From Nitrospira sp. CG24E (lineage in GTDB: Bacteria; Nitrospirota; Nitrospiria; Nitrospirales; Nitrospiraceae), in the NCBI GenBank assembly GCA_002869895.2, contig NEWP02000027.1, forward strand, positions 135,622 to 175,496: a stretch of 39,875 nt of DNA, written 5' to 3'. The translations under genes were made by a program, and so were the position numbers. Positions 1 through 39,875 of this stretch are shown piece after piece. The notes below the pieces were generated by a model. It worked only from the letters and a program-made list of their open reading frames with translations. It ran no database searches and was not told the origin of the DNA. Each line of letters starts with the position of its first letter. Positions within the stretch are counted from its first letter, which is position 1.

Positions 1-22
1 CGATTAACGTCTTCGAAGAAGT

Positions 23-127
<105 letters not shown>

Positions 128-139
<12 letters not shown>

Positions 140-202
140 TTATAAAAGGCCGGTCAGGTTGAAAAACCTGACCGGCTTTTTCTTTTATAGCCCGGCAGCG
201 TC
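128..202. repeat. Large palindrome built on the 5S rRNA 3' end
   Basis: Bases 128-148, the last 12 bases of 5S plus the spacer, are repeated in inverted orientation at 182-202 with one mismatch (140/190). Together with the terminator stem they make a nearly continuous stem of about 33 bp in which the terminator T-run (177-181) is a bulge. A third partial copy of the 5S tail (ctgccgggtta, then ataaaag) lies in direct orientation at 291-308. Confidence 0.85.
149..186 (+). terminator. Rho-independent terminator of the rRNA operon
   Basis: A perfect 12-bp stem (149-160 with 165-176) closed by a GAAA tetraloop is followed by TTTTT, C and TTTT. It begins 9 bases after the 5S 3' end and is the expected end of the rRNA transcript. 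Confidence 0.93.
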
Positions 203-226
203 TAAAAGAAAGTCGATAGAATTTAT

Positions 227-266
227 CCGGCGACGATAATACGATAAAGCGATAAATAGTCGCCGG
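227..266. repeat. Short inverted repeat in the rRNA-to-IS gap
   Basis: Perfect 8-bp arms ccggcgac (227-234) and gtcgccgg (259-266) flank an AT-rich loop that contains repeated cgata units. No U-run follows, so it is not an obvious terminator. The rest of 203-335 shows no gene. Confidence 0.5.
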
Positions 267-369
267 CACAAGCAAGCTCGATTTGGACCTCTGCCGGGTT
301 ACATAAAAGAGCTCTGTGATCTTGCCCTAGTTTTGTGGACACCTCATACTGCCCGATACGAGGTGTCGC

Positions 370-609
370 ATGAATGGAACTCGGCGAGTGTATACGCAAG
401 AGTTTAAGCAGGACGCCGTGGCCTTGGTCGCGCGGCATGACAAACCGGCTGAGCAGGTGGCGCGAGAGTTGGGAATTGATCCCTCCCCCCTACGTCGGTG
501 GCGGCGAACTCGCACCGCTGGTGGAAGAATTCCGCCAAGTGGTTGCACGCCGCGCTGCCCACACGCGACTACGACCGCAGGGGAGTACCGAGACTTGCTG
601 CGTGACCGC
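370..609 (+). pseudogene. Broken IS3-type transposase OrfA
   Basis: The first 45 or so residues read like the helix-turn-helix OrfA of IS3-family elements: a basic start, then YTQEFKQDAV, ALVARH, a Q-VARELGID helix and the hallmark PLRRWRR. After about base 510 the frame no longer matches OrfA. There is no leucine-zipper region, no OrfB and no DDE domain. Upstream, gacacctc (338-345) and gaggtgtc (360-367) form a hairpin just before the start codon, probably near the element's left end. The fragment abuts a probable group II intron end. It is a decayed remnant, not a working element. Confidence 0.7.
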
Positions 610-694
610 AACCCACCGAACCGCCGGATACGGACACGTACGTTCGGTGGTGTGGGAGGGGATCAGCGAACGACCCGCTAATCCCCTCCCCGAT
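603..694 (+). mobile_element. Remnant of a group II intron 3' end (domains V and VI)
   Basis: Bases 614-621 and 642-649 form a perfect 8-bp stem around ccggatacggacacgtac. Together with the ggtggtgtgggagggg that follows, this resembles the domain V region of bacterial group II introns as I remember them. A second stem (gggaggggat at 656-664, atcccctccc at 680-690) with a distal agc/gct pairing would be domain VI, ending in cgat (691-694). In intact relatives I expect CCTACTCGAT with a bulged branch-point A; here the text is CCTCCCCGAT, so that A seems to be lost. No reverse transcriptase gene is present. Family recall only; a covariance-model scan would decide. Confidence 0.5.
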
Positions 695-832
695 TCTTCC
701 GATCATAACGCGGTGAAAAGGGCTTTCCACTGCATGGTGAGACATCAGTCGACAAGTATGATGCCCGAGAACGATTGCGTTATGTTGTCCCAAAGTTCGG
801 CAAGTAAGGAGAGTAACTGTACGACCGCCCGC

Positions 833-2725
833 TTAGTGGCCTTCAGTAGCCTGGATCACAGCAGTCTTCGTCAATATCAAGGCAGCGGAGGGGTCGGTCG
901 AGCGGATTGCCGGAACAGCGAATGGACGTTGTTCCTGGTTCTGATAGGTCTTTGATGCCCACCGCACTTTCTGACTGAGATAGGCCACTGTTTCGCTGAG
1001 TGTCACCTCTCCATCTCGATTCGTGTCGGCTTCGCCCCGCAGTGCCCGCAGCAGATAGTAGGTGAATAGTCCATGCCGATGCTGGCTATCCTCCAGCCCC
1101 TGCATGATTTCGCCGGTTCCGATGACGTGGATCGTGGAACTTTCTGTGGGACTCCATTGAGGGAGGGCGGTCTTATGTCGCTTATCCGGTCCCATAGGCA
1201 CCACAATGCCATCGAACAGGAACAGGGTATGTTTCGCTCTTAGACGAGTCAGTGCTGCCTCCAAATTCTTGAGTGGGTAAGCCCGCGAGGGAGTCATGAC
1301 GGTCCCATCGTGTGGGACCAAGAACACCTCTCCCGTTGAAGAGACCGAAACCACACCGGCGAAATAGACGATGACAACTGCGTCATTATTCATGAGAGGT
1401 GGCAGCCAATCCAGCAGGGCTTCATCAATGTCGGAGCGTATCGCCTTCCAGTCCTGCAGCAGACGAACATTGGCGGCAGGCAACCCACCGAGGGACTGAA
1501 AATAGTTCGAGACCGTCTCGGCATCCAGGGAAGCAGACTGACGGGATTGAGCTTGCTGATCGCGATAGGACCCGATCCCAATTGAAAGCAAGTAGGTATG
1601 GGGCTGTCGAAATTCTGTTGCGACAACAGGGATTTGATCCACGTCGTCGGATTTGCTGCTGGCTGGCTGGATCGATAGAGCCAGGGTTTGAGGTGGCGGT
1701 TGAGTGTTGATTGCTGCATCAGAGACTGATACGTGAATCTCGGCTCTTTGCTGCTGGATGGACTGCGGCAACGTCGCCTCGAATTCGATCGAGCGGGATT
1801 GGCCTGGTTGCAGTCGCCCAACTGCCAGCCTGGTGGTCGGAAATCTGGCGAGCACCGAGGCGGTTCCCGTCAAGGTTGCCGTGATACCCCGGAGCTCTTG
1901 ATCCCCTCCGTTCATGAGGCTGATACGCACCAGAATGCGCTCGCCTCCTTCAAAGACCAAATTGCCGTTCCCATCCAGGACCGTAGCCTTAAACGAGAGC
2001 GCCGATCGAGCGGGGTCGGTTGGGAATGGCACTGTCGGTGCAAGTGGTTTCGCGGGCGATGCTGTTGCCGGTGCTGGAGCGATTCCATCCGTCGCTGCCA
2101 CCTGAGTCCTGGCCGCGCGTATGAATTGCGTCGAAAAGGCGACTCCGGCGTCATGCACAAACTCTCCGATATTGCCGTAATCGCATCGGCGCTGGCTCGC
2201 TTCAAGAATAAGCCGTTGGTGGTGTGCGACAGAAATGGTCTGTTGGCCAAACTCCTTCCCCGCGGCATCCTTAAAGGTCAAGAGTGTTTCGATGGTCATG
2301 TCTATTGGTATGCGATCGTACACAGTATCGGCCCAGAGTTTGAAACTTGAACGTTGGAGCGCGATCACAATCTCTGTGTCGGGCCGGATCGGTGCGGCAA
2401 TTCCACCGGCGACGGTCACGGTCGTAAAGTTTTGAGAAGCTGCGTCAATCATGATCGATTCGATCTCTTCTCCTACAGGAAGTTCGTGTGGGCTATTGCA
2501 CCCATCGATATACTGCATCTTCAGCTTGGTGAAGGATGGCTCGAAGGTCAGCTTGACCGAATTGCCAAGCCGCGGGCCCATGTTGGGTATGGGGGTTCGA
2601 CTAAATGCGGAAGTCAGCTTCTCGCATCCTCCAAGCCCGCTCACGGTCACGATGAGACAGAGGAGTAGGGCCCCATGCCTCGTGAGTCGTTGAAGCGAGC
2701 CTGGTTGGTGTCGTTCGAGGATCAT
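833..2725 (-). CDS. Lipoprotein with a catalytically dead caspase-like (C14) domain
   Basis: Predicted 630-aa exported lipoprotein: basic start, hydrophobic stretch (residues 19-30), then lipobox L31-G-G-C34. Residues 40-210 are a domain I do not recognise. After an Ala/Pro linker, 240-345 looks like a CARDB-like beta-sandwich (VFEGGERILVRISL, then LQPGQSRSIEF). From about 375 a caspase/metacaspase-type fold is visible (YLLSIGIGSY, the strand VVIVYF, LVPHDG, then TLFLFDG). The usual catalytic His (GHG motif) is replaced at V458 in YFAGVV, and the usual Cys (DxCxSG) by I507 in FDGIVV. An EF-hand-like loop (D567, N569, D571, E578) follows. It is therefore probably a non-proteolytic binding or scaffold protein. 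Downstream of the glycosyltransferase on the same strand, with a 223-base gap. The ribosome binding site is weak, so the start is less certain. Confidence 0.8.
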   Translation of the reverse strand: MILERHQPGSLQRLTRHGALLLCLIVTVSGLGGCEKLTSAFSRTPIPNMGPRLGNSVKLTFEPSFTKLKMQYIDGCNSPHELPVGEEIESIMIDAASQNFTTVTVAGGIAAPIRPDTEIVIALQRSSFKLWADTVYDRIPIDMTIETLLTFKDAAGKEFGQQTISVAHHQRLILEASQRRCDYGNIGEFVHDAGVAFSTQFIRAARTQVAATDGIAPAPATASPAKPLAPTVPFPTDPARSALSFKATVLDGNGNLVFEGGERILVRISLMNGGDQELRGITATLTGTASVLARFPTTRLAVGRLQPGQSRSIEFEATLPQSIQQQRAEIHVSVSDAAINTQPPPQTLALSIQPASSKSDDVDQIPVVATEFRQPHTYLLSIGIGSYRDQQAQSRQSASLDAETVSNYFQSLGGLPAANVRLLQDWKAIRSDIDEALLDWLPPLMNNDAVVIVYFAGVVSVSSTGEVFLVPHDGTVMTPSRAYPLKNLEAALTRLRAKHTLFLFDGIVVPMGPDKRHKTALPQWSPTESSTIHVIGTGEIMQGLEDSQHRHGLFTYYLLRALRGEADTNRDGEVTLSETVAYLSQKVRWASKTYQNQEQRPFAVPAIRSTDPSAALILTKTAVIQATEGH

Positions 2726-2948
2726 GACCGGGGGAAGCTGTTTGTCGTGATGGATGTGGCGACTATCCTACAAGCCGCGACCGTACCGAAATGTCAGACT
2801 AAATGCAACTTGACGCTGGGCGGTATAACTGTAAAGGAGGTTTGGTGTTTCGTGCGTGAGCAGCCATGGAATTAAGAAGATGAGGAGGGCAGAGTGGTCA
2901 TCATCCAGGTGCAATAATCTGAGGGAGAGTGAAAGAAGGGGGTTTTCT

Positions 2949-3764
2949 TTATTGTGGAGGAATCTCGAATCGGCCGACTGAGGCTGGATAAAATTTCCGT
3001 GTATGTGGCGGAGAATCATAATAGCCGTTGGCCCCGTTCCGTCGGATGATCGCCATTTCACGTAAGGTGGCGAGAGTATCTTTGAATACGTGAAACTTTG
3101 AGTTGGGCTGGTGAGACCAATTCACCGGAATTTCTGCGATGCGGTATCCGCGCTGTTGCGCGACATAGAGCAATTCGAGATCGAACCCATAGCCGTCGAT
3201 TGAGGAGACCCCAAAAAGATCCGCTGCCACCTTTTGACGAAAGAGCTTGAATCCGCATTGTGTGTCGGTAACCCCTTTCAGGCTACTCTGTCGCACAAGC
3301 GAATTAAATAGAGTGGTTAAAACTGTTCGATACCAGCGGGTCTGGACCCTATAGCCTGGTAATTGAGAGGCGAGGGCACGAGACCCAATCGCCATATCGG
3401 CACCGGTCGCAATGGCCTGTTCAAGTCGGGCGAGTTCCTGAATCGGAGTGGCGCCGTCTGCATCGGCAAATAGTTGTAGCCGGCCGACGGCGGACTGCAT
3501 GCCTCGCCGCACGGCCGCGCCTTTACCCCGGCGTCGTGCTGTACGGAGTAACTCAATTTCTGTGGCTGACGAAGCCAGTGTTTCGACAACGGAGGCTGTG
3601 GCATCGGTACTGCCATCGTCGACCACAAGGATCTCGTAGGGCTGTCCCCGGTCTTGCATGTATGAGGTAATACTTCGAAGGTAAGGAAGAATGCGAGCGG
3701 CCTCGTTATAGGCAGGAAGGATGACGGACCATTGGATAGGGCCTGAGATGTTCTGGTAGGGCAT
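2949..3764 (-). CDS. Family 2 glycosyltransferase (dolichyl/polyprenyl-phosphate hexose synthase-like)
   Basis: 271 aa with a GT-A fold. SVILPAYNEA opens the nucleotide-binding half, EILVVDDGSTDAT supplies the first acidic motif and LFADADGAT the metal-binding DxD-type motif. The middle (DTQCGFKLFR, then DGYGFDLELLYVA) matches the ALG5/DPM1-like branch, which moves glucose or mannose from a nucleotide sugar to a polyprenyl phosphate on the cytoplasmic face. No C-terminal membrane segments are present, so it is the short soluble or peripheral form. ATG at 3764. The donor and acceptor cannot be told from the sequence. A role in lipid-linked sugar supply for the envelope is inference. Confidence 0.88.
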   Translation of the reverse strand: MPYQNISGPIQWSVILPAYNEAARILPYLRSITSYMQDRGQPYEILVVDDGSTDATASVVETLASSATEIELLRTARRRGKGAAVRRGMQSAVGRLQLFADADGATPIQELARLEQAIATGADMAIGSRALASQLPGYRVQTRWYRTVLTTLFNSLVRQSSLKGVTDTQCGFKLFRQKVAADLFGVSSIDGYGFDLELLYVAQQRGYRIAEIPVNWSHQPNSKFHVFKDTLATLREMAIIRRNGANGYYDSPPHTRKFYPASVGRFEIPPQ

Positions 3765-3953
3765 AAGAAGCCAGCCTTATTCAGTGAGCCATGGCGGAGC
3801 CAGACCAGCGCGTAACTCAAGAATGTTAACGGGCTATAGGTGGGATTGCAAGGGGGGCTCGTCGATGGGCTTGACAGATCCGTTGATGGGGAACGAACGT
3901 GAAAGCTATGAGGGTGCGAAACGAAGGATGCGCTTGCGGCCCAGAGGTGGAGG

Positions 3954-4172
3954 ATGCGTCATCGGCTCATTCGGCTCAGTCTTATGCTGAGTGCGGTGTT
4001 CCTGGGTGCCGGTCCGACCGTGACCGGTCTCTCTACTATAGGTGGACGGCCTATGGCTATCTGCATCGTTCACGACGCCTGTGACGCAGATTTCATTTTC
4101 GCGAGCGACGAGTTGCTGACGTTACGTTACCAGCGACAATATCCTTCTCGGGCGCTGTTCGACAGGATCTGA
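3954..4172 (+). CDS. Possible small exported protein
   Basis: A 72-aa frame with AGAGG six bases before the ATG. The start has a basic n-region (RHRLIR) and a hydrophobic core (LSLMLSAVFLGAG), resembling a signal peptide. The rest is not recognised and contains two cysteines (CIVHDAC). It is the only frame with translation signals in the 508-base space between the divergent glycosyltransferase and degP genes. It could be spurious. Confidence 0.3.
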   Translation: MRHRLIRLSLMLSAVFLGAGPTVTGLSTIGGRPMAICIVHDACDADFIFASDELLTLRYQRQYPSRALFDRI

Positions 4173-4189
4173 CGGGGATGAGTTAGTCT

Positions 4190-4218
4190 TTGAAGCCCTC
4201 ACAACTGTAGTGTACAAT
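4190..4218 (+). promoter_or_regulatory. Sigma70-type promoter for degP
   Basis: TTGAAG (4190-4195), a 17-base spacer and TACAAT (4213-4218). Transcription would start near 4225, giving a leader of about 48 bases to the degP ATG at 4273. Confidence 0.65.
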
Positions 4219-4272
4219 ACACCGTTCAGCTCATAATATTGCGTTGGTTTAACCCTGTGGAGGAACGCCGTT

Positions 4273-5790
4273 ATGGTCATCCGGAGTAAGGGCGGGAATG
4301 TCCGAGGTCTTGTCGCAGGTATCGGTCTGGTCATGAGTGCCTTCGCATTGACTGTCTTGCCGAACGAACCGACAGCCATCGCTGCTGGAGTTCCAGCCGG
4401 GCTGACCCAAGGATTTTCAGAGATCGTCAAGCAGGTTACGCCGGCAGTGGTGAATATCGCGGTGACTGGAGGGGATAAAAGCGGGGGGCGAGGCAGGAGA
4501 TCTCCGTTACCGCCGGGTCCTTTCGATGGACCTCCGGGTGAAGAAGCGCCAGGTGGAGAACTTCCAACTCCTCCACCGATGCCTCCAGGTGGAGGGCATG
4601 GACGTCCCGATCAGAGCGCCGGATCCGGTGTCATTGTTGATCCGTCCGGATTCATTGTGACCAACAACCATGTGGTCGAGGGTGCGACGCAAATTACCGT
4701 CACCCTCAGCGATCGACGTGAGTTCAGTGCGAAAGTAGTGGGAACCGATCCAAAAACGGATCTGGCTGTCGTCAAGATTGATGCGAAGAATCTTCCAGCC
4801 TTGAAATGGGCTGAGTATGAGAAATTGCAGGTTGGCGATCTTGTGTTGGCAGTCGGCAGTCCGTTCGGCCTCAGCTCGACGGTGACGCTAGGCATTATCA
4901 GCGCGTTGGGACGCGGCAATGTCGGCATTGCCGACTATGAAGATTTCATTCAGACCGATGCCGCAATCAATCCGGGAAATTCCGGCGGGGCGCTGGTCAA
5001 TTTGAACGGCGAACTTATCGGGATCAATACGGCAATCTTTTCAAGAACCGGCGGATCGGAGGGGATTGGATTCGCCATTCCCAGCAGTATCGCATTGGAC
5101 ATTGTGGAGAGTCTGCAAAAGACCGGTAAGGTCGTGCGCGGCTGGATGGGTGTCGCGATTCAAGAAATCACGCCAGCCTTGGCGAAATCCTTCAAGCTTC
5201 CGGAGCAGCGGAAAGGTGTACTCATCAGCGATGTGAATGAAAATGGCCCTTCTCACGCTGCCGGCATCAAGCGCGGCGATGTGGTGATTGCATTCAACGG
5301 GAAAGAAGTCCTCAACGTGAGTCAGTTGCGAAACCTCGTCGCCCGCACGATGGTCGGCAAGGATGCGCAGGTGAAGGTGTTGAGAGACGGCAAGGAACAG
5401 ACCCTCGCCGTGAAAGTAGCGGAACGGCCGACGGATGAAATGTTAGCGAAGAAGGAGCCGACGCCTCCGAAGGAGCCGGTTGAAACGGTGAAGCTGCCGG
5501 ACAATGTCTTGGCGTCGCTTCGGGTGCAAGCTTTGGATGCGGCCACGATGAGTCAGTTGAACATTCCGGCGAAGATGACCGGAGTAGTTGTGACATCGGT
5601 TGAAAACGGTGGCCCTGCGGAAGCTGCAGGTCTGCAGCGTGGTGATGTGATTCAAGAAGTGAACCACCAAGTCGTGAAGAAGCTCGAAGACTATCAAAAA
5701 GCATCGAGTGCGCTGAAAAAAGACGAGATGGCTGTCCTGCTTCTGAGTCGGCAGGGGAATAGCCTGTTTGTTGCGATTAATCCCCAGTAA
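4273..5790 (+). CDS. degP: Periplasmic serine protease/chaperone of the Do (DegP/HtrA) family
   Basis: 505 aa, close to the usual DegP length. A signal peptide covers about residues 1-39. The trypsin-like domain carries the triad H133 (TNNHVVEG), D163 (KTDLAVVKI) and S237 (NPGNSGGAL). The segment before it (about 74-117) is an unusually Pro/Gly-rich loop, longer and less charged than the E. coli LA loop. Two PDZ domains follow: about 290-385 (the GVLISDV region) and 415-505 (GVVVTSV, then GLQRGDVI). It would degrade or refold damaged exported proteins. GGAGG at 4259-4263 sets the start at 4273. It has its own promoter and a strong hairpin after it, so it may be transcribed alone or read through into tatC. 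Confidence 0.95.
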
Positions 5791-5803
5791 CAGGCATGAC
5801 GCT

Positions 5804-5838
5804 GGCCGCCATTGCTCGGATACCGAGCGGTGGCGGCC
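5804..5838 (+). terminator. Long stem-loop between degP and tatC
   Basis: A 16-bp stem (5804-5819 with 5823-5838, two G-U type mismatches) and a 3-base ATA loop lies 14 bases after the degP stop. There is no T-run behind it, so it could be an attenuator, an RNA-stabilising end or a processing site rather than a plain terminator. Its position also argues against translation of tatC starting upstream of 5838. Confidence 0.6.
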
Positions 5839-5859
5839 AACCATTGGATAAAAATTCGA

Positions 5860-6804
5860 ATGTCCTACGGCTTGAATTCAATCAACCAGTGGCTGCAGGA
5901 CACGATCTTTAAGCCGCTGGAAGATAAGAAGATGCCGGTGATGGAGCACCTTGTGGAGCTCCAAGTCCGGCTGACGCGCATGGCGATCATCACTGGCGTG
6001 GTATTTGTCGGCACATTTTTTTATGCAGACCTTCTGGTCAAGTGGCTTCGTATCCCTCTCCAGAACATGTTTATGCCGGGATCCCTGTCCTGGGTACCGA
6101 CCGATCTGCCGGTCGTTCCGTTTGTCTTTCTCGCTCCCGCCGAAGCCTTATGGCAAAACGTCAAAGTGGCAGGGCTTTTTGCCATTGCGTCCGCGACCCC
6201 CTATCTTCTATGGGAAGTGTGGCACTTCGTCGTGCCAGGGCTCCATGCCCAGGAACGACGTTTTGTCGCGCCCTTTGTGTTGTTGACCGCGTTGGCTTTT
6301 TACGTAGGGGTGGGCTTTTCTTTTTTCTTCGTGCTTCCATTCGCGCTGAACTTTTTGATCTCCTATGGTGTGACTGCCGGCTTTGTTCCCCAAATCTCCA
6401 TTGCCCAGTACGTCGGATTTGCCCTGTGGTTTTTGATGGTATTCGGGCTGATTTTCGAAGTCCCGCTTGCGATCACTCTCATGGCGAAGCTTGGGTGGGT
6501 CGATGCCCCGTTTCTCAAGCGCTATCGCAAGTGGGCCTTGTTGGGATCCTTTATCTTTGCCGCTATTCTTACCCCAACGCCCGACCCATTCAACCAATGT
6601 CTGATGGCTCTGCCGATGTATATCTTCTACGAAATCGGGATCTTGAGCGCAGGGTTTTTCAACAAGAAGAAGCCGATGTCGGAAGGGATGGCTGTGCCGA
6701 CCGTGGCCACCGCAGCAGCAGGAAGCGGCAGGGCGCCTTCGGCGGGACTCCCTAACGTGGGAGGGGGCGACTATGTCGGTGTGCCGACAGATCGACGGAA
6801 ATGA
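5860..6804 (+). CDS. tatC: Sec-independent (twin-arginine) translocase subunit TatC
   Basis: TatC is the receptor for twin-arginine signal peptides and moves folded, cofactor-loaded proteins across the inner membrane. The core motif MPVMEHLVELQVRLTR is followed by six predicted membrane spans, with conserved features such as PFVFLAPAEALW, LWEVWHFVVPGL, FGLIFEVPL and ILTPTPDPFNQ. The protein is 314 aa from this ATG; the Ala/Gly-rich tail after the last span is longer than in E. coli (258 aa). The start at 5860 was chosen because an earlier TTG lies in the hairpin; ATG 5932, preceded by ggaagataag, is a shorter alternative. Neighbouring Mo-cofactor genes fit export of a molybdenum enzyme such as nitrite oxidoreductase (inference). 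Confidence 0.95.
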   Translation: MSYGLNSINQWLQDTIFKPLEDKKMPVMEHLVELQVRLTRMAIITGVVFVGTFFYADLLVKWLRIPLQNMFMPGSLSWVPTDLPVVPFVFLAPAEALWQNVKVAGLFAIASATPYLLWEVWHFVVPGLHAQERRFVAPFVLLTALAFYVGVGFSFFFVLPFALNFLISYGVTAGFVPQISIAQYVGFALWFLMVFGLIFEVPLAITLMAKLGWVDAPFLKRYRKWALLGSFIFAAILTPTPDPFNQCLMALPMYIFYEIGILSAGFFNKKKPMSEGMAVPTVATAAAGSGRAPSAGLPNVGGGDYVGVPTDRRK

Positions 6805-6849
6805 CGAGAACAGGCAGATGCGACGTAACGTGTTATAGAGGGAAGATAC

Positions 6850-7803
6850 ATGGCTCGTGAATTGAATGTCATTCAACCTCCTAGCTCCGGCAGCAGCGAT
6901 GCCTGCGTATACATGTGGGCCTGCGCGATCTGTGATGAAAACGAAACGTGCCAGAAGGACAAGGAAGGGCACAGCCGCTGGTTGGTGGCGAAACGGATGG
7001 AGCGGATTGAATACAAAGTGCTCATCATGAGTAACAAGGGTGGAGTCGGGAAAAGTACCTGTACGACGAACCTTGCCGTGAGTCTGGCGCTCAAAGGGTG
7101 GCATGTCGGAATTTGCGATATGGACATCCATGGCCCGAACATCCCAAAGATGGTGGGGGCTGAAGGGCAGAAACTCAAGATCAGCAGCTCGGGCGGGATT
7201 ATCCCGTTTCAGGCGTATAACCTGAAGATTGCATCGATGTCCTTCCTGTTGCAGAATTCTGACGATCCGATTATCTGGCGCGATGCGTACAAGTATGAGT
7301 TCATCAATCAACTCTTGGGTGGTGTCGAGTGGCAGGATCTCAACTTCTTATTTGTCGATCTGCCTCCCGGAACGGGTAACGAATCGGTCACGACCATCGA
7401 CCTGCTCGGTAATGTCAGCGGCGCGGTGATTATCACGACGCCGCAAGAAGTCGCGTTGTTGGATTCCCGCAAGTCTGTCTCGTTCTGCAAGGATAGCGAA
7501 GTCCCGATCATTGGGATTGTAGAAAATATGAGTGGGTTAGAATGTCCCCATTGTCACAGCCATATCGAAGTGTTCCGTAAAGGCGGGGGAGAAGCCTCCG
7601 CGATCGATATGGGGGTTCCCTTCCTCGGGCGCATTCCACTCGATCCCGATGTCGTGATCCAATCTGATGCCGGGGAGCCCTTTGCCATGTTTAATTCTGA
7701 CACGGCGACGGCGGAGTGCTATCACGAGATCGCCAATAAGGTCGAAGCCTTCTGCAAGAAACGGGGGGCGCTTGTAAAAATTGCATCTCCGCAGGCGCAC
7801 TGA
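6850..7803 (+). CDS. Mrp/NBP35-type iron-sulfur cluster carrier ATPase
   Basis: 317-aa P-loop ATPase of the Mrp/ApbC/NBP35 group, which holds a 4Fe-4S cluster at a dimer interface and passes it to client proteins. The deviant Walker A KGGVGKST spans 63-70. DMDIHGPNIPKM and VDLPPGTGNE are family hallmarks, and the cluster-binding C232-P-H-C235 is present. Unusually for the short bacterial Mrp form, an N-terminal Cys set precedes the P-loop (C19, C25, C28, C34 in a WACAICDENETC context), as in eukaryotic NBP35. AGAGGGAAG lies before the ATG. It sits between tatC and moeA with a 45-base and a 13-base gap, probably one operon, which suggests a role in maturing exported Fe-S/Mo enzymes. Confidence 0.9.
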   Translation: MARELNVIQPPSSGSSDACVYMWACAICDENETCQKDKEGHSRWLVAKRMERIEYKVLIMSNKGGVGKSTCTTNLAVSLALKGWHVGICDMDIHGPNIPKMVGAEGQKLKISSSGGIIPFQAYNLKIASMSFLLQNSDDPIIWRDAYKYEFINQLLGGVEWQDLNFLFVDLPPGTGNESVTTIDLLGNVSGAVIITTPQEVALLDSRKSVSFCKDSEVPIIGIVENMSGLECPHCHSHIEVFRKGGGEASAIDMGVPFLGRIPLDPDVVIQSDAGEPFAMFNSDTATAECYHEIANKVEAFCKKRGALVKIASPQAH

Positions 7804-7816
7804 TGAAGGAGCAAAT

Positions 7817-9115
7817 ATGAAGGCCTCAGACGTGACAGAGGGGCTCACGCCACTGCATGAGGCGCAGCGGATCGTATTGGAGGTCACGCCGACCTTGGGG
7901 CTGGAGAAGATCTCGCTTCTTGATGCTCTTGGCCGGGTCCTGGGCGAAGACATTGTCGCGGAACGGGATAATCCACCCTGGGACAACAGTGCGATGGATG
8001 GGTTTGCGGTTCGGTGGCACGATATCAAACAAGAGCATGCGATTCAGAAGCCGGTGACGCTCACGGTGATCGAAGATGTCGCTGCAGGCAAGATGCCGTC
8101 AAAGTCCGTCGGTCCTGGACAGGCGATTCGTATCATGACCGGAGCTCCGCTCCCACAGGGGGCTGATACGGTCTTGAAGGTCGAAGATACTGAACATACG
8201 GCGGATTCTGTTCGCGTGTTCAAGCCGGAGCAACAAGGCGCCAACATTCGGCCGAAAGGCGAAGACGCGAAGAAGGGCGAATGCATTATCGGTAAGGGAA
8301 CCAAGATTCGCTCTGGTGAAGCCGGCATGTTGGCGATCCTTGCCAAATCGTTTCTCTTTTCCTATCAACGGCCCCGGGTTGCGATCCTTTCGACGGGCGA
8401 TGAATTGGCGGATTTGGACGAACGATTCAGTGAAGAGAAAATCATCAACTCCAATAGCTATGGAATTGCGGCGGCAGTTCAGGAGGCGGGAGGCATTCCC
8501 TTGCTGCTGGGGATTGCAAGGGATACCCCGGCGGCGCTGAAGGAAAAAATCTCGCAAGGCCTGACGGCGGACATTTTGGTGCTGTCCGGTGGCGTGTCGA
8601 TGGGCGATTACGATTTCACGAAGACGGTTTTCCAGGAACTGGGCGCCGCAATGAACTTCTGGAAGTTGGCAATCAGGCCTGGGCAACCGCTTGCCTTCGG
8701 CAAGATTCAGGGGAAGCTCGCCTTCGGTTTGCCGGGGAATCCTGTGTCTTCCATGGTGACTTTCGAGCAGCTAGTGCGGCCGGCGATGCTCAAAATGAGC
8801 GGTCATCGAAGTTACGGTCGGCCGGTCGTACAGGCGATTTTCCAGGGGAGCTTTTCCAAACGGCCGGACCGGCGCCATTTCCTCCGCGGCGTACTCACCA
8901 GAGAAGATGGTGTCTTCATGGTTCGAACGACTGGTGCGCAGGGGTCTGGAATGTTGACCTCTATGGTGAAGGCCAATTGCTTGATCGATATTCCCGTGGA
9001 AGTTGAACGAGTAGACCTGGGCGATCTGGTATCGGTTCAATTGCTGAGCGGAGTCGCCTGGGCTAGCCCAACAGAGTCAACCCAAACGAGCGGGCATAGC
9101 CTGTCATGTTGTTAG
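7817..9115 (+). CDS. moeA: Molybdopterin molybdenumtransferase MoeA
   Basis: 432 aa, usual MoeA length is about 400-420. It inserts molybdate into adenylylated molybdopterin to give active molybdenum cofactor. Visible motifs: NPPWDNSAMDGFA (family PPFDNSAMDGYA), MTGAPLPQGADTVL, the MogA-like core with STGDEL, LSGGVSMGDYDF, RPGQPLAFG and GLPGNPVSSMVTFEQ. The ATG at 7817 follows GAAGGAG by 5 bases, so the longer in-frame reading that overlaps the preceding gene was not used. Nitrite oxidoreductase is the obvious molybdenum enzyme in this kind of organism (knowledge of Nitrospira, not seen in the window). Confidence 0.95.
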   Translation: MKASDVTEGLTPLHEAQRIVLEVTPTLGLEKISLLDALGRVLGEDIVAERDNPPWDNSAMDGFAVRWHDIKQEHAIQKPVTLTVIEDVAAGKMPSKSVGPGQAIRIMTGAPLPQGADTVLKVEDTEHTADSVRVFKPEQQGANIRPKGEDAKKGECIIGKGTKIRSGEAGMLAILAKSFLFSYQRPRVAILSTGDELADLDERFSEEKIINSNSYGIAAAVQEAGGIPLLLGIARDTPAALKEKISQGLTADILVLSGGVSMGDYDFTKTVFQELGAAMNFWKLAIRPGQPLAFGKIQGKLAFGLPGNPVSSMVTFEQLVRPAMLKMSGHRSYGRPVVQAIFQGSFSKRPDRRHFLRGVLTREDGVFMVRTTGAQGSGMLTSMVKANCLIDIPVEVERVDLGDLVSVQLLSGVAWASPTESTQTSGHSLSCC

Positions 9116-9212
9116 CAGAAAGGAAGTCAATGGTTATCGGTCGCTAGTGCTGGGGAGGATCACTGTCGATCTCTGTTGGCCGGTGACGATTGACCCTTGA
9201 CCAGTGTTATCC

Positions 9213-9737
9213 ATGGCTGTTCCTATTGTTTCGTTTGTCGGTCGTTCGAACAGTGGAAAGACCACGCTGATCGAGCGGGTCATCCCTATGTTGGTGCGGG
9301 CCGGCTACAAAGTAGCAACGGTGAAGCATGCCGGACATGGGTTTAATCTCGATACGGAAGGAAAAGACAGCTGGCGCCATAAACAAGCCGGAGCCAGCAG
9401 CGTTGTGGTGCTTTCAAAGGGAAGTGTCGCGATGTTTGCCGATGTGTCCGATCAGATGCGTGTCGAAGACGTGCGGGATCGGTTTCTCGATCACACCTAC
9501 GATCTGATTATCGCCGAAGGGTGGAAACACGAAAAGTATCCGAAGATCGTTATTGTCCGCGAACAGATCGGCGAAATTCCTGTTTCCACGGAAGGGCTAC
9601 TCGCGGTGGTATCAGATAAGCCGGTAGATCTATCCGTACCGCTGTTTGGGCTGGACGATGTCGTCGGCGTGGCTGCCCTGATCATGAAGCAGTTCCCCAG
9701 ATCGCCATCTCGTTTGGAACATGGGCTGGAAGTCTAA
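9213..9737 (+). CDS. mobB: Molybdopterin-guanine dinucleotide biosynthesis adaptor MobB
   Basis: 174-aa GTP-binding protein. P-loop GRSNSGKTTLIE lies near the N terminus; ATVKHAGHGFNLDTEGKDSWRHKQAGA is the MobB family region, followed by DLIIAEGWKHEKYPKI. MobB assists MobA in adding GMP to molybdopterin. The ATG at 9213 places the P-loop at the usual distance; a GTG at 9204 is also in frame. It follows moeA after a 97-base gap in which I see no gene or clear signal. The partner mobA is 23 kb downstream in this window. Confidence 0.93.
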   Translation: MAVPIVSFVGRSNSGKTTLIERVIPMLVRAGYKVATVKHAGHGFNLDTEGKDSWRHKQAGASSVVVLSKGSVAMFADVSDQMRVEDVRDRFLDHTYDLIIAEGWKHEKYPKIVIVREQIGEIPVSTEGLLAVVSDKPVDLSVPLFGLDDVVGVAALIMKQFPRSPSRLEHGLEV

Positions 9738-9895
9738 GGCAGCCCTCATTCAACCTTCGTCGCTGAGGTTGTCACGCTTGGCGTCGTGAGCGCCGCTTTC
9801 ACTAGTCAGCCGATATTTCGTGCCGGTTGCCATACCTTCGCGCTGCTCTTCAATTAACAGGCTGTGAAAATACCATAGTCACTCGCTGGTTATTC

Positions 9896-10624
9896 ATGTC
9901 TCCACCTGTCCTGCGTGTCCAACATCTGGTGAAACGGTTTGGGGAGTTCTTCGCCGTCAACGACATTTCATTCGACATCAAGCCTGGAGAAATTCTTGGA
10001 CTGTTAGGCCCGAATGGAGCGGGAAAAACCACGACGATTCAGATGTTGCTCGGGGTTGTGACGCCGACTGCCGGCTCTATTCAGATGTTCGGACTGGATT
10101 TGGCAACTGACCGAGAGGTCATTCTTCAACAAGTGAATTTTTCCTCCACCTATGTCTCGTTGCCTCAGGCCCTCACGGTCGAAGAGAACCTCTGGGTGAT
10201 TGGACGGTTGTATGGTCTCTCTCACGTCCAAGAGCGGGTCGATGACATTGTGAAGCGGCTTGAAATGGAGGGGTTTCGGCATAAGGTGACCCGAAAACTT
10301 TCTTCCGGCCAAAGCACGAGACTTGGGCTGGCCAAGGCATTTTTGACCCAACCGAAGATTCTGTTTCTCGATGAACCGACCGCGAGCCTGGATCCCGATA
10401 TTGCACAAAAGATTCGGAGTTTCCTCATGCAGGAGCGACGATCGTCCGGACTCAGCGTGCTCTATAGTTCGCATAATATGCATGAGATGGAAGAGATGTC
10501 GGACCGAATTATTTTCCTGCAGCGGGGAAAGATTGTGGCAGAGGGAACGGCGCAGGAGATTGTGGCGCGGTTTGGGCAGGCGGATTTAGAGGAAGTGTTT
10601 GTGAAGTTGGCGCGGGAGAAGTGA
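9896..10624 (+). CDS. ABC transporter ATP-binding protein (ABC-2 export type)
   Basis: 242 aa. Walker A GPNGAGKTT, Q-loop region in NFSSTYVSLPQALTV, signature LSSGQ (Ser for the first Gly of LSGGQ), Walker B KILFLDEPTASLD and the switch His in YSSHNMHEME. The layout is that of drug, lipid or polysaccharide exporters of the ABC-2/NatA type. Start at 9896 (ATG-TCT), as the preceding in-frame stretch does not look like protein of this family. It pairs with the permease at 10769, separated by a 144-base gap holding a large inverted repeat. Substrate unknown. Confidence 0.9.
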   Translation: MSPPVLRVQHLVKRFGEFFAVNDISFDIKPGEILGLLGPNGAGKTTTIQMLLGVVTPTAGSIQMFGLDLATDREVILQQVNFSSTYVSLPQALTVEENLWVIGRLYGLSHVQERVDDIVKRLEMEGFRHKVTRKLSSGQSTRLGLAKAFLTQPKILFLDEPTASLDPDIAQKIRSFLMQERRSSGLSVLYSSHNMHEMEEMSDRIIFLQRGKIVAEGTAQEIVARFGQADLEEVFVKLAREK

Positions 10625-10628
10625 TGCA

Positions 10629-10724
10629 GTGGGCTGGTAGGAACGTTCCCTGTGCTCGCAGACCGCGCACGCTAAGAAGGTGCTCGGTCGATGCGCGCAG
10701 AGGGGAACATCCCTACCAGCCCAC
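10629..10724. repeat. Long inverted repeat between the ABC transporter genes
   Basis: Arms of 22 bases, 10629-10650 and 10703-10724, match at 20 positions. The 52-base middle contains further partly complementary GC-rich words (cgcagaccgcgca and tcggtcgatgcgcg). Starting 4 bases after the ATPase stop, it could fold into one long hairpin in the mRNA. It resembles an interspersed palindromic repeat rather than a terminator, as no T-run follows. Confidence 0.75.
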
Positions 10725-10768
10725 AAATTGCGCAAACTTCTTTGTGTGGAGACGGGGATGAAGACGAA

Positions 10769-11560
10769 ATGAAAGTGCATCGGGTCTATGCATTGGTGGT
10801 GCGGCATCTGTATCTGTACCGGCGTAGTTTGCCGCGTATCATGGAGATTTTCTATTGGCCGTTTCTGGACCTCGTCATTTGGGGATTTATTACGATCTAC
10901 CTTATGAAATTCCAGGAGCAGATTCCGGGGGTGGTGACGTTCTTTTTAGGGGCGTTGATTCTGTGGGACGTGCTGTTTCGAGCTCAACAGGGAGTGACGA
11001 TTGCGTTTCTGGAAGAGATTTGGGCGAGAAATCTTATGAACCTGTTCGCCAGCCCGCTTAAGCCAGGAGAGTTTCTTGCTGCGACGATGATCATGAGTAC
11101 CGTTAAGGTATTGGCCGTCTCTATAGTTATGGTCGCCTGTGCAGGCCTGTTCTACTCCTATAACATTTTTGTGATTGGGGTGTGGCTGATTCCGTTTGTC
11201 TTGAATCTTGTGTTGACTGGATGGATTATTGGAGTACTGACTACGGCTCTCATCATGCGATTTGGTCAGGAGGCGGAAGTTCTGGCCTGGAGCATGGTGT
11301 TCCTCTTCCAGCCCATTTCCTGTGTGTTTTATCCGATGGAGGTGCTCCCTGGGTGGTTGCAGGCCATTGCCTGGGTGAACCCGGCTGCCCATGTGTTTGA
11401 AGGGATGCGCGGCGTACTCACTGCTGCCCCAGAACCGATGGCTCACCTCGGTTGGGCGACCGGCCTCAATCTACTCTTTCTCGGAACGGTAGTGGCTCTG
11501 TTCCACTGGATGTTTGAGTTCTGCAGGGAACGGGGCCTACTCGTGCGCATTGGGGAGTAG
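10769..11560 (+). CDS. ABC-2 type transporter permease
   Basis: 263-aa inner-membrane protein with about six hydrophobic spans (for example LVIWGFITIYL, VTFFLGALILWDVLF, VKVLAVSIVMVACAGLF, WLIPFVLNLVLTGWIIGVL). The motif FLFQPISCVFYPMEVLPGWLQ before the last spans is typical of ABC-2 permeases. It would form the membrane half of an exporter with the preceding ATPase. ATG at 10769 (MKVHRVYALVVRHL) was chosen because the upstream in-frame extension runs through the inverted repeat and is not hydrophobic. Confidence 0.88.
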   Translation: MKVHRVYALVVRHLYLYRRSLPRIMEIFYWPFLDLVIWGFITIYLMKFQEQIPGVVTFFLGALILWDVLFRAQQGVTIAFLEEIWARNLMNLFASPLKPGEFLAATMIMSTVKVLAVSIVMVACAGLFYSYNIFVIGVWLIPFVLNLVLTGWIIGVLTTALIMRFGQEAEVLAWSMVFLFQPISCVFYPMEVLPGWLQAIAWVNPAAHVFEGMRGVLTAAPEPMAHLGWATGLNLLFLGTVVALFHWMFEFCRERGLLVRIGE

Positions 11561-11663
11561 CTGGATAAGCGGTATGGGACTTGGATTGCCATTTTCAAGA
11601 AGGCTGTGATAGCCTACGATTACCTTATTGCAGAGGCCTGGCAGTGAGGCGGAGCACAATTTC

Positions 11664-11717
11664 AGGTCTGCAACATGGATGTTGCCTTGCCCGAGAATCT
11701 CGCCGGAAGTCAGACCT
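11664..11717 (+). promoter_or_regulatory. Structured leader upstream of the RNA-binding protein gene
   Basis: An inner perfect 7-bp hairpin (gcaacat 11670-11676, atgttgc 11679-11685) is nested in an outer aggtctg (11664-11670) / cagacct (11711-11717) pairing that shares one base with it. It lies in a 245-base space without a gene. Cold-inducible glycine-rich RRM proteins often have long leaders, so an mRNA thermosensor or autoregulation site is conceivable. Confidence 0.35.
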
Positions 11718-11805
11718 AAGTCGCCGTATCGTTCGCGTCTTCGGCCCGCTCCTTCCCCCGTCCTCGCGTACAAGACAATATCATCATACTAAGGAGGAAC
11801 CCAAG

Positions 11806-12135
11806 ATGGGTTCGAAGATCTATGTCGGTGGGTTGCCCTACTCGGCGACTGAGCAGGAGTTGAGCGATCTGTTCGGGCGACATGGCGCCGTCGCTTCCGC
11901 GCGGATCATTACGGATAAGTTCACGGGGCAGTCACGCGGCTTTGGCTTCGTCGAGATGTCTTCGGACGCTGAAGCGCAGGCGGCCATTACTGCTCTCAAC
12001 GGCGCGGAAATGGGCGGCCGGACCTTAACCGTGAATGAAGCGCGTCCCCAGGAGCCTCGCACCGGCGGTGGCGGCGGAGGATTTGGCGGGGGCGGGGGGC
12101 GTAGTGGTGGTGGCGGTAAGCGCGATCGCTGGTAG
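11806..12135 (+). CDS. Glycine-rich RNA-binding protein with one RRM domain
   Basis: 109 aa. RNP2 (KIYVGGL, residues 4-10) and RNP1 (RGFGFVEM) define an RNA recognition motif over about residues 3-80. The tail is a Gly-rich run with a few Arg/Lys, ending GKRDRW. Such proteins bind single-stranded RNA and are common in cyanobacteria and Nitrospirota, often cold-induced. A strong AAGGAGG at 11791-11797 fixes the ATG at 11806. Monocistronic: a long leader before it and a terminator 22 bases after it. Confidence 0.95.
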   Translation: MGSKIYVGGLPYSATEQELSDLFGRHGAVASARIITDKFTGQSRGFGFVEMSSDAEAQAAITALNGAEMGGRTLTVNEARPQEPRTGGGGGGFGGGGGRSGGGGKRDRW

Positions 12136-12157
12136 TCCGTATTCGCAAATGTGACCG

Positions 12158-12193
12158 AGGGCTGTTGTCGTCAGGATGACAGCCCTATTTTTT
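12158..12193 (+). terminator. Rho-independent terminator of the RRM gene
   Basis: An 8-bp stem agggctgt/acagccct (12158-12165 with 12179-12186) is followed by ATTTTTTT (12187-12193). Confidence 0.85.
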
Positions 12194-12304
12194 CGCCAGT
12201 CGAGAACGTGATCGACTGGGTGGCGAACTGTGAAGGGATGGTCGGTACGGAGGTTGTCAGGACAAGTTTTGGCGGAGAAGCTGATGAGAATTCAAGGGGA
12301 GCCA

Positions 12305-12958
12305 ATGTCTGAGCCCGTATCAATAGCCGATCTGTCATTATTCTCTTTTCATAAGAATCCCGTCCTCATCGTTGAAAACTTCTGGTCGCTGGAAGAGCGG
12401 AAGTTTTTCCGTGAGGGAATGGGACAAGCAGTGTGGAAGAGTCTGTCGGATCTGCCCAGGGTCAGAGAGGATTTTCCGAATGCGGGAAACTGGGCGAAAG
12501 CGGAAATCGGCAGAGCCCAAGGGCAGCAGTTGTTTTCGCGTGTGCAGTTGCCATGTATTCAGTCATACATGGAATCCTTCCCGGATATCACGGGCCGTCG
12601 CGTGGGATTCAACTATTATTCGTATGCGGCAGGGGATTCTCTCCTGACTCATGACGACACGGATCAAGGGTATCAGGTCGAAGGCGCGCCGGTCTCTCTC
12701 CGGCGAATTGCGCTGGTCAGCTATTTTCATGACGAATGGCGCTCTGATTGGGGAGGGGAACTCATCATCTATGCAAAGCGGAAGACCCATAGCTCTGAGC
12801 ATCCAGACCTTGAAGTGACACACTGCATCGAGCCTCGGCCAGGTTCTCTCGTCCTGTTCACCGTTCCTCGCTTCCACCGTGTTTGTCGGGTTGATCAAGT
12901 CGCAGGCGATCGGCGGCGGCTCTCTATTGCCGGATGGTTCATGACCGAACATTCGTAA
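12305..12958 (+). CDS. 2-oxoglutarate/Fe(II)-dependent oxygenase-like protein
   Basis: 217 aa. The double-stranded beta-helix iron ligands are visible as H-x-D in LLTHDDTD and a distal His in PRFHRVCRVD, with the 2-oxoglutarate-binding Arg in RRRLSIAGW. DWGGELIIY is the typical strand following the HxD part. It resembles prolyl-4-hydroxylase-type (2OG-FeII_Oxy_3) enzymes; the substrate, protein or small molecule, is unknown. AAGGGGAG precedes the ATG at 12305; ATG 12284 with GGAGAAG before it is an alternative start, seven residues longer. Stands alone between the RRM terminator and ung. Confidence 0.82.
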   Translation: MSEPVSIADLSLFSFHKNPVLIVENFWSLEERKFFREGMGQAVWKSLSDLPRVREDFPNAGNWAKAEIGRAQGQQLFSRVQLPCIQSYMESFPDITGRRVGFNYYSYAAGDSLLTHDDTDQGYQVEGAPVSLRRIALVSYFHDEWRSDWGGELIIYAKRKTHSSEHPDLEVTHCIEPRPGSLVLFTVPRFHRVCRVDQVAGDRRRLSIAGWFMTEHS

Positions 12959-13060
12959 GCTTAGATAGAGGTAAAACGAGACAGGGAGATACATATCTTG
13001 TAATGCCGTTTGCCCCTATTGGGCACTGACACAGAGGCATATCCCCGTCGGCTCTGCGGT

Positions 13061-13753
13061 ATGAGTTTTACCATGCTTCCCCCCATTCCTTCAGGCTGGC
13101 GATCCTTGCTCAAAGAGGAAACTGGCAAGCTCTATTATCGCACGCTCGATGCGTTTCTTGAGCAGGAGCTTGCCGATGGTCAGACGATCCTGCCGGCCCG
13201 CAAAGATATTTTTAACGCCTTAGCTGCAACGTCGTACGAGCAGGTTCGCGTGCTGCTGGTCGGCCAGGATCCCTATCCGACCCCTGGCCAAGCCCATGGG
13301 CTCTGCTTTTCCGTGCAACCGACCGTCCGGCCCCTGCCGTTCTCGTTGCGAAACGTCTATCGAGAACTTTATGAGGACCTGGGATGTCAGATCCCGAATA
13401 ACGGCTACCTGGAACCTTGGGCCAGCCAGGGCATCCTCATGCTCAACACGGTTCTTACGGTTAGAGCGCACAAAGCCAATTCGCATCAGGGGCGCGGCTG
13501 GGAGCGATTCACTGATCGCATAATCGAGCTGGTTGCTGAGAAGCAGACGCGGGTGGTCTTCTTATTGTGGGGGCGTGAAGCCCAGAAGAAACTGAGGCTG
13601 ATCACGCGACCGCACCATGCCGTAGTTATGTGCGCCCACCCCTCGCCCTTGTCTGTCAGAAAGTTTTTTGGTTGCCGGTGCTTTTCTCACACCAACCGAA
13701 CTCTTGCCGATGCTGGGCTGGTTCCAATCGATTGGCAGATTCCGGATGTCTGA
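13061..13753 (+). CDS. ung: Uracil-DNA glycosylase (family 1)
   Basis: 230 aa, normal for UNG. It removes uracil from DNA at the start of base-excision repair. The water-activating motif is VGQDPYPTPGQAHG with D70; E. coli UNG has GQDPYH, so His is replaced by Pro. ASQGILMLNTVLTVRAHKANSH carries the uracil-pocket region, and the Leu-loop HPSPLSV supplies the second catalytic His. ATG 13061 was preferred, although its ribosome binding site is weak; ATG 13073 is possible. Confidence 0.93.
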   Translation: MSFTMLPPIPSGWRSLLKEETGKLYYRTLDAFLEQELADGQTILPARKDIFNALAATSYEQVRVLLVGQDPYPTPGQAHGLCFSVQPTVRPLPFSLRNVYRELYEDLGCQIPNNGYLEPWASQGILMLNTVLTVRAHKANSHQGRGWERFTDRIIELVAEKQTRVVFLLWGREAQKKLRLITRPHHAVVMCAHPSPLSVRKFFGCRCFSHTNRTLADAGLVPIDWQIPDV

Positions 13754-13776
13754 GCACGATGCTGAAAATGTTTGCG

Positions 13777-13806
13777 TTGACTCCTCCCTTCTGTGCCCTG
13801 TATGGT
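13777..13806 (+). promoter_or_regulatory. Possible promoter for the CsbD-like gene
   Basis: TTGACT (13777-13782), 18-base spacer, TATGGT (13801-13806). It lies in the 265-base gap after ung, with a leader of about 205 bases to the next gene. The -10 match is only 4 of 6. Confidence 0.3.
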
Positions 13807-14018
13807 GAGGATGACGTATTGAGCCACGCCGACTGTCCTATCTCTCGCACCGCATTCTCCCCTACGTTCCTGTGCGTTTGATTCTCCGGTCTCCGCCGCT
13901 TCTACGCCAGAGTGCCCATTGGTGGCTGCAGAATCTGCGGCTCACGACGCCTGTCTCTGCCGAGCGCAGTCGTGATGGGCACGGTCGGTCATTACATCAA
14001 ACGAGAAAGGAATGCGGG

Positions 14019-14264
14019 ATGAATCAAGAGCAATTCAAAGCGTTTTGGGTTCAACTGAAGGCGCCACTGAAAGCAAAATGGGAGAAGATCACGGATGCGG
14101 ATCTTCTGGAGATCGAAGGAAGCCTGGTCACGTTTACAGCTGTGCTGGCGAAGCGTTATGGTCCAACCCAGAATGGTGAAGTGAACACGTGGGCCAACCG
14201 ACGCTATTGCCATTGGTCTGGGCACTATACGAATGCCTATACGGACCCAGTAAAGGTAGCCTGA
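14019..14264 (+). CDS. CsbD/YjbJ-like stress protein
   Basis: 81 aa. The first half (MNQEQFKAFWVQLKAPLKAKWEKITDAD in part) follows the CsbD pattern of N-x-x-x-F-K-x-x-W-x-Q-L-K with a later IEG and KRYG. CsbD proteins are small, helical and general-stress induced, of unknown biochemical role. The C-terminal 30 residues (NTWANRRYCHWSGHYTNAY) differ from the usual short CsbD end. ATG preceded by GAGAAAGG. Confidence 0.75.
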   Translation: MNQEQFKAFWVQLKAPLKAKWEKITDADLLEIEGSLVTFTAVLAKRYGPTQNGEVNTWANRRYCHWSGHYTNAYTDPVKVA

Positions 14265-14368
14265 CGACCTGTGAGTTGGTCGCACAGGGAGAGAGCTCCT
14301 GATACGCAGGTTTGCTCATGCAGAGAGCAACATTGAGTAGCTACGGGGGGGCAGGAAAGGATTGTTTT

Positions 14369-14713
14369 ATGAAGAAGGTTGTGATCAATAAGAGCTACGG
14401 CAAGTTTTCTGTGAGCCACCAGGCGTTTCTTCGATTGCGTGAGCTGGGTCAGCTGGACGCGCTTAAGGAGTCGGATCTCGGTGCCTACTGGCCCGATGCG
14501 GCAACGCCAAAAGAACCGAGCCTCAATCAGTGCGGAACACTGATCCCGCGCGATGACCTGAAGTTGGCCCAGGTCGTGGAGGAGCTCGGTGGGGCTGCCA
14601 ATGGCCATGGTGCAGAGTTGCGGGTGATTGCGATCCCGGACGATGTGCGGTGGGAAATTAGCGCCGTGGGCGGGAGAGAGCACGTCAGCGAAGTCCACCG
14701 AACCTGGGCGTAA
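14369..14713 (+). CDS. Conserved hypothetical protein of a phage/bacterial family
   Basis: 114 aa starting MKKVVINKSYGKFSVSH, with ahead of the C terminus IPRDDLKLAQVVEELG, GAELRVIAIPDDVRWEIS and HRTWA at the end. I recall this signature (IPRDD, VVEELG, IPDDVEWEI, EKHRTW) from a family of small uncharacterised proteins found in phages and diverse bacteria. AGGAAAGG before the ATG supports the start. No function is known to me. Confidence 0.75.
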   Translation: MKKVVINKSYGKFSVSHQAFLRLRELGQLDALKESDLGAYWPDAATPKEPSLNQCGTLIPRDDLKLAQVVEELGGAANGHGAELRVIAIPDDVRWEISAVGGREHVSEVHRTWA

Positions 14714-14769
14714 CAGCTTGAGATTCAACGGCTGCTTGACGGTAAGCTTATCGAAACGTCACGCGAGAG

Positions 14770-14853
14770 ATCTGGCCGGTCTGTCTTATTTGGTTTGATT
14801 CGAAGAACGAAAGCAATCACACAAACCGGCTAGCCAGATGAGCCAGACAGACC
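14770..14853. repeat. Overlapping inverted repeats between convergent genes
   Basis: Three pairings are visible: atctggc 14770-14776 with 14833-14839, ggtctgtct 14778-14786 with 14845-14853, and ggtttg 14792-14797 with 14822-14827. The first two interlock, so they are alternative folds or a pseudoknot. It sits between a plus-strand stop (14713) and a minus-strand stop (14858) and may end both transcripts. The tttggtttg and gaacgaaa words recur at 18620-18680. Confidence 0.6.
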
Positions 14854-14857
14854 ATTC

Positions 14858-15106
14858 TCAGGTCTTCTCAAGAAGGTGTCCCTGCGTCATGTCCTGTGGT
14901 GCATCAAGCAGCAACTTGGCGCGCTGAAACGCGTTCGTTCTCGCTTCCCATTCCGTCTTGTAGCCCTTGGACGGATCTTGGCCATGCAGGGCACCGTCAG
15001 GATGGCTGAACCCCGGAATCGAAAACTTACACAACCAATTGCCATTCTTGGTCTGGTTGGTGACCAAAATGACTTTCTTGCCTTTGGAGTAACAGGTTTC
15101 TGTCAT
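14858..15106 (-). CDS. Hypothetical protein
   Basis: 82 aa from the ATG at 15106 (MTETCYSKGKKVILVTNQ), with GGAG in gttggagtc just upstream. It has a compact basic N-terminal half and an acidic/helical end (TEWEARTNAFQRAKLLLD). It looks like a small cytoplasmic protein; I do not recognise the family. The longer in-frame reading beyond 15106 is low-complexity in character and was not used. Confidence 0.6.
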   Translation of the reverse strand: MTETCYSKGKKVILVTNQTKNGNWLCKFSIPGFSHPDGALHGQDPSKGYKTEWEARTNAFQRAKLLLDAPQDMTQGHLLEKT

Positions 15107-15309
15107 GGTTGACTCCAACTCGATCAGGATGTTGGGAAAGCCGCTCTTCTCACCCGCCCGACCCCGGGGTGCCGAGACACGTTTTTCCCGTACCGTGTTC
15201 TCGACACATGTGGTTGTGAAGCGTATCTCGTGAACATGCCGTAGCGGTCCTGCAACGAGAGACGAACGACTCTTCACATACGACGCACAAAAAGAGTGGC
15301 TGGGTTCTG

Positions 15310-15579
15310 CTAGGCCGGCTTGACGAAGCGATCCGGCGCCAGCACGCTGTGCAGCGATTGTGTGACCGCGCGGCGATAGGGCGCCTTCTGACGCAGCATG
15401 ATGACGAGTTCTTCGTCGTCGACAAGAATAGAGAGGTCGCTCTCGGTCACGAGCTGCCGATCCGGCGCTCCGATATTCATCCGATATTGGGTCTTCCCGT
15501 CCGGATTCCGGTTTGGTCCACTGACGATCTCGGTGAGCCCATCAATGAATCCGACATGCCCTTCATGCCGGTGCTTCAC
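15310..15579 (-). CDS. Small hypothetical protein with unclear start
   Basis: 89 aa from a GTG at 15579 (VKHRHEGHVGFIDGLTEIV), including YRMNIGAP, LVTESDLSILVDDEELVIM and a C-terminal basic part. The opening resembles small SH3-like barrels. Reading upstream, the frame stays open back to the TAG stop of the preceding gene (15616-15618). The only good ribosome binding site, AGGAGG, overlaps that stop, but the codons at suitable distance are GTC and ATT, not ATG. Either a rare start is used or the original start was mutated. Confidence 0.55.
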   Translation of the reverse strand: MKHRHEGHVGFIDGLTEIVSGPNRNPDGKTQYRMNIGAPDRQLVTESDLSILVDDEELVIMLRQKAPYRRAVTQSLHSVLAPDRFVKPA

Positions 15580-15615
15580 TTTCGTGCCATCAGGAATGCG
15601 GACCCCGCGAGCCTC

Positions 15616-16254
15616 CTATCGCGGTGGAGTTGAGGGCTGGTCGCCGCGCGCCGGCGCAAACGGGCTTACCGCATTCTGATCACGTCCTGGTTGATAGGTT
15701 TCCAGGAGTTTCATCACGAGTGGTATCATCATGCCGGTATCGGAAGCCGGGATTTTTATCCGGACCCCCCTGCCTTCGTTCCGCCCCACGGACATGATGT
15801 GGATTTCTCGCATCTCAGTATTCGTATTACTGCGGTAGGTGAAGGTGAGTCGCTTTGCGTCGAATCCTCCGAGCTTCGTAGGGTGGTCTGTCTCCCAAGA
15901 GACTTTGATGTGCTTCTTCTCGAATAGTTCTGTGATAATGCGCCGGTGAGCCATGACGAATTCTTCGAGGGTTTGGCGGCGATCCGGGCTGTTTCCTTCG
16001 ATGACGTTCATAAACCCAAACAGAGCGACCTGAGTATCTTCGGTAGGTGGAGAGAATGTAATCCCGGTCCCGCCAGGCGTCGGGTTGCCAGGACGCCAGT
16101 CCGGAGGATATCGCACGGAAAAACCAAACCGCGTGTTTGTGTAGGTCTTCCAGGTGCCTGCATCGGTTACCTCTGCAGTATGTCCGAGCGAATAGAGAGA
16201 TCCCAGCCCGCAGTTCATCACGAGTACGATCGAAATCCAACGAATCCAGTCCAT
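15616..16254 (-). CDS. Exported PsbP-like/DUF1795-type hypothetical protein
   Basis: 212 aa from ATG 16254, preceded by GGAAAGAAA. A signal peptide is likely (MDWIRWISIVLVMNCGLGS). The text TRFGFSVRYPPDW, GITFSPP and later KRLTFTYR is the pattern of the PsbP/Mog1/DUF1795 fold common in exported proteins of unknown function. It ends in a Pro-rich tail. It ends with TAG immediately before AGGAGG-like sequence of the next small frame. Confidence 0.7.
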   Translation of the reverse strand: MDWIRWISIVLVMNCGLGSLYSLGHTAEVTDAGTWKTYTNTRFGFSVRYPPDWRPGNPTPGGTGITFSPPTEDTQVALFGFMNVIEGNSPDRRQTLEEFVMAHRRIITELFEKKHIKVSWETDHPTKLGGFDAKRLTFTYRSNTNTEMREIHIMSVGRNEGRGVRIKIPASDTGMMIPLVMKLLETYQPGRDQNAVSPFAPARGDQPSTPPR

Positions 16255-16457
16255 GGCTTTCTTTCCTTTGCTCGGTCCAGAGTACACAGGGATAATTTCA
16301 ATGAGCAAGTGCGAAACACGGAGTATGGTGCTGTCTGAAAGCTAATTGGATCATGGGCTATTCTTCGAGACTCGAATCAATTGTAGATTGTTCCCATGCA
16401 CCTTGCTCTCTCAAAAATAGGGCATGTGGTATTTGAGCAAGGTCCCTCTTGTTTCAA

Positions 16458-16487
16458 TTGACAGGATACGGTAGGATTTCGTATACA
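16458..16487 (+). promoter_or_regulatory. Strong sigma70 promoter for the cupredoxin-like gene
   Basis: A perfect TTGACA (16458-16463), 18-base spacer and TATACA (16482-16487). Transcription would start near 16494, giving a leader of about 160 bases. The rest of the 398-base space 16255-16652 shows no gene. Confidence 0.75.
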
Positions 16488-16652
16488 TATTCATTCTGAA
16501 TCAGCCTCACCAGCATGTCGTCGATTGAGCACACCGGAGAGGAAGCTGTTCCTATATTTCTCTCATTGGGCGGGTGGATAAAGGAAGGAACAGCAAGCTA
16601 GGAATCAGGGTCTATCGTTAATCACAAGTATTCATCACAAGGAGGTAGTCAC

Positions 16653-17447
16653 ATGAAGAGTGCGTTATCAATTATATTTGGCGTGGCAGCCGTCGCGTTC
16701 GTCGCGGCGCCTCTCACCTCGTTTGCCGGCGGAACGATTGCGGGAAAAGTGACCTTTGCGGGGAAGTCTGAGCAAAAGGAATTTTTGTTCTCGAAGTTCC
16801 CCAACCCCGGTTTTTGTCCCAAGAACCCGCATAAAGAACTGATGGATGGGGATAAGCGGTTCCTGAAGCAGATTGAAGTCGGCAAGGATGGTGGCCTCAA
16901 GAACGCGGTGGTTGCCGTCATTGACGTCGAAGACAAGGCGTTCATGGATGGGTATCAGGGTACTGAGGTGGTTGCGGAATTCTGTGAGTTTCTGCCTTTC
17001 GCCGGAGTGGTGGTGAATAATAAGTCTTTCAAGGTTGTGAACAATGACGCCGATCCGGATGATCCAAAGTCGGTCCAGGGCGTGCTCCACAATCCGCATA
17101 GCTTTGTGGTGAAGGGCACCAGCTCAGCCACGGGTTTCAACATCGGTTTGGCCAAGAAGGGTGACAAGCTCGACAAGCCGGTCGTGTTCCGTGGCGGAGC
17201 AGAGAAGGATGGCTTCTATCGGTTGCAGTGCGACCAGCATGAGTTCATGCAGGGCTTCTTTCTCCCAGTGTCCAGCCCACACTTTGCGGTTGTGAAGGAC
17301 GATGGTTCTTTCGAGATCAAGGATGTGCCAGCCGGCAAGCATAAGGTGGTGGCCTGGCATCCGTTTGCCGCCAAGGGTAAGAAAATTGAGTTTGATGTTG
17401 ACGTGACCGACGGCGGAACCGCCAATCTGAAGGCTGAAATCAAGTAA
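16653..17447 (+). CDS. Secreted cupredoxin-like protein (possible blue copper electron carrier)
   Basis: 264 aa with a signal peptide ending at about SFA-G25. The C-terminal half has a plastocyanin-type pattern: His in NPHSFVV, then C-D-Q-H-E-F-M (RLQCDQHEFMQGFF), the C-x2-H-x2-M ligand loop of type 1 copper sites, followed by DDGSFEIKDVPAGKHKVVAWHP, a carboxypeptidase regulatory-like strand set also seen in methylamine-utilisation-type proteins. The N-terminal half (25-130) has two Cys (FCPKNP and FCEF). A strong promoter, AAGGAGG before the ATG and a perfect terminator suggest high single-gene expression. An electron-carrier role between nitrite oxidoreductase, cytochromes and oxidase is inference. 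Confidence 0.8.
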   Translation: MKSALSIIFGVAAVAFVAAPLTSFAGGTIAGKVTFAGKSEQKEFLFSKFPNPGFCPKNPHKELMDGDKRFLKQIEVGKDGGLKNAVVAVIDVEDKAFMDGYQGTEVVAEFCEFLPFAGVVVNNKSFKVVNNDADPDDPKSVQGVLHNPHSFVVKGTSSATGFNIGLAKKGDKLDKPVVFRGGAEKDGFYRLQCDQHEFMQGFFLPVSSPHFAVVKDDGSFEIKDVPAGKHKVVAWHPFAAKGKKIEFDVDVTDGGTANLKAEIK

Positions 17448-17481
17448 GACGACGTTGTGTGTCGGCGGAGTCACCCGCCAT

Positions 17482-17520
17482 CGAAGGGCAGCGGAGCCAT
17501 CCGCTGCCCTTCGTATTTTT
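17482..17520 (+). terminator. Rho-independent terminator of the cupredoxin-like gene
   Basis: A perfect 14-bp stem (17482-17495 with 17500-17513) with a GCCA loop is followed by TATTTTT. Confidence 0.95.
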
Positions 17521-17614
17521 CCCCACCTGGCGCAAGGGTTTCCCTGCCTTGCCTTTCAGTTTCCGATCTAGGTAAGATGCTGAGTTTCAAAGCGATTTGC
17601 TTAAGGGGTTTGGT

Positions 17615-18604
17615 GTGTCACGAGAGCTCTCGCTCGCGGAAATCTTCCAGCTTGGATACTACTGGGAGACAAAAATTCTGCTCACGGCTGTGAGGCTGGA
17701 TGTATTTTCTGCCCTGGATGGCAAGCAGAAATCTCTCCCTGACTTGGCCGGTCGTCTTGGGGTCCACGGAGAGACACTGGGATTGCTTCTGAACGCGCTT
17801 GTCGCGATGAGGCTGTTAAAGAAGGATGGGGATTCGTATGAGAACTCGACGGTCGCAGCCACCCATCTGGTCCGCAGCTCTGCCCAATATGTCGGACATC
17901 TCCTTCTGCTCCACGATGCGGAATGGGATAACTGGGGCAAGCTGGAACAGGTGATTCGGACGGGGGAACGATCGGTCGACCGGCATGTGTTTGAGACCGA
18001 CCCGGATCTGGGTAGCAACGTGTTGGCGGTGCTCCATCGAATCGGACAGCAGAGCGGGCCAGACCTTGCGAAGCGGTTGGAGTTGAGCGGGCCGGTTCGA
18101 TTTCTGGATTTGGGAGGCGGAGCAGGGACCAATGCCATTGCGTTCTGCCAGACCTATCCGGAGCTAACTGCTACGGTGTTCGATTTGCCTGCAACGCTCC
18201 GACTGACGGAACGAACGGTGAAAGAGGCTGGTTTGGAAGCGCGGATCACGTTGCTCCCAGGCGATTTTAACAAGGATACACTGGGGGGACCCTACGATGT
18301 CGCTTTGATGTCCGACATCCTGCACTATCAAGATTTTTCGACCAACGCATCGTTGGTGAAGAGGGTCTGGACCCATTTGGCGCCCGGCGGTCGGTTGGTC
18401 ATCAAGGATCGATTTTTAAATGAAGCAGGAACCGGTCCAGCTTGGACCACCGCGTTTGCGGTCCATATTCTTGTGAATACGGAGCGAGGCGATTGTTACA
18501 AGACGGCAGATGCGATTCAGTGGATGGGAGACGCCGGCTTTGCAGCCGTAACGGAACTGGAGCCGACAGCGGTTGTGCAGGGTGTGAAGGGTTATGAAGC
18601 CTGA
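17615..18604 (+). CDS. SAM-dependent O-methyltransferase (family 2 type)
   Basis: 329 aa. An N-terminal winged-helix dimerisation domain (about 10-100) precedes a Rossmann methyltransferase domain with motif I FLDLGGGAGTNA and DLP as the acidic loop. ALMSDILHYQD and GGRLVIKDRFLNE follow the plan of hydroxyneurosporene, acetylserotonin and related O-methyltransferases. The GTG at 17615, with AAGGGG shortly before it, was chosen over an upstream TTG. The substrate is unknown; a quinone or pigment-like phenol is possible. It follows the cupredoxin terminator, so it has separate transcription. Confidence 0.83.
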   Translation: MSRELSLAEIFQLGYYWETKILLTAVRLDVFSALDGKQKSLPDLAGRLGVHGETLGLLLNALVAMRLLKKDGDSYENSTVAATHLVRSSAQYVGHLLLLHDAEWDNWGKLEQVIRTGERSVDRHVFETDPDLGSNVLAVLHRIGQQSGPDLAKRLELSGPVRFLDLGGGAGTNAIAFCQTYPELTATVFDLPATLRLTERTVKEAGLEARITLLPGDFNKDTLGGPYDVALMSDILHYQDFSTNASLVKRVWTHLAPGGRLVIKDRFLNEAGTGPAWTTAFAVHILVNTERGDCYKTADAIQWMGDAGFAAVTELEPTAVVQGVKGYEA

Positions 18605-18609
18605 GAATC

Positions 18610-18689
18610 GGATGGTTGCTTTGGTTTGTTTCGTTTGTTTGGTTGATCGGAACTAGCAAAACAAACCAAATGAACGAAATGAACCATCC
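18610..18689. repeat. Imperfect inverted repeat before the DUF420 gene
   Basis: Outer arms ggatggtt (18610-18617) and aaccatcc (18682-18689) enclose 16-base inner arms (18629-18644 and 18664-18679) that match at 14 positions. The wording is a low-complexity G/T versus A/C run (tttggtttgtttcg). Similar words occur at 14790-14812. Confidence 0.65.
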
Positions 18690-18713
18690 AAACCACGACC
18701 AACAGGGGGCGTC

Positions 18714-19430
18714 ATGGCTGAGTGGCTGAGAGAGGCGGGGTTTTTCGGGACCCATGCCACGGTCGGAGCGGACATTAGTCAGCTCATGGCGACGCTCTTT
18801 ACGGGGCTCTTCGTGATCGGTTGGATTCAGGCGCGGAGACGCCGGGCCGATGCCCATCATTGGATGATGTTTGGTGGGATGATCGCCATGTTGGCGTTTT
18901 TCATCAGTTACTACCTATTTCGACAATTAGGCGTATTGGCGTTTGAAGGCAAAGAGGGTTTCGGTGGGTCTGAAGCCCTCTACCATAATGTATTCATTCC
19001 CATCCTGATCGTTCATATCGTGCTGGTGGTCGTTGGGTTGATTATGGCGGTCTACATGATTGTCCTGGGGTTCCGAGCCCAGTTGATCGAGCAGGGGCGA
19101 CGGACATTGAGCGATCGTGTCCTGCAAACGACCTGGGGAAAGATCGGGGTGATCTTCGGTGCGGTCTGTCTGCCGGTGGTGGTCTACCTGTTGTATCTGC
19201 TGGGCGTCGATCGTCTTCGGATGGGCCGGCTCGTCGTATGGGCCGGATTTCTCGCCATTGTTGCGGTTGTGTTCGCCGTGGAGATGACCATCCAGCGTCT
19301 GTGGCCGGACGGTGGGCACCGCCACCGTGCACTCGGACGTTTTACGATGGCTATCTACTGCATTCTGTTTGTGACGGGAACGACGACCTACACGATGCTC
19401 TACCTTCTCTATCCGGGAAAGATCGGATGA
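18714..19430 (+). CDS. DUF420-family membrane protein
   Basis: 238 aa with about six membrane spans. HHWMMFGGMIAML, VFIPILIVHIVLVVVG, then a late HRALGRFTMAIYCILFVTG follow the pattern of DUF420 (YozB/CtaM-like) proteins: conserved His residues at the membrane faces and a terminal TGxxxYxxLY motif. Members are linked to haem-copper oxidase assembly in Bacillus-type bacteria. Here it lies upstream of a bd-like oxidase, which supports a role in respiratory complex assembly (inference). Longer than many members because of an inserted middle section. Confidence 0.7.
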   Translation: MAEWLREAGFFGTHATVGADISQLMATLFTGLFVIGWIQARRRRADAHHWMMFGGMIAMLAFFISYYLFRQLGVLAFEGKEGFGGSEALYHNVFIPILIVHIVLVVVGLIMAVYMIVLGFRAQLIEQGRRTLSDRVLQTTWGKIGVIFGAVCLPVVVYLLYLLGVDRLRMGRLVVWAGFLAIVAVVFAVEMTIQRLWPDGGHRHRALGRFTMAIYCILFVTGTTTYTMLYLLYPGKIG

Positions 19431-19543
19431 GGAAGTGATGGGTGATCTGTGATGAGTGATGGGCGCGCAATGCAGAGCTGGCGGATAGTCACGCGCTCCG
19501 AGACGTTTCACGGTGCACGGTTCACGCTCTACGGTGTTTCACC

Positions 19544-20035
19544 ATGCTGACCTGTGGCTGTGGTCGCTGGATGCATACGGAGGGGATTGAAGAACGTTCC
19601 TATGGCGATGGGATTTCTCAATGGTTCGTTCGGTCGGAATGTCGTGGCTGTGGGCTCAAAGTAGGGGTCGATGTTCCTGCCGGTCAACCAGGGAGACTGG
19701 TCGATCGGATGATGTGGACAGACGAAGCGATTCATCGACTGGATCGCATGCCTCCGTACCTTGCTCCGCTGGTGCGTCGCGAGGTTGAGCAAGACGTGCG
19801 GGTGAGGGGAGAGCGGGTCATCACCCACGATACATTGCTCCGTCCAAGAACCGGCGAACGCATCGAGTGGGATCTGGATGCCGAGCGCCGATTGGACAGG
19901 GTGCCGGCGCCGGTACGGGCCATGGCCCGTATTGAGTTAGAGCGGACCGCCGCCGATCGCGGAGAGCAACGCATCACCGTGGCCCTGATGGAAGAAGTGA
20001 AGGCGCGCTACTTCGGAATGGGCTCGAAACAGTGA
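19544..20035 (+). CDS. Zinc-finger protein with two PCP_red domains
   Basis: 163 aa. The N terminus carries a likely zinc site (C4, C6, C33, C36). Two tandem helical repeats follow: about 58-100 (TDEAIHRLDRMPPYLAPLVRREVE, RGERVITHDTL) and about 110-158 (DAERRLDRVPAPVRAMARIELE, RGEQRITVALMEEV). Both follow the PCP_red pattern, named after the C-terminal piece of light-independent protochlorophyllide reductase subunit B. In non-photosynthetic bacteria the domain occurs alone or with other domains; its role is unknown to me. It lies 113 bases after the DUF420 gene in the same direction. The gap contains degenerate gtgatg and ttcacg word repeats. Confidence 0.72.
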   Translation: MLTCGCGRWMHTEGIEERSYGDGISQWFVRSECRGCGLKVGVDVPAGQPGRLVDRMMWTDEAIHRLDRMPPYLAPLVRREVEQDVRVRGERVITHDTLLRPRTGERIEWDLDAERRLDRVPAPVRAMARIELERTAADRGEQRITVALMEEVKARYFGMGSKQ

Positions 20036-20054
20036 GATGCCGTTATTCGTGAAG

Positions 20055-20131
20055 CGTGAATCGTTACTCGCAGGGTCGAATTGAGAATTCTGACGTTAAG
20101 ACGTTTAACGGTTCACGAGTAACGATTCACG
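20055..20131. repeat. Perfect 16-bp inverted repeat
   Basis: Arms 20055-20070 and 20116-20131 are exact reverse complements. The 45-base loop contains a second hairpin (cgttaa/ttaacg near 20094-20110). It sits between the PCP_red gene and the next membrane protein, so it would fold in the mRNA of both. No T-run follows. Confidence 0.75.
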
Positions 20132-20143
20132 GGAAGGCTTGCG

Positions 20144-21205
20144 ATGCTGCATCGAATGGCGCTACGAGTATTGCCCAGTCTGAGTCTGGCTGTCACAGAA
20201 GACTCGGTGCGCAAGAAAAAGCGGATCGTCATGTTTGTGCCAGGGTTGGTGGCCTTCGCTGTCTATCGGTTGGCCAAGCTGCTGTTGCCTCTGTCCGAAC
20301 CGATCGTGTTGCTGATCGTCAGCGGGCTCGTGTCGTTGGTGACGGCGCTATTGGCCTATCGTATCGGCCGCGCCACGGCCTGGGGCACGATTGTTCGAGA
20401 GGACGGGAGTCGGCTGCTGCTCTGGATTGGCGGCTGGATCGGGTTTGTGTATGGAGTGCAGTTGTCCCTGTTGGTCTTGGCGTTGCTCTGGCTTGTCGGG
20501 TATGACTATCTCAAACATCCTGATGGGCCGGCCATGATGGCGATCATTATTTCCTGTACCTCTGTTGCGCGCGATGCGTTCGAGATCGGTCATGTGCAGA
20601 AGATGGCCCTCATGGGCCGCCCCTTCCCTACATTTCCCAATGGGACTGCCCTTCGCAGGATGGTAGGGGATCTTGCGATGGGACTTGTTCCCTGGGTTGG
20701 AATAGGTCTGATCGTCGGCGCACTGGGCGCATCGCTGGGGCATCTTGTCGAAGCGACTCAGGTTGCAGCCCTGATCCAGCTCTCGGCGGTGGCGGTGTTG
20801 GGAGGCGGAGTCGCGCTCTGCGCCTACTTTGGCGGACTTCGTCCTCAGACATCATGGACGCAAGGGTTGTTACAGACGAAGACCAAAGAATTGCTCAAGT
20901 ATTGGTGGTGGCCTGGACTCTCCTTTGCTGCAACCTACTATCTCGTAGCCGCAGGCTTTGTGGTTTTCCTGTTAAGGCAGCCCGGAATTCCCACTTCCTA
21001 TGCCATGGTCGGTGGTGGTGTCGTGACAGGCATGATGGCGCTCTATTGCTACTTTCTGGGGTTTCGCCGGCAAGTCGAAGAGCAACAGGGGCACACGATG
21101 TCGAGCGCGTTACTTCGATGTCCTTTCGTCATGGGAATTCTTGGCAAATCGACAGGAGCAGGCATGTCAGTGACGGCTGGTTCTGGATCCGGGTCGAAGG
21201 TCTAA
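20144..21205 (+). CDS. Polytopic membrane protein of unknown function
   Basis: 353 aa with about eight predicted spans (for example IVMFVPGLVAFAVYRL, IVLLIVSGLVSLVTALLAY, LVPWVGIGLIVGALGASLG, SFAATYYLVAAGFVVFLL). A cytoplasm-like loop in the middle (CTSVARDAFEIGHVQKM) contains one Cys and one His. No family recognised. Only 4 bases separate its stop from the bd-like oxidase gene, so the two are surely co-transcribed and probably functionally linked. Confidence 0.72.
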   Translation: MLHRMALRVLPSLSLAVTEDSVRKKKRIVMFVPGLVAFAVYRLAKLLLPLSEPIVLLIVSGLVSLVTALLAYRIGRATAWGTIVREDGSRLLLWIGGWIGFVYGVQLSLLVLALLWLVGYDYLKHPDGPAMMAIIISCTSVARDAFEIGHVQKMALMGRPFPTFPNGTALRRMVGDLAMGLVPWVGIGLIVGALGASLGHLVEATQVAALIQLSAVAVLGGGVALCAYFGGLRPQTSWTQGLLQTKTKELLKYWWWPGLSFAATYYLVAAGFVVFLLRQPGIPTSYAMVGGGVVTGMMALYCYFLGFRRQVEEQQGHTMSSALLRCPFVMGILGKSTGAGMSVTAGSGSGSKV

Positions 21206-21209
21206 GTCG

Positions 21210-23084
21210 ATGGTCATGAAGCAGAGAGCGCACAGGGTCATCGGGTATGCAGTTCTACTAGTAGCTATTTTTTCCGCTTCAATAATTGGTTGGGGCCTGT
21301 ACAGCCAATCCTTTGCCGAGAGTAGCACCGATCTCTATTTCAAGACCCCAGGAACTCCTCAAGGTCCTTCGGTTCCTTCTCCAGAGGAGACTGTCTATTC
21401 GCGCATCGGGTCCTTCGATAGTCGATTGATCGTATGGTTCGTCACACAACTCCACACCTACTTCGGAGGGTTTGTTCTCGCGTTGCCGATTTTTTGTGTG
21501 TTGCTGGAATTTCTTGGGCTCAGAACGAAAAAGCCCGAGCTCGCGCTTCGCTACGACGGTCTCGCTCGCGATTTGGCGAAAGTGGCTCTGCTCTCCCTCT
21601 CGGTCACGGCTGTGGTTGGGAGCGTCATGCTGGGGATCTTTCTCTATTTTTACCCGAGCTTCATGCGGTACATGGGCGGGACATTCAAGACCTTCATGCC
21701 GATCTATGCGTTCGTGTTCTTCGGAGAATCGGCGCTGCTCATTACCTATTACTATAGCTGGAACCGGCTGGTTGAGCCGGCTTCGAAGTGGGCTCATGCG
21801 TCGATCGGTTTGTTGAGCAATCTCTTTGGGACAGCCTTGCTGCTCTTGGCCAACGCCTGGTCGGCCTTCATGATGGCGCCGGCTGGCGTCGATGCGCAGG
21901 GCCAGTATTTGGGAAACGGGTGGCATCTGCTCCATTCGGCCTTATGGAATCCATTGAACGTCCATCGCTTCCTGGCAAACATCATGTCCGGTGGCGCGGT
22001 GGTGATGGCCTACGCTTGTTATCGATTCTTCACCAGCAAGTCAGAGAAAGAGAGCGCCTATTTTGATTGGGTCGGGCATATCTTCTTATTTGTCACGGTG
22101 ATCGCATTGTTACCCATGCCCTTTGCCGGCTACTGGTTGATGCGGTCGGTCTACGCATTCAGCCAGAATATGGGAGTGACGATGATGGGGGGGTTGCTCA
22201 CCTGGCTCTTTGTCGTGCAGGCTATCCTGATCGGCGTCCTCTTCCTCGGAATCAATTTTTATCTTTGGCAGAGTATGGCTCGCCTTCAGGGGGGTAATCG
22301 GTATCAGCCCTATTACCAAATGCTCCTCTCGGTATTTATGGTGGCCTTGGTTATTTGGCTGCCGCCGCACACCGTGTTCATGTCGGCCAGTGAAGTGAAG
22401 GCCATGGGTGGAGCGCAACATCCCGTAGTCGGCAACTATGGAGTGATGTCGGCAAAGAATGGCGCGGTCAATATCATGATTCTCGTCACCACCATGAGTT
22501 TCCTGTACTACCGTCGCGCCAATCGAACGATGGTTGTGTCTTGGGCCAAGAAGGGGAACATGCTCATCGGTCTGTTGTTCGTTCTGGGGGCGCTCAACAT
22601 TATCTGGCTTTCCGTCTATGGGTATTATCTGCCGGCGAAGCTTCGCGTCGGGCTGTCGACGCCGCAAGCGGCAACCACGTTGACGGTTCTCGTGGTCGGA
22701 GTGATCATCAATCGTATGATGCTCAAGGGCTCGGTCCTCCATGGGCCGATCCAGTGGGGAAAGATTTCTCTGAGGGGCATGGCAGGTTTATTCGGACTGG
22801 CCGCAGCATTTACGTGGGTCATGGGCCTCATGGGTTATATCCGCTCCTCCGGGCGGTTGGCCTGGCACGTGAGTGAGTTGATGGCCGATGTTTCGCCCTG
22901 GGCCTTTACACCGGACTTTGCGTTTGCTGCCAAGATGGTCACGCTCAATATGATGGTGTTCTGGGGAGCGGTGCTCGTCCTATTCTGGATGTGTCAGCGA
23001 GATCAGTCGCCGGCGAAGGGAGCAGAGGTGGCAGTGGAGAATACGAGGGTGCTGGCGCCGCCATCCTCGTCACAAGAGGCATAA
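21210..23084 (+). CDS. Cytochrome bd-like oxidase core subunit, first paralogue
   Basis: 624 aa, about 14 membrane spans. It resembles CydA in the N-terminal H82 (TQLHTYFGGF) and the NAWSAFMMAPAG stretch, but lacks the usual GRQPW Q-loop signature. It shares H239, H242, H252 (WHLLHSALWNPLNVHR), H387 (PPHT), H404 (AQHPVVGNYGVMSAKNG) and H553 (AWHVSE) with the paralogue at 26672. Such bd-like proteins in Nitrospira genomes have been proposed as unusual terminal oxidases. The N terminus has a signal-like or membrane segment. Directly follows the unknown membrane protein; no cytochrome c genes are nearby in this half. Confidence 0.85.
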   Translation: MVMKQRAHRVIGYAVLLVAIFSASIIGWGLYSQSFAESSTDLYFKTPGTPQGPSVPSPEETVYSRIGSFDSRLIVWFVTQLHTYFGGFVLALPIFCVLLEFLGLRTKKPELALRYDGLARDLAKVALLSLSVTAVVGSVMLGIFLYFYPSFMRYMGGTFKTFMPIYAFVFFGESALLITYYYSWNRLVEPASKWAHASIGLLSNLFGTALLLLANAWSAFMMAPAGVDAQGQYLGNGWHLLHSALWNPLNVHRFLANIMSGGAVVMAYACYRFFTSKSEKESAYFDWVGHIFLFVTVIALLPMPFAGYWLMRSVYAFSQNMGVTMMGGLLTWLFVVQAILIGVLFLGINFYLWQSMARLQGGNRYQPYYQMLLSVFMVALVIWLPPHTVFMSASEVKAMGGAQHPVVGNYGVMSAKNGAVNIMILVTTMSFLYYRRANRTMVVSWAKKGNMLIGLLFVLGALNIIWLSVYGYYLPAKLRVGLSTPQAATTLTVLVVGVIINRMMLKGSVLHGPIQWGKISLRGMAGLFGLAAAFTWVMGLMGYIRSSGRLAWHVSELMADVSPWAFTPDFAFAAKMVTLNMMVFWGAVLVLFWMCQRDQSPAKGAEVAVENTRVLAPPSSSQEA

Positions 23085-23104
23085 CTATCGAAAGGGGTTG
23101 GAGC

Positions 23105-23761
23105 ATGGTGCGAGCAGCGATGGTTCGGGGATGTCTTGCGGTCGGATTGGCGTTATGTGCCGGCTTCTTGATCGATGGCACGGCCTCGGCCCAGAGCCAG
23201 TCTTTGACGTTGGAGAATTTTCAGTCGAAAGAAGCGGACGGATTTCCCATGAACTGGGAGAATGAAAGCCAGCGAAGCGAGTCCAAGGGGCGGGATGCGT
23301 ATAAGGTCCAGACAGAGGACGGTGTGAATTTTTTGACAGCGAAGGATGCGGGGCAGAGGATCAAGAAAAAGAAGATCGATTGGGATCCGAAGGCCTTTCC
23401 CGTGCTGACCTGGCGATGGCGCCTCCACAAAGTCACAACGGATACTGAGCCCATTGCGGCTGTCTATGCGTCACTCGATGTCGATCTGATGTTCATCCCT
23501 GTGTTTACGAAGTATGTCTGGAGCGCGACCAAACCAGAGGGGACCTTGACCGAAGGCGGCATGTTCAGTGGCTCGGAAATCGTGGTGCAGAGCGGTACGA
23601 AGGAAGTGGGCCAGTGGTTTGAAGAACGTGTGAACGTCTACGAAGATTTCAAGCGGATTCACAAGCATGAGCCGGCTGCCAAAGCCTGGGGCATTTCGAT
23701 CATCTCTGGACCCGGGGTAGAAATCGATTTCGGTTCGATGGTTGCGAACACGGAGCGCTAG
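23105..23761 (+). CDS. Exported DUF3047-family protein
   Basis: 218 aa with a cleavable signal peptide (AVGLALCAGFLIDGTASA). The mature part reads like a jelly-roll (VLTWRWRLHKVTTD, YASLDVDLMF, KYVWSATKPEGT, EIVVQSGTKEVGQWFEERVNVYEDF) and fits the DUF3047 family, periplasmic proteins of unknown function. ATG 23105 follows AAAGGGG. It lies 20 bases after the oxidase gene and is probably in the same operon. Confidence 0.8.
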   Translation: MVRAAMVRGCLAVGLALCAGFLIDGTASAQSQSLTLENFQSKEADGFPMNWENESQRSESKGRDAYKVQTEDGVNFLTAKDAGQRIKKKKIDWDPKAFPVLTWRWRLHKVTTDTEPIAAVYASLDVDLMFIPVFTKYVWSATKPEGTLTEGGMFSGSEIVVQSGTKEVGQWFEERVNVYEDFKRIHKHEPAAKAWGISIISGPGVEIDFGSMVANTER

Positions 23762-23780
23762 AAACCGCTCCGTTATCAGC

Positions 23781-24137
23781 ATGGCCGAGTCCGGTATGGA
23801 ATACGCTACGCCCTCAAAGGTGATCGATATCCTATTCGGCCTGGCCGTGATGGGCACGGTCGGCATGCTTATCGGGTTTATTGCGGGCGGCGGCATCATG
23901 CCCTTTGCGAGCGGGGCTGGGCTGGTGCTCGGCGGTGTCATCGGTTTTATGGGAGGGCGACGTTTCCTGGCGAGTATTTTGGTAGGAACGGTATTGGGCG
24001 GAGCGCTTGCCTGGTTGGTTGCCGGTCCGGAAAGAGTCTCTGTCGGCGCTGGGGCCGGCGCAGCGATGGGTGGATTTCTCGGTGTGCAAATCTCGATGTT
24101 GCTGGATATGCGTGCGGCAAAGAAAAACCGCCTCTGA
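23781..24137 (+). CDS. Small glycine-rich membrane protein
   Basis: 118 aa with three to four hydrophobic segments rich in glycine (for example LFGLAVMGTVGMLIGFIAGGG, GAGLVLGGVIGFMGG, AGAAMGGFLGVQIS). It looks like a small channel-like or anchor protein; I do not recognise the family. ATG 23781 (MAESGMEYATPS) chosen; ATG 23796 is also possible. Same strand as and 19 bases after the DUF3047 gene. Confidence 0.65.
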   Translation: MAESGMEYATPSKVIDILFGLAVMGTVGMLIGFIAGGGIMPFASGAGLVLGGVIGFMGGRRFLASILVGTVLGGALAWLVAGPERVSVGAGAGAAMGGFLGVQISMLLDMRAAKKNRL

Positions 24138-24186
24138 ATCGGCTGAGCCCGTCATGTCAGGCACAATCGAAGGAGTGTGAGACGAA

Positions 24187-25110
24187 ATGGAAAACAAGGG
24201 GCTGATCATCGGATCGATCATCTTTGTCTTTGGGTGCTTCTTTCTGATGATTAGTTTGCTGGTATATGAGTCGTATAAAGCGAAGCAGATCAAAGCGTTG
24301 GCTGCGTCGATCAAGACGGAAGCTCGTCCTGCGACGGCCAGCGCAGCCTCGCTGGATTACTCCATGTATAAAACGAAGATCGGCGATGAAGGCCGAGAAA
24401 TGGTGCAGGTCCCCGAAGGCCCGTTCATCATGGGCAGCAAAGACGGCGACCCGGATGAGGCGCCGGAGCGTCAAACGTATCTCAGGGCATTCTATATGGA
24501 CAAAAAAGAGGTGTCGCAAGAGGAATATGCGCGATTCGCCAAGATGACCAGGCGTCCGTTGCCCAAGATTGAAGTGTTTGAAGACGATCAATCCAAACTG
24601 CTGCGGCCTGAATTTGCGGCGATGAGCATGACCTGGGAAGAGGCCTCGGCCTATTGCAAATGGGCGGGGAAACGCCTTCCCACCGAAGCGGAATGGGAAA
24701 AAGCCGGCCGTGGCGAAGGAAAGCGTAAGTACGCGTGGGGTGATACCTTCATGAACGGCCGTGCCAATGCGAATGTGGATGGGAGTGAAGACGGGTTTCG
24801 GTATTTGGCCCCTCCCGGGTCGTTCGAGACGGGGAGAAGCCCCTACGGGATTTATGACATGACCGGAAATGTCGCCGAGTGGGTTGCCGATTCGTACGAT
24901 GAACATTACTACCAGAAGGCGTCCTACCGCGATCCGAAAGGGCCGGAGCCGGTCGATTTGAAAGTCGTGCGGGGAGGCTCATGGCGGGAGACCGAACATA
25001 ATGCCCGGCTCTCCAAGCGATTTGCCGCCAAGCACTGGAGGACGGACATTACCATCGGGTTTCGCTGTGCAAGCGATGTGGAGGGTGGCGAGAGCCCTGC
25101 GCCTTCATAA
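24187..25110 (+). CDS. Membrane-anchored FGE-fold protein, first copy
   Basis: 307 aa. One N-terminal transmembrane anchor (about 4-28), a linker, then a formylglycine-generating-enzyme-type (SUMF1) domain: MVQVPEGPFIMGS, DKKEVSQEEYARF, AYCKWAGKRLPTEAEWEKAGRG, GIYDMTGNVAEWVADS, VRGGSW, IGFRCA. The Cys pair that does catalysis in true FGE (the MCHRSYC region) is absent; the same place reads RETEHNARLSKRFAAKH. It is therefore probably a binding or accessory domain, as in several non-sulfatase relatives. No sulfatase gene is seen nearby. Confidence 0.88.
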   Translation: MENKGLIIGSIIFVFGCFFLMISLLVYESYKAKQIKALAASIKTEARPATASAASLDYSMYKTKIGDEGREMVQVPEGPFIMGSKDGDPDEAPERQTYLRAFYMDKKEVSQEEYARFAKMTRRPLPKIEVFEDDQSKLLRPEFAAMSMTWEEASAYCKWAGKRLPTEAEWEKAGRGEGKRKYAWGDTFMNGRANANVDGSEDGFRYLAPPGSFETGRSPYGIYDMTGNVAEWVADSYDEHYYQKASYRDPKGPEPVDLKVVRGGSWRETEHNARLSKRFAAKHWRTDITIGFRCASDVEGGESPAPS

Positions 25111-25115
25111 GAGCC

Positions 25116-26009
25116 ATGCTCGAAACCAAATTCAAGCTTCTCTTCCTTTTCGCTATCCTGGCGTTCGCTGCGATTCCCATCATGGGCATCTTTCGCGGCA
25201 GCATGCTGACTCCGTTCGAAAAATCTTCAGATGACTCTCCGATAGTAAGTCCATCGGGGTCGTCCGATCCCCAGTCGCAGGCGGCTCCCGAAGAGCCAAT
25301 TGTGGAGGAAATGATCACGATTCCGGCAGGACCCTTTATTCGCGGGACTGATCAAGGGGGGTTCGATGAGCTCCCGCAACGCACGCTGATACTGAATGCC
25401 TTTGCCATCGATCGGTACGAAGTGACGAACTTTCAGTACCAGCAGTTTGTGAATGTGACCGGACATCGTAAATCTGGTCCTCCCGCCCGCTATGCCAAGA
25501 ACATGAGCAAAATGCAGGGTATCAATCAGCCGGTGGTCTACGTCTCCTGGGAGGATGCGGAGGCCTATTGCAATTGGAAGGGGAAGCGGCTACCGACTGA
25601 AGCAGAGTGGGAGAAGGCCATGCGAGGATCGGATGGCCGTCTGTGGCCCTGGGGTAATGTGGAGAACCCGAATGGGGCAAATTGGGCCAGGGTACAGGAT
25701 GGGTATGAGGTCTCCGCTTCTGTCGGCGCAGTTCAGACCGATAAGAGCCCCTATGGCGTTATGGATGGAGCAGGAAATGTCATGGAATGGGTGGCTGACT
25801 GGTACGCGGAACGCTACTTTGAAGAAGCGCCGGAGCAGAACAGTCCCGGCCCGGAGCATGGCGTATTCCGGGTGCTTCGTGGGGGAGGCTATGCGACCAC
25901 CGGGGCCGATATCCGCATCACCAGCCGGAGTAAAATGGTTCAAGATTTTCGCGATGAAACGATCGGATTTCGCTGCGCGGCCTCTAGCGAAAAATTAGAA
26001 AATCGCTGA
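25116..26009 (+). CDS. Membrane-anchored FGE-fold protein, second copy
   Basis: 297 aa, same build as the preceding gene: N-terminal anchor (about 6-26), Ser/Pro-rich linker, then FGE-type domain (ITIPAGPFIRGTDQG, DRYEVTNFQYQQF, AYCNWKGKRLPTEAEWEKA, MEWVADWYAERY, LRGGGYAT, IGFRCAA). It also lacks the catalytic Cys pair (GADIRITSRSKMVQDFRDE there). Starts 5 bases after the first copy's stop; clear tandem duplication with divergence. It ends the rightward operon before a convergent small gene. Confidence 0.88.
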   Translation: MLETKFKLLFLFAILAFAAIPIMGIFRGSMLTPFEKSSDDSPIVSPSGSSDPQSQAAPEEPIVEEMITIPAGPFIRGTDQGGFDELPQRTLILNAFAIDRYEVTNFQYQQFVNVTGHRKSGPPARYAKNMSKMQGINQPVVYVSWEDAEAYCNWKGKRLPTEAEWEKAMRGSDGRLWPWGNVENPNGANWARVQDGYEVSASVGAVQTDKSPYGVMDGAGNVMEWVADWYAERYFEEAPEQNSPGPEHGVFRVLRGGGYATTGADIRITSRSKMVQDFRDETIGFRCAASSEKLENR

Positions 26010-26029
26010 AGGGGTAAGCGGGGTAAAAT

Positions 26030-26134
26030 TTACAGGAAATCAAAGTAGTAGAGAATGAGAAACACGGCCAAAATGATATTGACAACCATGCCGACCAAAA
26101 CTATAATGTCGAACACTTTTGAATGTCTTTTCAT
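26030..26134 (-). CDS. 34-aa single-span membrane peptide
   Basis: The frame starts MKRHSKVFDIIVLV and ends LYYFDFL, one hydrophobic helix (about residues 8-29) with a basic cytoplasmic start. GGGGAAA lies 6 bases before the ATG on the minus strand, and a good promoter (26173-26201) lies just upstream. It is divergent from the bd-like oxidase operon and convergent with the FGE gene. Size and build resemble the tiny subunits (CydX, CcoS type) of oxidases, but no sequence match is claimed. Confidence 0.6.
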   Translation of the reverse strand: MKRHSKVFDIIVLVGMVVNIILAVFLILYYFDFL

Positions 26135-26172
26135 TGAATTTCCCCTGATTTTTCGTGCGTGACAAGGAATTT

Positions 26173-26201
26173 TGAATAACATACGGGTATCTGAGAGTCA
26201 A
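26173..26201 (-). promoter_or_regulatory. Sigma70-type promoter on the minus strand
   Basis: Read on the minus strand: TTGACT (26201-26196), 17-base spacer, TATTCA (26178-26173). The start point near 26166 gives a leader of about 32 bases to the 34-aa frame. Confidence 0.5.
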
Positions 26202-26261
26202 GAATTTCACCGGGCTGATTGATCAAATATTCGATAGGATCCGGAGGAGAAGGAGACAGAG

Positions 26262-26402
26262 ATGGGCGACGCATCAGCGACACCAGCGGGACCGCCGGAT
26301 AGCGAGATGAAAATTGCGATCGGCAAAATGATTTTCTATGTGACCTGCGCAGTCGGTCTGTGGTTCTTTTATTGGTTTGCCGGAATTCAGTGTCCCTGTT
26401 AA
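26262..26402 (+). CDS. 46-aa single-span membrane protein
   Basis: Starts MGDASATPAGPPDSEMK, then one hydrophobic helix (about 23-41, KMIFYVTCAVGLWFFYWF) and a terminal CPC. AAGGAG at 26250-26255 gives a clear start. The C-terminal Cys-x-Cys just outside the helix is notable for a possible metal site. First of two tiny genes before the second bd-like oxidase. Confidence 0.75.
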   Translation: MGDASATPAGPPDSEMKIAIGKMIFYVTCAVGLWFFYWFAGIQCPC

Positions 26403-26461
26403 GCAGGTTGACGTAGCAGTGGGATTTCTTGAACGTTACTAAGGGTCGGGGAGAGGATGCT

Positions 26462-26584
26462 ATGGGGAGCACAATCGTTTACGGGGCAATATCGTTGGTC
26501 ATCTGTGTTGCATATTTTCTGGCAGTCGACCACTTCTTGATGGATTCTCAGGGGCTCGACTTCTGGTATTTATTCCGGAAGTAG
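26462..26584 (+). CDS. 40-aa single-span membrane protein
   Basis: Starts MGSTIVYGAISLVICVAY, helix to about residue 20, then DHFLMDSQGLDFWYLFRK. GAGAGGA precedes the ATG. It lies between the 46-aa gene and the bd-like oxidase in the same direction, so it is likely a small oxidase subunit or assembly peptide. Confidence 0.7.
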   Translation: MGSTIVYGAISLVICVAYFLAVDHFLMDSQGLDFWYLFRK

Positions 26585-26671
26585 ATCGAGGGAGAGTCGT
26601 CGTCTGCTTCAATTGAGCTTGTGGAGAAAAATGGCATGAGTTTTTTTCAGAATGCATCAAGGAGGTATCTC

Positions 26672-28585
26672 ATGGGACGTGTAGCCGGGAAGAAGTTACT
26701 CTCAATCATGGCGCTTGTCGCGATGGTTGGCCTTCTCCTGCTCCCCATCGCCGTATCGCTTCCCTCACTGGCTATTGGCGCAGATGCTCCTGATGCGGTG
26801 AAACAGGAAGGGGAGCAGAAGTACGAGAAGGGGCGCGATGTCTATTACAAGACCGAGGGACTGGCAATCGGCGCTCCTGCGCCGAAGACCGTCGACGGGC
26901 CTAAGGACTATCCGCGCTACAACTTTGAGAGCCGTGTCCTGCTCTGGTTTGCGAACCAGCAGCACCTCTATTATGGAAGCTTCGTGCTTGCGGTTCCAAT
27001 CTTTTGCATGGTCATCGAGTTCATGGGCGTCGTCACGAAGGATAAGGCAATGGCGAAGCGGTATGACCAGCTCGCCTATGACTTTATCAAGATCAGCCTG
27101 ACGGCCTATTCACTGACTGCGATTTTAGGCGGTATTCTGATCTTCACCTTCCTCACACTCTATCCCGCATTCTTCGGCTATTTATCCAGTATTTTCCGTC
27201 CGGTCATGCATATCTATGCGCTGATGTTCGTGGCGGAGAGCGGCACCCTCTACATCTACTATTATGGTTGGGACAAGATGAGGGATGGGTTCCTGAAGTG
27301 GATTCATCTGAGCATGTCCGTGATCTTAAACGTAATCGGCACGTTGCTCATGTTCCTGGCGAATTCCTGGATTGGCTTCATGATGTCACCCGCCGGCGTA
27401 GACGAGCAGGGCCGGTTCTTGGGGAACATTTGGCACGTCATCCATACAGCCCTCTGGAATCCACTCAACGTGCACCGGATTTTGGGCAATATGGCGTTCG
27501 GCGGCGGTGTCGTGGCGGCTTACGCGGCGTACAAATTCTTGGCTTCCAAGACCGATGAAGATCGTGCGCACTATGACTGGATGGGTTATATCGCCATGGC
27601 GCTTGGCGTGGCATTCCTCATTCCTCTGCCCTTTGCAGGGTACTGGCTGATGCGGGAAGTCTATGCCTACCGTCAGCAGATGGGGATCACGCTCATGGGC
27701 GGCCTGTTGGCCTGGCTCTTTATCATTCAAGCCACCATGATCGGTATTTTGTTCTTGAGCACGAATTACTATCTCTGGCAAGCCCTTGGCCGTATGCGCG
27801 GCGCTGAGAAATATCAGCGCTACATCAAGTATCTTGTATTCATCCTCTGTTGCGGCTACCTGGTCTTCATTACCCCCCACACCATCGTGATGACCCCGGC
27901 CGAATTGAAGGCCATGGGCGGTCAACAGCATCCGGTGCTGGGAAACTATGGAGTCATGTCGGCCAAAAATGGGGGTATCAACGTCATCATTACCACCACT
28001 ATTTTGAGTTTCGTCTGGTACATGCGAGGCAATAAAGTCTCCACTGTATCCTGGTCAAAGTTCGGTAATATTTTCATGGGGGTCTTCTTTGCCTGCGCCT
28101 ATGTGAACATTATCTGGCTGGCCATTTACGGGTACTATATTCCGGCAAACGTGCGAGTCGGTCTTTCTGTGCCGCAAGTTGCGACAACCCTGTCCTGTCT
28201 CTTCTTTATGTTCCCGCTTAACAGCGCCATGATGAAGGGCGCCAAACAGATGGGGGCCATCGAATGGGGCAAGATCTCCGTTCGTTCGCAATATGCCTTG
28301 ATCATGCTTGCAACCGCCTTTACCTGGATGATGGGGCTAATGGGATACATACGTTCTTCGGTTCGGTTGTTCTGGCATGTGAATGAAATCATGCGCGACA
28401 ACTCGCCCTGGGCCTATACACATACGGTGGGTTTTGCAGCGAACATGATTTCCTTCAATGTATTGTTCTTCTGGGTGAGTATTTTATTCGTCTTCTGGCT
28501 GGGAAGCCTTGGGATGAAGAAGGCTCCTGTTCCAGCGAAGGCAGGGGTTCCGGGCGGTGCACCGCAACCGGCTGCGGGCCACTAA
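26672..28585 (+). CDS. Cytochrome bd-like oxidase core subunit, second paralogue
   Basis: 637 aa, about 14 spans after an N-terminal signal-like segment (LLSIMALVAMVGLLLLPIAVS). AAGGAGG six bases before ATG 26672 decides the start over the upstream GTG and ATG. Conserved with the paralogue at 21210: H98 (NQQHLYYGSF), H255, H258, H268 (WHVIHTALWNPLNVHR), H403 (TPHT), H420 (QQHPVLGNYGVMSAKNG), H569 (FWHVNE). Histidines in the membrane core beyond those of canonical CydA could bind extra haem or copper. In Nitrospira defluvii a bd-like protein of this sort was put forward as the terminal oxidase (from memory). Here it heads a run of three cytochrome c genes, which supports electron input from cytochromes. 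Confidence 0.87.
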   Translation: MGRVAGKKLLSIMALVAMVGLLLLPIAVSLPSLAIGADAPDAVKQEGEQKYEKGRDVYYKTEGLAIGAPAPKTVDGPKDYPRYNFESRVLLWFANQQHLYYGSFVLAVPIFCMVIEFMGVVTKDKAMAKRYDQLAYDFIKISLTAYSLTAILGGILIFTFLTLYPAFFGYLSSIFRPVMHIYALMFVAESGTLYIYYYGWDKMRDGFLKWIHLSMSVILNVIGTLLMFLANSWIGFMMSPAGVDEQGRFLGNIWHVIHTALWNPLNVHRILGNMAFGGGVVAAYAAYKFLASKTDEDRAHYDWMGYIAMALGVAFLIPLPFAGYWLMREVYAYRQQMGITLMGGLLAWLFIIQATMIGILFLSTNYYLWQALGRMRGAEKYQRYIKYLVFILCCGYLVFITPHTIVMTPAELKAMGGQQHPVLGNYGVMSAKNGGINVIITTTILSFVWYMRGNKVSTVSWSKFGNIFMGVFFACAYVNIIWLAIYGYYIPANVRVGLSVPQVATTLSCLFFMFPLNSAMMKGAKQMGAIEWGKISVRSQYALIMLATAFTWMMGLMGYIRSSVRLFWHVNEIMRDNSPWAYTHTVGFAANMISFNVLFFWVSILFVFWLGSLGMKKAPVPAKAGVPGGAPQPAAGH

Positions 28586-28665
28586 TCGTCTTTAGGATTT
28601 TGGCTGGGGGAGTGGAGGCATGAAGGGCGTGCCCACTACTACCCAGACCTCAGGAGGTTACAATC

Positions 28666-29979
28666 GTGAGTGAGCTGATAAAGGAAGCTCTAACAATAGG
28701 CTGGCCGTTATTTGCACTGCTTGCCGGTCTGTTCATCTACTCCATCGTGGCAGGGAAGGATGCTGCCGCAAAAAAGAGCGCGATGTTCAAGCTCTTTATC
28801 GGCACCCTTGGCGCATGTTTGTTGTTACTGGCCATTGCGCATTACAAGGGCAGCTTCTATGAAGCGAACCGGATGCTTCCGGTTTCCTTGGTCCTCATCA
28901 CATCGGCCTGTTTTATGCTGGGGATCTATTTCCCCAATCATGCAGCACTGCTGAAGATCGGTGGCTTCATGTTCCTGGTCGCTGCCGGCCTTTCAGGCTA
29001 TGGAAATTGGCTGCCGCAGGTCGAAGGTGGGTTTCCGCCCAAGGAAGAGAAGCTGCAATATGAGGCAATGACCGCCCAGCAGCTTGCCGATGAAGGGGAG
29101 AAGATTATTTTTGGCGGAATTGGAAAGAACAAAGAGCAGGGTGCGGTCGGTAAAGGACAATGTCCGCTTTGTCATGCATTCCACGCAGGGATGCTTGGAG
29201 AACGTGCGCCAAACCTACAGGGGCTTCCAACTCGAGCGGGTAAGGAACGGTTAGAAGATCCAAAGTACAGTAAGGGAAATCCGAAGGGTCGTGAATTTGA
29301 CGATAAAGAAGCATTCCCAGGCGCTGGGACTGCGGAAAATGGGCAGGAGTATATCGCTGAATCCCACGCCTGTCCGAGCTGTTACGTCGTTGTCGGTTAC
29401 GGCGTCAAGGGAACGAACGATAAAACCAGCCCGATGCCCGCGATTCACAAGCCACCGATTTCGTTGAGCCTTCCAGAGTTGGCTGCCGTCGATACCTGGC
29501 TATATTTGCGTGAAGGGGTTGATGCTCCCTCATACGATGAAATCATCAAGTCCTATGAGAAGTTTATTCCTGAGGCAGATAGGCCTAAACCGCAAGATGA
29601 CAAGCCGGCAGGCCCAGCAAGCGCTCTTCTGGCCGATGGTACTGAACCGATCGATGTGATTTTTGCCAAATCAACGTGTATCTTGTGCCATACCATTCCC
29701 GGCATCCCTGGCGCAGTCGGTAAGCAAGGTCCCGTGCTTGAAGAGGGGACCAATGCGCCAAACCGGATCAAGGATCCGGCGTACAAGGGAACTGCGCATA
29801 ACACACAAGAGTACATTATGGAGTCCATCGTATCGCCCAGCGTCTATGTCGTGAAGCCTTTTCCGGACAACTTGATGCCAAAGGAATTCGGGACGAAGCT
29901 GAGCGCAGGGGCGTTAAAAAAGATTGTCGACTATCTGTCACAAGTTAAAGCCGGTTCACCGCCGCCGAAGATTTCATAA
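28666..29979 (+). CDS. Membrane-anchored di-haem cytochrome c
   Basis: 437 aa. Four N-terminal spans (about 8-26, 40-60, 70-90, 95-115) precede a periplasmic part with two haem sites, C166-P-L-C-H170 and C338-I-L-C-H342, each followed by a Pro-rich, duplicated block (KEQGAVGKGQCPLCH versus FAKSTCILCHTIPGIPG; then EYIAES and EYIMES, SPSVYVV). The two halves are thus a domain duplication; a Cys pair C-P-S-C without His (ACPSCYVVVG) marks the first. GTG start at 28666 with AGGAGG 8 bases before it. Probably carries electrons to or from the bd-like subunit. Confidence 0.87.
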   Translation: MSELIKEALTIGWPLFALLAGLFIYSIVAGKDAAAKKSAMFKLFIGTLGACLLLLAIAHYKGSFYEANRMLPVSLVLITSACFMLGIYFPNHAALLKIGGFMFLVAAGLSGYGNWLPQVEGGFPPKEEKLQYEAMTAQQLADEGEKIIFGGIGKNKEQGAVGKGQCPLCHAFHAGMLGERAPNLQGLPTRAGKERLEDPKYSKGNPKGREFDDKEAFPGAGTAENGQEYIAESHACPSCYVVVGYGVKGTNDKTSPMPAIHKPPISLSLPELAAVDTWLYLREGVDAPSYDEIIKSYEKFIPEADRPKPQDDKPAGPASALLADGTEPIDVIFAKSTCILCHTIPGIPGAVGKQGPVLEEGTNAPNRIKDPAYKGTAHNTQEYIMESIVSPSVYVVKPFPDNLMPKEFGTKLSAGALKKIVDYLSQVKAGSPPPKIS

Positions 29980-30036
29980 TCGGCACGCGGGATCCGGTTA
30001 TCGAGTAGGGGTGCACATCAATATGGGAGCTCATCG

Positions 30037-31074
30037 ATGAAAGCTATAATGTCGCTCGGGGCACTTATAGGGGTAGCGGGATTACTCCTGCTTTCCGGAA
30101 TGATTGTCGGTATCGTTCCGTCAGATACTGTGCGCCTGATCGAAGGCTACATGCCGGTTCAAGTGATCGCGGAACTGATCCTCTTCGTGGCAGGCTTTAC
30201 CGGTATCAGCTACATGATGTCCGCCATGGGAATGACCTTCCCACGGTTTTGGCAAGGGATCAGTTGTTGGGCCTTCGTTCTCCTCTATTTGAAGTTTCGT
30301 GTCTATCCCCCGATTCCCTTCAGCGTTCGCGCGATGTACGGGACAGTCTCCCTGGTAGCTGTGTTCATGTGGGTTTCCGCCAACGAGGAAGATTGGCAGA
30401 AATTCAAACAGCCGATCATGAACGTCCTGGACGCCAAGACCGGGGGCAACCGGTTGTTGCGCTATGCGTACCTCATTATCCTGCCGATCTTGATCGGCGG
30501 TTTTTCATACAATGCCATGGTCCCAAAATCGGAAGAGCCTATCGAGTTGAGAACGGTGCATCCGGCCCCGCCAGCCAGCACGAAGGTGCATGGAAAGACC
30601 TATACGCTTCAAACATCCCAGAACCCTTACCGAGTCAATCCTGAAGGAAAGTACGATCAGGAATACAGTAACGCCAATATTGTCGAACAGGGTATGGGGC
30701 GCTTGATGAAGCCGAACGCAAACCCATGGGATAAGGACGCTCAAGGGTATCTCAAGTATGTGCGTGAGGGCGGCGAAATTTTCTATCAAAACTGCCACTT
30801 CTGTCATGGAGACAATTTGAATGGCCGCGGCCTCCATGCCTTCGCATTCAATCCTATCCCGGCAAATTTTACTGACCCAGGCACAATCGCCCAGTTACAA
30901 GAGACATTCATTTTCTGGCGTGTTTCCAAAGGAGGAATCGGCTTACCGAACGAAGGATTCCCCTGGGCCTCTGTCATGCCGCCATGGGAACAGCATTTGA
31001 CCGTGGATGAAATTTGGAAAGTCGTCATGTTTGAATATTGGCACACGGGGTATTACCCACGCACTTGGGACTGA
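30037..31074 (+). CDS. Membrane-bound mono-haem cytochrome c
   Basis: 345 aa. Five hydrophobic segments in the first 180 residues (for example LGALIGVAGLLLLSGMIVGIV, VIAELILFVAGFTGISYMM, LIILPILIGGFSYNAM) precede a periplasmic cytochrome c domain with C253-H-F-C-H257 and a likely Met ligand in SVMPPWEQHL. ATG 30037 preceded by GGAGCT. It lies 57 bases after the di-haem gene, in the same operon. Confidence 0.85.
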   Translation: MKAIMSLGALIGVAGLLLLSGMIVGIVPSDTVRLIEGYMPVQVIAELILFVAGFTGISYMMSAMGMTFPRFWQGISCWAFVLLYLKFRVYPPIPFSVRAMYGTVSLVAVFMWVSANEEDWQKFKQPIMNVLDAKTGGNRLLRYAYLIILPILIGGFSYNAMVPKSEEPIELRTVHPAPPASTKVHGKTYTLQTSQNPYRVNPEGKYDQEYSNANIVEQGMGRLMKPNANPWDKDAQGYLKYVREGGEIFYQNCHFCHGDNLNGRGLHAFAFNPIPANFTDPGTIAQLQETFIFWRVSKGGIGLPNEGFPWASVMPPWEQHLTVDEIWKVVMFEYWHTGYYPRTWD

Positions 31075-31132
31075 TCGTTCGCAAGAACTACGCAGCCAAC
31101 CTGAATTGACGAGATGAGGGAAGAGGGAAGCC

Positions 31133-32914
31133 ATGAAGAATTCGTTTAGTCTGAAGGCGGGGGTATTATCCCTAACCGCCTTTGGAGTCATCTTGCTCTC
31201 CGGAAACGCCGGAGGTTTGGCCTTTGCCGCAGATTCACTTCCTGCCGGCTTTAAGGCTGGAGCGCTTGCACCGGAACCGTCTGCAGACATGATCGAAGCA
31301 GGAAAACGGGTCTACTTCACCAAGTGTGTCTGGTGTCACGGTGTAGATGGCGCCGGCGATGGCCCAGGCGCCGATCGTCTCTGGCCCCGTCCCCGCAATT
31401 TCAATCAGGGGACGTTCAAGATTCGTCATACGGCCAGCGGAGAGTTGCCCCTGTTCGACGCCAAGAAACCGGTTGAGGGCCAGAACGATCTGTTTGCGAC
31501 TGTGACCCACGGGTTGCCAGGCTCTGCCATGCCGCCATGGGAAGGTATTCTGACAGAGGAGCAGCGGCTTCAAGTCTTGTCGTTTGTGACGACGCAGCTT
31601 GTCAAAGATCGAAAATTTACCGACACGAAGTCAGAGAGCCAGACGGTGTTGCAGTTGGCCGAGTTGGCGCCGATTGCCGCGTCTGAAGAGAGTTTGAAAA
31701 AAGGGGCCGAGCTGATTGTCGAGAAGAAGTGTATTGAATGTCATGGGGTCGAAGGCCGTGGTGACGGCAATGCGTTCAATCTGAAGGATGACTGGGGTTT
31801 TTCAATACAACCGGCCAATTGGCACAAGTGTTGGAACTTTAGAGGCAGTCGGCAGGATCCCTATAATGTGAAGAATATCTTCCGGACATTTTCCACCGGG
31901 GTCAATGGTACTCCGATGCCATCATTCGCCGACAACACGACAGTCGAAGAGCGATGGCACATTGCAAACTTTGTGAACTCCCTCTGTGAACGGGATGGAG
32001 AGGGGAAGCCTCTCCCAATCGATCCGCAGGCTGACAAACCTAAAATCAACTTTGTGGTGCCCTCAGGGAAGGTTGAAGGAGAGATTTCAGCTGATCCGGA
32101 GAATGAATTGTGGACAAAGAGGGCCAGGCGGTATATTGCAATGGGTGGTCAGATCACTCACAAGCCCAGAAACTTCGTGAACCGGATCGACGATCTCTGG
32201 GTAAAGTCGCTTTACAATGAAACGCATGTTGTGTTCATGTTCCAGTGGGATGATCGTACGAAGAGTGTAGCCGAAGGAAAGTTGCCTTGGGCTCCGACCT
32301 CAGTCAACGTCGAAGTCAAGGAACAGGATCCAAAGACCGGCGAAGAGGGTTCTATTGCCGCGCATCAGAATAATTACACGGTGTATAACGATGCAGTGGC
32401 CATGGAGACTGCTATAAAGTGGAAAGAGCTTCCCGCGCCGATTAAGCCGCGCTATCTCTTCGGCAGCAATGAACAGTTCCCGATGGACATTGTGAAGTGG
32501 GAGGCTGATGGTTCGTTGCGCGCCTTCAAAGGAACCGGATGGGATAAAGACTTTGAACAACGCTTCGACTACGAAGAGAACATCAAGTTACTCTTCTCGG
32601 AATGGAAAAATGGCCGATGGACAGTGATCATTCAGCGTCCGTTGGGCGATAAGAAGGAACAGGATTACGACTCGGATACGTTCTTTGAAATGGGACAATA
32701 CATTCCCACCGTGTTCTTTGCCTGGGATGGGCACAATGGAGATGCAGGGAGAAAGATGGCCGTCTCGGCTTTCTACTACACCTTCTTGGAGCCGCCGACC
32801 CCGCAAGAGGCCTATATTTATCCGGTAGCCATTGCGGCCGGTGTCGTCCTTCTGGAAGGTTGGATTCTGACCAGACGATCGAACAAGCGGAAGGCAAAGG
32901 CCCTTTCTCGCTAG
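31133..32914 (+). CDS. Multi-domain cytochrome c with NXR gamma-like haem b domain
   Basis: 593 aa. Signal peptide (residues 1-33), cytochrome c domain 1 with C65-V-W-C-H69 and Met in SAMPPWEG, cytochrome c domain 2 with C200-I-E-C-H204 and Met in TPMPSF, then a domain of about residues 310-555 resembling the ethylbenzene dehydrogenase/DMSO-reductase-type gamma subunit (EB_dh; WVKSLYNETHVVFMFQWDD, FGSNEQFPMDI, WTVIIQRPL). That family holds a haem b; in Nitrospira it is known as the NXR gamma subunit. A C-terminal anchor (YIYPVAIAAGVVLLEGWIL) ends the protein. Last gene of the cytochrome block; a strong terminator follows. Confidence 0.87.
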   Translation: MKNSFSLKAGVLSLTAFGVILLSGNAGGLAFAADSLPAGFKAGALAPEPSADMIEAGKRVYFTKCVWCHGVDGAGDGPGADRLWPRPRNFNQGTFKIRHTASGELPLFDAKKPVEGQNDLFATVTHGLPGSAMPPWEGILTEEQRLQVLSFVTTQLVKDRKFTDTKSESQTVLQLAELAPIAASEESLKKGAELIVEKKCIECHGVEGRGDGNAFNLKDDWGFSIQPANWHKCWNFRGSRQDPYNVKNIFRTFSTGVNGTPMPSFADNTTVEERWHIANFVNSLCERDGEGKPLPIDPQADKPKINFVVPSGKVEGEISADPENELWTKRARRYIAMGGQITHKPRNFVNRIDDLWVKSLYNETHVVFMFQWDDRTKSVAEGKLPWAPTSVNVEVKEQDPKTGEEGSIAAHQNNYTVYNDAVAMETAIKWKELPAPIKPRYLFGSNEQFPMDIVKWEADGSLRAFKGTGWDKDFEQRFDYEENIKLLFSEWKNGRWTVIIQRPLGDKKEQDYDSDTFFEMGQYIPTVFFAWDGHNGDAGRKMAVSAFYYTFLEPPTPQEAYIYPVAIAAGVVLLEGWILTRRSNKRKAKALSR

Positions 32915-32940
32915 CCTCAATAGAGAGATCTGAAGTATGA

Positions 32941-32975
32941 AGAGGGGGTGGGGTAACCCACCCCCTCTTTCTTTT
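32941..32975 (+). terminator. Strong rho-independent terminator ending the oxidase/cytochrome operon
   Basis: A perfect 12-bp stem (32941-32952 with 32957-32968) with a GTAA tetraloop and a TTTCTTTT tail starts 27 bases after the last cytochrome stop. Confidence 0.95.
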
Positions 32976-32996
32976 AGTCGCCATTGTGAGGGTCTT

Positions 32997-33620
32997 ATGG
33001 AGACCGATGTGACCGGTGTTCTTCTTGCGGGAGGCAAAAGCCGCAGGATGGGCGAAGACAAGCGCTACCTTCTCGTGGGAGAGCAGACACTTCTCGAACG
33101 CGGTTTGGCGGTGCTCCGCTCAATCTTTCAGGAAGTACTTGTCGTGATTGCACAGGATAGCCCTTCGCTCGATATGGTGAATGTCCGAGTCGTGCGAGAT
33201 CTGCTGCCTGACTGCGGGAGTCTCGGAGGGGTCTACACAGGACTGAAGCAGGCGACCAATCCCTACATATTCGTGGCGGCATGCGACATGCCGTTTCTCG
33301 ACCCTGCGGTCATTGCCCAGTTCACAAGTCGAAGAGCCACCGTCGATATTGTGATGGCAAAACTTGCGGAACGTATGCATCCGATGCATGCGCTGTATGG
33401 AAAGGGATGCCTGACGGCTATGGAGCAGATGATTGCAGCAGGACGGCTGAAGATCCAAGATTTGGCGTTGAATCCGTCCCTCAGGGTTCAACAGATTACG
33501 GAAGATGAGTTGCGCTCTACCGATCCTTCCTATTGTTCTTTTCACAACGTCAATACACCGGCGGATCTTGAGGCGGCCTATTCGCTGTTGGCTCAGAAGC
33601 CTCCCTCACAAACACCGTAG
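32997..33620 (+). CDS. mobA: Molybdenum cofactor guanylyltransferase MobA
   Basis: 207 aa, usual length. LLAGGKSRRMGEDK is the nucleotide-binding motif, ACDMPFLDP the metal-binding loop, and SFHNVNTPADLE the C-terminal family signature. It transfers GMP from GTP to molybdopterin to form Mo-MGD, as used by DMSO-reductase-type enzymes such as nitrite oxidoreductase. ATG 32997 chosen; the longer frame would begin inside the preceding terminator. It is the partner of mobB at 9213. Confidence 0.95.
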   Translation: METDVTGVLLAGGKSRRMGEDKRYLLVGEQTLLERGLAVLRSIFQEVLVVIAQDSPSLDMVNVRVVRDLLPDCGSLGGVYTGLKQATNPYIFVAACDMPFLDPAVIAQFTSRRATVDIVMAKLAERMHPMHALYGKGCLTAMEQMIAAGRLKIQDLALNPSLRVQQITEDELRSTDPSYCSFHNVNTPADLEAAYSLLAQKPPSQTP

Positions 33621-33628
33621 GCTCCACT

Positions 33629-34666
33629 ATGGCGCGGACAGTCGTTATGATCCATCCAGGCGGTCTTGGAGATGTGCTCTTGGCCGTCCAGGCCATGAGC
33701 CGATTGCGGACCCGTTTCCCCAAACATCGGCTGGTGCTCTGCGCAGAGGATCAGTCCGCGAAATTATTGATCGAGTGTCGCGTCATCGATGCATGGGCTC
33801 CTGCCCAGGGTCGAGATTGTGCAGACCTATTCGCCGGCGTGGAGTCACCCACCAATCAGATACAGAGGTGGCTGGAAACCTGCGATCTGGCCATTGGCTG
33901 GATGAAGGATTTGGATGGTACGTTCTGCAAAGCCCTCAAAACAGCCGGCGCCCAAGAGGCAATCGTGAGGTCACCGTTCTCGGCCACGATTCGAGCAACC
34001 CATCAGCGGGATCGGTTTCTTGAGGCAATCAATGAGATACCGTCCGGTAGTCAGCAGGATGTTTCCTTGAGGCCGGCAGAACGACTTTTCAATGTAGGAC
34101 GAGTTTGTCTTGAAGCAGAAGGTCTCGTGACGGGGCAGTTTCTTGTTGTGATTCATCCAGGGAGCGGGAGTGTTCATAAATGTGTGTCGCCGGGAACGCT
34201 TGCATCCCTAGTGAGAGTTGTTCAGGACTTTGGAGCGACTCCTGTCCTGTTAGAAGGGCCGGCGGATCATGAGCCAGTCGAGCGTCTTCTCCAATTATGC
34301 GTGAACCGACCGACTGTCCTAAAGGGCCTCGATATTCTTCGGGTCGCCGGGGTAATTGCCCAGGCGCAACTCTTTGTTGGGCAGGACTCGGGTGTCACGC
34401 ATCTGGCGGGGCTGATGGGGGTGCGTACGGTTGCCCTGTTTGGACCGACTGAGCCAGATCGCTGGGCTCCACGGGGGCCTCATGTTTCTGTAGTGCAGGG
34501 CGTACCTTGCCTCTGTCAATCCTGGGATGCTGTGAGCCGGTGCGAAGCGAAACCTTGCCTTGAGATACCGCAGAACTATCTTGAGGAACTCTGTCTCTCG
34601 CATCTCAAGGTAGCAGCTGCCGATAGAGGATCCCCTGCGGTATCCCTTCCGGTATCTTGTCACTGA
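33629..34666 (+). CDS. Family 9 glycosyltransferase (ADP-heptose:LPS heptosyltransferase-like)
   Basis: 345 aa with GT-B fold. IHPGGLGDVLLAVQAM opens the acceptor half; VVIHPGSGSVHKCVSP, then FVGQDSGVTHLAGLMGVRTVALFGPTEPDRWAP is the donor-binding GT9 signature. Four Cys lie near the C terminus (CLCQSWDAVSRCEAKPC), as in many heptosyltransferases. It likely adds a heptose to lipopolysaccharide core. 8 bases after mobA. Confidence 0.88.
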   Translation: MARTVVMIHPGGLGDVLLAVQAMSRLRTRFPKHRLVLCAEDQSAKLLIECRVIDAWAPAQGRDCADLFAGVESPTNQIQRWLETCDLAIGWMKDLDGTFCKALKTAGAQEAIVRSPFSATIRATHQRDRFLEAINEIPSGSQQDVSLRPAERLFNVGRVCLEAEGLVTGQFLVVIHPGSGSVHKCVSPGTLASLVRVVQDFGATPVLLEGPADHEPVERLLQLCVNRPTVLKGLDILRVAGVIAQAQLFVGQDSGVTHLAGLMGVRTVALFGPTEPDRWAPRGPHVSVVQGVPCLCQSWDAVSRCEAKPCLEIPQNYLEELCLSHLKVAAADRGSPAVSLPVSCH

Positions 34667-34732
34667 CTATCTCGTATGCTACAGTGTCCAGTTCGTTTTT
34701 CCTTTCATTGCTAAGGACTTAGGAGTTTTTTC

Positions 34733-36487
34733 TTGTCCAGCGGGGTTGTTCAGGAAAAGGTCGTCACTGCGCTTCTTGAAGCGCTCAACGGGGCCAAGAA
34801 AAAAGGCCAATTGAAGACAGAGGCTTGGCCTCAACTGAGCCTCGATGCCCCGAAGCGGCCTGAATGGGGAGACCTTGCTTCAACGGTGGCCATGTCTCTG
34901 GCTGCGTCCGAACAACAGGCTCCCCACGACATTGCCCAAATTATCATCGACAATCTTGCGCAAGACGGGCAACTGTTCGACCGGATTGAGATCGCCAGAC
35001 CTGGGTTCCTTAACCTCACAGTCAAGCCTGTCGTCTGGCAGGAAGCGCTCAGAGAGATTGAGATACAAGGAACGGCTTACGGGCAAGCAGAATTGGGGAA
35101 TCGGCGTCGTGTGTTGGTGGAGTATGTGAGTGCGAATCCGACCGGTCCGTTACATGTGGGACATGGTCGAGGCGCCGCAGTCGGGCAGGCAGTGGCGAAT
35201 ATGCTGAAGGCCGTTGGGTACGATGTCGTAAGTGAGTACTATATCAACGACTCAGGCCGGCAGATGAAATTGTTGGGGAGTTCCGTTTTTGCGCGATATG
35301 AGGAACTCTCGGGCCGTCCCGTGGAATTTCCAGCGGAGGGATATCACGGGTCTTACATCACGGCTGTAGCCGAGCGAGTGAAACAACAGCTTGGGCCTGA
35401 GCTGGCTGGACGTGCGGCCCCTGAGGTTGAGGAGCGTTGCCGAACCTTCGCTTATCGGGAACTGTTGGCGCTGATTCGCGAGGACCTGAAGTCCTTCGGG
35501 ATTGAGTTCGAGTCCTGGTTCAGCGAAGCGTCTCTCGTGGACTCAGGGACCGTTGAGCGGGTCTTGGACGAATTGAAATCGCAGCGATTCCTATTTGAGC
35601 AAGAGGGTGCCTGGTGGTTCCGATCCTCGATGTTTGGCGATGAAAAGGATCGTGTCGTGCGGAAACAGGACGGTGAATATACCTACCTGGCTTCCGATAT
35701 CGCGTACCATCAAGATAAGCTGCGGCGTGGATATGACCTCCTCATCGATGTCTGGGGCGCGGATCATCATGGCTACATCCCTCGTATGCAAGCGGTCGTG
35801 CAGGCCTATGGCCATCAAAAAGATTGCCTCCAGGTCGTGCTGGTTCAGATGGTGAATCTGTTGCGCGGAGGGAAAAAAGTAGAAATGTCGAAGCGGGCCG
35901 GCGAGTTTATCACGATGCGGGAAGTCATCGATGAAGTCGGGGCCGATGCGGCCAAGTTCTTTTTCTTGATGCGGGATTCCGACTCGCATCTCGATTTTGA
36001 CTTGGAATTGGCCAAGCAACGGTCATCCGATAATCCCGTGTACTATGTGCAGTATGCCCATGCCAGAATCGCCAGTCTTTGGCGCGTTGCGGCTGCGCGA
36101 GGCATTGCTTGCCCCCTGCCGAGCGAAACGGATTTGGCCCTGTTGACGGACCAGGACGAATTGGGGTTGATCCGAAAGCTCTCTGCCTATCCCTCGGTCC
36201 TGCAGGGCAGTGCGATGGCCTATGAGCCCCATCGAATGACCTATTATCTTCAGCAATTGGCCGGCCTGCTCCACACCTTTTATAACAAGCACCGGATTCT
36301 CCCTCCCGCGGCTGATCGAGACCTATTGGCGATCACGCCGGAGGGGGGTGCCCCAGGCGAGGGGTTGCAGAAGGAAGTCCCCACGCCTGAACGGACTGCG
36401 GCGAGATTGGCCTTGATGCGGGGAGTCCAGCAGGTCTTACAGAACGGACTCCGTGTCCTTGGAGTGTCTGCGCCGGAGCAGATGTAG
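34733..36487 (+). CDS. argS: Arginyl-tRNA synthetase
   Basis: 584 aa, a normal class I ArgRS. Additional N-terminal domain (1-120) recognising the tRNA D-loop, HIGH motif as H141-V-G-H144 (NPTGPLHVGHGRG), the KMSKS-like V383-E-M-S-K387 and a helical anticodon-binding C-terminal domain. The start is TTG at 34733 with AGGAG 7 bases before it; no ATG or GTG fits near this point. Confidence 0.96.
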   Translation: MSSGVVQEKVVTALLEALNGAKKKGQLKTEAWPQLSLDAPKRPEWGDLASTVAMSLAASEQQAPHDIAQIIIDNLAQDGQLFDRIEIARPGFLNLTVKPVVWQEALREIEIQGTAYGQAELGNRRRVLVEYVSANPTGPLHVGHGRGAAVGQAVANMLKAVGYDVVSEYYINDSGRQMKLLGSSVFARYEELSGRPVEFPAEGYHGSYITAVAERVKQQLGPELAGRAAPEVEERCRTFAYRELLALIREDLKSFGIEFESWFSEASLVDSGTVERVLDELKSQRFLFEQEGAWWFRSSMFGDEKDRVVRKQDGEYTYLASDIAYHQDKLRRGYDLLIDVWGADHHGYIPRMQAVVQAYGHQKDCLQVVLVQMVNLLRGGKKVEMSKRAGEFITMREVIDEVGADAAKFFFLMRDSDSHLDFDLELAKQRSSDNPVYYVQYAHARIASLWRVAAARGIACPLPSETDLALLTDQDELGLIRKLSAYPSVLQGSAMAYEPHRMTYYLQQLAGLLHTFYNKHRILPPAADRDLLAITPEGGAPGEGLQKEVPTPERTAARLALMRGVQQVLQNGLRVLGVSAPEQM

Positions 36488-36502
36488 CAGGGAAGAGGGA
36501 TT

Positions 36503-37675
36503 GTGGACTATTCAGTGCAGCAGGCGGCCGGTGAGACGAGTGCCAGGTTGGGGAAACTCAGTACCGCCCATGGAGCGATCGATACGCCGGCATTTATGCC
36601 GGTTGGGACGTTGGGGCCGGTGAAGGGCATCGAGCCGGCAGACCTAGCGCAGCTCGGTTTCGGTCTCATGCTCAACAATGCCTACCATCTCTATTTGCGA
36701 CCTGGACATAAGATCGTGGCTGAGATGGGTGGATTGCATCGGTTTACCGGGTGGCCGGGAGCCATCTTGACGGATAGCGGTGGGTTTCAGATTTTCAGCC
36801 TTGCCAAACTGTGCAAGGTGACCGATGAGGGCGTGAGCTTTCAGTCGCATCTCGATGGCTCCACGCACTTCATCACGCCGGAGACGGCCATCGAGATTGA
36901 AGAAGCGTTGGGGGCCGACATCATGATGGCGTTCGACCATTGCGTGGCCTTGCCTGCTGAGAAGGAAGTCGTGCGAGATGCTGTAAGGCGCACGACCCTG
37001 TGGGCAAAACGGTGTCAGGCCAGTCGGCGTCGCACGGATCAAGCGCTCTTTGGGATCGTGCAAGGAGGCCTGGATAGAGATCTTCGTGTGACTTCTGCGC
37101 GCGAGCTTGTCGCACTTGGCTTCGAGGGCTATGCGATCGGAGGGCTTTCGGTGGGAGAATCGAAGACCGAGATGTATGCCATGTTGGATGTGACCGAGCC
37201 GGAGCTGCCGGCTTCGAAGCCGCGGTATTTAATGGGAGTGGGAATGCCGGAGGATTTGATCGAAGGGGCAGCGCGCGGGATCGATCTGTTCGATTGCGTG
37301 GTGCCCTCGCGGCATGGGCGGACCGGTTCGCTCTTTACGAGTTTCGGGCGTGTGGTGATCAAGCAAGCACGGTATCTTCGCGATGAGCAGCCGATCGATC
37401 CTGCCTGCGGATGTCCGGTCTGCGCCCGCTATTCTCGGGCCTATTTACACCATCTCTTCCAAGTGAAAGAGATGCTCTCGTCGCGGCTGAACACGATTCA
37501 CAATCTTTGGTATTTCGCCGATCTGATGGGTCAAGTGCGGTCTGCGATCGCACAGGGAAGATTACGGTCGTTTCGAGATGAGTTTTACCGATCCCGCAAT
37601 CAGGCTCTGTCGGAGGTCTCAGAGGCGGATGAGGCTGGTGCTGATGGGCATCGGCGGCAGGCTGGGTGGGACTAA
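36503..37675 (+). CDS. tgt: Queuine/preQ1 tRNA-guanine transglycosylase
   Basis: 390 aa. It swaps guanine 34 of GUN-anticodon tRNAs for preQ1. D91 (TDSGGFQIFSL) is the general acid/base, D264 (DLFDCVVPSRHGRTG) the nucleophile, and zinc ligands C302, C304, C307 and H333 have exactly the classical spacing. GTG start at 36503, AGAGGGA before it. 15 bases after argS; head of the tgt-yajC-secD group common in bacteria. Confidence 0.97.
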   Translation: MDYSVQQAAGETSARLGKLSTAHGAIDTPAFMPVGTLGPVKGIEPADLAQLGFGLMLNNAYHLYLRPGHKIVAEMGGLHRFTGWPGAILTDSGGFQIFSLAKLCKVTDEGVSFQSHLDGSTHFITPETAIEIEEALGADIMMAFDHCVALPAEKEVVRDAVRRTTLWAKRCQASRRRTDQALFGIVQGGLDRDLRVTSARELVALGFEGYAIGGLSVGESKTEMYAMLDVTEPELPASKPRYLMGVGMPEDLIEGAARGIDLFDCVVPSRHGRTGSLFTSFGRVVIKQARYLRDEQPIDPACGCPVCARYSRAYLHHLFQVKEMLSSRLNTIHNLWYFADLMGQVRSAIAQGRLRSFRDEFYRSRNQALSEVSEADEAGADGHRRQAGWD

Positions 37676-37696
37676 CTGGGTTGAGGAGGGGTTCGT

Positions 37697-38050
37697 ATGG
37701 TCATGCAATCGGTCGCATGGGCACAGGGGATTGGGGCAGGGGCTGGAGGTGCGAGTTCGACGTACAGTACGATTCTGTCCCTTCTTCCCTTCGCGTTGAT
37801 CTTCGTCATTTTCTATTTCCTGGTCATTATGCCGCAACAAAAACGCACCAAACAGCAGAAAGAGTTGCGAGAGGCGCTGAAGAAGGGTGACAAGGTCGTG
37901 ACGGCATCCGGGATCTGGGGCACCGTCGCGAATCTCGGGAAGGAGACGGTGACGTTGCAGATCGCGGATACCGCAAAAATTCGGATACAGCGGGATCAGA
38001 TCGCGCGATTGCGCGGCAGTGAAGACGAGGACAAGGATAAAGACTCGTAA
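37697..38050 (+). CDS. yajC: Preprotein translocase subunit YajC
   Basis: 117 aa. One transmembrane helix (LLPFALIFVIFYFLVIMP), then the conserved QQKRTKQQKELREALKKGDKVVTASGIWGTV. It accompanies SecDF in the translocase. GAGGAGGGG before ATG 37697. Standard order with tgt and secD. Confidence 0.96.
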   Translation: MVMQSVAWAQGIGAGAGGASSTYSTILSLLPFALIFVIFYFLVIMPQQKRTKQQKELREALKKGDKVVTASGIWGTVANLGKETVTLQIADTAKIRIQRDQIARLRGSEDEDKDKDS

Positions 38051-38079
38051 GTGCGAGTGACAAAGGGGTTACAGAAGAC

Positions 38080-39723
38080 ATGAAAAAAGTGGGTGGGCGG
38101 TTAGCATTGTTGGTGTTGGTCGTGGTGGCGTCGCTGATCTTCTTTATCCCTTCCTACCAGCCGTTTTATCAGACGTTGCCTGGTTGGATGAAGACGGTGA
38201 TACCGAGCAAAGGTATTACACTGGGTTTGGATCTCCAAGGCGGGATTCACCTTGTCATGGAGGTGGACGAAGATCGCGCGGTTGAGATCGCCGTCGATCG
38301 ATCGGTGGTGTCTCTGCAAGATACGTTAGTGGACAAGAAGATTCCTGTCGAGTCTGTCGCGCGGACTGGGCAGTCCCAGGTGACGATTCAGTTCCAAAAT
38401 CCCGATCTCAAGGCTCAAGTTCAGAAGATGATCAGCGACTATCCGATCTTCAGCGAGACGGAGGCTGCCGGGTCCGCCAACAAACTGGTATGGGAGCTGC
38501 GGGAGAGTGAGTCCAAGCGGATCAAGGACTCCACAATCAACCAGGCGCTGGAAACGATCCGCAACCGCATCGACCAGTTTGGCGTGGCTGAACCGATTGT
38601 GCAGCGGCAGGGGTTGAAGCAGATCGTCGTGCAGTTGCCTGGTGTGAAAGAGCCCAAGCGAGCCAGGGATCTGATCAAAGAGACGGCGTTGCTTGAATTC
38701 AAGATGCTTGATGAGGACAACCAGCCGAAGCTCGATCTGCCCGCGAGTATTCCAAAAGGCGGCGAGGCAGAGCTTCTCAAACAGGTCGAGGGAAAGCTGC
38801 CCGTAGGCGATGAGATCCTCTTCGAACGGGGAGTCCAAAAAGATACCGGACGGGAATATCGGGTTCCCTTTCTCGTGAAAAAGCGGGTCATGCTGACCGG
38901 CGATGTCTTGAGCGATGCACAGGTTTCAATCGGTCAATTCAACGATCCCTATGTTTCGATGACGTTTGACTCGAAGGGCGGCCAAGAGTTCGAACGGATT
39001 ACAGGCGACAACATCAAAAAGCGCATGGCGGTCGTGCTCGACAACACGATTTACTCGGCGCCGGTGATTCAGGACCGCATTACCGGAGGCCGCGCGCAAA
39101 TCACCGGGACCTTTTCGATGCAGGAGGCGAATGACTTGGCCATCGTGCTTCGTGCCGGCGCCTTGCCGGCTCCGCTAAAGATCATTCAGGACCTCACGGT
39201 TGGGCCGTCGCTGGGGAAGGATTCTATCGAGAAAGGCATACAGGCAACCTTGTTTGCCGGCGCCTTGGTGGTGGTGTTTATGATCGTCTATTACCGCCTG
39301 TCCGGAGTGATTGCCGACTTTGCCCTGATGTTGAACCTCTTGTGTTTGATCGGAGCCCTGTCTGCCTTGAATGCGACGCTGACTCTGCCTGGTATCGCCG
39401 GAATCGTGCTTACGATCGGGATGGGCGTCGATTCGAACGTCCTCATTTTTGAGCGCATCAGGGAGGAGCTACGATCGGGGAAAGGGGTCAGGCTGGCGGT
39501 GAACGGAGGCTATGACAAGGCGCTGTTGACGATCGTCGACTCTCACGTGACCACCCTGATTACGGGGGTGGCGCTGTTTTTATTCGGCACAGGGCCGATC
39601 AAAGGATTTGCCGTGACCCTCTGTCTCGGAATCGGAATCAATCTGTTTACGGCCTTGATCGGCACCAAGGTCATCTTCGACCTTTTTAATCAACGCCAAA
39701 AAGTAGAGCACTTAAGCATCTAG
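38080..39723 (+). CDS. secD: Protein translocase subunit SecD
   Basis: 547 aa. First span at about 8-24; periplasmic P1 region with GLDLQGGIHLVMEVD and IRNRIDQFGVAEPIVQRQG; then GDVLSDAQV, the ITGGRAQITG strand and six-span end (DFALMLNLLCLIGAL, LTLPGIAGIVLTIGMGVDSNVLIFERIREEL). SecD with SecF uses the proton gradient to draw exported proteins out of the Sec channel. secF does not follow within the next 150 bases. Confidence 0.97.
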   Translation: MKKVGGRLALLVLVVVASLIFFIPSYQPFYQTLPGWMKTVIPSKGITLGLDLQGGIHLVMEVDEDRAVEIAVDRSVVSLQDTLVDKKIPVESVARTGQSQVTIQFQNPDLKAQVQKMISDYPIFSETEAAGSANKLVWELRESESKRIKDSTINQALETIRNRIDQFGVAEPIVQRQGLKQIVVQLPGVKEPKRARDLIKETALLEFKMLDEDNQPKLDLPASIPKGGEAELLKQVEGKLPVGDEILFERGVQKDTGREYRVPFLVKKRVMLTGDVLSDAQVSIGQFNDPYVSMTFDSKGGQEFERITGDNIKKRMAVVLDNTIYSAPVIQDRITGGRAQITGTFSMQEANDLAIVLRAGALPAPLKIIQDLTVGPSLGKDSIEKGIQATLFAGALVVVFMIVYYRLSGVIADFALMLNLLCLIGALSALNATLTLPGIAGIVLTIGMGVDSNVLIFERIREELRSGKGVRLAVNGGYDKALLTIVDSHVTTLITGVALFLFGTGPIKGFAVTLCLGIGINLFTALIGTKVIFDLFNQRQKVEHLSI

Positions 39724-39799
39724 CGGGTTGAGGAAACACTGTGTGGGCACGCCAGAAGTTCATTGGTCTGTACGTCTGAGACAACAGGAGCACACCACG

Positions 39800-39875
39800 C
39801 AGGATGCTCAAAAATGCTGCCCAGCAAGGCCGCAGCGAGCGAAGAGGCGAGGCGTACGCTTCGGTACGTTGAGCC
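39800..39875. repeat. Left end of a dispersed palindromic repeat
   Basis: The sequence from caggatgctc onward, through agcaaggccgcagcgagcg, to a cgtac-gcttcg-gtacg hairpin near 39852-39867, corresponds to a repeat I recall from Nitrospira genomes that is bounded by gatgctc/gagcatc words. It is cut by the window edge. It starts 76 bases after the secD stop. Confidence 0.55.

Follow-up and report, generated by a model that had tools for sequence, protein, structure and literature searches.

Three micro-genes, s34, s46 and s40, are real genes tied to a bd-like gene (bd-like_3) far beyond chance: all 29 relatives with contig sequence at this position have the three genes there (one further locus, cut by a contig end, was excluded). 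The window analysed, 39,875 nucleotides from the Nitrospira-type genome of a nitrite oxidiser (G000:C20:135622-175496), holds an uncharacterised cluster of membrane electron-transfer genes, the large ones of which are already known. In N. moscoviensis, according to Mundinger et al. 2019 (PMC6606698), the cluster comprises bd-like_3, a pair of c-type cytochromes and alt_NxrC_2, has bd-like_4 close by and is among the 40 most transcribed genes. Luecker et al. 2013 (PMC3578206) describe these genes from Nitrospina and Kuenenia and call their function enigmatic. The window has these same large genes, again with bd-like_4 nearby. What is new is the three micro-genes as deeply conserved companions of this cluster; within the portions of the two accounts at hand, neither the micro-genes nor the promoter inside s34 is mentioned, and persistence of the cluster in lineages lacking NXR is not discussed. 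We found no report in the literature of an isolated bd-like_3 complex, and the micro-genes, which serve as clade-wide markers, probably encode subunits so far missing from the picture that purification or structural work would have to take into account. The results bear on how nitrite oxidisers and anammox bacteria bring high-potential electrons into the membrane.

Micro-genes beside bd-like_3

The module is headed by s46 (26262..26402, + strand), a 46-aa single-span protein ending in QCPC, and s40 (26462..26584, +), a 40-aa single-span protein, both recognised from their ORFs, hydropathy and conservation. They are followed by the 637-aa bd-like core (26672..28585, +; PF01654), whose ATG at 26672 has further in-frame starts upstream at 26621 and 26636, by membrane-anchored cytochromes c with two CxxCH motifs (28666..29979, +) and one (30037..31074, +; Pfam and hydropathy), and by a 593-aa protein with two CxxCH motifs (31133..32914, +). 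The six genes are co-directional with intergenic gaps of 57-87 nt, and a sequence scan places a strong intrinsic terminator with a 14-bp stem directly after them (32939..32970, +). Divergent from this operon lies s34 (26030..26134, - strand), encoding a 34-aa protein with one hydrophobic span, MKRHSKVFDIIVLVGMVVNIILAVFLILYYFDFL. The preliminary description had listed these frames, the CxxCH counts of 2, 1 and 2, the single direction with short gaps and one terminator, and the divergent membrane peptide, and all of them are found where it placed them. Rfam gave no match within 25900-33200. Upstream lie two FGE/SUMF1-like genes (24187-25110 and 25116-26009, +; PF03781), conserved neighbours which also adjoin the module in the outgroups G153 and G164 and of which the UBA2166-like family has one copy, and bd-like_4 (21210..23084, +), a bd-like_3 paralogue that is ~50% identical.

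Conservation of the micro-genes extends well beyond close relatives. HMM searches of 148 Nitrospirota genomes found each of them beside bd-like_3 in all 36 Nitrospirales genomes with intact context (in a 37th, G127, the context is cut by a contig end); outside Nitrospirales they were restricted to genomes with a bd-like relative, and the 92 genomes in which no bd-like protein was matched contained none of them (0/92). An additional s46 copy lies away from bd-like_3 in a single genome (G173), and at one locus (L034) the only ATG-initiated form of s40 is a short one. Pooled pN/pS was 0.24 for s46, 0.24 for s40 and 0.23 for s34. The synteny search that had been suggested for the three frames thus found them conserved alongside the bd-like gene rather than missing from relatives. 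An HMM search found no s34, s46 or s40 at the anammox loci, and a two-genome comparison (G000 and G029) revealed no conserved micro-ORFs near bd-like_1 or bd-like_2.

Searches of Pfam and NCBIfam returned no match for s46 and s40 and only insignificant ones for s34, and nothing significant was found for the micro-proteins in PHROGs or PDB; nor did Pfam, NCBIfam or PDB show sequence similarity of any of the three to CydX or other known small oxidase subunits. The best PDB match of s34, chain 6f0k_A ('Cytochrome c family protein', E 0.046), was taken as transmembrane similarity only.

Hydropathy gives each micro-ORF one hydrophobic span, and charge distribution suggests N-in/C-out for s34 and N-out/C-in for s40, which carries the motif YF..xD..LM..QGLD. 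In s46 several outgroups have a tail with His residues (SSHSYGGH, HGVAPHHGG, VVHH) in place of the C-terminal CPC, which suggests that the tail, CPC or His, may bind metal or heme; its predicted periplasmic location follows from a charge bias that is weak in the window's own copy and clearer in relatives. Although s34 is divergent in Nitrospirales, it is codirectional in genomes of other classes (G047, G061, G070), with the micro-genes ahead of the bd-like gene, and follows alt-NxrC in G089; this placement makes it a member of the module. From synteny and co-inheritance we infer that the micro-proteins are probably subunits.

A putative promoter embedded in s34

Antisense within s34 and facing the operon lies a sigma-70 promoter sequence, TTGACA-N17-TATAAT (26079..26107, + strand), matching at 12 of 12 positions. 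It was perfect in 29/29 loci chosen irrespective of the promoter and invariant in 58/58 Nitrospirales loci, a count that includes some genomes more than once and covers 45 distinct s34 sequences. Only three perfect sites of this kind occur in the 3.45-Mb genome, the other two preceding seeming lepA and rpmH-like genes. Judging by its conservation, the site presumably works as a promoter, and a strong conserved promoter agrees with the top-40 transcription reported for N. moscoviensis in PMC6606698.

So perfect a promoter overlapping s34 codons raises the possibility that s34 is no gene but the shadow of a conserved opposite-strand element, all the more as s34 has only half the synonymous divergence seen in s46 and s40. 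The codon pattern argues otherwise. The only degenerate s34 codons that never vary are 10 (ATT), 11 (ATA), 17 (GTT) and 18 (GTC), precisely those beneath the -10 and -35 hexamers; elsewhere amino acids are conserved with synonymous change. (Among the 268 Ile codons of ten genes in the window, ATA occurs 13 times.) Furthermore, the s34 protein is conserved in outgroups at other positions and orientations with no overlapping promoter, and many loci provide a ribosome-binding site for it, so that we consider the shadow explanation very improbable. The two elements are also separable: in G153 s34 lies elsewhere and a perfect site stands upstream of the s46 homologue. No perfect site was found in the UBA2166-like family. 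Read from the sequences, s34 is thus dual-coding, for a predicted protein and a putative opposite-strand promoter, and with the promoter nested in a conserved micro-gene of the other strand it would be a clear example of selection acting on both codes at once.

The bd-like core and its cytochromes

The bd-like_3 protein matches PF01654 only in part (E 1.6e-19; residues 87-334 against profile positions 2-241 of 418) and is present in 41/41 relatives. Aligning it with E. coli CydA equates H19 with H98 and E107 with E189; the probable counterpart of CydA H186 is H268, offset in the MAFFT alignment and placed by manual realignment. No counterpart was found in this alignment for E99 or E445, M393 has no alignable position, and the quinol-loop residues K252 and E257 (Q loop) are not conserved; the missing quinol site of the bd-like protein was already noted by Luecker et al. 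2013 (PMC3578206). Compared with E. coli CydABX, bd-like_3 shares the N-terminal core of bd subunit I, and CydX is there a tiny single-span subunit, whereas the operon studied here lacks CydB, the quinol loop and equivalents of E99 and E445 and instead includes c-type cytochromes. Across 35 bd-like proteins H212, H268 and H569 are invariant and H403 and H420 almost so. As the anammox proteins carry the same His set, it is not diagnostic for O2 reduction. An AlphaFold2 model of the core, built on a six-sequence alignment, was unusable (mean pLDDT 44.8).

In a tree, bd-like_3 is separate from bd-like_1 and bd-like_2, and it is not one of the OR-N1 plus OR-N2 pair that defines the OR-N CydAA' terminal oxidase. 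That enzyme of Nitrospirales and Nitrospinota (bd-like_1 + bd-like_2, NIDE0901; PMC12342949, PMC10839748) belongs to the same superfamily branch without a quinol site, and the order of the bd-like_2 cluster (bd, cytochrome, cytochrome, altNxrC_1) parallels that of bd-like_3; it differs in that bd-like_3 falls in a separate clade and in that, between the two genomes compared, bd-like_1 and bd-like_2 have no conserved micro-genes.

The gene order bd-like, diheme c, monoheme c, alt-NxrC is conserved and identifies the locus as the bd-like_3 / alt_NxrC_2 cluster. The diheme cytochrome is homologous to Kuenenia Kustd1711 (7ZS0-7ZS2, PMC11791136), whose hemes lie at ~ +350 mV and whose gene also adjoins a bd-like gene; the Nitrospira protein has about four predicted N-terminal TM helices preceding its two CxxCH motifs, versus one in Kustd1711. 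In one Scalindua MAG (L040:70-2904) the bd-like core and the diheme cytochrome are fused in a single frame of 944 aa that has lost the start codon of the diheme gene, a case that needs confirmation. Together, the conserved order, this fusion and the absent quinol site bear out the proposed cytochrome c link of the bd-like unit as a close association. Of the 'three anchored cytochromes c' announced beforehand, the CxxCH counts stand and the third turns out to be more than a plain cytochrome: its two PF00034 domains and PF09459 (EB_dh, a heme-b domain), followed by a C-terminal TM anchor, mark the 593-aa protein as NXR-gamma-like (alt-NxrC), and it corresponds to alt_NxrC_2 of Mundinger 2019; its TIGR03477 match is below threshold.

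Distribution and possible function

To score NXR presence, the NxrA of the studied genome itself served as the query (E 1e-30), replacing TIGR03479, a proxy found too unspecific. At this threshold NxrA had no match in three class-level outgroups (G153, G164 and G169, 96-99% complete) or in four genomes of an order-level family (f4) that is probably UBA2166. The NxrA-negative genomes keep the bd-like cluster including alt-NxrC, except for G030 (88% complete), where bd-like_3 was not seen, and all three micro-genes are kept in G153 and in those f4 genomes with upstream sequence. Some nitrifier genomes also gave no NxrA match, probably because nxr, present in several copies, assembles poorly, and the lack of a match in any one genome therefore counts for little. 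These observations bear on a proposal found in PMC6606698, namely that the module is a docking platform, with NXR anchored by alt-NxrC and the bd-like protein acting as a mere membrane scaffold. The EB_dh domain of alt-NxrC and the adjacency of the anammox cluster to nxr genes would suit it, but the module with its alt-NxrC is kept without detectable NxrA in G153, G164, G169 and the UBA2166-like family, and is thus not confined to genomes with NxrA/NxrB as expected for part of an NXR complex. The literature too reports UBA2166 and other Nitrospiria orders as NXR-negative. Docking is therefore improbable, and the NXR-free lineages that keep the complex show that it is more than an accessory of NXR.

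The reading we prefer, tentatively and at a little under an even chance, is a redox complex bound to the membrane and linked to periplasmic cytochrome c, in which a non-canonical core of the bd family is joined by micro-subunits and which would reduce quinone. Its sequence basis is the order s46-s40-bd-diheme-monoheme-altNxrC, with s34 in the module, one promoter of maximal consensus inside s34 and one terminator. High-potential electrons, from NXR in nitrifiers and from other periplasmic donors elsewhere, would enter via alt-NxrC, the diheme and the monoheme cytochrome, reach the b hemes of the bd-like core and be passed to quinone in reverse electron transport. The micro-proteins may be structural or assembly subunits packed on the core, like CydX in E. 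coli, with the C-terminus of s46 (CPC or His), which might bind metal or heme, lying on the periplasmic side. The reading draws on conservation of the module as a unit in all sampled Nitrospirales and NXR-lacking relatives, on the anammox clusters beside nxr (without micro-genes), the Scalindua fusion and the homology to Kustd1711, on the absent quinol loop and the loss of E99/E445 with H98, E189 and H268 retained, and on the very strong conserved promoter; reverse electron flow has already been suggested for the cluster in PMC6606698 and PMC3578206. A counter-point is that bd-like_3 has no recognisable quinone site in its sequence.

The main competitor is a terminal oxidase that would pass cytochrome c electrons to O2, with the micro-proteins as CydX-like subunits. 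Heme-ligand-like histidines are conserved in the core, the quinol loop is absent and the cytochrome c content is heavy. In addition, COX1 was not found above cut-off in any of the Nitrospiria genomes tested, and G164 (96% complete), where COX1 was not found either, has a bd-like_3-type protein as its sole PF01654 protein, which would fit an oxidase if the organism is aerobic. The f4 genomes have bd-like_1 and bd-like_3 and no bd-like_2, so that bd-like_3 might stand in for bd-like_2 there. The name 'oxidase' given in the preliminary description is nevertheless not supported here: the published terminal-oxidase candidate (PMC6606698) is bd-like_2 / NIDE0901, which sits on another contig in the genome studied, the bd-like_3 cluster is kept in anaerobic anammox bacteria, and equivalents of E99 and E445 are missing. 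The existence of such anaerobic holders slightly favours quinone reduction for reverse electron transport. We prefer it, at just short of an even chance, over O2 reduction, which is possible yet rather unlikely.

A fuller version of the complex is more doubtful still: a seven-protein energy-converting complex on a separate bd-family branch, with three new micro-subunits, one bearing a periplasmic metal- or heme-binding tail, in which the antisense promoter in s34 might couple expression and transcription interference might set subunit ratios.

Finally, the anammox bd-like proteins have an extra TM pair, which might conceivably take the place of s46 and s40. The anammox loci lie close to nxr genes and hold, in the same order, the genes for a cupredoxin-like protein, the bd-like core, the diheme and monoheme cytochromes and alt-NxrC.

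A predicted promoter within s34

The predicted sigma-70 promoter of the operon, a perfect match to the consensus, lies at window 26079-26107, antisense within the gene for the 34-aa membrane protein s34 (26030-26134, minus strand). When codons were compared across loci, the frozen codons of s34 were confined to those beneath the promoter's two hexamers. A second s46-like gene occurs in genome G173 (C3, L077:6677-6922), solitary and remote from any bd-like gene.

Variants of the bd-like core

The anammox bd-like proteins (L035-L039) carry an insertion near residue 514-557, amounting to ~2 extra TM helices, whereas Nitrospirota bd-like_3 is without it. In a Scalindua MAG, a single 944-aa ORF (L040:70-2904) spans the bd-like protein and a Kustd1711-like diheme cytochrome, an apparent gene fusion. 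One genome, G090, has an additional bd-like_3 copy (L081, G090:C29:27045-28889; 79% identity to the query).

Neighbouring genes

Two FGE/SUMF1-like genes (window 24187-26009) adjoin the module, as such a pair does in many relatives; they are possibly maturation factors. Molybdenum-cofactor-type genes, by sequence, appear to flank the respiratory cluster (7781-9737 and 32937-33620); from their look we take them to be moeA-like, mobB-like and mobA-like.

Follow-up and report, generated by a model that had tools for sequence, protein, structure and literature searches.

The CydA subunit of cytochrome bd oxidase binds haem d through H19, haem b558 through H186 and M393, and haem b595 through E445, and H125 of the M. 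smegmatis protein (H126 in E. coli) belongs to a proton path (PMC8324918, PMC6853902). The superfamily also includes the OR-N family (Murali 2021, as presented in PMC10839748 and PMC12342949), which takes in bd-like proteins of the type treated here and for which cytochrome c is given as the likely electron donor; according to PMC10839748, O2 reduction by OR-N proteins is without experimental confirmation. In Nitrospira moscoviensis the gene for bd-like 3 is clustered with those for two c cytochromes and an alternative NxrC, and bd-like 4 is located a few genes off (PMC6606698). The same cluster has been reported in anaerobic anammox bacteria (PMC3578206), and a complex designated TO_1 has been described in the Manganitrophaceae and their order (PMC9040806). 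For the paralogue resembling NIDE0901 a haem-copper hybrid was proposed by Lucker 2010, as cited in PMC6606698 and PMC8026999, and in 2020 it was reported that in the bd-like protein of the present cluster Q takes the place of one CuB histidine, and F that of the high-spin haem histidine (PMC8026999). The initial annotation of our sequence, which pointed to extra histidines in a bd-like oxidase and to a possible hybrid of the bd and haem-copper types, is a correct observation on a known family, but the interpretation had been put forward in 2010 for the paralogue, and bd-like_3 has lost two of the proposed ligands.

Gene cluster and family of the bd-like_3 protein

The window, i.e. the whole stretch of 39,875 nucleotides that was analysed, contains two bd-like genes and the following neighbours:

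16653-17447, + strand: secreted cupredoxin-like protein, a counterpart of which adjoins the cluster in loci L187 and L188 (synteny)
18714-19430, + strand: DUF420 (CtaM-like) membrane protein (PF04238, E=3.7e-18), the sole copy in the genome (genome search)
21210-23084, + strand: paralogue of the bd-like_4 type, found in our sample only in the order Nitrospirales
26672-28585, + strand: OR-N protein, a bd-like CydA homologue of the bd-like_3 type, 637 aa from ATG or 654 aa from GTG at 26621
28666-29979, + strand: c-type cytochrome with two CxxCH motifs (dihaem c; Pfam, sequence)
30037-31074, + strand: membrane c-type cytochrome with one CxxCH motif (monohaem c; Pfam, sequence)
31133-32914, + strand: NxrC-like protein (alt_NxrC) with two c-haem domains and an ethylbenzene-dehydrogenase-type haem b domain (Pfam, NCBIfam)

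The last four genes listed, in which the bd-like_3 gene is followed by those for the dihaem c, the monohaem c and the NxrC-like protein, form a conserved cluster. The cupredoxin-like assignment of 16653-17447 was read from the sequence, and Pfam gives weak beta-sandwich matches. The open reading frame of bd-like_3 was confirmed, extending from 26621 to 28585 with the GTG start or from 26672 to 28585 with the ATG start, on which the residue numbering is based. Its product shows 91% identity to the counterpart in N. moscoviensis (locus L057), the nearest well-described genome among the matches, and the bd-like_4 product 75%. Both are orthologues of the bd-like proteins of that species (PMC6606698), with the same two c cytochromes and NxrC-like protein as neighbours and no difference of note, the gene numbers 3 and 4 being matched by neighbourhood and not by locus tag. 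The two proteins in the window are 46% identical to each other.

The Pfam scan gave a match to PF01654 (Cyt_bd_oxida_I, E=1.2e-19) in the N-terminal part of bd-like_3 only, and in a fold comparison all ten CydA chains were matched with Z values of 17.6-19.5. An N-terminal helical core in which H98 and H268 correspond to the ligands H19 and H186 places the protein in the cytochrome bd superfamily. The canonical quinol-oxidising CydA (qOR) has a Q-loop with GRQPW, which is here changed to R-x-x-W, with TM6 followed by helices, and the profile alignment has no Glu at the position of E445, the ligand of haem b595, with moderate alignment confidence. The features found are those of OR-N, namely a bd core without a quinol site, occurrence in Nitrospirota/Nitrospinota and adjoining c-type cytochromes; the missing quinol site, the c-type cytochrome partners and the presence in Nitrospirota are shared with the family as it is portrayed in PMC10839748 and PMC12342949. 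The haem-copper oxidase family PF00115 (COX1) was not matched by the bd-like_3 protein in the Pfam scan, nor by any protein of the genome, and of the ligands of that family (three CuB histidines and the high-spin haem histidine) two published positions are occupied by Q and F. The gene product is related to cytochrome bd oxidase and belongs to a type that is known but has not been characterised.

Ligand positions and extra histidines

The positions discussed below, with residues counted from ATG 26672, are:

26963-26965, + strand: H98, corresponding to E. coli CydA H19, the haem d ligand (alignments; role from PMC8324918)
27305-27307, + strand: H212, corresponding to E. coli H126 / M. smegmatis H125 of the proton path (alignments; role from PMC8324918)
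27434-27445, + strand: H255 and H258 in the TM4-TM5 loop, conserved to 93%/100% (H255) and 99%/85% (H258) in the two paralogue families
27473-27475, + strand: H268 of NVHR, corresponding to E. coli H186, the haem b558 ligand (alignments)
27680-27871, + strand: two predicted membrane helices (residues 337-374 and 378-400) replacing the Q-loop (helix prediction on the model; segment order in the short homologue L192)
27878-27880, + strand: H403 of a [W/F]-x-T-P-H motif, extra and invariant, found also in paralogue N1 of the same genome
27929-27931, + strand: H420 (QHP), extra, preceded by Q here and by H in paralogue N2 and the deep clade
27956-27958, + strand: M429 of GVMSAK, most likely corresponding to E. 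coli M393, the b558 ligand (alignments; fold models suggest M342)
28034-28279, + strand: putative inserted helix hairpin (residues 455-536) between canonical TM7 and TM8, missing in L192
28364-28378, + strand: R565-L-F-W568-H569, a GRQPW remnant followed by the extra H569 (canonical TM7-9 profile)

With the CydA of E. coli MG1655 as reference, sequence alignments and profile alignments give the same result for the first part of the protein, where H98 corresponds to H19, H212 to H126, H268 to H186 and E189 to E107, and the position of E99 is a tyrosine. The canonical CydA proteins of E. coli, M. smegmatis and G. thermodenitrificans thus have in common with bd-like_3 the N-terminal core and equivalents of H19, H126, H186, E107, R448 and W451, whereas bd-like_3 has no Q-loop, has E445 and E99 replaced or lost, and carries additional helices and histidines.

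The GRQPW quinol loop, which the initial annotation regarded as absent, is indeed missing as an exact string, but R565 and W568 can be recognised as its R and W. When 61 diverse homologues and 356 decoys were searched with a profile of canonical CydA TM7-TM9, the best match of the TM7-9 or TM8-9 profile was located over R-x-x-W-H in 46-52 of the homologues and over W-x-x-P-H in none, with best scores of 13.1 and 10.8 bits against a decoy maximum of 6.1. The match is carried by deeper relatives, and the bd-like_3 copy itself has negative bit scores with the canonical C-terminal profile. In the profile alignment GRQPW-xVYG is paired with GGRQFWHVYG of a deep relative, leaving E445 unpaired.

In L192 the profile of the 376-458 hairpin (PH/GVMSAK type) directly precedes the TM8-9 profile, so that the second helix of this hairpin is most simply canonical TM7 and M429 would be M393, and the hairpin 455-536 would be an insertion. 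In the structural alignments canonical TM7 is matched by helix 337-374, and the Met ligand would accordingly be M342, but the register was inconsistent between the two fold models. As both models have a mean pLDDT of only 62-63, with most of the loop 402-424 below 50, the sequence evidence for M429 was weighted above them, although not as settled, and M429 is most likely the counterpart of M393. A direct replacement of E445 by H403 was suggested by the resemblance of [W]-x-x-x-H403 to W441-x-x-x-E445 and by the helix order in the models; it is weakened because the canonical TM8-9 profile was never matched there but at R-x-x-W-H, and because L192 suggests another helix order. An internal duplication of the two hairpins did not score above decoys. 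The N1 paralogue (L010:6504-8204) keeps the PH and AK motifs and has an extra hairpin before them, not after, indicating that the insertion site differs between OR-N types.

All six histidines named beforehand (H255, H258, H268, H403, H420 and H569) are found at their positions, and the motifs NPLNVHR, PHT and QHPVLGNYGVMSAKNG are present as quoted. Histidines are indeed shared by both paralogues, but they number eight instead of seven, namely H98, H212 and these six. Motifs and histidines held to be foreign to CydA are so for H403, H420 and H569, which stay unmatched in the CydA alignment; H98, H212 and H268 occupy ordinary bd positions, as M429 most likely does. H255 and H258, also taken for extra core histidines, vary between lineages and are mostly missing in the N2 family and in deep members, so that a universal site is unlikely to include them. 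By alignment, about three histidines are genuinely extra.

In a 63-sequence alignment of both families, no variation is seen at H98, H212, H255, H268, H403, H420 and H569, H258 is conserved to more than 90%, and in a wider set of 108 and 67 sequences H403, H420 and H569 reach 100% in both paralogue families. H403 and H569 do not vary over 53 diverse homologues, and H420 hardly does; in this set conservation of at least 95% is seen for 6 of 11 core histidines, compared to 80 of the remaining 520 residues (Fisher p = 0.004, with relatedness ignored). With the ordinary bd ligands sorted from the extra histidines, mutagenesis and the question of cofactors can concentrate on H403, H420 and H569. 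Judged from the predicted helix order, all three would be situated at periplasmic helix ends, on the same side as the haems of CydA and the vacated Q-loop.

Possible roles of the extra histidines and of the complex

The reading that we prefer, with a probability of about 0.45, is that bd-like_3 is a ligand-swapped bd-fold subunit of a periplasm-facing respiratory complex, in which the c cytochromes or the NxrC-like protein and not quinol donate electrons, and H403, H420 and H569 hold or line a third haem. The complex would consist of the OR-N subunit, the dihaem c, the monohaem c and the NxrC-like haem b/c protein, with electrons entering from the c-type cytochromes or the NxrC-like subunit. 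Two classical haem sites would be kept, with H98, H268 and M429 as the likely Met ligand, as would the proton path at H212. H403, H420 and H569 would surround the former place of E445 and the Q-loop, and the third haem, at the b595 position, would most likely be held by them or have its pocket lined by them. Such an arrangement would make the protein a ligand-swapped bd protein and not a bd/haem-copper chimera.

Nitrospira drive nitrite oxidation and comammox, and the genome of the window, in which neither COX1 nor a match to E. coli CydA was found, has four bd-like proteins only, indicating that its oxygen respiration presumably runs through these uncharacterised proteins. The presence of the cluster in anaerobic anammox bacteria argues against O2 as the only acceptor. 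It is also among the reasons for considering that the complex, instead of reducing O2, transfers electrons between NXR, cytochrome c and quinone in reverse electron transport, with redox-inactive extra histidines; a role like that of alternative complex III has been suggested (PMC3578206, PMC6606698). The loss of two haem-copper-like ligands in bd-like_3 would fit, and membrane subunits of alternative complex III were matched in the fold comparison with Z values of 11.5-12.7, which is below CydA and at a level common for helical bundles. Two genomes, G129 and G270, would speak against this role. Both keep the whole operon, have the bd-like_3 type as their only bd-like protein and are without a full COX1, and their matches to the type II DMSO reductase alpha model are weak and generic for the molybdopterin family, with no clear NxrA. 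The search with E. coli CydA gave nothing in G129, and G270 is not among the genomes listed. With the missing quinol site as a further point against it, we regard reverse electron transport as unlikely. From the intact operon and the weak, generic molybdopterin matches in these two genomes, it follows that the link between the cluster and nitrite oxidation is not a strict one, which is a new point. The operon with the c cytochromes and the NxrC-like protein is kept at loci L187 and L188, in genomes with only such weak, generic matches. Both loci, like the findings in G129 and G270, can be likened, by description only, to TO_1 (PMC9040806), in which a periplasmic cytochrome b accompanies the bd-like protein and which occurs in related genomes of non-nitrite-oxidisers. 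Class I ribonucleotide reductase and Fe/Mn SOD were tried as aerobic markers in G129 and G270 and are uninformative, as they are also absent from the genome of the window.

A bd/haem-copper hybrid, with the extra histidines as CuB-like ligands of a copper ion, or of haem and copper, as proposed for the NIDE0901-like paralogue, we consider doubtful for bd-like_3. The NIDE0901-like putative terminal oxidase N2, encoded on another contig of the same genome, is 43% identical to bd-like_3 and shares the core and the PH, HP and WH histidines, but it has HH and HWH, with histidine at both the 419 and the 567 positions, where bd-like_3 has QH and FWH. Our alignment, with QHP for HHP and FWH for HWH, matches the description in PMC8026999, whose Q and F are most naturally Q419 and F567; the bd-like_4 paralogue has Q and A. 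Since two of the proposed ligand positions carry Q and F, bd-like_3 is a weaker candidate for a hybrid, and N2 fits the hypothesis better. Among the best structural matches, which are CydA chains, there is no haem-copper subunit I, although a match missing from that list proves little and cannot exclude one. HH and HWH occur both in the N2 family and in a deep clade. In a midpoint-rooted tree of 59 homologues, all from Nitrospirota, the HH/HWH clade (G012, G030 and G007, with G069 keeping HWH) is sister to both window families and N2 is placed outside, which suggests that HH/HWH is ancestral and has decayed in both window copies; this point is also new. H419 was probably lost on the shared stem of the window families, and H567 probably later and more than once, as several related genomes still have Q together with HWH.

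The only evidence here that leans towards copper is indirect, namely the cupredoxin-like neighbour and the linkage to DUF420, the latter being a new point. The DUF420 gene lies beside the cluster in the genome of the window, which has no haem-copper oxidase, and in G081 and G282; in G129 and G270 (loci L187 and L188) it follows shortly after the NxrC-like gene. DUF420/CtaM is required for haem-copper oxidases in Bacillus and Staphylococcus and has been proposed to be a copper exporter (PMC13344008, PMC4958251), but the function of DUF420 itself is unsettled. Through this linkage the long-standing copper idea becomes accessible to genetics. For SCO proteins, weak redoxin-level matches only were obtained, outside G000. 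It is conceivable, if quite improbable, that ancestral OR-N proteins with HH...HWH were bd-fold copper O2 reductases independent of the haem-copper oxidases, with a histidine metal site at the extra helices loaded by CtaM/DUF420, and that the window copies are partly decayed forms. Very unlikely, finally, is a structural or proton-path-lining role of the extra histidines without any cofactor, for although H255 and H258 differ between lineages and the conserved H212 already has a proton-path counterpart (PMC8324918), H403 and H569 are invariant and H420 nearly so over the 53 homologues, and H569 adjoins the GRQPW remnant.

Divergent copies and other genes of the neighbourhood

No relatives were found in viral contigs. 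Among the loci fetched, the bd-like_4 type evolves much faster, with identities of 67% and up compared to 85% and up for bd-like_3. Two adjacent ORFs in locus L189 encode divergent bd-like copies in which the E107 position is occupied by F and the M393 position by E, which suggests that haem sites have been lost or changed. Upstream of the bd-like_4 gene, 19544-20035 encodes a small protein that carries a PCP_red (proto-chlorophyllide reductase 57 kD) domain, in a presumed non-phototrophic host. Two adjoining proteins of the FGE-sulfatase type (formylglycine-generating enzyme-like) are encoded by 24187-25110 and 25116-26009, between both bd-like genes, and counterparts flank the bd-like cluster in L187 and L188 too.
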